From a virus, in IMG/VR virus record IMGVR_UViG_3300047355_000096, positions 1 through 31,278 of that record: a DNA stretch of 31,278 nucleotides; one strand, written 5' to 3'. How positions within the stretch are numbered: position 1 is the stretch's first letter; each line of letters starts with the position of its first letter. The notes under the pieces were generated by a model. It searched no databases, was not told the DNA's origin, and saw only the letters and a program-made list of their open reading frames with translations. Of the stretch, positions 1-31,278 are shown piece by piece. A program made the translations under genes and the position numbers.

Positions 1-907
1 CGGCGTTTAGTTCGTATTCTATGTTAGGTTTAGCCCATTCAATCCATACACCAGAACCTATTTTATTTTGTGTTCCGTTATCACTTTCAAACTTTACATA
101 GTAATCATCAAAGTCGTTTGTTTGATCACCTTGTACGTGTGCTATATAACCATCAGGAGCATTTGAAGGTAGGTCATCAAATCTTTGTACTGTACCTATA
201 GTCGGACTTAAACCTGTGTCACCTAAACTATCATATGTAGCTAGGTCGAATGGTGCATTACCTGCCTTGGTTATAACAACTGTTGAACCATCAGCCTGTG
301 CTGAAAAGTTAGAAACACCATTAATTGCTGAAGCTAATGCCGTGGCAATTTCATCTGTCCGAGTTTCTACTTGGTCAGTCTCAGATGTTACGTGGTTAGC
401 GGCAATACTACCATCAAGATATACTGTAAATCTTTGGTTATAATCACCCTGTTTAACAGCTATTAATCCTGTAAATGGATATGTAGGGGTTAGCTGTGTA
501 CTCATTGCTGTTGTCTGTTTTGAGTTAACAATGAATGTATAATCAGCAACTGTAACAGCTCTAAAATCAGTAGCTGGTGTTGTACTGTTTAGGTAAGCAG
601 TACCATTAGGGTAAGTAACGGTTTTCTGATTACCAGCTAGGTCATAGATAGATATCTGATTACTAGCATTAATAAACATAAAATAACGTTCTGTTGTATC
701 TCTGTTTATTAAATGTGTGAATGACCCCGTTGTTGCGGAGTTACTCATTGTAGCCACGTATTCTAGCGGTGGTCGCTTTTGTAGACCCTCAACAAGAGAA
801 GGGAACGCATTAACCTGTTGTTCAGCTTGAGATGATAATCTTAGAGCTGGAGACTGTTGCGATACACCTTGTATCAAGTTGGGGATAGCAGAACTTATCA
901 TACCCAT
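1..907 (-). CDS. Tail tubular protein B (T7 gp12-like), 3' end outside window
   Basis: The frame is open from an ATG at 907 to the left edge, about 302 codons, so the C-terminal part is missing. The N terminus (MGMISSAIPNLIQGVSQQ, then VEGLQKRPPLEYV near residue 45) matches the start of T7 gp12, including the GISQQ-like and EGLQKRPPL signatures. In T7, gp12 forms the nozzle of the tail tube. The start codon overlaps the gp11 stop (TAATG), with AGGA just upstream, so translation is probably coupled. An in-frame ATG at 901 is an alternative start. Identification rests on family resemblance and gene order (capsid, gp11, gp12). Confidence 0.93.
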   Translation of the reverse strand, partial: MGMISSAIPNLIQGVSQQSPALRLSSQAEQQVNAFPSLVEGLQKRPPLEYVATMSNSATTGSFTHLINRDTTERYFMFINASNQISIYDLAGNQKTVTYPNGTAYLNSTTPATDFRAVTVADYTFIVNSKQTTAMSTQLTPTYPFTGLIAVKQGDYNQRFTVYLDGSIAANHVTSETDQVETRTDEIATALASAINGVSNFSAQADGSTVVITKAGNAPFDLATYDSLGDTGLSPTIGTVQRFDDLPSNAPDGYIAHVQGDQTNDFDDYYVKFESDNGTQNKIGSGVWIEWAKPNIEYELNA

Positions 908-1494
908 TAGATCATCCTACGATTATTTCCGCGATTCATTACACGGGATACTGAATAGCTATCCATCATGTTATAATCCGCTGTGTCTCCTTCAAAATCT
1001 TTTAGATCAATCAGGGCTTTTTGTTCATCTCTTGATACCATCTTACTAATGGTTTCTGAGTTAAGCATACGGTCTGAAAATATACGTGCGGCTCTTGTAG
1101 TGATGTACCGTTTAGCTACATCAGGCAGAGTTAAGAAGTCTCTATAGTATACGATTGTGGCTTCAACACTTGCTTGAAATTCTAAAGACCTAGCTGTTAA
1201 ATCAAATAGCTTTCCATCTCTCTCAACTGTATTGAAGTCTGGTGTGTCTATACGTGCAACATCTGCAGGTATAACAATTTGTTTAAATTCGTTACGACTA
1301 AGCACAACTTTATCTTCAGTATTAAAGTGCCAGCCTTGAGCTTGAACCTCACGGCTTACCTCAGTCAGCACTTGGTTAGCGATTGTCACATCTGTAACCT
1401 GATTGCCTGTAAGTGTGTTAACAGGAGCTTCGCCGATTGTTGTCAGCAAAACGTTGACCGCTTCTAGTTCGGTCATAGACGTTGGTTTTGTCAT
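907..1494 (-). CDS. Tail tubular protein A (T7 gp11-like)
   Basis: This encodes 195 residues; T7 gp11 has 196. The start MTKPTSMTELEAVN is preferred over an upstream in-frame start at 1542 because GAGGA lies 6 bases before this ATG and because the longer version would begin inside the terminator hairpin. The N-terminal segment (ELEAVNVLLTTIGEAPVNTL) is the recognisable gp11 signature. In T7 the protein forms a 12-fold ring that joins the portal to the nozzle. It follows the capsid gene after a strong terminator and its stop overlaps the gp12 start. Function is inferred from family and position. Confidence 0.93.
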   Translation of the reverse strand: MTKPTSMTELEAVNVLLTTIGEAPVNTLTGNQVTDVTIANQVLTEVSREVQAQGWHFNTEDKVVLSRNEFKQIVIPADVARIDTPDFNTVERDGKLFDLTARSLEFQASVEATIVYYRDFLTLPDVAKRYITTRAARIFSDRMLNSETISKMVSRDEQKALIDLKDFEGDTADYNMMDSYSVSRVMNRGNNRRMI

Positions 1495-1506
1495 GATGTC
1501 CTCATT

Positions 1507-1540
1507 AAAAAAAAGGGTTGACCCGATTAAAGGCCAACCC
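1507..1540 (-). terminator. Intrinsic terminator after the capsid gene (T-phi analogue)
   Basis: On the minus strand a 9-bp stem, GGGTTGGCC with GGTCAACCC (one G-U pair, 8-base loop), is followed by eight T. It lies between the capsid stop (1551) and the gp11 start (1494), exactly where T7 has its T-phi terminator between genes 10 and 11. The G-U pair would be a C-A mismatch on the plus strand, which supports action on leftward transcripts. It probably lowers expression of tail genes relative to capsid. Confidence 0.9.
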
Positions 1541-1550
1541 AAAAATTAGA

Positions 1551-2510
1551 TTAAGCAGATTTGATTTCTACAGAACACTCTGGGCGCAAGATGCCATGCC
1601 CCATTGCGTACTTCGCCGCCATTAATGTACCTTGATACATAACTTCGAAGTCACCTGATGTTCTTTCAACTGCTAAGTCCATTAACTTAACAGTACCCAA
1701 AGCTTGCTTCTGCATTACTACAGCTACAGTGTTTTGGAAGTCACCGTGGTATGTGTTGTTCTCACCAGCTACTGCTGATACGTTTGTTGTTGGTACGTTG
1801 TTAGATTTAACAATATCAATACCAGCAACTTTAAGAACTGTACCGTCTGCATAAACACCAGCACCACCGAAGTCACGGTTGATTACGTCTGTTGTTTGTA
1901 CAAGGTTGTAGTATTGTGAAGGTTTCACGATAGCTACACGCTCATTCTCAGGAACGTCTTTCTCGTCCATGATTTTAGCCGCTTCAAAGATTGATGCCGC
2001 TAATGATGCGCCGTTAGTTGCCGCGTCTGCGTCTGTGATAGCTGAACCGCCGTTACCACCTGTTACAGTAGCACCAGAACGAGCCGCTAATACAGCTAAT
2101 TGTAAACAGCGAACATCGAATTGTTTAGCTAGAGCCATACCTAATAGACGTGAGTATTCTGCACGTACATCATAGTGGTTCTTAGCTTCATCGATATTTG
2201 CGATAAATGTGTCAGCAATTAATACGTCATCGATGTTGATAACGATTTCATTGTGAGCGATTTGTTGTGTACCCAATAGTGGTGTACCTACAGTGTGGTA
2301 TGCGGCATTCGCTTTACCTGTCACTGGGAATGATGCTGATTTACCAGACGCGATTGTACGCGATACGTGTAAATCTTTCATTACGTTTGTTTCGTCAAAA
2401 GCAGTTAAAACTTCACCAGCAAATACTTTAAGAAATAAAGCATTCGACTGCGTTGCATTAGCCGCCGCTAGGTTTGCCGCGCCGAGGCGTGACGGAGTTA
2501 CGTTTGTCAT
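1551..2510 (-). CDS. Major capsid protein (T7 gp10-like)
   Basis: This encodes 319 residues; T7 gp10A has 345. The N terminus (AATQSNALFLKVFAGEVLTAF by similarity), the central ARSGATVTGG segment, the VPENERVAIVKPSQYYNLV region and the C-terminal VMYQGTLMAAKYAMGHGILRPE resemble T7-type HK97-fold capsid proteins. The ATG at 2510 has AGGA 9 bases upstream. Context is typical: scaffold upstream, terminator and gp11 downstream. I see no sign of a 10A/10B-type frameshifted extension. Confidence 0.96.
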   Translation of the reverse strand: MTNVTPSRLGAANLAAANATQSNALFLKVFAGEVLTAFDETNVMKDLHVSRTIASGKSASFPVTGKANAAYHTVGTPLLGTQQIAHNEIVINIDDVLIADTFIANIDEAKNHYDVRAEYSRLLGMALAKQFDVRCLQLAVLAARSGATVTGGNGGSAITDADAATNGASLAASIFEAAKIMDEKDVPENERVAIVKPSQYYNLVQTTDVINRDFGGAGVYADGTVLKVAGIDIVKSNNVPTTNVSAVAGENNTYHGDFQNTVAVVMQKQALGTVKLMDLAVERTSGDFEVMYQGTLMAAKYAMGHGILRPECSVEIKSA

Positions 2511-2642
2511 TGTCTTTTCCTATTGAAAATAATTTATAGATTTAAGAATGACTTTCGGTCTCTTACTAGGCAGGGTTGTCATACGCATATGGCCTTGTCG
2601 TTCATTGTCGATAGTCTCAACCACCCAAATTAGGTGTGTTAG

Positions 2643-2684
2643 TTATTTCTTAGTACCTTTTCCGTAAGGTTTTTTCTTAGACAT
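2643..2684 (-). CDS. 13-residue lysine-rich peptide ORF
   Basis: A complete 14-codon reading frame encodes MSKKKPYGKGTKK. A near-perfect Shine-Dalgarno (AGGAGTAACT then ATG) precedes it, stronger than most in the window. It lies alone between scaffold (starting at 3427, ending at 2735) and capsid (starting at 2510). Six of 13 residues are lysine. It has no domain; a nucleic-acid-binding or capsid-interior peptide, or a leader peptide tuning capsid translation, would fit. The short length makes the coding call uncertain, but the ribosome-binding site is hard to explain otherwise. Confidence 0.5.
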   Translation of the reverse strand: MSKKKPYGKGTKK

Positions 2685-2734
2685 AGTTACTCCTATAATA
2701 GTATTGATGGGGATTTCTCCCCACCATAATAGTT

Positions 2735-3427
2735 TTAAAATACTGAAGACCGTCCTAGTTTTTCTTCAACGTCTTTAGTGTACGCTGAGTCTTTACCGTA
2801 TCGAGGGTCTTTCATAGCCGCTACAACTTGTGCTGTGCTACGGAATTCATCTTTAGATGCCGCTGATGCTCTACCTTGTAGTAAGCTAGGCTCAGAACCT
2901 TCTGCCGCTTCACGTTTAGATGCAAGCCATTCGACTGCCATCTTTGCATTCTCAGTCCCACCATCGACCATGTTGTTATACAACTCTAGTTCTTTAGTAT
3001 CGAGAGATTGCTTTGCCCAATCAGTTAATTCTGCGTAACCTTCTTCACCACCAGCTACATCCATAACTGCGGCAACATCGGCTGTTGCTCCTGATTGCAT
3101 ACCTTTAATGTATGTCTCCACCATTTCCCGTGGATATCCCATACCTTCAAGTTCTGTGAAGCTATCATTAGATAACTCACCACCAGCGGCGTATTCATCT
3201 GCAAACTTTGTAAAGCTGACAGGTTCACCTTTAGGTGTCTCAATGTCTGCTTCTGGAGTATCATTTGGTGATGACATCTTCTTCTCAAGTTCGCCGTATG
3301 ATTTAGCCATATCTTCTGGTGAGCTAAACTTTTCGGGCAACCACTCAGGTCGTTCAGAAAGATTATCTTCTGCAACTGGTGCTTCAGAACCTGTCTCTTC
3401 TTCTGTTATTGTGATGCTTTCTGCCAT
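2735..3427 (-). CDS. Capsid assembly scaffold (T7 gp9-like)
   Basis: This encodes 230 residues (T7 gp9 about 307), strongly acidic at the N terminus (EEETGSEAPVAEDNLSERPEWLPEKF). The segment PEWLPEKFSSPEDMAKSYGELEKKM is the usual N-terminal hallmark of podoviral scaffolds, and the C terminus is helical and charged, as expected for capsid contact. The protein would guide capsid assembly and then leave the prohead. It sits between portal and major capsid genes, as in T7. GGGAAG lies upstream of the ATG, 2 bases after the stop of a small lysine-rich ORF. Confidence 0.93.
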   Translation of the reverse strand: MAESITITEEETGSEAPVAEDNLSERPEWLPEKFSSPEDMAKSYGELEKKMSSPNDTPEADIETPKGEPVSFTKFADEYAAGGELSNDSFTELEGMGYPREMVETYIKGMQSGATADVAAVMDVAGGEEGYAELTDWAKQSLDTKELELYNNMVDGGTENAKMAVEWLASKREAAEGSEPSLLQGRASAASKDEFRSTAQVVAAMKDPRYGKDSAYTKDVEEKLGRSSVF

Positions 3428-3429
3428 TC

Positions 3430-3558
3430 TTAGAAGTCTTCCCTTTTAATTGGGTGTGGATTTCCTTTGATAATGGAAGGTGTTGCCAGTGGTTTCTTTA
3501 CAGGCTCTTCTGAAGGTTTCTTATCCTTCGCCGCCTTGCTGTCTTTGGCTTTCAACAT
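3430..3558 (-). CDS. Small basic ORF overlapping the portal 3' end (42 aa)
   Basis: A 43-codon frame begins MLKAKDSKAAKDKKPSEE and ends HPIKREDF. It overlaps the last 38 bases of the portal gene in another frame and stops 2 bases before the scaffold ATG, filling an otherwise empty gap. AGGA lies 8 bases upstream of its ATG. It is rich in lysine, proline and serine and has no recognisable domain. It could be a small virion protein or only a translational bridge between portal and scaffold. Part of the low-complexity look may come from an A-rich context, so I hold it as plausible, not certain. Confidence 0.45.
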   Translation of the reverse strand: MLKAKDSKAAKDKKPSEEPVKKPLATPSIIKGNPHPIKREDF

Positions 3559-5071
3559 ATGAATTTCCTAATGCTTTAACTCCCTCTTGAATTGCGTTTG
3601 GCGAAGCTTGCATTGCCATTTGTTGCATCTGCGCTTGCTGTTGCTCTTGGGAGATTTGTTCTTGTGTTTTAATAAGACCGTCTGTCTCGATGCCTAATGC
3701 TGTTGCACGGCGTTTGATATAGTCCTGTAAGTTTACATATTGCTGTAATACTTCAGACCCTAATGCTTGAGACATTCCTTGTATAAACAAATCTAATTTG
3801 CGTAGGTCATGCCCACGTCCTAGTGCTTCCATACCAGTTACGATTGAAGGTTTTACAACCTCTTCTGGTAACTTAGGTAGCTTCTTAGATTTAGTTAGTA
3901 CGTCGATCTTACGGTTAATGTAAGGTAACTGAAATTCTTGAGATAAGATTGAGTAAATACCTGATAGGGTATCTTCTAGTTCACCTGCAAGATATCGTAT
4001 TTCTTCCGCTGTTACACGTTCAGCGTTTCGAGATACAGATGATTGTAACATGAACTGTTGTGATAGGCGTTCTTCAATACCCTGCATAGCTTGGTAAGCC
4101 ACGCGGAAGTCGTTGAACTTATCCATCTGTAAAACAGACACATCGTTCTTATTACCTTCAATGATTGCTGTATTCTCTGCTTGAGCTATTGTTCTCATTC
4201 TGGTTGTACCGTTAGGATTAACCATGAATAATACTTTAGCCGCCGCCGCCGCGCCCTCAACGATTGCTTGTGATAAAGCTTCAAGAGACCGTAAGTCACC
4301 TAGAAGTTCTTCAACAAACCCTCGACCATAATCCTCACCGTCAATACGGGAGAACCTTAATGGTAGGAATGGTACGCTATCTTTCTTATATTTACCTTTA
4401 GAGCCAGTAACTAATGTACCCTTGCACTCTTGGTAAACAGTATAGAAATCATTCTTACGCTCTATATGAGTGTAGATTTCTACAGTCTTTTCGTCACCTT
4501 CAAGTTTTCCTGTTATGTTAGCCGCTGTCGCTTTGTCCAGAGCGTTAGGTGAAACGTGTTCAACCGTTACTATCTCTAACACTTCGCCGTTAGGGGCGCG
4601 TGATACAACATAACTATCTAAATGGATTACTCTTGTTTTATTTTGACCGACTTGTAACAAAACGTTACCGCCGACAATTAAGTGTTTTAACGCTTCATGT
4701 ACCGCTACTCGATCACCAGACGTTTCAATCTCAGACATTACTGCCCGTTCATACTCACCTAATTGTTGTTCCATTGCAGTTCTAGCCGCATCGTCTTGAG
4801 CCATATCTTTTAAAGTATACGGTTCAACCATGAGGCGAAAGAATGGTGAGTTAGGTGGCATTAGGGCTAGTGAAAGTTTAGAAGCTAAATTATTAACACC
4901 TCTCGCACCGATGCCTTGAAACGGTGTGTATAAATCACTTGTCTCGTTATGGCTATCTTGTGGTATTAAAGATGGAATAGTTAGTTCTGAACAATCTCTA
5001 GCTCTATCTAAATACGATTGTCGTCCTTGTTCGAGCTGACGATACCGCGCTTCTGCAGTACCTTGACTCAT
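3521..5071 (-). CDS. Portal / head-tail connector (T7 gp8-like)
   Basis: This encodes 516 residues; T7 gp8 has 536. The N-terminal segment (YLDRARDCSELTIPSLIPQDS, GARGVNNLASKLSLALMPP) closely parallels the T7 portal (IPSLFPKDS, GARGLNNLASKLMLALFP). The C terminus is glutamine-rich (QISQEQQQAQMQQMAMQ), as is common in this family. The protein forms the dodecameric ring at the packaging vertex. It follows a small proline-rich gene with a 12-base gap and precedes the scaffold. The start at 5071 has GAGAA upstream. Confidence 0.96.
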   Translation of the reverse strand: MSQGTAEARYRQLEQGRQSYLDRARDCSELTIPSLIPQDSHNETSDLYTPFQGIGARGVNNLASKLSLALMPPNSPFFRLMVEPYTLKDMAQDDAARTAMEQQLGEYERAVMSEIETSGDRVAVHEALKHLIVGGNVLLQVGQNKTRVIHLDSYVVSRAPNGEVLEIVTVEHVSPNALDKATAANITGKLEGDEKTVEIYTHIERKNDFYTVYQECKGTLVTGSKGKYKKDSVPFLPLRFSRIDGEDYGRGFVEELLGDLRSLEALSQAIVEGAAAAAKVLFMVNPNGTTRMRTIAQAENTAIIEGNKNDVSVLQMDKFNDFRVAYQAMQGIEERLSQQFMLQSSVSRNAERVTAEEIRYLAGELEDTLSGIYSILSQEFQLPYINRKIDVLTKSKKLPKLPEEVVKPSIVTGMEALGRGHDLRKLDLFIQGMSQALGSEVLQQYVNLQDYIKRRATALGIETDGLIKTQEQISQEQQQAQMQQMAMQASPNAIQEGVKALGNSYVESQRQQGGEG

Positions 5072-5082
5072 AATTTACGTTC

Positions 5083-5310
5083 TCACTTTGTTATTTGTAG
5101 TCCAGTATTTTTACCCATGTTTGTAACAGTTGGGTCTAGGTCTACACGTAACTGAGATGTTCCAGCGGCCTTATCAGCTACTGCACCTTTCTCTTGAGTG
5201 TTACCACTCTCAGGTGTAGATGGGTCGTACATATTAGTTTGTACAGGGTTAACCGCTGGTGGCGCGGCTGGTGGGGGTGTAGGTTCGGCTTTACTGCCTC
5301 CAAAGCACAT
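5083..5310 (-). CDS. Small proline-rich protein before portal, function unknown
   Basis: This encodes 75 residues starting MCFGGSKAEPTPPPAAPP, with a proline/alanine-rich first half and an unstructured, polar remainder. A strong Shine-Dalgarno (AGGAGAATAGACT, ATG) overlaps the end of the preceding 58-residue gene. In T7 the equivalent place, just before the portal gene, holds gp7 and gp7.3 (a tail assembly protein). A short MCFGG-type protein at this place is common in marine podoviruses. A structural or assembly role is inferred from position only. Confidence 0.8.
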   Translation of the reverse strand: MCFGGSKAEPTPPPAAPPAVNPVQTNMYDPSTPESGNTQEKGAVADKAAGTSQLRVDLDPTVTNMGKNTGLQITK

Positions 5311-5313
5311 AGT

Positions 5314-5490
5314 CTATTCTCCTAAATTTGAAGCTAATTGTTCTTCATGAATTGTTGTTAAAAAGTCTACGACTGAACGCTGTCCACCACGCCATTTTAA
5401 TTCATCCAATGTCTCACCAGCTTTGGGAGATACATTAGGAAAACGTGTGTTAAGTTCTGCTAGTAGTTCTTTAGAAATATAAGGAAACAT
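5314..5490 (-). CDS. Small unknown protein, first gene of the virion operon (58 aa)
   Basis: A 59-codon frame begins MFPYISKELLAELNTRFP and ends EQLASNLGE. AGAGGA lies upstream of the ATG, and that same sequence is the first transcribed part of the phage promoter at 5506-5525, so the leader is only about 16 bases. The protein is soluble and mixed helical, with a central LKWRGGQRSVVDFL segment. I do not recognise a named family. Its stop is 4 bases before the next gene's start. Position suggests co-expression with head genes. Confidence 0.8.
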   Translation of the reverse strand: MFPYISKELLAELNTRFPNVSPKAGETLDELKWRGGQRSVVDFLTTIHEEQLASNLGE

Positions 5491-5503
5491 TGTTTGTTTA
5501 ATC

Positions 5504-5525
5504 CTCTAAAGTGCAACCTAATTAA
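5504..5525 (-). promoter_or_regulatory. Phage RNA polymerase promoter before the virion genes
   Basis: On the minus strand the sequence is TAATTAGGTTGCACTTTAG, a copy of the five-member consensus ATTARGTTGCACTNTAG that resembles the T7 promoter (TAATACGACTCACTATAG). By analogy +1 is the G opposite 5506. It has TTTAG in place of TATAG, so it may differ in strength. It overlaps the last codons of phoH and drives the 58-residue gene, the proline-rich gene, portal, scaffold and capsid up to the terminator at 1507-1540. Confidence 0.82.
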
Positions 5526-6201
5526 AGGCGCGTGTCCATGCGGCACATATACCTGACCTCACAACATCGTCGTGAGTGAAGTTACAATGGGCGGCTGGAA
5601 TGTTATGTTTATGCAATAAATCTATAGCAATCTTTAGACCTGAGTTACCACTAAGGTCATGCTGAGATATATCACCGTTAATTATTACCTTGGTGTTTTC
5701 TCCTATTCTGGTGAGAAACATCTTCATTTCGTGAGGTGTAAGGTTCTGTCCTTCATCTAATATTACAAACGCATCATTAAATGAACGGCCTCTCATAACC
5801 TCGAAAGGAACTATTTCGATATCATTACGCTTACGAGCTATCTCATATTTACCTTTACCTAGTCTTTCAGTTAGAACTTCAGTAATCGGATAGACCCAAG
5901 GTGCAATCTTCTCTTCAATAGTACCTGCAAAGAAACCTAAAGATTTACCTGCAGGGATGTTAGGGCGAGTTAATATAATCTTTTTAACTCTATGTTTATT
6001 ATACATATCAGCGGCAATAGCCGCCGCTATATAAGTCTTACCAGTACCTGCAACACCAGTAACAAATACCTGAGAGTATCGGTGGATACACTCCATATAG
6101 TTCTCTTGTGCAGGGTTCTTTGGGAGTAGAGGTTGGACGCGAGGATTAACCACGCGCCCTTGCTCTTCTACCTTACGTTTGTAGGCAGATTTTTTAGCCA
6201 T
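5518..6201 (-). CDS. phoH: PhoH-like P-loop ATPase
   Basis: This encodes 227 residues. Walker A is GVAGTGKT (residues 49-56) and Walker B is FVILDE (145-150), followed by GQNLTPHEMKMFLTRIG and INGDISQHDL, the diagnostic PhoH core. PhoH-like proteins are common in marine phages; proposed roles involve RNA metabolism or stress and phosphate responses, but the phage function is not settled. It follows the ribonucleotide reductase gene by 9 bases, with AAGGA before its ATG, and its 3' end carries the promoter of the virion operon. Confidence 0.93.
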   Translation of the reverse strand: MAKKSAYKRKVEEQGRVVNPRVQPLLPKNPAQENYMECIHRYSQVFVTGVAGTGKTYIAAAIAADMYNKHRVKKIILTRPNIPAGKSLGFFAGTIEEKIAPWVYPITEVLTERLGKGKYEIARKRNDIEIVPFEVMRGRSFNDAFVILDEGQNLTPHEMKMFLTRIGENTKVIINGDISQHDLSGNSGLKIAIDLLHKHNIPAAHCNFTHDDVVRSGICAAWTRAFN

Positions 6202-6210
6202 ATTTATTCC

Positions 6211-8196
6211 TTATCGGATTGGGCAAGCACCTGTTGCACATTCATCATCAGTTAATTCATCAAATGAGTTTGCGTTCTCAATATCTACGGGTGCTAGTTT
6301 TGATACATATTCATCGTATACTTCTTTAGATACGACATCTTGAGGTAGGTAGGCATAGCCTAAGTCTTCAGCAGTTTTAGTTGGGTCGTTCCTGTAGATG
6401 AATGATACACCTACATAGCTGTCCCAGTTATTCATAATCCAATCAATCATACTTGGGATTTCATCAGGAGAATAACTAATGGTTACTGAACAATTATGGT
6501 CTACATAATTATCCATCATTAGTTTGTATCTATCTAATTGCTGTACTGCAGTTTCGAGATTTACAAACTTACCATCAACTTCATCAAACCTAACATCGTC
6601 ATATGATACAGGGAATGTAATCAATACGCTGTCAGGTTCGAATGGTTTCTCAATTACCTTGTATCCAGCATTAGTCATGATGGGTACGATAGGGTCATGC
6701 TTAGAGAAAGTAACATTGTTAAACAGATACTTACCTAATGGTCGATGCACTCCTTCCGTAGTCGACATGATTTTTGACAACGTTCCCGAAGGTTTTATGG
6801 TTGATACAAGTTTAGCTCTAGGTAGTCCTAGTTCATCCGCAATACTGTTAGCTCCTAGTCTTGCTTGAGCCTGTAGTGTCTTGAGCATACTCTCGACATT
6901 CATGTACATATATTCTTGATGGTCTAACCATTTAACAATACCTGTAGCACCGACACCACATAGACGTAAGAATTCATTTAGCTCATGCCATGAACGCTGT
7001 AAGATACCGTCATCTAAATTCACACAAGTCTGCCGATAGTTTGCTCTAGCTGACATATAAACAGCACGTTTCAAACCTTCGAAGTCATCAAGGAATTTAC
7101 CCCAATCAATCTCAACTAGGTTACAGAAACTCTTATTACCTAAGAGTATCTCCGCGCATGGGTTAACTCCTTTAAAATGTGGAGCGCGTTTGAGTGCGGC
7201 TTCAGCATTAATGAATGCAGGTTCTGAACCACCAGCATCAACCATACGGTCAAAGATATATGCTATCTCCCACTTGGTAGGCTTCTTAAAGAATAACAAT
7301 GAGTTGTTAGATTGTTGTCTGTGTGCATTGTCATGTAACCAGAAATCTTTCTTAGCTGATATAAACTCATCAACTTCGATATCATCTACAGGCATCACTG
7401 CGATTTCTGCAGAACGTCTTGAAGACAATGTAGTTCCCATATGGTTAAGCAAGTCTAAGATATCCATACGTGTTAGTAATTGACCAGCACGTTTGTTCAT
7501 CATGTTACATATCTTTTCTAGTGCTATGTGTAATGTATCATCGCCAGAACTAATCCAGCCATAACCTTTTAGCCTAGTACCTGCAGGTCTGATTTCAGTG
7601 TAATCTAATATCAACCTATCGATAGGGTCTTTCAGTGCCATGATTTTACCTAGAGCTTTAGCCCAAGCCCTCGCACTATCACCGATAGTTATCTTATAGA
7701 TACGATAGCCTTCTTCAGTAACCCGTAGTTCTGTTTTGTTATCTTCAGCACCACGGTCTGTCCTTGTCGAACGAAACGTTTCTACCTCGATGTGCTTTGC
7801 AAAGCCATTAAGTGTACCAACGATAGGTTCAAAGCCAACACCACAGCCTTGTAGTAGTAACCAGAATGCATCCACTACATCGTGGACTGTTTCTATTCTA
7901 CCAAAGCTACAGTTAAATTGAGATGCTTCATGCTTCTTAGCTACATCAGTTCCACCGAGCCATAAGGTACGGCCTGATGTTGTAGCTTTCCTAGACATCA
8001 TTAGTTCTCTGAATTCATTAAGCTCACCAGTTTCACCTTGGTTAAGCTTCTCACCTTTACTGCGTTCCCATAACCATTCTTGGTGGTTGATTACACGGTC
8101 AACTGTTTGCTCCCATGTTTCAAACACTGTGCCTTCATCGTTGAGGGGTCTATTATATGTACGTCTTGTTACAACGTCAGCTCTTATATCTTTCAT
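6211..8196 (-). CDS. nrdJ: Class II (B12-dependent) ribonucleotide reductase
   Basis: This encodes 661 residues, the size of a monomeric adenosylcobalamin-dependent enzyme of the Lactobacillus leichmannii type. The radical cysteine lies in NPCAE (C347, with E349), the active-site redox pair is C96 (FNCSF) and C358 (SFCNL), and the C-terminal shuttle pair is C653/C658 (ECATGACPIR); these spacings equal those of the Lactobacillus enzyme (C408/E410/C119/C419, C731/C736). GCGVGF near 118 and IKPSGTLSKI are also typical. It reduces ribonucleotides to deoxynucleotides without oxygen or iron but needs host B12. The start overlaps the mazG stop by 4 bases; glutaredoxin two genes upstream may act as reductant. 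Confidence 0.94.
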   Translation of the reverse strand: MKDIRADVVTRRTYNRPLNDEGTVFETWEQTVDRVINHQEWLWERSKGEKLNQGETGELNEFRELMMSRKATTSGRTLWLGGTDVAKKHEASQFNCSFGRIETVHDVVDAFWLLLQGCGVGFEPIVGTLNGFAKHIEVETFRSTRTDRGAEDNKTELRVTEEGYRIYKITIGDSARAWAKALGKIMALKDPIDRLILDYTEIRPAGTRLKGYGWISSGDDTLHIALEKICNMMNKRAGQLLTRMDILDLLNHMGTTLSSRRSAEIAVMPVDDIEVDEFISAKKDFWLHDNAHRQQSNNSLLFFKKPTKWEIAYIFDRMVDAGGSEPAFINAEAALKRAPHFKGVNPCAEILLGNKSFCNLVEIDWGKFLDDFEGLKRAVYMSARANYRQTCVNLDDGILQRSWHELNEFLRLCGVGATGIVKWLDHQEYMYMNVESMLKTLQAQARLGANSIADELGLPRAKLVSTIKPSGTLSKIMSTTEGVHRPLGKYLFNNVTFSKHDPIVPIMTNAGYKVIEKPFEPDSVLITFPVSYDDVRFDEVDGKFVNLETAVQQLDRYKLMMDNYVDHNCSVTISYSPDEIPSMIDWIMNNWDSYVGVSFIYRNDPTKTAEDLGYAYLPQDVVSKEVYDEYVSKLAPVDIENANSFDELTDDECATGACPIR

Positions 8197-8519
8197 CTGT
8201 TATCACCATTTCCTTTTAGCACCCCTCGCTCTTGGCGGTCTGCTAACTTGCTCAAATTTTTTTCGGCTAATACTTGTAGGGTTGTATTGTGTACCCGTGC
8301 CAATTCACTGACAAACCAGAGTACATCTCCTAGTTCGTCTAAGACTTCAGCCCTTGGGTACACGCCATCCTTGCGGTAATACTTAGCGACCTTACCGTTC
8401 AGCTCACCAACCTCAGATGATAAGCCAAGTGTTAAATATTCTAGTGCGTGTTTAGTTGGATACACGGCTGTCTTCTCAGCACCATCTTGGTACTGATTAA
8501 GCGTTAATTCTTTTGTCAT
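8193..8519 (-). CDS. mazG: MazG-like nucleotide pyrophosphohydrolase
   Basis: This encodes 108 residues with a single MazG-type helical domain. The metal-binding motifs are ExxE at 36-39 (SEVGE) and ExxD at 62-65 (DELGDVLW). Phage MazG proteins hydrolyse (d)NTPs and have been proposed to alter (p)ppGpp or nucleotide pools; which substrate applies here is unknown. It overlaps the reductase by 4 bases and the glutaredoxin stop by 1 base, so it belongs to a tightly coupled nucleotide-metabolism block. Confidence 0.9.
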   Translation of the reverse strand: MTKELTLNQYQDGAEKTAVYPTKHALEYLTLGLSSEVGELNGKVAKYYRKDGVYPRAEVLDELGDVLWFVSELARVHNTTLQVLAEKNLSKLADRQERGVLKGNGDNR

Positions 8520-8749
8520 TATTTGCTCACGTATTGTTTAAGTTCTGTGTAGCCACCAACATGAACGCCAGTGTCTGTGAATATTTGTGGAACGTGGGTT
8601 TCACTTGTCATTAAGAGGAGTGTCTTTAGCCACGGTTCTTCTTCGAGATATGTAACCTCGAAGGGAATGTCTTCTCGTTCGAGAAGGTTGATTGCTTCTT
8701 TACAGAATGTACAAGAATGGGTTGATACAACGTGGTACTTACCACTCAT
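8519..8749 (-). CDS. Glutaredoxin
   Basis: This encodes 76 residues with a thioredoxin fold. The redox motif is CTFC (13-16), followed by cis-proline VPQIF near residue 54 and a GGYTEL glutathione-binding motif near residue 65. It probably supplies electrons to the class II ribonucleotide reductase encoded two genes downstream. The start overlaps the end of the DUF3310 gene (ATGA) and the stop touches mazG. Confidence 0.93.
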   Translation of the reverse strand: MSGKYHVVSTHSCTFCKEAINLLEREDIPFEVTYLEEEPWLKTLLLMTSETHVPQIFTDTGVHVGGYTELKQYVSK

Positions 8750-8991
8750 AACTCACTCATACCTGTAAGAAGATTAAGCCGCATCTCAGCGTACCTAATC
8801 ACCTTATATAAATCTGTAGCTTCGCTATCTTGTGGGGTCATACCATCATACTGTTTATGCCCAGCGCGTACAGCATACTTAACAATGTTACCTACATGAA
8901 AAGGTAAGTCGTTACGCATTATGAATTCGATAGGTTCAATTACATACTGAGTATAATGGGCAGGTTTATTTACTAGGTCGGGGGTGTCCAT
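8746..8991 (-). CDS. DUF3310 protein, related to T7 gp1.7
   Basis: This encodes 81 residues with the pattern NKPAHYTQYVIEPIEF, then GNIVKYAVRAGHK and DLYKVIRYAEMRL. This is the DUF3310 signature (HY, KYxxRAGxK, DLxKAxxY). T7 gp1.7, a nucleotide kinase acting on dTMP/dGMP, is described as related, so a nucleotide-metabolism role is possible but not shown by this sequence. It overlaps the exonuclease by 19 bases and has AAAGG upstream of its ATG. Confidence 0.85.
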   Translation of the reverse strand: MDTPDLVNKPAHYTQYVIEPIEFIMRNDLPFHVGNIVKYAVRAGHKQYDGMTPQDSEATDLYKVIRYAEMRLNLLTGMSEL

Positions 8992-9710
8992 AGGATTACC
9001 TTTCTTGTTTTGAAATCGTAGTTGTCTGAACGGCAGATACGAGCGACACGCGCTTGTGTAAGTGCAACCGATTCATTGAGGTTTTGTTTTGCATATGCTT
9101 TGACAACTGCGTCCCACATCTCAGTTATGGTTTCACAACCATCGAGAATTTTTTCTGCAGTTTTAATGCCACATCTAGGTAGACCCTTGTAGCCATCGAC
9201 AGCATCACCTGTCAGTGTCTGAACCATATGAAAGTAATCAGCTTCACGAACGGATACTATGCGTATCCTCTCGTCTTTAGCTGGGTTGTAAAGGTGACAG
9301 GGTATTGTGTTTAAGTCTTTATCTTCTGACACAACAATACAGTCTGGTTCATTGGTTGCAGTAATACCTAATAGGTCATCTGCTTCCATAGTATCTACCA
9401 TGATACCATCCATCTCAGTCATAATATATTCACGTAAAGCTTTTAGTATTAGAGGCTTACGTGTATTCTTACGATTAGACTTATAGTCAGGCAGAACATC
9501 TTTACGCCAGTTATCAGTATGGGTCAGATACATAACAACCTCACCTTCACCTAGATGATTAGTCACTTGGTGAATGTAGTTCTTTATATAATCTATACCC
9601 TCATGTTCATAGGCGTGTAGTGTCCACATACCATCGCCCCAATCAATAGGACGCTCAACACTTGAGGCCGCTTTGAATGCAACAATGTCTGCATCTATTA
9701 AATACTTCAT
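8973..9710 (-). CDS. 5'-3' exonuclease (T7 gp6-like, PIN/FEN family)
   Basis: This encodes 245 residues (T7 gp6 about 300). Acidic metal-binding residues are in YLIDAD (D6, D8), VDTMEADDLLG, and VSEDKDLNTI, and the helix-hairpin-helix-like segment GDAVDGYKGLPRCGIKTAEKIL is the usual H3TH DNA-binding motif. The enzyme removes RNA primers and degrades host DNA in T7. The start overlaps the stop of the preceding small gene (ATGA) and has GGGGGT upstream. Confidence 0.94.
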   Translation of the reverse strand: MKYLIDADIVAFKAASSVERPIDWGDGMWTLHAYEHEGIDYIKNYIHQVTNHLGEGEVVMYLTHTDNWRKDVLPDYKSNRKNTRKPLILKALREYIMTEMDGIMVDTMEADDLLGITATNEPDCIVVSEDKDLNTIPCHLYNPAKDERIRIVSVREADYFHMVQTLTGDAVDGYKGLPRCGIKTAEKILDGCETITEMWDAVVKAYAKQNLNESVALTQARVARICRSDNYDFKTRKVILWTPPT

Positions 9711-9907
9711 TGTATCTTACCCCCATCGAATGCCATTAGATCAGCGTTAGTTTTTTCTTTGGGTGACATAACAGCTAAACAGATGAGTGCCGCATCATGA
9801 ACTATGTTCTTCATGGCTTCGTCTTCAACACTGTCGTGGGATGTAGCTAGTGCAACAATGCATTGTGACATTGATGTAAATACTACTAGGTCTTTATCAT
9901 TGATCAT
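9707..9907 (-). CDS. Small unknown protein between thyX and exonuclease (66 aa)
   Basis: The 66 residues begin MINDKDLVVFTSMSQCIVAL, mostly helical, with a moderately hydrophobic middle (NIVHDAALICLAVM) that is too short and polar for a clear membrane helix. I recognise no family. It overlaps thyX by 11 bases and the exonuclease by 4 bases. Such double coupling inside a compact replication operon argues that it is a real gene. Confidence 0.75.
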   Translation of the reverse strand: MINDKDLVVFTSMSQCIVALATSHDSVEDEAMKNIVHDAALICLAVMSPKEKTNADLMAFDGGKIQ

Positions 9908-10538
9908 GAGTTAACGCCTTCCATGAGATTGGGTAGAGAGCTTCCATTTGTTCACCGAGTAGTTCAGCAAAGTCTCTAGTTTCTTTTTGTGTGTCGGGTT
10001 TAATTCTAAGATTGTAGACGCGAGACCAAAACAATAATGAACCTGTCCAGACCCACTCCGTGACTGCCCCCTGTGGAAGGATTGCCCTTGCTTGTTCGGC
10101 ACAAATTCCAACAGCTATCATCTTGTTATATGTAGCAATCGCATCGATGCAGATGTCGTGGTAATCTTCAACGAATTCATCTGAACGTCTGTGTGGTTCT
10201 GAACTAGAACCTTGCTTCACATCGTCTGCGCCAGCTCTAAAGAACTCTGGCTTCCAGTAGATAGGATTAGATTTTATGTACCGTCTACTAACTTCATTCC
10301 ATGTTCCACCGACTTGGTGTTTTGCAAGTTGTCTGCTAACAAAGATAGGAGCTGTACATCTGAATGTAGCTACTGGATGTGAGAAGGGATGGTAATGTTT
10401 TTCCCTAGCTAGAAAGTTTATAAGTCTTTCGTTTTGGTTGTCACCGTATTGGTCGGCTTGTTTGTTAAACGATACACGGGCGGCATCTGTCACAAGGTTA
10501 TCACAACCCATGTGGGTCATATAAGATACATCAATCAT
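9897..10538 (-). CDS. thyX: Flavin-dependent thymidylate synthase
   Basis: This encodes 213 residues. The ThyX motif region reads RQLAKHQVGGTWNEVSRRY (residues 69-87): KHQ occupies the place of the canonical RHR, with S84 ending the RHRX7-8S pattern and NEVSRRY conserved. The enzyme makes dTMP from dUMP using FAD, NADPH and methylene-tetrahydrofolate. With NrdJ and MazG it would let the phage make its own dTTP. AAGGA precedes the ATG. The KHQ variant is, from memory, frequent in phage ThyX proteins. Confidence 0.93.
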   Translation of the reverse strand: MIDVSYMTHMGCDNLVTDAARVSFNKQADQYGDNQNERLINFLAREKHYHPFSHPVATFRCTAPIFVSRQLAKHQVGGTWNEVSRRYIKSNPIYWKPEFFRAGADDVKQGSSSEPHRRSDEFVEDYHDICIDAIATYNKMIAVGICAEQARAILPQGAVTEWVWTGSLLFWSRVYNLRIKPDTQKETRDFAELLGEQMEALYPISWKALTHDQ

Positions 10539-10546
10539 AGTAATCC

Positions 10547-10948
10547 TTAATGGTTAGTTTTAATGAAATTAGGGTCGTTGGTTGTGTGAACTTCACGGTG
10601 GCAGTTAGCACATAGAAGAAAGCATTTATCTGCTTCAGCTAACAAAGCACTCATAGACCTTTGCATATTATTCTGACTTACTCCGAATAGTTTTTGAGTA
10701 TGGTCAAAGTGGTGAAAGTCAAAGACATTCTCATGGAATGTATTGAAGCACCGTTCGCACTCGCCGCCTTTATAGGCGACAAGTAATCTCTTTCTTTCAC
10801 GCACTTTCTCTCGCACCTGTATTGAACGTGGATTGCTAGTGTGTGTCTGCCCAATTATTGCCGACTTTGTATTCTCCTGTAATTGGCACTCTGAACTTGA
10901 AGTGTTCTCCAGCTTGTTGAAAAGATTTAACTGCTTGCTTTCCGACAT
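10547..10948 (-). CDS. HNH endonuclease overlapping the DNA polymerase gene
   Basis: This encodes 133 residues. The C-terminal two-thirds hold an HNH fold: CERCF near 78, FDFHHFDH near 92, LCANCHREVH near 117, with two CxxC pairs for zinc. The first 37 codons lie inside the 3' end of the DNA polymerase gene in another frame (overlap 113 bases). This start is supported by AGAGGAG 10 bases before the ATG; GTG codons just after the polymerase stop are alternatives. Free-standing HNH genes next to polymerase genes usually behave as homing endonucleases. The polymerase C terminus appears intact (VGNNWADTH). Confidence 0.88.
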   Translation of the reverse strand: MSESKQLNLFNKLENTSSSECQLQENTKSAIIGQTHTSNPRSIQVREKVRERKRLLVAYKGGECERCFNTFHENVFDFHHFDHTQKLFGVSQNNMQRSMSALLAEADKCFLLCANCHREVHTTNDPNFIKTNH

Positions 10949-12620
10949 GATCAGCTATCTCCTCTCTTGCTATAAGTTGAACTTCATCGTGGACGTGAGC
11001 GACTTGCGCCCAATCCTTGCCCCATGTGTAACCGTTACTGGTTAGATTTTCATAAAGGATTACTGTGGCTTGCTTTGCGATTAGCGAGCCAGCCCCTTGT
11101 AACAAGGTGTTGAGGCAACTATGCGTGGAGCGTACTGGTAAGATACGTTTATCCAAACCAACTAGGTGACCTTTAGTTTTAGCTGATCTGGTTACAGCGT
11201 CTTTAAGTAGCTTGAGGGCAGGGGTTGCTTTCATGAACTTATCAATCAAACGCTTACCGTCCTTCTCACTACCGCCAACTATAGAACCAATCTTTGCAGA
11301 ACCTGCCCCGTAGATGAAAGCATACGCAAATACTTTCGATTGATTACGTGAACTCAAACCAGCACTCTTCATATTTAGTGTATGCACGTCACCATTGATG
11401 ACGACATCACCGTAAGCACCGTCATCAAACTTAGCCATGAAGTGCGCTAATACTCTTAGTTCCAATCCCGACAAGTCTGCTCCCACAAGTTTGTAGCCAG
11501 ATGGTGCATGGAATAAGGCTCTGCAATCTGTACCGTATGGAGCTGATACGCTAGGACACTGAGCAATGTTTGGTCGATTGTGTGTACAGCGTCCCGTGCT
11601 TGCTCCATTAGTATTAACTTGTCCATGTATCTTTCCATTCACTTGTCTCTTCAGCCAGCCATTAGCACCTGTAGCTAACTGACCGATACGCTTGTTGATA
11701 AGGAGATACTCATTGAGTACGACTGCTTCATCGTAATCTAATTCTTTGAGTACGCTCTCATCGACTTGTGGTTTGCCTTGGGCTGTAAACTTCTCAGGCT
11801 TCCAACCTCGTAACACTTGCAATCTGTCTGCTATATGGTCACGGGATGCAGGGTTAAATACAATCGTCTTAACCTTGTAGGTCAGTTCACCTTTAACATA
11901 ACCACGGGTCTTGTTGTTTACCTTTGGTACGAATGGTGTCTTGATTTCCCAAGGTGGAAAGACTTCTTGTAGTGTTGTCTCTAACTCTGCCTGTCGCATC
12001 TGTAGTTTCTGCAACAGTTTGTTAGCGGCTGATACATCAAAGTTAAAACCTTGTCGCTCTTGCTTACGAATGACGTGAGCGAAATCATGCTCAAGCTTTA
12101 TACTTTGAGGGCTTGGGTTCTTAGACATAATAAACTTATAGAATGTCAGGTTAGCTTTAGTATCTTGGACGCAATAGGTCTGCATTTCTTCAGACCATTC
12201 AGCCCAGCCACCATCATACTCTATCTTATTATCACCTAACCTAAGACCCCACGCTTTAAGCGAGTGGCTACCTATTAGATTTCTAGGGAAGTCTAAGTTC
12301 TTCTTAATGTAATTGAAGTCATTGTTTTTAAGATCAGACCAGACGAGACGGGACATCAATAACGTGTCATGTATCTCACCTTCATATACAAATCCAAACA
12401 ACTTCTCTAATGCAGGGAAGTCAAACCCTTGGATGTTGTGACCTGCAAGTAACTCCGCATTCTCAAGATAAGCCATACCATCTGCAATAGATGTATATCC
12501 TTCCTGATCTGCACAGCTTAATACTTCTTCAGTATCCATATCTAATAACACAAGGCTATGGCATACTGTTAGGTCTGGTACTAGACCATCTGTTTCGATG
12601 TCAAACATAATACGTTTCAT
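10836..12620 (-). CDS. DNA polymerase, family A with 3'-5' exonuclease (T7 gp5-like)
   Basis: This encodes 594 residues (T7 gp5: 704). Exonuclease residues are D7/E9 (FDIET), D67 (HNIQGFD) and Y149/D153. Polymerase motif A is GADLSGLELRVLAHFM (D382), motif B is K429-V-F-A-Y433 followed by AFIYGAG, and motif C is HDE (544-546). Y433 corresponds to T7 Y526 and E. coli PolI 762. The thumb segment between IKTP (226) and FNPASRDHI (255) is much shorter than in T7, where the thioredoxin-binding loop lies, so thioredoxin use is doubtful. GAGGGA precedes the ATG. Confidence 0.96.
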   Translation of the reverse strand: MKRIMFDIETDGLVPDLTVCHSLVLLDMDTEEVLSCADQEGYTSIADGMAYLENAELLAGHNIQGFDFPALEKLFGFVYEGEIHDTLLMSRLVWSDLKNNDFNYIKKNLDFPRNLIGSHSLKAWGLRLGDNKIEYDGGWAEWSEEMQTYCVQDTKANLTFYKFIMSKNPSPQSIKLEHDFAHVIRKQERQGFNFDVSAANKLLQKLQMRQAELETTLQEVFPPWEIKTPFVPKVNNKTRGYVKGELTYKVKTIVFNPASRDHIADRLQVLRGWKPEKFTAQGKPQVDESVLKELDYDEAVVLNEYLLINKRIGQLATGANGWLKRQVNGKIHGQVNTNGASTGRCTHNRPNIAQCPSVSAPYGTDCRALFHAPSGYKLVGADLSGLELRVLAHFMAKFDDGAYGDVVINGDVHTLNMKSAGLSSRNQSKVFAYAFIYGAGSAKIGSIVGGSEKDGKRLIDKFMKATPALKLLKDAVTRSAKTKGHLVGLDKRILPVRSTHSCLNTLLQGAGSLIAKQATVILYENLTSNGYTWGKDWAQVAHVHDEVQLIAREEIADHVGKQAVKSFQQAGEHFKFRVPITGEYKVGNNWADTH

Positions 12621-12650
12621 GATGCTGTCCCTCTCGACTAGCTAGTTAAA

Positions 12651-14276
12651 TTAAAAATCATCTTCATCACCCCCGAAGTCGGGAGCGTTGTCTGGGTTCT
12701 GGGTTTCAATCATACGTCCAGTTTCTTTGTTGTAGTTTAGGTAACAACCTATGCCTGTCTCTCCGCTGTAGCGGTTCTTGAGAACTCTCACGGTAGTAGT
12801 GTTTGGGTTGTCACCTTGTTGGTCTCGCTCTACTGAGATAACCATATCGCTTAACTGTGCGATTGCGGCTGAACCACGTAGGGAATTGAGGGTAACTTCT
12901 TTACCATTCTCCCAACCTTGTTCACCTGCAGGTCTGCGTAAATGACTGACTAAGATAAGTCCGATGCCTGTCTCTTCTACAAGAGAACGTAGCTTCGTCA
13001 TTATAACATCGATAGCTTTCCGCTCATCACCATCATCAATACCTGAAACAATAATGCTGAGATGATCGATGATAATCCAGCTAGTGCCACAAGATTTCGC
13101 AAGGTATCTGACCTGCTCCATGAGCTTATCCGTAGACATAGAGCCGAAAGAATCGTAGAGGAAAACACGACCATTGCCAACGGTAGTATCGAAAGCAGTT
13201 TTAAGAGTATCATTTGATATTCCTTCCTGAGTTAAATGAAGAGGTACATCTATAGCCAGACCCATTAGAGAGATTGCTGTATGCTTACAGTTTTCTTCTA
13301 AAGCGATATAACCTAATGTCTCTTCCTGTTTAATTAAGTGGTATGCAATTTCTCTACATACCTGTGACTTCCCAACCCCAGAACCTGCAGTAATAGTTAC
13401 AAGTTCACCACGTCTTATACCTCTAGTCTTTTCATTGAGACCATCGAACGGGTAGGGTACGGATTGGGTATTGTCTGGTGTAGAAACTAATTCCCACATA
13501 TCCACACCAGCTATGATGCCATCAGGTCTATAGGGTTTAGCTTCCCACATAGCCTCTAGCATCTGCTTAGTCTTGCCTTTCACTAGCATATCACTAGCGT
13601 CTTTCTCAGGTAACGTAGCAATGTGTGCCTTAGATGGTGATAATAACTTAGCCACATCAAGGCTTGCTTTCCTACCGTGTTCATCGTTGTCGAACATGAG
13701 AACAACACGGTCAAATGACTCAACAAAATCTAAAGAATTCTGTACAGCTTTGACTGCATTGCCAGCTCCTGACGGTAAACTACATACAGGAAAACGATTA
13801 CCTTGTGCTTGGGAAAGTGAAAGCGTGTCCAGCTCACCCTCGGTTAGGCAAAGCATAGCACCACCACCTTTAAAAAGATGTTGTCCGTACAACCCTGCAT
13901 TCTTTGCATCACCTAAGAATTTAAAAGACTTGTCAGCGAAGCGTATCTTCTGAGCTACGACTTCACCGTCCTTCTTATAGTTAGCAACCTGCACAGGCTG
14001 GCCTTTGTATTCACTAATAGTATAGCTATACTTCTTACAGGTTTCTTCAGTTAGCTTACGTTTAGCAAGTGAACCTGATTGACCTGTAGGAATAAGACCG
14101 AACGTTGGTTTAGATTGTACGAATTCTGTTTGCATCTTGGCATCATCCTTAAAAAATTTTTGGCAAGAAAAGCACCAGCTTCCACCGTCACTATAAACTG
14201 CACGGGCATCGCTACTGCCACATTCACACGACGTATGGTAAAGTAATGAACTATCGTTCGAGCTGGTACTCTGCAT
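12651..14276 (-). CDS. Primase-helicase (T7 gp4-like)
   Basis: This encodes 541 residues from the ATG at 14276, preferred to one 12 bases upstream because GGAG lies 6 bases before it. The primase zinc finger uses C17, C19, C35, C38 (CECGSSD, SWCFSC); the first pair is CxC rather than T7's CxxC. TOPRIM motifs are LTEGELDTLS and VVLMFDNDEHG. The helicase has Walker A (SGSGVGKS), Walker B (IIIDHLSIIV), VSHLRRP (H4) and an arginine-finger region NRYSGETG. The C terminus ends in an acidic GGDEDDF tail like the one in T7 gp4 that contacts the polymerase. Confidence 0.96.
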   Translation of the reverse strand: MQSTSSNDSSLLYHTSCECGSSDARAVYSDGGSWCFSCQKFFKDDAKMQTEFVQSKPTFGLIPTGQSGSLAKRKLTEETCKKYSYTISEYKGQPVQVANYKKDGEVVAQKIRFADKSFKFLGDAKNAGLYGQHLFKGGGAMLCLTEGELDTLSLSQAQGNRFPVCSLPSGAGNAVKAVQNSLDFVESFDRVVLMFDNDEHGRKASLDVAKLLSPSKAHIATLPEKDASDMLVKGKTKQMLEAMWEAKPYRPDGIIAGVDMWELVSTPDNTQSVPYPFDGLNEKTRGIRRGELVTITAGSGVGKSQVCREIAYHLIKQEETLGYIALEENCKHTAISLMGLAIDVPLHLTQEGISNDTLKTAFDTTVGNGRVFLYDSFGSMSTDKLMEQVRYLAKSCGTSWIIIDHLSIIVSGIDDGDERKAIDVIMTKLRSLVEETGIGLILVSHLRRPAGEQGWENGKEVTLNSLRGSAAIAQLSDMVISVERDQQGDNPNTTTVRVLKNRYSGETGIGCYLNYNKETGRMIETQNPDNAPDFGGDEDDF

Positions 14277-14448
14277 ATTTCGCTCCATTAGGTGCGCGTT
14301 TCATTAAGGTTGTGATATCCAAACCACGTTGTCGTAGTCTGTGTATCTCTGCGGCTAATCGCCAGACGCTATAGTTTGACATAGCTTCTAACGGTGAGAT
14401 TGTGCCGTACTTTTTTAGGTGGTCTTTAATCTGTGTAGTCTTATTCAT
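14251..14448 (-). CDS. Small HTH protein (65 aa)
   Basis: The 65 residues read IKDHLKKYGTISPLEAM, then NYSVWRLAAEIHRLRQRGLDI, a winged-helix pattern like the phage HTH_39 domain (helix, turn, LA-xxIHxLRxxG-x-I). The C terminus (KRAPNGAKYAEYQL) would form the wing. It probably binds DNA, perhaps with the replication proteins, since its end overlaps the primase-helicase start by 26 bases. GGAGA precedes the ATG. The target is unknown. Confidence 0.8.
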   Translation of the reverse strand: MNKTTQIKDHLKKYGTISPLEAMSNYSVWRLAAEIHRLRQRGLDITTLMKRAPNGAKYAEYQLER

Positions 14449-14457
14449 AGTAGTCTC

Positions 14458-14676
14458 CTAGTTGTCAGGATTTCGGGGATTGCCTAGTGCATCTAATAGT
14501 GTGAACCAGACATCGAGTGCGGCCTCGACAGGCCATAAGAAAAAGATAAACAACCAGCTACGTAAGGCTAAGTCTTGATCTTCTTCTAGCTCCATACTGA
14601 CTTGCCGTGTTAATAGAACACCGCCAAGAAAGTAGAGTAGCATTGTAATTAGAATTAGAATTGTTGTGAGTGACAT
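14458..14676 (-). CDS. Small membrane protein with two TM segments (72 aa)
   Basis: The start MSLTTILIL at 14676 is chosen because TGGAGA lies just upstream and because longer frames would run through the terminator hairpin. A hydrophobic helix spans about residues 5-23 (ILILITMLLYFLGGVLL), followed by an acidic linker (ELEEDQD) and a second hydrophobic helix at about 40-62. The polar tail ends GNPRNPDN. It lies directly after the amidase, so it could assist lysis (holin or pinholin-like), but a better holin candidate exists at 26190. I recognise no family. Confidence 0.78.
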   Translation of the reverse strand: MSLTTILILITMLLYFLGGVLLTRQVSMELEEDQDLALRSWLFIFFLWPVEAALDVWFTLLDALGNPRNPDN

Positions 14677-14689
14677 TATGTCTCCAGAT

Positions 14690-14718
14690 AAAAAAGACCC
14701 CACGCGAAAAGCGTGAGG
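14690..14718 (-). terminator. Intrinsic terminator just downstream of a phage promoter
   Basis: The minus strand carries CCTCACGC, loop TTTTC, GCGTGGGG, then TCTTTTTT. The stem has 8 pairs including one T-G wobble that would be a mismatch on the other strand. It lies between the phage promoter (+1 at about 14745) and the ATG at 14676. It may stop host RNA polymerase coming from the early region, like T7 TE, while the phage polymerase reads through. Confidence 0.87.
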
Positions 14719-14742
14719 CCAGTTGGGAGGAAAATATTAAAA

Positions 14743-14766
14743 TGCTATAGTGCAACTTAATTAAAT
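14743..14766 (-). promoter_or_regulatory. Phage RNA polymerase promoter after the amidase gene
   Basis: The minus strand reads TTAATTAAGTTGCACTATAG, then CATTTT; it matches ATTARGTTGCACTNTAG and contains the T7 core CACTATAG intact. By analogy +1 is at 14745. It overlaps the amidase stop and would drive the membrane protein, the HTH protein, the primase-helicase and the polymerase. An intrinsic terminator begins 27 bases after +1. Confidence 0.88.
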
Positions 14767-15201
14767 GGTGGATACTATCTCACCTGTATTGTACCAAAGT
14801 TCAGCATCAAAATTTGGACAGGTCTTACCCTTATCAAAATCTGTGTGGCCTTTAACTTTAGCATCAGGGAAGTGTTCCCATTTTAGTTCATCGATAGTTT
14901 TCTTTAACGATGCATATTGTTCATCAGTATAATTTATCTGCGCTCCAGTTTTGTCAGCGTTCATTCCACCAATCAAACAGATGCCGATTGATTTCCTATT
15001 CATTGATCTGACGTGTGCGCCTGTACGTGATAATGGTCTACCATATTCAACAGTGCCATCGCGTCTAATGACCAGATGATAACCACAACCGAGCCATCCT
15101 TTAGCTCTATGCCAGCGGTCAATATCTTTGACACCAATGTCCATAGTTCTGGGTGTGTACGCACAGTGTATAATAATATGTGTGACATCTTCTTTATTCA
15201 T
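14761..15201 (-). CDS. N-acetylmuramoyl-L-alanine amidase (T7 gp3.5-like lysozyme)
   Basis: This encodes 146 residues (T7 gp3.5: 151). The zinc ligands are H12 (HIIIHCAYTP), H119 (KGHTDF) and C128 (KTCPNFD), with Y41 and K126 as the catalytic tyrosine and lysine; these match T7 H17, H122, C130, Y46 and K128 in spacing. It cuts peptidoglycan for lysis. In T7 the same protein binds and inhibits the phage RNA polymerase; that second role is possible here. Its ATG lies in the last codons of endonuclease I (8-base overlap). Confidence 0.95.
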   Translation of the reverse strand: MNKEDVTHIIIHCAYTPRTMDIGVKDIDRWHRAKGWLGCGYHLVIRRDGTVEYGRPLSRTGAHVRSMNRKSIGICLIGGMNADKTGAQINYTDEQYASLKKTIDELKWEHFPDAKVKGHTDFDKGKTCPNFDAELWYNTGEIVSTI

Positions 15202-15637
15202 TTAGCCACTCCTCTGGTACTGTACGGTCTGCGTATAAGAAGCCGTGCTTCTCACACCACATGGCGTAGGTTGTCTTGCTGGTTTTAGAAATACGTTGTT
15301 TGCTGTTGGAGAATACAAAGCGAAGGTCGATATCTGGATGCTGATTTTTTACCAGTATCATGGATTGTCTATTGGCAACTTTGAACTGCCCCTTGCTTTC
15401 TACTATGATTGTCTTCCCAGATTTAGTTTTAATATAAAAGTCTGGTGTGTATCGTGCCATCCTTGAGGGTACTTCATACTTCAGTACGTTCTCTTCATAC
15501 TGGTAATCGATACCCTTAGAACGTAAGTCAGCGGCAAGGGTTTCTTCTAACCCTGACCGCCAACCATTCTTTATTGCGTTCTGTCTTACAGTAGAATTTC
15601 TGACACCACCAAGCTTTCGCTTAGAAGTCTGCGTCAT
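15194..15637 (-). CDS. Endonuclease I, Holliday junction resolvase (T7 gp3-like)
   Basis: This encodes 147 residues (T7 gp3: 149). The active-site residues E31 (RSGLEE), D66 (YTPDF), E80 and K82 (VESKG) match T7 E20, D55, E65 and K67. WCEKHGFLYADRTVPEEWL near the C terminus parallels CEKHGIKFADKLIPAEW of T7. It resolves branched DNA before packaging and breaks down host DNA. It overlaps SSB by 17 bases and the amidase by 8 bases, the same gene order as T7 2.5-3-3.5. Confidence 0.96.
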   Translation of the reverse strand: MTQTSKRKLGGVRNSTVRQNAIKNGWRSGLEETLAADLRSKGIDYQYEENVLKYEVPSRMARYTPDFYIKTKSGKTIIVESKGQFKVANRQSMILVKNQHPDIDLRFVFSNSKQRISKTSKTTYAMWCEKHGFLYADRTVPEEWLNE

Positions 15638-16220
15638 CTGATACTGCTACCGCCTCGCTACTATTATCAAAGTTATCTGCGACGAAGCCATCTTCTTTAT
15701 CAAACATAGATAAAGCTTCAGCACCGCCAGACCCTTGAGCCAGTTGGATAATCTGTATAGCTGATGGTCTCAGCGATACACCGACACGTCTAGTTGAAGG
15801 CATTGCATATGTATATGCGCTTGCCGCTACACGAATAGTAGAACCACCAGTTACTGTGGCATCTGTAGGTGTCTTGTTGCTATCATATAAAGCAACCTTC
15901 ATCTCCATCTCACCACGGCGTGTAGTAATCTTAGCTTTCTGTTTAAACTTAAACAAATTGAAGCCAGTAAGATTACCTTGGTCGTCTTCTTCTTCTTCAT
16001 AGACAGGAGCTAGATCATACTTAGCAATCTTAGGATTGTTCTTAGCTTCTTCATCCCTGTAAGCATCGCGTAAACCTTCAAGCTGTTTGATCAGGTCTTG
16101 GCTTTTAGATGCCTCTATTTTCAGTGTTGTTTTATACTCACCATCTACATTAAATTTGTAGTCTGGTGCATTTAGTTTAGGCCATACTGCTATGCCTTTA
16201 GGTGTGACAAAATTCGTCAT
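15621..16220 (-). CDS. Single-stranded DNA-binding protein (T7 gp2.5-like)
   Basis: This encodes 199 residues from MTNFVTPKGIAVWPKLNAPD. The ATG at 16220 is chosen over one 90 bases upstream because AAAGGA precedes it and because an upstream small gene occupies the extra region. The pattern WPKLNxPDxKF, then LFKFKQKAKI, and the acidic C-terminal tail ending DDADF (aromatic last residue) are typical of gp2.5 proteins, whose tail contacts the polymerase and helicase. It lies between RNA polymerase and endonuclease I as in T7. Confidence 0.93.
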   Translation of the reverse strand: MTNFVTPKGIAVWPKLNAPDYKFNVDGEYKTTLKIEASKSQDLIKQLEGLRDAYRDEEAKNNPKIAKYDLAPVYEEEEDDQGNLTGFNLFKFKQKAKITTRRGEMEMKVALYDSNKTPTDATVTGGSTIRVAASAYTYAMPSTRRVGVSLRPSAIQIIQLAQGSGGAEALSMFDKEDGFVADNFDNSSEAVAVSDDADF

Positions 16221-16230
16221 ACTTATTCCT

Positions 16231-16356
16231 TTAGTTGTGTTGATATTCAGTAGTTGAAATACCATGAGCATGAAGCCTCGCCTGTACATCGACAGGCAAG
16301 GGCATCGCATTTCGCTTATAGTATTCAGCCATCATTATGAGTGTCTCAGTATCCAT
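16231..16356 (-). CDS. Small unknown protein between RNAP and SSB (41 aa)
   Basis: A 42-codon frame begins MDTETLIMMAEYYKRNAMPL and ends STTEYQHN. AAAGGA precedes the ATG, and the frame is the first one after the phage promoter at 16383. It stops 10 bases before the SSB ATG. The second half (LPVDVQARLHAHGI) looks like a short amphipathic helix. I recognise no family. An inverted repeat in the coding sequence (GCCTGT, ACAGGC) could form a hairpin in the mRNA. Confidence 0.7.
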   Translation of the reverse strand: MDTETLIMMAEYYKRNAMPLPVDVQARLHAHGISTTEYQHN

Positions 16357-16380
16357 AAGTTCCTTTCGGTTTCGTGAGAA

Positions 16381-16404
16381 TGCTATAGTGCAACCTAATC
16401 GTTA
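16381..16404 (-). promoter_or_regulatory. Phage RNA polymerase promoter before SSB operon
   Basis: The minus strand reads ACGATTAGGTTGCACTATAG, then CATTCT, matching the consensus ATTARGTTGCACTNTAG with an intact CACTATAG core. By analogy +1 is at 16383. It lies just after the RNA polymerase stop (16415) and drives the 41-residue gene, SSB, endonuclease I and amidase. Confidence 0.88.
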
Positions 16405-16414
16405 ATGGTTAGAA

Positions 16415-18889
16415 TTATGCAAAGAAGAACTCTGACTGACGTACTTGTGTAACATCGAAGTCACCCTTTGGTGGTAGGTCAGGTAGTTCTCTATCGATTA
16501 ACAACTCTCCTTCATCTTTAAATTTCTGTAGTGGGTCGTTCTCTACATAAAGTTCTATGAAGGTTTCTCTTAGACAAGCACCAAGCATCTCAACATCAGC
16601 GGCGTGACATCCAAAGCTATCATGTATCATAGCAAAGTGAGTGACACCGTTGAACTTAGATAGGTTGACTGTCATTCTTAGGTGACAGCTATCATTAGCG
16701 TGAACCCAATTAGGACTGATGCCATTACCTTGTCGTCTGCTATCCAGCTTATCTTTGATAGCTTCCTGTACTGTCATATAGATTAGCTTGTCACCAAACT
16801 TGGTCTTAACTCTGCGCTTCTTCATATCAGGATAGTTCTGCATGATAGGTAAACCATCGATAGTAGTCCAAGTGATAGGTAAGTTTTCTTTAGCCAACTC
16901 CCTAGCACAAGACTGTAACCAATCCATGCCTGTCTTAGCCGCCTTAACTGTATCGTTGATAGCTTCCCAGATATACTTAGCTAGGTAGATTGCCGCATCA
17001 AATTCTTTATCAAGTAAAGGAGATACATATGATCTATCAGCTTGTAATCTTTTCAAGTCTGTATCAACTATATATTCCTGTACAAATGACCTTGCTGAGA
17101 ACAACGTTGAACCATAGACCCGTGTCATTACTGATCTTTTACTCGACGATCTGGTCATACCAAAATCTAACCAAGCCTGTGCTATTTCTTTATTCTCCCC
17201 ACGCACAGCATCAGCCTTAACTCTGATGATAGCTTTATCAATCACAGTCTGATAGATATCTGCAGGTTTATCTAATGGTAGTAGGTTTACTTGTGTCGCA
17301 CCTTCACCGTCAGATAAAGCGGCTGAGAAATGTTGAAGGCCAGAACAACTACCATCCTTACAAACTGGTATGTAGTTTACATGATCATAACCAAAAAGAT
17401 TATATCCTTCCCACTCCTTACAGAATGCTAGGAAACACCAAGGACTGTCAGCTTCTTTAGCCCACCATAAGTCTTCCATAGGGTCATGAGCTACCTGTAA
17501 TATTCGTTGCTCATTTTCTACTACCCAATCAACTCTCTCTTGCATCGATGCCTTGTCATATCCAAAGCAGTTAGCACCGTGGATTGCTAGTTCACAAGCG
17601 GCCTCGTTTGTACCTAATGGTTTACCATCTGCAAACTGTAGCAGTCCTTTAGATAAATCATTACCTTGCGGTGAGAGATGTGAAGAACCTGCAGGGTAAA
17701 GCCTACCTCTAAAGTCCATCGTATGTACAAAGAAGATACTCTCAAACTCAGAATATTTTTCTGCCATAAATCTTACCCGTGCTGTTAGGTTTCTTTTAGA
17801 ACCTATACGGATGTTCTCGTCATAGATTTTAGTGGCTTTTCTTTTCCAATCTTTGAACTTCTTTTTCTCTTCATCGGTCAACGTAGAACTATCACGGTCA
17901 AACTGTAGAGGTGAAGGTGGTTTCTGCATATCCTCTTGTGGTGGTAGGTTGCCTACAGGAATACCGTTATCGTGGATTTGCTGGAACACTTTCAATACAA
18001 ACTTATTGATTGCCCAAGGTGTCTTCTGAATTGTGTTTACTGCATCATAAACATCTTTCAATTCATCACCTAAGTTCTCTAGTTCCTTTAGATAATTTCT
18101 ATTACCTGTTTTAATTAAGGGAAGGCGAGGGGTGTAGTGTGTTAGGTATCCACCAGAGAAGGGGCTTGTCCAATCCATCGGCGGTACAACCATCGGTTGA
18201 AATATAGGTTGCATAAGTGAAGCGGCGTTCTTATTTTTTTCGATAAAATCCACGACTGTTTGTGTAGGTACAACGTTATATAAAGCTTTGTTAGAGCGCT
18301 CTTTCTTTTTCATAACCAGTTCGATAAATCCTGTACGCTCTTGGAATATATAAATTAGTTTAGTTCCAAGGTGTGTCTTCTCGTCCTTAGTCCAGCCAAC
18401 CCACTCCTCACAGTATCTGTTGTATGCCGCTATGATTTCAGTTCTCTTTCGTGAACGTGTAGTTTCTTTATTGTTCTGAATTGATTTCAACAGGTAAGGT
18501 TTTTGTTCTTCAAAAGATTGTAACCTTAGTTCATCCTCAAGATACTGAGCCACATTGATAGCCATATCCTGTAAGATTGCTTTCTTAGATATCCTATCCA
18601 TGATTACTTTAGCAGTAAAGAAAGCTAGGATTTCTGGTTTAAATAGTTTCATCATGGCTACTGCAGATGAACGTCTACCTGCATTACCTTGTTCAGCTTC
18701 TTCATAGACATCATGGATGCCTTCAATAACACTCTCGATAGAACGCTTCATTACAGTGTTCCCATAGTAGGTAGATGATTCGTCACCTCGTTCTATTTTA
18801 TCTTTTAGTTCCTCTTCAAATCTCTTGATTGTTAATGTTCTAGCTTCTTGTTCTAGCTCTTCTTGTACTCGGTACAGATCGTTGGTCAT
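16415..18889 (-). CDS. Single-subunit phage RNA polymerase (T7 gp1-like)
   Basis: This encodes 824 residues (T7: 883). Catalytic residues are D512 (KDGSCSGLQHFSA), K584 and Y592 (TRSSSKRSVMTRVYGS) and D757 (MIHDSFG), matching T7 D537, K631, Y639 and D812. MDFRGRLYPAGSSHLSPQGND near 391 and a C terminus ending EFFFA (T7: FAFA) are also diagnostic. The likely promoter-specificity loop lies at about 676-705 (DGLPIMQNYP, KKRRVKTKF). It should recognise the five ATTARGTTGCACTNTAG sites, one of which precedes its own gene. AAAGGA lies before the ATG. Confidence 0.97.
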   Translation of the reverse strand: MTNDLYRVQEELEQEARTLTIKRFEEELKDKIERGDESSTYYGNTVMKRSIESVIEGIHDVYEEAEQGNAGRRSSAVAMMKLFKPEILAFFTAKVIMDRISKKAILQDMAINVAQYLEDELRLQSFEEQKPYLLKSIQNNKETTRSRKRTEIIAAYNRYCEEWVGWTKDEKTHLGTKLIYIFQERTGFIELVMKKKERSNKALYNVVPTQTVVDFIEKNKNAASLMQPIFQPMVVPPMDWTSPFSGGYLTHYTPRLPLIKTGNRNYLKELENLGDELKDVYDAVNTIQKTPWAINKFVLKVFQQIHDNGIPVGNLPPQEDMQKPPSPLQFDRDSSTLTDEEKKKFKDWKRKATKIYDENIRIGSKRNLTARVRFMAEKYSEFESIFFVHTMDFRGRLYPAGSSHLSPQGNDLSKGLLQFADGKPLGTNEAACELAIHGANCFGYDKASMQERVDWVVENEQRILQVAHDPMEDLWWAKEADSPWCFLAFCKEWEGYNLFGYDHVNYIPVCKDGSCSGLQHFSAALSDGEGATQVNLLPLDKPADIYQTVIDKAIIRVKADAVRGENKEIAQAWLDFGMTRSSSKRSVMTRVYGSTLFSARSFVQEYIVDTDLKRLQADRSYVSPLLDKEFDAAIYLAKYIWEAINDTVKAAKTGMDWLQSCARELAKENLPITWTTIDGLPIMQNYPDMKKRRVKTKFGDKLIYMTVQEAIKDKLDSRRQGNGISPNWVHANDSCHLRMTVNLSKFNGVTHFAMIHDSFGCHAADVEMLGACLRETFIELYVENDPLQKFKDEGELLIDRELPDLPPKGDFDVTQVRQSEFFFA

Positions 18890-18926
18890 CCTGTAGTATC
18901 CTTTAGTATGTTGGAGGGTCTTGCGG

Positions 18927-18948
18927 TGCTAGAGTGCAACCTAATTAC
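18927..18948 (-). promoter_or_regulatory. Phage RNA polymerase promoter before its own gene
   Basis: The minus strand reads GTAATTAGGTTGCACTCTAG, then CACCGC. It matches the consensus except for CACTCTAG in place of CACTATAG. By analogy +1 is at 18929, 40 bases before the RNAP ATG. Position implies positive autoregulation once the first polymerase molecules have been made from host transcripts. The altered core may make it weaker. Confidence 0.8.
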
Positions 18949-18990
18949 AAGCCCTTGTTTTCATTGGTTAAAGTGGTGGTGGTGCAGGTG

Positions 18991-19247
18991 CTGGTGTAAT
19001 GGTGCAAAATTATTGTTGATGCGTGTACGTTTTGTACTCGATAACGCATAGAATAATATGAAAAAGAAACCCATAAAATGTAGGAAATACCTATATTAAT
19101 ATGGGCTTCTAATCGTTTATGGATATACAGGGAATAGTGAAGGTTTCTGTTTATTATCCTACTAACAATGCGTAACCCATTGTATAACCTGTATATTTCT
19201 AAACTACTGGTGTAGGTTTGCACCCACTTTGCACCCAGTTTACACCA
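18991..19247. other. Putative attP region: oppositely oriented arm-type repeats around a possible core
   Basis: This lies between the integrase stop and the RNAP promoter and has no credible gene. The left side has TGGTGTAA and TGGTGCAAA in tandem (18992-19008). The right side has the inverse, TTTGCACCCA twice and TTTACACCA once (19217-19226, 19228-19237, 19239-19247), at a period of 11 bases. Between them is ACAATG-CGTAACC-CATTGT (19165-19183), a 6-bp inverted repeat around 7 bases, the geometry of a tyrosine recombinase core site. A second possible core is TAGGAAATACCTA (about 19081). I see no tRNA 3' end. The role is inferred. Confidence 0.55.
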
Positions 19248-19254
19248 TTTTATT

Positions 19255-20343
19255 TTAAGCCCTGCGAGGGTTAAATAATGTGATGTTATCTCCTTCTAAA
19301 TTGGTGTCTGTATTTTGTAAACTATCCAATGCTTCGACTGCATCATCAAGCTTACTTGGAATGAAATGAGCGTAGCGTTGTGTCATAGAAATATCCGAAT
19401 GACCCATCCATTCTTGAGTTGATCGGATGTCTACACCAGCTCCTAGTAAACGAGTGCAACAGGTGTGTCTGAAGGTATGAATAACTAAGTCCTTACCAAA
19501 CCCACAAGCATCTCTCATCTCCCAGAAATTCCTGTAGAAACGCTTCTCAGCTATGTGTCCGAATACTCTCCTATCATTACCGTTAACACGTAGCCTGAGA
19601 CCCATTAGAATAGTTCTGACACGCGCTGACATTTTGATAGATCGTGGGTAGTTTGTTTTAGTTTGCCAGATTGATATGCGACCTGTCTTAAAATCTATAT
19701 CGTTAAAGGTTAACCTGAGACCTTCGGATTTTCTCATGCCTGTATCTAAAAAGAATACAACTAAATCTGCATCATCTTCTCGACCAGTAGTATTATACCA
19801 ATCGAGAATTTTTAGTTCTTCTTCTGCAGTCACAAATCTAATGCGTCCTTTAGTTAACTTGCGGCTTTCCATTCTAACAGGTGTCGTTGATAGGTGGCCT
19901 CTCTTGTGAGCAAACAACTGCATTTGATAAACTAATGTGCCTAGATAGTTTGTACAACTAGCTGAGTATTTCTTCTTAGTGGTTAGAAAATCAAAGAAAG
20001 AAGAAACGTTAGCTTCTGTTAGCATATCCAATGATGTAGTTTTACCAAAGTAATTCATTATCATTTTGCCATACCAATTAAATTTCTTTGGGTTGCCTGT
20101 AGAATTAGGGGCAATCTCAACTCGATATCTAATATAATTATCCCAAGCTGTTGAGACATTCCAAGTAGAATAATTAACTATATGTCCTGTTAATAATCCT
20201 CGCTTAAATCTCTCTAAAACTGAGATAGCTTCGACTAAATTTTTACAGGTTGCAGTCTGTCTTGTACCCTCAACCATAACTGAAACGCGGTATTTTCTAC
20301 CGCGCTGTATGATTCCTTTGGGTATGGCTTGATTATTTTCCAT
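19255..20343 (-). CDS. int: Tyrosine recombinase / phage integrase
   Basis: This encodes 362 residues. An N-terminal arm-binding-like segment (about 1-60) is followed by a core-binding helical domain (about 60-160) and the catalytic domain with R204 (DTGMRKSE), K229, H289 and R292 (HTFRHTC), H315 (MGHSD) and the nucleophile Y324 (TQRYAH). All catalytic residues are present, so it should be active. Its ATG lies within the last codons of the MarR-like gene (11-base overlap), and the likely attP follows its stop. Integrases just before the RNA polymerase gene are known in T7-like marine phages. Confidence 0.95.
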   Translation of the reverse strand: MENNQAIPKGIIQRGRKYRVSVMVEGTRQTATCKNLVEAISVLERFKRGLLTGHIVNYSTWNVSTAWDNYIRYRVEIAPNSTGNPKKFNWYGKMIMNYFGKTTSLDMLTEANVSSFFDFLTTKKKYSASCTNYLGTLVYQMQLFAHKRGHLSTTPVRMESRKLTKGRIRFVTAEEELKILDWYNTTGREDDADLVVFFLDTGMRKSEGLRLTFNDIDFKTGRISIWQTKTNYPRSIKMSARVRTILMGLRLRVNGNDRRVFGHIAEKRFYRNFWEMRDACGFGKDLVIHTFRHTCCTRLLGAGVDIRSTQEWMGHSDISMTQRYAHFIPSKLDDAVEALDSLQNTDTNLEGDNITLFNPRRA

Positions 20344-20668
20344 AGATTTTACTCTCCATTCTCATAGCCAACTCAAGTCCTTTAGGTGTTAAAGTAACTA
20401 TTCGCTGACGTTCATCTTCTGGCGAAGTCTTTAATTCTAATATACCTAAACCTTCTTCTTTTAGGTATGACCTATGAGCCATTGATCTAATTGTTCTGTT
20501 TAAACTAGATTGAGTTATATTTAAAATAGCTACTAAGTCTCTTGTTTCAATTATCTCATCGCGGTGGGCGGCAACATATAGAAAAACTCGTGCGTGATTT
20601 ACTGTACATTTGTAATATAAATCAGCCATTATGTTTAAAGCTTCAACGACATTATTTAATTGTTTCAT
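20333..20668 (-). CDS. MarR-like winged-helix regulator
   Basis: This encodes 111 residues from the ATG at 20668, preferred to a TTG 24 bases upstream because a purine-rich AGAGAAAGAAA precedes it. The winged-helix order is visible: LNITQSSLNRTIRSMAHRSYL as the DNA-reading helices and SPEDERQRIVTLTPKGLELA as the wing and following helix, the MarR signature (DxRxRxVxLTxxG). It is shorter than typical MarR proteins (about 140) and lacks much of the dimerisation helices. Coupled to integrase by an 11-base overlap, it is a candidate lysogeny regulator. Its operator is unknown. Confidence 0.82.
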   Translation of the reverse strand: MKQLNNVVEALNIMADLYYKCTVNHARVFLYVAAHRDEIIETRDLVAILNITQSSLNRTIRSMAHRSYLKEEGLGILELKTSPEDERQRIVTLTPKGLELAMRMESKIYGK

Positions 20669-20692
20669 TTTTCTTTCTCTTCTAAATGCCAA

Positions 20693-20869
20693 TCACACTG
20701 GATTGCATTTTAAACTTATCCAATATTTCGGTAGAGCATAGTTATTATTAGTCCACCAGTTCATCATTCTAATTAGGTTCATTTTAGGTGGTCCAGTGAA
20801 GGGGTTACACCATGAAGACACTGGCCTTGAGTGTCCGCCGTGGTCGATGCTTTTATTCCTATTTTTCAT
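20693..20869 (-). CDS. Small unknown protein (58 aa), tryptophan-rich
   Basis: A 59-codon frame begins MKNRNKSIDHGGHSRPVSSW and ends SLKCNPV. It overlaps the previous small gene by 11 bases and ends 24 bases before the MarR-like ATG. It contains four tryptophans and MMNWWTNNNYALPKYW. The ribosome-binding site is weak (AGGACTAGAG, 10 or more bases upstream). No family is recognised. The tight overlap pattern favours a real gene. Confidence 0.5.
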   Translation of the reverse strand: MKNRNKSIDHGGHSRPVSSWCNPFTGPPKMNLIRMMNWWTNNNYALPKYWISLKCNPV

Positions 20870-21038
20870 GTTTTTTCTCTAGTCCTTTTTTCTTATATAT
20901 CAAGTCGATTATTATTATAATATTAAAGGCACGTAGTTCAATAGATTTACCATACCAAGTATTTTGGGTTATGCAATATCTTTTTGATACTCGTTTGTTA
21001 CCATTTGTGGTTAGTCCACAGTCAAATTCTAGTCTCAT
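20859..21038 (-). CDS. Small unknown protein (59 aa)
   Basis: A 60-codon frame begins MRLEFDCGLTTNGNKRVSKR and ends KKGLEKKHEK, with an isoleucine run (about 40-46) and a lysine-rich tail. AGGA lies about 13 bases before the ATG; an out-of-frame ATG lies between. No family is recognised. The sequence composition (mixed polar and aromatic residues, no repeats) looks protein-like. It overlaps the next small ORF by 11 bases. Confidence 0.5.
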   Translation of the reverse strand: MRLEFDCGLTTNGNKRVSKRYCITQNTWYGKSIELRAFNIIIIIDLIYKKKGLEKKHEK

Positions 21039-21162
21039 TGTAATTCATTATTCCTATTCAATTAACATTTACTGCTCTCAATCCCTATGGATATGAAATG
21101 GTTAGTAGGATGTTAAGGTTTCTATACGTTTACGCATTTATTTTCAACCTAAACTTTTAATC

Positions 21163-21300
21163 CTAAAATGGTGGCTCTTCTCCTTTGTATTCTGGCTTCC
21201 ACATTGGGATATGTTTTTGATCTGTCCTTACTACTTTTGTTTGGTCTTCCTGTTTTCCAAACATCTGTAGTAAGAACACTGACAAGACGTGACTAAACAT
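21163..21300 (-). CDS. Small unknown early protein (45 aa)
   Basis: A 46-codon frame begins MFSHVLSVFLLQMFGK and ends with a charged, proline-rich segment (IPMWKPEYKGEEPPF). Its ATG overlaps the stop of the preceding gene (TAATG), so translation is probably coupled; no separate Shine-Dalgarno is strong. The first 11 residues are hydrophobic but too few for a clear membrane helix. An internal ATG at residue 13 is an alternative start. No family is recognised. The 124 bases downstream, to 21039, hold nothing I can support. Confidence 0.55.
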   Translation of the reverse strand: MFSHVLSVFLLQMFGKQEDQTKVVRTDQKHIPMWKPEYKGEEPPF

Positions 21301-21521
21301 TAGCTAATAGTTTTCTCTAGCTCATGAGTTACAGCGTCATAATATCCCTGAGTAAAATAGCTGTCAGCAGGGTCAAAGCGAAAACTTTCGTAAGCTTCTT
21401 TCAATGAGAAATCTGGTTTACTAATTAACTCATAGACAGCTTCAACTCCTTGAGCATATTCTTTAAAGCTGTCAGTGCTGTCGATTGTAGTTGTTGATAA
21501 TAAAATTTCGCTATTCATCAT
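21300..21521 (-). CDS. Small acidic early protein (73 aa)
   Basis: The protein starts MMNSEILLSTTTIDSTD; an ATG directly downstream (21518) is equally possible. AAAGG lies 10 bases before the first ATG. It is acidic and helical (SFKEYAQGVEAVYELI, DAVTHELEKTI), with no known domain. The leader holds the first of two related two-hairpin RNA elements. Small acidic early proteins of T7-like phages often inhibit host enzymes, but nothing in this sequence shows a target. Confidence 0.78.
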   Translation of the reverse strand: MMNSEILLSTTTIDSTDSFKEYAQGVEAVYELISKPDFSLKEAYESFRFDPADSYFTQGYYDAVTHELEKTIS

Positions 21522-21541
21522 TTTAAATTTACCTTTCAATT

Positions 21542-21592
21542 CATGCTTGATTGCATGGGCAAACTCACTGATTGACAGTGAGCTAACCGAAA
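21542..21592 (-). ncRNA. Two-hairpin RNA element, copy A (leader of the 73-aa gene)
   Basis: Read on the minus strand, TTCGGTTAG is followed by hairpin 1 (CTCACTG, loop TCAAT, CAGTGAG), the linker TTTGCC, and hairpin 2 (CATGC, loop AATCAA, GCATG). Copy B at 21933-21981 has the same unpaired blocks while both stems have changed in a compensating way. It starts soon after the upstream stop codon and ends about 15 bases before the Shine-Dalgarno. An alternative helix, CTGATTG with CAATCAG, would disrupt hairpin 1 in this copy only. Confidence 0.7.
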
Positions 21593-21595
21593 CAA

Positions 21596-21910
21596 TCAGC
21601 TACCTAAAAAGACGTTGAGATTTCCTGTTGGTTTGTTTTCGTATCGCTGGACTTCAATTACTTCGATAAATCTATGCCATAGGTCATTAAGATAAAGATG
21701 CTTTGCCACAGCTTTCTTGAGTTCTTGTTTGTTAATTCTACCGTCTTTAATTGTTACAGCGGCGGCGTAAAAACATTCTGAATTAAACCAAACACCATAA
21801 ACACCATCAGCGGCGCGTTCGATATTCTTGTCGCTACCGTCAGCGAGGTTTGTGTCGATATCCCAAACAATACTATCTGTTGTGAATTCTTCAAAAGTAA
21901 CTTCTTGCAT
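21596..21910 (-). CDS. Early protein of unknown function (104 aa)
   Basis: The ATG at 21910 (MQEVTFEEFTTDSIVWDIDT) is chosen because AAAAAGGAAAAATT precedes it; a longer frame to 22018 would run through the structured leader and the ArdC gene end. The protein is acidic at the N terminus, with a central AADGVYGVWFNSECFYAAAV segment and a helical KKAVAKHLYLNDLWHRFIEVIEV part. I recognise no family with certainty. It directly follows the ArdC-like gene, so a counter-defence role is possible from position only. Confidence 0.78.
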   Translation of the reverse strand: MQEVTFEEFTTDSIVWDIDTNLADGSDKNIERAADGVYGVWFNSECFYAAAVTIKDGRINKQELKKAVAKHLYLNDLWHRFIEVIEVQRYENKPTGNLNVFLGS

Positions 21911-21932
21911 TTTAATTTTTCCTTTTTTAAAT

Positions 21933-21981
21933 CGCGCTGAATTGCACGGGCAAACCCACCGTCTCCGATGGGTTAACCGAT
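21933..21981 (-). ncRNA. Two-hairpin RNA element, copy B (leader of the 104-aa gene)
   Basis: On the minus strand, ATCGGTTA is followed by hairpin 1 (ACCCATCG, GNRA-type loop GAGA, CGGTGGGT), the linker TTTGCC, and hairpin 2 (CGTGC, loop AATTCA, GCGCG). Compared with copy A, the stem bases differ but pairing is kept (for example A-T to G-C in hairpin 2), while CGGTTA, GTTTGCCC and GCAAT are identical. It begins about 7 bases after the ArdC stop. Confidence 0.7.
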
Positions 21982-21987
21982 GCATTC

Positions 21988-22863
21988 CTAGGCGGCGGCC
22001 TCTGTTAAATATGTGCAAGCTTTTTGAGATAAAGCGGCGGCTTTGGTGATTGCTTTGGGGTCTGATTTAAGACACTTAATCCAGCTATTAAGATACTTTG
22101 CATGGTCAGCGCGTGGCTCGCTATCAACCTTGAGTGTATTGGATAACATCGCGCTACCTAACTCAGCGACCAGCTCTTCAAATGCATAATCTTTATCACC
22201 AAACTTGCCATATGATTTAAAGCGATCATGGCGTGAACTGTGGCCTGTCCAGTGGATTAACTCATGAAGTGCAGTTCCATAAAATCCAGATGCGTTTTTG
22301 AACTGGTGACGCTCTGGCAAAACAACAATATCTTGAGCTGGTGAATAGAATGCTTGATTTTGTGGTTTGTATTCAATCTTGGCTGGTAACTTAGCAATAA
22401 ATTGATCAGCGGTTTTGATATCATTCCAATCTTGAACGCCATCTAATTCGCTGTCAGTTTCTTCAAGCCACGAACCGTCCCAGCCAGTAACTTGATCAGC
22501 GTTAAAAACTACATAAGTTTTAGGGAATGGAATTGATTTTTCTTCACCAGTAACTTTATCTTTAATTTTTAAAGTTGTGTAGAATAGAACATGAGTTCCT
22601 TTAGAACCTTTATTTACTGTAGCACCTAAAGATTTCCATTGTTTAAAAGTGGCAAATACTGGTGATTTATAGCCAGACATTGCTGTAATAAATCCAAGGT
22701 TTAAAAAGTTGATGCCAGTATATTCACGTTTCTTGGCACTGATAGGATTACCAACAGCCCTAGCACTATCACGCCAAGGTTTAGACCAATCTGTACCGTG
22801 TTGTTCCATTAATGAAATTACTTTGTTTGTGATTTCTTGCATTGTGTCGATTGCTTTTGTCAT
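21988..22863 (-). CDS. ardC: ArdC-like antirestriction protein
   Basis: This encodes 291 residues. The N-terminal ssDNA-binding domain (about 5-130) shows GINFLNL, FATFKQWKSLGATV, KGSKGTHVLFY and FNADQVTGW, the usual ArdC_N landmarks. The C-terminal zincin-like domain has HELIH at 200-204 (ALHELIHWTGHSSR) and a downstream EELVAELG (229-236) that can give the third zinc ligand. ArdC proteins of plasmids protect incoming DNA from restriction. Being among the first genes to be transcribed fits a role like that of T7 Ocr. The ATG has AGGGAAATAAT upstream. Confidence 0.92.
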   Translation of the reverse strand: MTKAIDTMQEITNKVISLMEQHGTDWSKPWRDSARAVGNPISAKKREYTGINFLNLGFITAMSGYKSPVFATFKQWKSLGATVNKGSKGTHVLFYTTLKIKDKVTGEEKSIPFPKTYVVFNADQVTGWDGSWLEETDSELDGVQDWNDIKTADQFIAKLPAKIEYKPQNQAFYSPAQDIVVLPERHQFKNASGFYGTALHELIHWTGHSSRHDRFKSYGKFGDKDYAFEELVAELGSAMLSNTLKVDSEPRADHAKYLNSWIKCLKSDPKAITKAAALSQKACTYLTEAAA

Positions 22864-22906
22864 TTTATTATTTCCCTAGTTAGTATGATTTAATGGTTAG
22901 ATTTAA

Positions 22907-23062
22907 TTAATGTTCGTTTATTAAGATGATAGCGGCGCAAATAATTGCCATAACACCACCAGCAACACCTAAAGCACCAGCGGCAATGCATAATACTGTA
23001 GTTGCACCCATCATAATAAGTAATATGATTGTGAAGATTGTTTTTGTCATATCGTTTAACAT
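22907..23062 (-). CDS. Small hydrophobic membrane peptide (51 aa)
   Basis: A 52-codon frame begins MLNDMTKTIFTIILL and ends AIILINEH. Hydrophobic, glycine/alanine-rich segments at about 8-27 and 28-47 would form two transmembrane helices. AAAGGAAA precedes the ATG, in the same context as the neighbouring early genes. No family is recognised. It lies between the first early gene and ArdC and could act on the cell envelope or exclude other phages, but that is a guess from hydropathy and place. Confidence 0.7.
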   Translation of the reverse strand: MLNDMTKTIFTIILLIMMGATTVLCIAAGALGVAGGVMAIICAAIILINEH

Positions 23063-23102
23063 TTTAAGATTTCCTTTGTTTGGTTAGTTGGTTAATTCTA
23101 CA

Positions 23103-23127
23103 ATCAGCACCAGTTGTTGATGCTGAT
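23103..23127 (-). ncRNA. 10-bp hairpin in an early leader
   Basis: On the minus strand ATCAGCATCA pairs with TGGTGCTGAT around the loop ACAAC; the one T-G wobble would be a mismatch on the other strand. It begins 12 bases after the stop of the 79-residue gene and no T-run follows. Its place resembles that of the two related RNA elements at 21542 and 21933, although sequence is not shared. It could be a processing site such as those cut by RNase III in T7 early mRNA. Confidence 0.5.
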
Positions 23128-23138
23128 GTTAAAACTAA

Positions 23139-23378
23139 CTACAGATTGAATATTAAGTTATGTAGATCAGCATTTTTATTATTATCAATTTCAAAAGCTT
23201 CATTTCTGTAGCTGTGGATTTTCTTATGTTTGAAAACGATAACTTCAATAACTGTTAGGCCTTTTCCAAAACCATTAAGATAATTAAAGTAACGCTGTTT
23301 TAATGTTTTCAAGCTTGTACATTTATTTAAGCTTGTTGATTTTTTGCCAGTGTTGAATGTGACTTGGTAAGTATACAT
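23139..23378 (-). CDS. First early protein, unknown function (79 aa)
   Basis: This encodes 79 residues, basic, beginning MYTYQVTFNTGKKSTSLNKC. A beta-rich start, a lysine-rich middle (TLKQRYFNYLNGFGKG) and VIEVIVFKHKKIHSY are visible; no family is recognised. AAGGA precedes the ATG. It is the first gene after the likely host promoter at 23416-23444, the place where T7 encodes its earliest anti-host proteins. Confidence 0.75.
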   Translation of the reverse strand: MYTYQVTFNTGKKSTSLNKCTSLKTLKQRYFNYLNGFGKGLTVIEVIVFKHKKIHSYRNEAFEIDNNKNADLHNLIFNL

Positions 23379-23415
23379 GATTAAAAATTCCTTATATTAA
23401 ATTAACATTAATAGA

Positions 23416-23444
23416 TTAATACGCGATAACGATTAGATTGTAAA
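23416..23444 (-). promoter_or_regulatory. Likely host sigma70-type early promoter
   Basis: The minus strand shows TTTACA, 17 bases, TATTAA, with an AT-rich tract upstream (AATTAATTAATAATT) that could act as an UP element. It lies between the terminator at 23499-23520 and the first early gene. A TGGTGTAAA site (23452-23460) lies 8 bases upstream of the -35 box. Match quality is moderate (5/6 and 4/6), so position is the stronger argument. Confidence 0.5.
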
Positions 23445-23498
23445 CAGTTAATTTACACCAATTATTAATTAATTAAAAAACAATAGAGACACGACGGT

Positions 23499-23520
23499 AA
23501 AAAAGCCCTCTAAAAGGGCT
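23499..23520 (-). terminator. Intrinsic terminator upstream of the early promoter
   Basis: The minus strand reads AGCCCT, loop TTTAG, AGGGCT, overlapping a run of six T. It would stop leftward transcripts entering the early region from terL and the junction. The following 180 bases towards 23700 hold only GGTTGT/TTTCTGTTGG direct repeats and no gene. Confidence 0.87.
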
Positions 23521-23575
23521 GTAATATCTTATGGTGTCTTTAGTTATATAATAGTCTTATGGTTGCCTGTTGACC

Positions 23576-23616
23576 TTGGTTGTGGTTGTGGTTGGATTTC
23601 TGTTGGTTTCTGTTGG
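23576..23616. repeat. Short direct repeats, TGGTTG and TTTCTGTTGG
   Basis: The plus strand carries TTGGTTGTGGTTGTGGTTGG and then TTTCTGTTGG twice in tandem. The tract is purine/pyrimidine-skewed (G+T on plus). It lies between the two junction terminators, where the virion DNA ends are expected. It is not coding on either strand. A role in end processing is only a possibility. Confidence 0.6.
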
Positions 23617-23699
23617 TTGTCTGTAGAATTTCAAAACAGTAGAGAAAGCAAAAACAGGCAAAGCTTTTCAATTCTTGGCGTGGCCTTTTGAAACCTAGT

Positions 23700-23746
23700 A
23701 AAAAAGAGGTGGTAACAATCTAGATAACTGTTGCCATCCCCCACCT
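23700..23746 (-). terminator. Late terminator after the DUF1127 gene
   Basis: On the minus strand AGGTGG and CCACCT close a long hairpin whose inner arms GGCAACA and TGTTACC pair with one mismatch; CTTTTTT follows. It ends the short unit that begins at the phage promoter near 24193 and contains the DUF1127 gene. Confidence 0.7.
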
Positions 23747-23767
23747 ATATTGAATGAATTGGTGGTG

Positions 23768-23788
23768 TGGTGTAAATAATGGTGCAAA
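23768..23788 (+). repeat. Pair of TGGTGYAAA sites in the junction
   Basis: TGGTGTAAA (23768-23776) and TGGTGCAAA (23780-23788) occur 12 bases apart in non-coding DNA. They match the repeats flanking the putative attP and the single copy at 23452-23460 near the early promoter. They may be binding sites of the integrase or of a regulator. Confidence 0.5.
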
Positions 23789-23883
23789 CCATCGCGCACC
23801 CACAATAATTAGAGTGTCAATCGGGCAGGGGGATTTTTGCGTTCGGTGATTTACGTATACCACTTCAGATTTTTCTACCGAAA

Positions 23884-24057
23884 TTATTTAGGATACCCAG
23901 AGTAAACCTTATGTCTGATCTCGTATCTATTGATACCCATGTCAGATAGCTCTCTATCAGTACATTCATTTAGTTCTTTTATAGCTTTCATAGCATTCCT
24001 ATGGAACTTGTTACGGGAATACAGCTTTACCATCATATCTATTATCATATTCTTCAT
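23884..24057 (-). CDS. DUF1127 domain small protein (57 aa)
   Basis: A 58-codon frame encodes MKNMIIDMMVKLYSRNKF, then AMKAIKELNECTDRELSDMG, then INRYEIRHKVYSGYPK. The block LxxxxDRELxDMGIxRxxIR is the DUF1127 (YjiS-like) signature. DUF1127 proteins are small, basic and frequent in alphaproteobacteria, where some affect RNA turnover and small RNA maturation. The ribosome-binding site is weak, and ATG codons at residues 4, 8 and 9 are alternatives. It is the only gene between terL and the early region and is bracketed by a phage promoter and a terminator. T7 has gene 19.5 here, which is unrelated. Confidence 0.75.
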   Translation of the reverse strand: MKNMIIDMMVKLYSRNKFHRNAMKAIKELNECTDRELSDMGINRYEIRHKVYSGYPK

Positions 24058-24078
24058 AGTCTTTATACTTTAATGAGA

Positions 24079-24110
24079 GGATTACCTACGACGACTAACC
24101 CGTAGTAACC
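24079..24110. repeat. Inverted repeat near the expected genome end
   Basis: GGATTACCTACG and CGTAGTAACC form an imperfect stem (single-base bulges) around about 10 bases. It lies between the tandem repeats and the DUF1127 gene. Concatemer junctions of T7-like phages contain hairpins used in end formation; this is a candidate by position only. Further short palindromes (GTATC-TATT-GATAC at about 23929) lie downstream. Confidence 0.45.
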
Positions 24111-24130
24111 TATTATCTCTGGTCTTTAGA

Positions 24131-24171
24131 TATCCTATAGATACCTATAGATATCCTATAGTATCCTATAG
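24131..24171. repeat. Tandem TATCCTATAG-like repeats
   Basis: Four units of 10-11 bases follow each other: TATCCTATAG, ATACCTATAG, ATATCCTATAG and TATCCTATAG. T7 has arrays of short repeats (CCTAAAG type) just inside its terminal repeats, so this array next to a phiOR-like promoter probably marks the end region of the virion DNA. It is non-coding on both strands. Confidence 0.75.
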
Positions 24172-24190
24172 GGGTATACAGGGGGGTTAG

Positions 24191-24214
24191 CTCTATAGTG
24201 CAACTTAATCACTT
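24191..24214 (-). promoter_or_regulatory. Phage promoter after terL (phiOR analogue)
   Basis: The minus strand reads GTGATTAAGTTGCACTATAG, then AGC, with an intact CACTATAG core. By analogy +1 is at 24193. It lies just after the terL stop (24232), like T7 phiOR near the right end. It would transcribe the tandem repeats and the DUF1127 gene to the terminator at 23700, and may serve replication or packaging. Confidence 0.87.
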
Positions 24215-24231
24215 AGAGCAAACCCGAAGTG

Positions 24232-25956
24232 TTACCACTTCATACCTTTACCTGTACCGTCTGCTATATGTCCTGTAATAACTGCCAGACCCATTGAGGC
24301 TGACTGTAGAACCTTATCGACTTCGTTACGTAATACTTCTTCTCTTCTAGCACCAATGCGTTGTTCTGCATCTTGTGCCATAGCATCCACCCAGTATTGT
24401 ACAGCCATTGCTAAACTATCTAAGCGGTCATCGTTAGATAACGCTCCACGTTCTGCAGTTAACCGTGTCATCTGATACATAAGCTGGTATCTCAGAGATG
24501 ACTCAGGTGGGAGATGTTGTGTACTCTCGTAATCCTGTTTGATAAGCTTTTTGTCTACCACTAGCTTATGTTGGTTCATCACAGGTTCAAGAACGTCTAT
24601 AATACGTTTCTCTTTCTGTGTATTATGTCTAACTTCAGACAATGTAACAGGATGTATCTTAGTTAGGATGGGTGTCATCAACTGATTAAACATACCATCA
24701 CCAAAGTTACTCTCAACGATTATCTCGTTAACCTGTTCTTCTTTAGCAATCATAGCAAGTTTCTGCAGGGCTTCTTCAGAATACCCACCGTCTACTCCAC
24801 CACATCTGCGGACATATAGGAAACCATTAAGCATCTTAACGACAGCATAACCTGTTTCATCCTTACCTCTACCAGAAGGGTCAATAGACATAACTGAACC
24901 GCTATATTCTTCGAATTGTTCTGATATGTGCATAGGCTTGTGATAGTAGTCTCCATTGAAGGCTACATTGGGTAATTCTTGTACGACATACTGCTCACCA
25001 GAAGCCCATACAACCTTGTCTGGAGCTTCGCTGGTGGGTATGTCCATGACAACCAAGTCAGAGACCTTCAGGGGGTATCTTTCGGCGTCTGAGAGTCTTG
25101 TATCTAGCATGAACTGTAGAGCAAATCCTGACCGTCCGTAGGATGCCTCTCGTTCTGCTAAATCATAGTCAGTGAAACGCTGGGGGTCTGTAGATTTTCC
25201 TAGTAGTTCTGCATCATCTGCAATCTCTTTTTTAATCTTAGGAGCTAGTTTGTTACCTAGAGAAACCAACTGGTCTTCATTAGGATATCTAGCAGGCCAT
25301 ATTCTTACACTATAACCACGATCAGGTAGTTTGTTATATAAGCTTTCTTGGTTCTGTGGTGTACCAAGATATATGATGCGTCCATTAGGTTTTAAGATAG
25401 CGTCAAATTCTTTCACAGCTTCAGAGAGTTTATCTCTCATGCCCTGTGTGGCTGAGTTGTTAGGTACTTCGATATCATCTGCAATCAATACGTCTGCGCG
25501 TGACCCTGCAAGCTGTCCTGTAACACCTACAGATTTTACTGATGGTGCGTGTGAAGCCGCCGCTAGGCCAACATCGAAGCTAATCTTAGACTGTCTTTGA
25601 TCTGTCCTTGGTATAAGATGCTGTAATATTGGCATCTCGTTTATTAATCTAAGAGTAAATGTTGTGAAATCATCAGCACGGTTTTTAGATGCTGATACAA
25701 CTAAGATATTAAGTTGAGGGTTCATATACAACAACCACACAACGTAGGCTGAAGTAATCCATGATTTCCCTACGCCCCTAAAGGCTTCTACAATGATACG
25801 CTTATCGCCATGTTGTATGTGTTTAGCTATATCATATTGAACTGGGGTAGGGTCGGGAAGGTTGAGGTGTTGCCAACAAACAAACAAGAATTTCCTAAAG
25901 TCACTTAAAGGGTCTTGTTTTACAGGAACACCCAACGAGGTTGTGGATGTAAACAT
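24232..25956 (-). CDS. terL: Terminase large subunit (T7 gp19-like)
   Basis: This encodes 574 residues (T7 gp19: 586). ATPase motifs are Walker A EAFRGVGKS (57-65) and Walker B VLIADDIE (156-163), followed by LGTPQNQESLY (motif III region). The nuclease domain shows MSIDPSGRGKDETGYAVV, IIVESNFGDGMF and a late DDRLDSLAMAVQYW, giving the three acidic clusters. It packages concatemeric DNA through the portal and cuts it. It starts 3 bases after the small terminase stop without a clear Shine-Dalgarno, so it probably depends on coupling. Confidence 0.96.
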   Translation of the reverse strand: MFTSTTSLGVPVKQDPLSDFRKFLFVCWQHLNLPDPTPVQYDIAKHIQHGDKRIIVEAFRGVGKSWITSAYVVWLLYMNPQLNILVVSASKNRADDFTTFTLRLINEMPILQHLIPRTDQRQSKISFDVGLAAASHAPSVKSVGVTGQLAGSRADVLIADDIEVPNNSATQGMRDKLSEAVKEFDAILKPNGRIIYLGTPQNQESLYNKLPDRGYSVRIWPARYPNEDQLVSLGNKLAPKIKKEIADDAELLGKSTDPQRFTDYDLAEREASYGRSGFALQFMLDTRLSDAERYPLKVSDLVVMDIPTSEAPDKVVWASGEQYVVQELPNVAFNGDYYHKPMHISEQFEEYSGSVMSIDPSGRGKDETGYAVVKMLNGFLYVRRCGGVDGGYSEEALQKLAMIAKEEQVNEIIVESNFGDGMFNQLMTPILTKIHPVTLSEVRHNTQKEKRIIDVLEPVMNQHKLVVDKKLIKQDYESTQHLPPESSLRYQLMYQMTRLTAERGALSNDDRLDSLAMAVQYWVDAMAQDAEQRIGARREEVLRNEVDKVLQSASMGLAVITGHIADGTGKGMKW

Positions 25957-25959
25957 ATA

Positions 25960-26193
25960 TTAATTAGGTCGCATTTCTGATAAATCTGCATCTTCATCGT
26001 TAAAGTCTGGTAGTGTCTTAACTAGGTCTGCTAGTGGGCTACCGTCCGCTGGAAGTGCATCTATATGGTTATCTTTTAGGAACTGACGGGCAACGTTAAG
26101 GTCTGCTGATTTTGCATCAGGGTCTTGTATACGTGCTAGTAAGTTCTCTGCTAAAGTTTTGTGTAGTAGTTCTAAGAGTTGTTTCTCAGTCAC
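25960..26193 (-). CDS. Terminase small subunit (T7 gp18-like)
   Basis: This encodes 77 residues (T7 gp18: 89) starting with GTG; GGAG lies 8 bases upstream and the GTGA overlaps the holin stop. The pattern LLARIQDPDAKSADLNVARQFL, then KDNHIDALPADGSPLADL, is typical of T7-type DNA maturase A. It would recognise the concatemer junction and work with TerL, encoded directly downstream. Confidence 0.9.
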   Translation of the reverse strand: MTEKQLLELLHKTLAENLLARIQDPDAKSADLNVARQFLKDNHIDALPADGSPLADLVKTLPDFNDEDADLSEMRPN

Positions 26194-26582
26194 TTGGACA
26201 CTCCTTTATATTTCTCAAAGCTTCTCATGCCACCAAGTCCTAGTAAGGCCATGACAAGGCTCATAAGTTGTTCGCTTTGTAGATGTGGTAGTTCTGCAGG
26301 TAATTCTGCATATGCGTTTATTAGGCTTGCGAATGGTAAGATTAAAAATTCATAAGCTAGGCCACACGCCGCTATCCAGCCGATAGCTGGTCGCCAACCA
26401 GCGACAAACACTGAACGATGTTTTGCACCCTCAATATTTGCCGCCGCTTGGAGAATGTGAGGCTGTTGCATCAAAGTCATTAACTTTAACTTGGCGGCCT
26501 CACGCTCTTCATCACTTGTAAATAATTCATCTAAACCAGAAGCAAGACCTTCGACGATACCGCCGAGAGGGTCTAGTTTCAT
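26190..26582 (-). CDS. Holin, GTA-type with hydrophobic helices
   Basis: This encodes 130 residues from MKLDPLGGIVEGL; AGGA lies 8 bases before this ATG and longer starts would overlap the upstream gene. RSVFVAGWRPAIGWIAACGLAYEFLILPF (by similarity) and LMSLVMALLGLGGMRSFEKYKGV are the signature of the 3-TM holin family named after gene transfer agent release. Membrane segments are at about 66-90 and 105-119. It would permeabilise the inner membrane so that the amidase reaches the wall. It lies before the terminases, as T7 gp17.5 does. Confidence 0.9.
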   Translation of the reverse strand: MKLDPLGGIVEGLASGLDELFTSDEEREAAKLKLMTLMQQPHILQAAANIEGAKHRSVFVAGWRPAIGWIAACGLAYEFLILPFASLINAYAELPAELPHLQSEQLMSLVMALLGLGGMRSFEKYKGVSK

Positions 26583-26583
26583 G

Positions 26584-26850
26584 TTAGTTATTCCTATCTG
26601 CCATCTTCTCGACAGCATTACGAATTGCTTTAATGTTCTCGTCAATCCTAGCTGTTGCTATTGCTTGACTGTGGACGTTATCTTCTACTTCGCCTAGTCT
26701 CATAGTTACTGAGCTAATTGATTGTGTATTGCGGTCTATGTCGGACATCATCATCGATACCGTCCATACAATCGCCGCCGCTTGTGTAATAAGCCCTAAT
26801 AGAAGTGTTGCTGGTACACTCTTTGATAAGTGCCAACCTTCTTGCGTCAT
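26584..26850 (-). CDS. Membrane-anchored coiled-coil protein (88 aa), possible lysis accessory
   Basis: The start MTQEGWHLSKSVPATLLL has AAGGAGA upstream. One transmembrane helix at about 12-34 is followed by a polar coiled-coil-like stretch (SDIDRNTQSISSVTMRLGEVEDNV) ending in ADRNN. Single-TM coiled-coil proteins next to holins are common in phages and may act as spanin or antiholin; no lipobox is visible. Its stop is 1 base before the holin ATG, so the two are coupled. Confidence 0.82.
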   Translation of the reverse strand: MTQEGWHLSKSVPATLLLGLITQAAAIVWTVSMMMSDIDRNTQSISSVTMRLGEVEDNVHSQAIATARIDENIKAIRNAVEKMADRNN

Positions 26851-26866
26851 TACTTATCTCCTTGAT

Positions 26867-27088
26867 TTATTCAGCCGCCACCTCTTCGGTGGGTGCATCC
26901 ATTTCTGTTTTTAGCATGGTTACAAATGCTTCCTTGCCTACCTTGAGTTGGTCTAGGTTAAACTCAGCAGAAGCAATCTTCTGACTTAAACTGTGAAGGT
27001 GGTTTATGATTACCTTCTGGTTGTCAGTTAGTTGGTCTTCAGTGTATTCTTTATTATCAATCGTAATAACCTTTTTATCTTCAGCCAT
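26867..27088 (-). CDS. Small coiled-coil protein (73 aa), DUF6447-like
   Basis: The sequence VITIDNKEYTEDQLTDNQKVI followed by a helical heptad-like stretch (LHSLSQKIASAEFNLDQLKV) resembles the DUF6447 family of small phage proteins, as far as I can recall it. The C terminus is acidic (APTEEVAAE). A strong AAAGGAGA precedes the ATG. Function is unknown; its place between tail and lysis genes is typical of marine phages. Confidence 0.8.
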   Translation of the reverse strand: MAEDKKVITIDNKEYTEDQLTDNQKVIINHLHSLSQKIASAEFNLDQLKVGKEAFVTMLKTEMDAPTEEVAAE

Positions 27089-27114
27089 TTTGATCTCCTT
27101 TATTTAAGTTAAAA

Positions 27115-27417
27115 TTACCAAGGCATCCCAGTTGTGGATGTTGGGTTTGCAAGTTCAGCTATCTTAGCATCATTTGCCGCTTCAGTATCAGCTTTGTTTA
27201 CTTGTTCGTGTACCCATTCTAATACTTTTGTTTCTGTTAAATCAGCGTAAGGAATAAAGTCAGAGTCCGATGGATTAGGCGTGTGACTTGTAGTTCCATA
27301 TGCTGATACAGTGTTTGTTTCATCTGTGCTTTCGCAACGCCAGTGTGCTATTGTTACTCCATCATTAGATGTGTTTCGCTCTAGGTCAGCGATAGACCAT
27401 ATGTGTGTGTTTGGCAT
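27115..27417 (-). CDS. Conserved small tail-region protein (100 aa), unknown function
   Basis: The start MPNTHIWSIADLERNTSNDG leads to a beta-rich segment (VTIAHWRCESTDETNTVSAYGTT) and FIPYADLTETKVLEWVHEQV. The WxxxSIxDLER start and the EWVHEQV helix recur, from memory, in small proteins beside tail fibre genes of marine myo- and podoviruses. Function is unknown. AAGGATAAA precedes the ATG. It ends with a GMPW tail. Confidence 0.8.
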   Translation of the reverse strand: MPNTHIWSIADLERNTSNDGVTIAHWRCESTDETNTVSAYGTTSHTPNPSDSDFIPYADLTETKVLEWVHEQVNKADTEAANDAKIAELANPTSTTGMPW

Positions 27418-27427
27418 TTTTTTATCC

Positions 27428-27847
27428 TTATGCTGGTTTGTTTGGCCATATTACATCGTGAGGAAATCCTACTTGATCTGTAATATTTAATAATGCTTCT
27501 CTATAATCTGCCCACGCTTCTCTATCTGCGGATGTAAGTGCCGCCCAACGTAAAGCGTTACCAGCTATAGGGTCTACTTCCATTACTAATTTTTGGTTAC
27601 GTTGCTCCCTAAGACCTGCCGCTAGTTCTGCATCTAGTTCTTCTTGAGTAGGTGCTACATAAGCCTCGAAATCTGAGCCTATAAGTTCAAGCAATACGCT
27701 GTTGTCTACAGTCATATCTGTATCATCAGGGCTTAGTGTGTAAGGTATCCAATCATATTCTGGATGGTTAATCTCTACATTAAATGCCGTATTTTCTGTG
27801 TTAAGCGATTGTGCGTTACGCACTTCTGTTATTGTTATTGTTGGCAT
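27428..27847 (-). CDS. Tail assembly chaperone-like protein (139 aa)
   Basis: The C-terminal half, LREQRNQKLVMEVDP, then LTSADREAWADYREALLNI, then GFPHDVIWPNKP, is the pattern of the phage tail assembly chaperone-like (Phage_tail_APC) domain: LRxxRNxxL, then WxxYRxxL and a final PxxPxxP-type end. Such proteins usually lie next to tail fibre genes. The N-terminal half is beta-rich and less recognisable. AGGAGG lies before the ATG, directly after the tail fibre stop. Confidence 0.85.
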   Translation of the reverse strand: MPTITITEVRNAQSLNTENTAFNVEINHPEYDWIPYTLSPDDTDMTVDNSVLLELIGSDFEAYVAPTQEELDAELAAGLREQRNQKLVMEVDPIAGNALRWAALTSADREAWADYREALLNITDQVGFPHDVIWPNKPA

Positions 27848-27862
27848 AAACGCCTCCTATTG

Positions 27863-30800
27863 TTAAGATATTCTGACCCAAAGTGTTGGCGATTTTACAC
27901 CAAACTGCGCACCTGTAGCCGTACCGCCCATGTTTCTCCATGTACCTGAAAGACCACAACTTGTTGAACCATTAAAATCTGTAGCTAATGGTCGTTGGTG
28001 ATAAAAGCTATAGTAATCTGTTACAAGCGTATTACCTGCCGCAGTAGCTCCAGCCGCTATAGCTGTGCTGTTACTATTAGACGTAGCACCTACAGTATAA
28101 GTACCAACATCGCCACGGGTTGTACTACCGCCAACACCTGTTAGGTTAGAGCCATCGCCGTATAGACTTCCTGAGAAGTAGCCATTCTTAAATCTAGCAC
28201 CATTTGTACCCAAACTTATAGAGTCATTTCTACCATCACCACCACTATGCACAGGTATAATTGAGTCAGATGAATCTAAGAACCTAATGTTAGTATCATG
28301 TACGCCAATACATAATTGGTCGGCTTTCTTAAAAATAACACCTGATAGTGTACCACCATCACGAAACTCAATAAGTTTTCCAGTACCATTATGGTCAATA
28401 GTCAACGCACTAAATGGAGCAACGCTGTCTGTTACATTTATATAAGCAAGCCCTGTTGATATAGCATCATTACGTGGGCTTGTAATTTGTAAACCAACTT
28501 CACCTGCCGCCATACCTCCAATGTCTAATCTAGCAGTTGGGGTGCTATCTCCAATACCAACTTTGCCTGATGAGTCTATGCGCATACGTTCTGTAGCACC
28601 GCCTGTATCGAAAATTAAAGTTCCACTGCTTCGTACTCGACCTGCACCTGTTGCCAATAAACTGAGGGTTGCATTAGACGAGGCAGAATTTTCTATTACT
28701 ATTCCAGTATCGGCAGACTTTTGTAGGTGTAATTGGTTGCTAGGAGAACTCGCCCCAATACCAACATTGCCTGACGAGTCAATGCGCATACGTTCTGTGT
28801 TGTTAGTGCCTAGTATTAAGTGGCTGTTTGACCTGTTAAACATCCCAACGCCAGTGCCTGAGTAAAGTTCCATCGTGTCTGCTGAGGTTGCGTCTAACCA
28901 GATACGTGCATCGGAATTGTCTGCAACGTGCAAATCAGCAATAGCGTTAGGTGAACTCGTCCCAATACCAACATTACCTGATGCGTCTATGCGCACGGCT
29001 TCTGTGCCGTTAGGTCTAAACACAATAGGATTGTTGTCTGTGTGTAACAACAAGTCATTAGCTGCATAACTGCCAGATATAGAAGCCCCATCACCAACGT
29101 AAACTTCTGTGTTATAACGGGTAAAACCACTGAGGTAGAGGTCTTTCCAACGTACATTTGATGCACCTAAATTTACATTCGCATCGTTAAAAGCACCAGA
29201 GTTTGTCGCTGGGAGTAGAGCATCGGTAATTTTAATACCTTTACCAGATGTGCCGTGAGAACCAATATAAGGGTATGAGCCATTAGCACCAATACTACCT
29301 ACAGTTGAGCCGTCTTTGCGGAACTTAGCTATGTCACCATCATTAGTGTTTCGACCAAAGATTGCGCTTTCAGCACTAGCCTTCACCGCAGTAAATAATC
29401 CATCAGCACGGGCTTGGATACCAACAGTCGTAGTGTTTTCAACAGTCTTACCCACCAACAAGTTACCTGACGAATCTATTCTCATTTTTTCCTGACCGCC
29501 ATCAACACCAAACGTAAGTGGGTGTGTACCGATACTCATCATAGAGACGGTGTTTGAGCCAGTTGTGCCGAAGTATCCGTTTGCAGTTCCGTTTGTAATT
29601 TGTAGGTAATTTGCACCAGTTGTGTTTTCTATCTTTGTGGTAACAGAATTGTTAGCACCAGTAACGTCAATGCCTGTTGATGTTGTGGCTAGTTTGGTTG
29701 CGCTCTGATATTTAAAACGGATGTCACCACTAGAATTAGTTTGCAAGTAATTATAATTGCTATTATTTATATAAAATTGGTCTGCCTTAATATATAATGA
29801 CCCTTCTCCACTACCTGTTACATCATCAATATAACTATGTGACCCATCATGGTAAATCTGTAGGTCAGACCCAGCACCGAATATGGCTTTGTCGTTGTCA
29901 CCAAATGACAAGTCGCCTGACATTGTACTGCCAGTCTGTAACACAGCACCACTTAACGAAGCATAAGCCGCTACCCAAGTAGAACCCTCGTAAACTTTCA
30001 TAGTGTCGTCTGTGCTGTTAAAGTAGAGGCTACCAGCAACCAGTGCGTTTCCGTCATTGTCTACTGATGGATTGCTAGACTTTACACCTAAGTATCTATC
30101 GTCAAAGTTATCTAAAGCCGCTAAAGCCGCATCCTTAGAAGCTGATGCCGCTGTTGCAGAGTTAGCCGCCGCTGTTGCAGAGTTAGCTGAATTTGTTTCT
30201 GCGCCCGTTATTGAGGCCGCACTTGCCGCCGCCGCTGTTGCTGAGTTTGCACTTGCAGTAGCTGAGTTTGCAGAAGATGTAGCTGAAGCCGCCGCTTCGT
30301 TTGCTTTTGTTGTAGCAGTTGCGGATGAATTAGCAGAAGCTGTAGCACTTGAAGCACTATTTGTTTCTGAAGTTGCCGCATTGGTTGCTGAAGATGCCGC
30401 CGCATTCTTTGAGCTTAACGCATTTGTTTCTGAGTTTGAGGCCGCAACTTGTGAAGCACTCGCTTCATTGGCTTTAGTTGTCGCTGTAGTAGCTGAGTTC
30501 GCACTATTTGTTGCACTTACTGCGCTATTATTGGCTGATACAACAGCTTCAGCGGCTTTAGTTGTCGCTACGGTTTGACTAGAGTTAGCTGATGAAGCAC
30601 TTGATGCACTTGCCGTTGCACTATTTGATGATGATGTAGCACTATTAGCGGCATTAGTTTCTGAAGTAGAACTTGCGCTTTCAGATGCAGATGCGGCATT
30701 TTTAGACGCTAAAGCTTCTGCGGCACTTGTAGAACTTTCACCAGCTTTTGTAGTTGAAATAGTTGCTTGAGCTGATGCTGTTGATGCAGAAGCAGACGCT

Positions 30801-31278
30801 TCATTAGCTTTAGTTGTAGCTGTAGCGGCGTTATCATCTGCAGTTAATACTTCAGCCATGTTTGCCGCGACTGAGTTAACATTAGTTGTATTACCTGCAA
30901 CTATATTTACGTTACCTGCAATCTCTGCAACTGTATCAATATTATCTATATTAGCGTTGATTGTAGCAATAGCACTATCAGCTCTATCTCTACTTTCTTC
31001 AGCTATTAGTCTGTTTTGTTGGTGTGCTAAATCCAGATCAGCCTCAAATAATGTTGAGCCATCTGCAAAATCCACTAACGGATTTAAAGGTGTAGCACGA
31101 CTAATAATAACTTTAGCACCTGACGCTGGTGTTGCGGCTATATTAATTGTCGTTGAGTTTAAAAATGTAAAAGTTGGAGCTGTCCCATTTACGGTAACAA
31201 CTACGTCTGCTTGATTTATGTATGTGAACGGTATTTGAAACTGGTTCGTCGCACCGTCAGCGACATAGTTTACAATGG
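27863..31278 (-). CDS. Tail fibre (T7 gp17-type N terminus), 5' end outside window
   Basis: The frame runs to the right edge; only the first few residues are missing (VADGATNQFQIPFTYI corresponds to the T7 gp17 start). Visible residues 1-130 form the virion-binding domain. About 125-390 are Ala/Ser/Thr/Asn repeats (KANEASAS, SATSSANSAT), a long shaft. The distal part has SLYFNSTDDTMKVYEGSTW, LQIYHDGSHSYI and several RMRIDSSGNVGIG repeats, a pattern frequent in marine phage fibres. It should bind the host receptor. A GTG at 31075 is not the true start, because coding continues upstream. No C-terminal chaperone is recognised. Confidence 0.93.
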   Translation of the reverse strand, partial: IVNYVADGATNQFQIPFTYINQADVVVTVNGTAPTFTFLNSTTINIAATPASGAKVIISRATPLNPLVDFADGSTLFEADLDLAHQQNRLIAEESRDRADSAIATINANIDNIDTVAEIAGNVNIVAGNTTNVNSVAANMAEVLTADDNAATATTKANEASASASTASAQATISTTKAGESSTSAAEALASKNAASASESASSTSETNAANSATSSSNSATASASSASSANSSQTVATTKAAEAVVSANNSAVSATNSANSATTATTKANEASASQVAASNSETNALSSKNAAASSATNAATSETNSASSATASANSSATATTKANEAAASATSSANSATASANSATAAAASAASITGAETNSANSATAAANSATAASASKDAALAALDNFDDRYLGVKSSNPSVDNDGNALVAGSLYFNSTDDTMKVYEGSTWVAAYASLSGAVLQTGSTMSGDLSFGDNDKAIFGAGSDLQIYHDGSHSYIDDVTGSGEGSLYIKADQFYINNSNYNYLQTNSSGDIRFKYQSATKLATTSTGIDVTGANNSVTTKIENTTGANYLQITNGTANGYFGTTGSNTVSMMSIGTHPLTFGVDGGQEKMRIDSSGNLLVGKTVENTTTVGIQARADGLFTAVKASAESAIFGRNTNDGDIAKFRKDGSTVGSIGANGSYPYIGSHGTSGKGIKITDALLPATNSGAFNDANVNLGASNVRWKDLYLSGFTRYNTEVYVGDGASISGSYAANDLLLHTDNNPIVFRPNGTEAVRIDASGNVGIGTSSPNAIADLHVADNSDARIWLDATSADTMELYSGTGVGMFNRSNSHLILGTNNTERMRIDSSGNVGIGASSPSNQLHLQKSADTGIVIENSASSNATLSLLATGAGRVRSSGTLIFDTGGATERMRIDSSGKVGIGDSTPTARLDIGGMAAGEVGLQITSPRNDAISTGLAYINVTDSVAPFSALTIDHNGTGKLIEFRDGGTLSGVIFKKADQLCIGVHDTNIRFLDSSDSIIPVHSGGDGRNDSISLGTNGARFKNGYFSGSLYGDGSNLTGVGGSTTRGDVGTYTVGATSNSNSTAIAAGATAAGNTLVTDYYSFYHQRPLATDFNGSTSCGLSGTWRNMGGTATGAQFGVKSPTLWVRIS
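28551..29003. repeat. Dispersed repeats within the tail fibre gene
   Basis: A block of about 40 bases encoding ERMRIDSSGNVGIG recurs at 28551-28594, 28754-28798 and, less exactly, at 28961-29003, with a weaker copy near 29461. The DNA is nearly identical (TGCCTGACGAGTCAATGCGC type). Repeats of this kind can recombine and change the length or specificity of the fibre. Confidence 0.75.

Follow-up and report, generated by a model that had tools for sequence, protein, structure and literature searches.

A previously uncatalogued viral RNA family with two competing folds at early gene junctions of a T7-like phage

Two leaders that precede consecutive small early genes in a T7-like phage fragment belong to one RNA family, which is absent from Rfam and is represented by about 48 distinct copies in viral contigs. 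The conserved RNA fold is real and previously uncatalogued; the initial annotation, made from the sequence of the two leaders, was correct in its observation, which extends further than was described. Besides this marine phage, several unrelated phages carry the fold. A T7-type RNase III function is the best supported, and the element may well be an intergenic mRNA-processing signal that works like the early-region RNase III sites of T7 (rough probability, 0.5), with a ribosome-sensing switch as the main rival.

The two leaders and their relatives

The window, i.e., the whole 31,278-nucleotide stretch of DNA that was analyzed, is a fragment of a T7-like (Autographiviridae-type) phage, and its RNA polymerase shares 64% identity with the one in Roseobacter phage CRP-125. 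Among the minus-strand early genes are those for ArdC, the RNA polymerase, an integrase, and a MarR-type regulator, along with two small genes of unknown function. The ArdC gene and a gene for a 104-aa protein flank copy B of the element, and copy A lies between this second gene and a gene for a 73-aa protein, such that, as initially annotated, there is one leader directly before each of the two small open reading frames (ORFs; 21910 to 21596 and 21521 to 21300). The features are as follows:

21988–22863, minus strand: ArdC-like antirestriction gene, upstream of copy B (Pfam ArdcN, 1.1e-28; MPTase-PolyVal, 2.8e-44)
21988–21990, minus strand: stop codon TAG of the ArdC gene, the last base of which is in the lower stem of copy B (ORF list, fold)
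21933–21988, minus strand: copy B, directly 3' of the ArdC gene (covariance-model match, fold)
21955–21972, minus strand: upper stem of copy B, CCCATCG/CGGTGGG, with a GAGA loop (fold)
21933–21948, minus strand: hairpin 2 of copy B, CGTGC-AATTCA-GCGCG (covarying alternative fold)
21596–21910, minus strand: 104-aa gene between copies B and A, with no Pfam or PHROG match
21542–21598, minus strand: copy A, starting with the 104-aa gene stop codon and ending with hairpin 2 (covariance-model match, fold)
21596–21598, minus strand: TGA stop codon of the 104-aa gene, within the copy A lower stem on its 5' strand (sequence, ORF list, family-wide stop position)
21591–21598, minus strand: 5' strand of the copy A lower stem, with its partner at 21548–21555 (fold, family-wide complementarity)
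21564–21582, minus strand: upper stem of copy A (stem 1), CTCACTG/CAGTGAG, and its loop (fold; stem 1 covariation)
21542–21557, minus strand: hairpin 2 of copy A, CATGC-AATCAA-GCATG (covarying alternative fold)
21300–21521, minus strand: 73-aa gene downstream of copy A, with no Pfam or PHROG match
23091–23139, minus strand: third intergenic hairpin (10 bp on each side of a 2x2 internal loop), immediately 3' of the 79-aa ORF stop codon (fold, z = -6.1)

The stems are as first given, including the GNRA-type loop (GAGA) of copy B, and both copies fold far better than their dinucleotide shuffles (z = -5.8 for copy A and -4.2 for copy B, with 0 of 200 shuffles as good). The third hairpin (23139 to 23091) is unrelated in sequence to copies A and B and is not matched by the covariance model, but it has the same layout at another early junction.

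Relatives were gathered from pattern scans of viral contigs and from the loci of ArdC relatives, and a covariance model (R1) was built from nine equal-length copies of other phages, with none from the window. This model recovers both window copies, matching copy A at 21534 to 21605 (E = 2.4e-5) and copy B at 21925 to 21995 (E = 0.011), both in 648 kb; in the same 648 kb, from 75 sources, it gives 80 matches at E ≤ 0.06, these two included, and about 10 of its copies had not been retrieved by any pattern. Among isolates, Roseobacter phages CRP-114 and CRP-227 each have two copies in the early region, and CRP-361 has one copy detected by R1 and a diverged one recognized by eye, also in the early region. 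The R1 search finds no copy in veravirus CRP-4 and CRP-5, in coliphage HK022, or in the T7 early region, and there is no clear copy in the relatives CRP-125, CRP-171, and CRP-113, and the element is thus not essential. A strict pattern has four matches in ∼85,000 prokaryote genomes, and judged by sequence only one of these (L296, Primorskyibacter) looks real; the element is therefore essentially confined to viruses. The pattern GTTTGCCCRTGCAAT alone yields mostly chance matches in IMG/VR and was useful only since two contigs repeat the 390-nt spacing.

Rfam 15 at gathering score matches none of the elements, either in the window or in the relatives, a search of the region at a permissive threshold returns chance matches only, and a nucleotide search of the region against phage isolates gives no match. 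The radC RNA motif is described near antirestriction and integrase genes, and the initial annotation had raised it as a possible identity. Its neighboring genes are similar to those here, but its Rfam model (RF01754, 149 positions) matches nowhere in the window at gathering score and nowhere at E ≤ 10 in nine related contigs, and membership is thereby rejected.

Further leaders that follow an ArdC stop codon, in contigs L156, L167, and L173, also have a long interrupted hairpin and an alternative second hairpin, although they are unrelated in sequence and not detected by R1; they are possibly distant relatives or the products of convergence. In five contigs (L208, L217, L222, L229, and L241), the element is followed by the MFIILATKPL gene, the homologue of which in CRP-4 (L301, 660 to 692) and CRP-5 (L307, 923 to 945) has a gap of only 15 to 25 nt and no element; matches in the protein search rest on the first 26 residues of the query only.

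The position of the element between genes is well conserved. The stop codon of the upstream ORF (counted if at least 40 aa long) lies 3 to 12 nt before the core in 38 of 48 distinct copies, usually overlapping the pairing strand, and the next start codon is 14 to 22 nt after hairpin 2 in 29 of the 43 copies for which a start was scored. The element therefore occupies the space from the stop codon to the Shine-Dalgarno (SD) sequence. The genes that follow are not conserved, and the element is indeed reused before unrelated genes, as had been proposed: the 104-aa and 73-aa proteins do not align with each other, and downstream of the other family copies are dozens of unrelated small proteins whose families indicate no common function.

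Covariation and two mutually exclusive folds

The initial annotation proposed a selected RNA structure with compensatory changes, and this is borne out by an 80-row alignment (60 distinct rows), the counts from which lean towards stem 1 and hairpin 2, to which it was fitted. Compensatory changes are present in 15 of 19 pairs with a covariation score of 0.472 (0.152 ± 0.009 in shuffles), paired cells make up 96.2% (73.5 ± 0.9 in shuffles), and there are 215 double-change cells (62 ± 5.6 in shuffles); the pairing counts collapse once the partners are shifted by one to three columns. Covariation is extensive both in the long hairpin described below and in hairpin 2. All seven modelled pairs of stem 1 covary, and the arms of hairpin 2 are partly fixed by the search patterns. 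An overlapping reading frame does not account for the conservation, as the copies differ by insertions and deletions that do not keep frame.

The shared blocks CGGTTA, GTTTGCCC, and GCAAT had been read as unpaired linkers, but they pair. CGG pairs with GCC (D-type copies have AG/CT in place of GG/CC), and GCAAT belongs to hairpin 2, contributing to its 5' arm and to its loop, the latter pairing upstream of CGG. The strand immediately 5' of CGG, which usually takes in the upstream stop codon, pairs with hairpin 2 along its 5' arm and loop, and the result is a single long hairpin interrupted by a 3x3 internal loop, with arms of 21 to 24 nt and an upper stem of 5 to 11 bp in the computed folds. 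Its 5' arms are 22.5 ± 1.0 nt long, a spread that reflects the upper stem only, the lower-stem length having been set from the family-wide limit of pairing.

Between the stop-codon strand and loop 2, 208 of 270 positions are paired, compared with 127.9 ± 7.3 in shuffled sets, and none of 10,000 shuffles reaches this number; the copies are not phylogenetically independent, but the pairing is present in one register only, and this register control keeps their relatedness. This pairing was neither searched for nor modelled, and it is thus independent evidence for the structure. It covers bases 1 to 5 of loop 2, with base 6 at chance, and runs on through the 5' arm of hairpin 2 as far as GG/CC, such that the 3' arm of hairpin 2 and the upstream strand are rival partners of the same bases. 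Computed energy favors the long hairpin in 80% of 45 copies, with a median difference of 1.9 kcal/mol, and the two folds are within 3 kcal/mol of each other in 73% of copies. Three copies have lost the 3' arm of hairpin 2, and thereby hairpin 2 itself, but keep the long-hairpin fold. The two-hairpin fold that was first described does exist, although it is one of two mutually exclusive folds and is usually the less stable by computed energy.

Comparison with the T7 early-region RNase III sites

Early-mRNA processing is best known from T7, whose sites R0.5, R1, R1.1, and R1.3 are, like the element, intergenic in an Autographiviridae early region; we take most of these site names and the cut positions as commonly given, the T7 record carrying no such annotation. 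T7 R0.5 and R1, when folded in the same way, have a lower stem whose start is within the upstream stop codon or a short distance past it, then a small internal loop, an upper stem of 9 to 10 bp, and a short loop, so that both there and here a stop codon and an interrupted hairpin are followed by an SD sequence and a start codon. The element thus has two features expected of a T7-type site, namely a hairpin that spans about two helical turns and is broken by an internal loop, and an early intergenic position between stop codon and SD sequence. The likeness is one of layout only, as the covariance model has no match in T7 positions 1 to 8000 and so gives no sign of homology to the T7 sites. In the element, but not in T7, the 3' strand of the lower stem also makes a conserved second hairpin, and we know of no T7 site with such a hairpin. 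Cutting has been demonstrated for the T7 sites, whereas here it is the layout that points to it.

RNase III cutting was one of several options in the initial annotation and has become the favored reading. Before any cut, the stop-codon bases of the transcript can pair with hairpin 2 along its 5' arm and loop to form the interrupted two-turn hairpin, and the host RNase III would cut this, probably mainly on the 3' side of the internal loop. T7 R1.1 RNA is cut once to give 47- and 13-nt products, and when this product distance is applied from the 3' end of the long hairpin, it falls on the 3' side of the internal loop. After the cut, stem 1 would stay on the upstream mRNA and protect its 3' end, and the released strand would fold as hairpin 2, forming the 5' hairpin of the downstream mRNA near its SD sequence. 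Both competing folds would be conserved because such a cut leaves stem 1 and then hairpin 2. Unrelated downstream genes are as expected of a processing site, and there is no intrinsic terminator (GC-rich hairpin and T run) on the minus strand at copy A or B. RNase III does not need as much sequence conservation as is seen in hairpin 2 and the core, although part of that sequence was fixed by the search patterns. A strand-exchange design of this kind, in which the stop-codon strand pairs with the hairpin loop of the next gene, was not found in the literature searched.

Alternative readings, gene exchange, and other junction RNAs

A ribosome-sensing switch is a tentative alternative to RNase III processing, in which a terminating ribosome covers the stop-codon strand, the loop strand is released, hairpin 2 forms, and downstream initiation changes. 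Most copies have the stop codon within the switching strand, the energies of the two folds are close, and coupling through structures or pseudoknots that involve the upstream gene is known (PMC6728339). However, the SD sequence is as accessible in one fold as in the other (0.67 and 0.64 unpaired), which does not support its masking by either fold and leaves no evident control of initiation; three copies do without hairpin 2, and the genes linked to the element are unrelated and often exchanged. It is possible, but doubtful to the same degree, that these RNAs are a bistable phage class that senses translation termination and has spread to many unrelated early genes; if so, the stop codon of each gene would be a switch strand, and the finishing ribosome would toggle the fold before the next gene. 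We consider it unlikely that the pairing of loop 2 with the upstream strand coexists with hairpin 2 and stem 1 in a protein- or ligand-binding pseudoknot that controls the downstream gene. The end of the pairing at loop base 5 fits such a structure, as does the position facing C50, which is paired in only about two-thirds of copies and is odd for a continuous helix. But a pseudoknot would not need pairing through the 5' arm of hairpin 2 to GG/CC, the downstream genes share no function, and the upstream pairing is kept in the copies that lack hairpin 2, which disfavors a pseudoknot as the sole structure.

The leaders are also places where genes have been exchanged. Close relatives keep leader B after ArdC with different genes behind it, and in contig L116 the order is copy A, a 102-aa gene, copy D, and the 73-aa gene, whereas in the window copy A is joined directly to the 73-aa gene. 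With its join in hairpin 2 sequence common to A and D, the window copy A is an A/D chimera, and the two phages differ by this one gene, either lost in the window or gained in L116. The repeated elements may thus serve as joints for the gain or loss of early genes, probably as a secondary effect, and one seen in a single comparison. That the leaders are mainly DNA-level homology blocks for gene exchange, with RNA folding secondary, would explain the chimera and the same leader before different genes, but we consider it very unlikely: the compensatory changes keep pairing while reducing homology between copies, and the orientation and the spacing to stop and start codons are fixed. SAS/ESAS repeats of cluster K mycobacteriophages are likewise repeated elements, which contain inverted repeats and lie directly upstream of the starts of many unrelated nonstructural genes (PMC3203893), although there a 13-bp start-associated sequence is conserved, whereas here it is the pairing of stem 1, and the stop codon takes part. 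We give the lowest probability of all to a processive antiterminator like HK022 put or a new self-cleaving ribozyme. The put RNAs are ∼70 nt long with two adjacent stem-loops and are found in early operons (PMC9378689), as the element has two such stem-loops in early transcripts, but they lie near early promoters rather than at successive gene junctions, and R1 has no match in the HK022 genome. Self-cleaving ribozymes do occur in the same slot, as described below, but the internal-loop bases of the element vary, and there are few invariant unpaired bases for a catalytic core.

Contig L165, from a phage with ArdC, has three type II hammerhead ribozymes (5628 to 5691, 7089 to 7156, and 8210 to 8274), each starting at the upstream ORF's stop codon and finishing short of the next SD sequence, and a published array from Agrobacterium has three hammerheads that surround ardA in the vicinity of marR and integrase genes (PMC3088659). 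These hammerheads, the diverged leaders of L156, L167, and L173, and the third hairpin of the window lend independent support to the processing reading. Like the element, these hammerheads are in the stop-to-SD slot of successive genes near antirestriction genes, but no hammerhead core or Rfam ribozyme match is present at the elements in the same search that detects those of L165. Hammerhead-like cores (CTGATGA...GAAA), which Rfam at gathering score does not report, are also seen before successive genes after ArdC in L170 (3637 and 3949) and L172 (1400 and 1712). The hammerheads in the same slot elsewhere suggest that cutting at gene junctions may have been reached by different RNAs. The isolates CRP-114, CRP-227, and CRP-361 make the question testable in a marine phage-host system, and the elements suggest how small accessory genes may be swapped without disturbing the expression of their neighbors.
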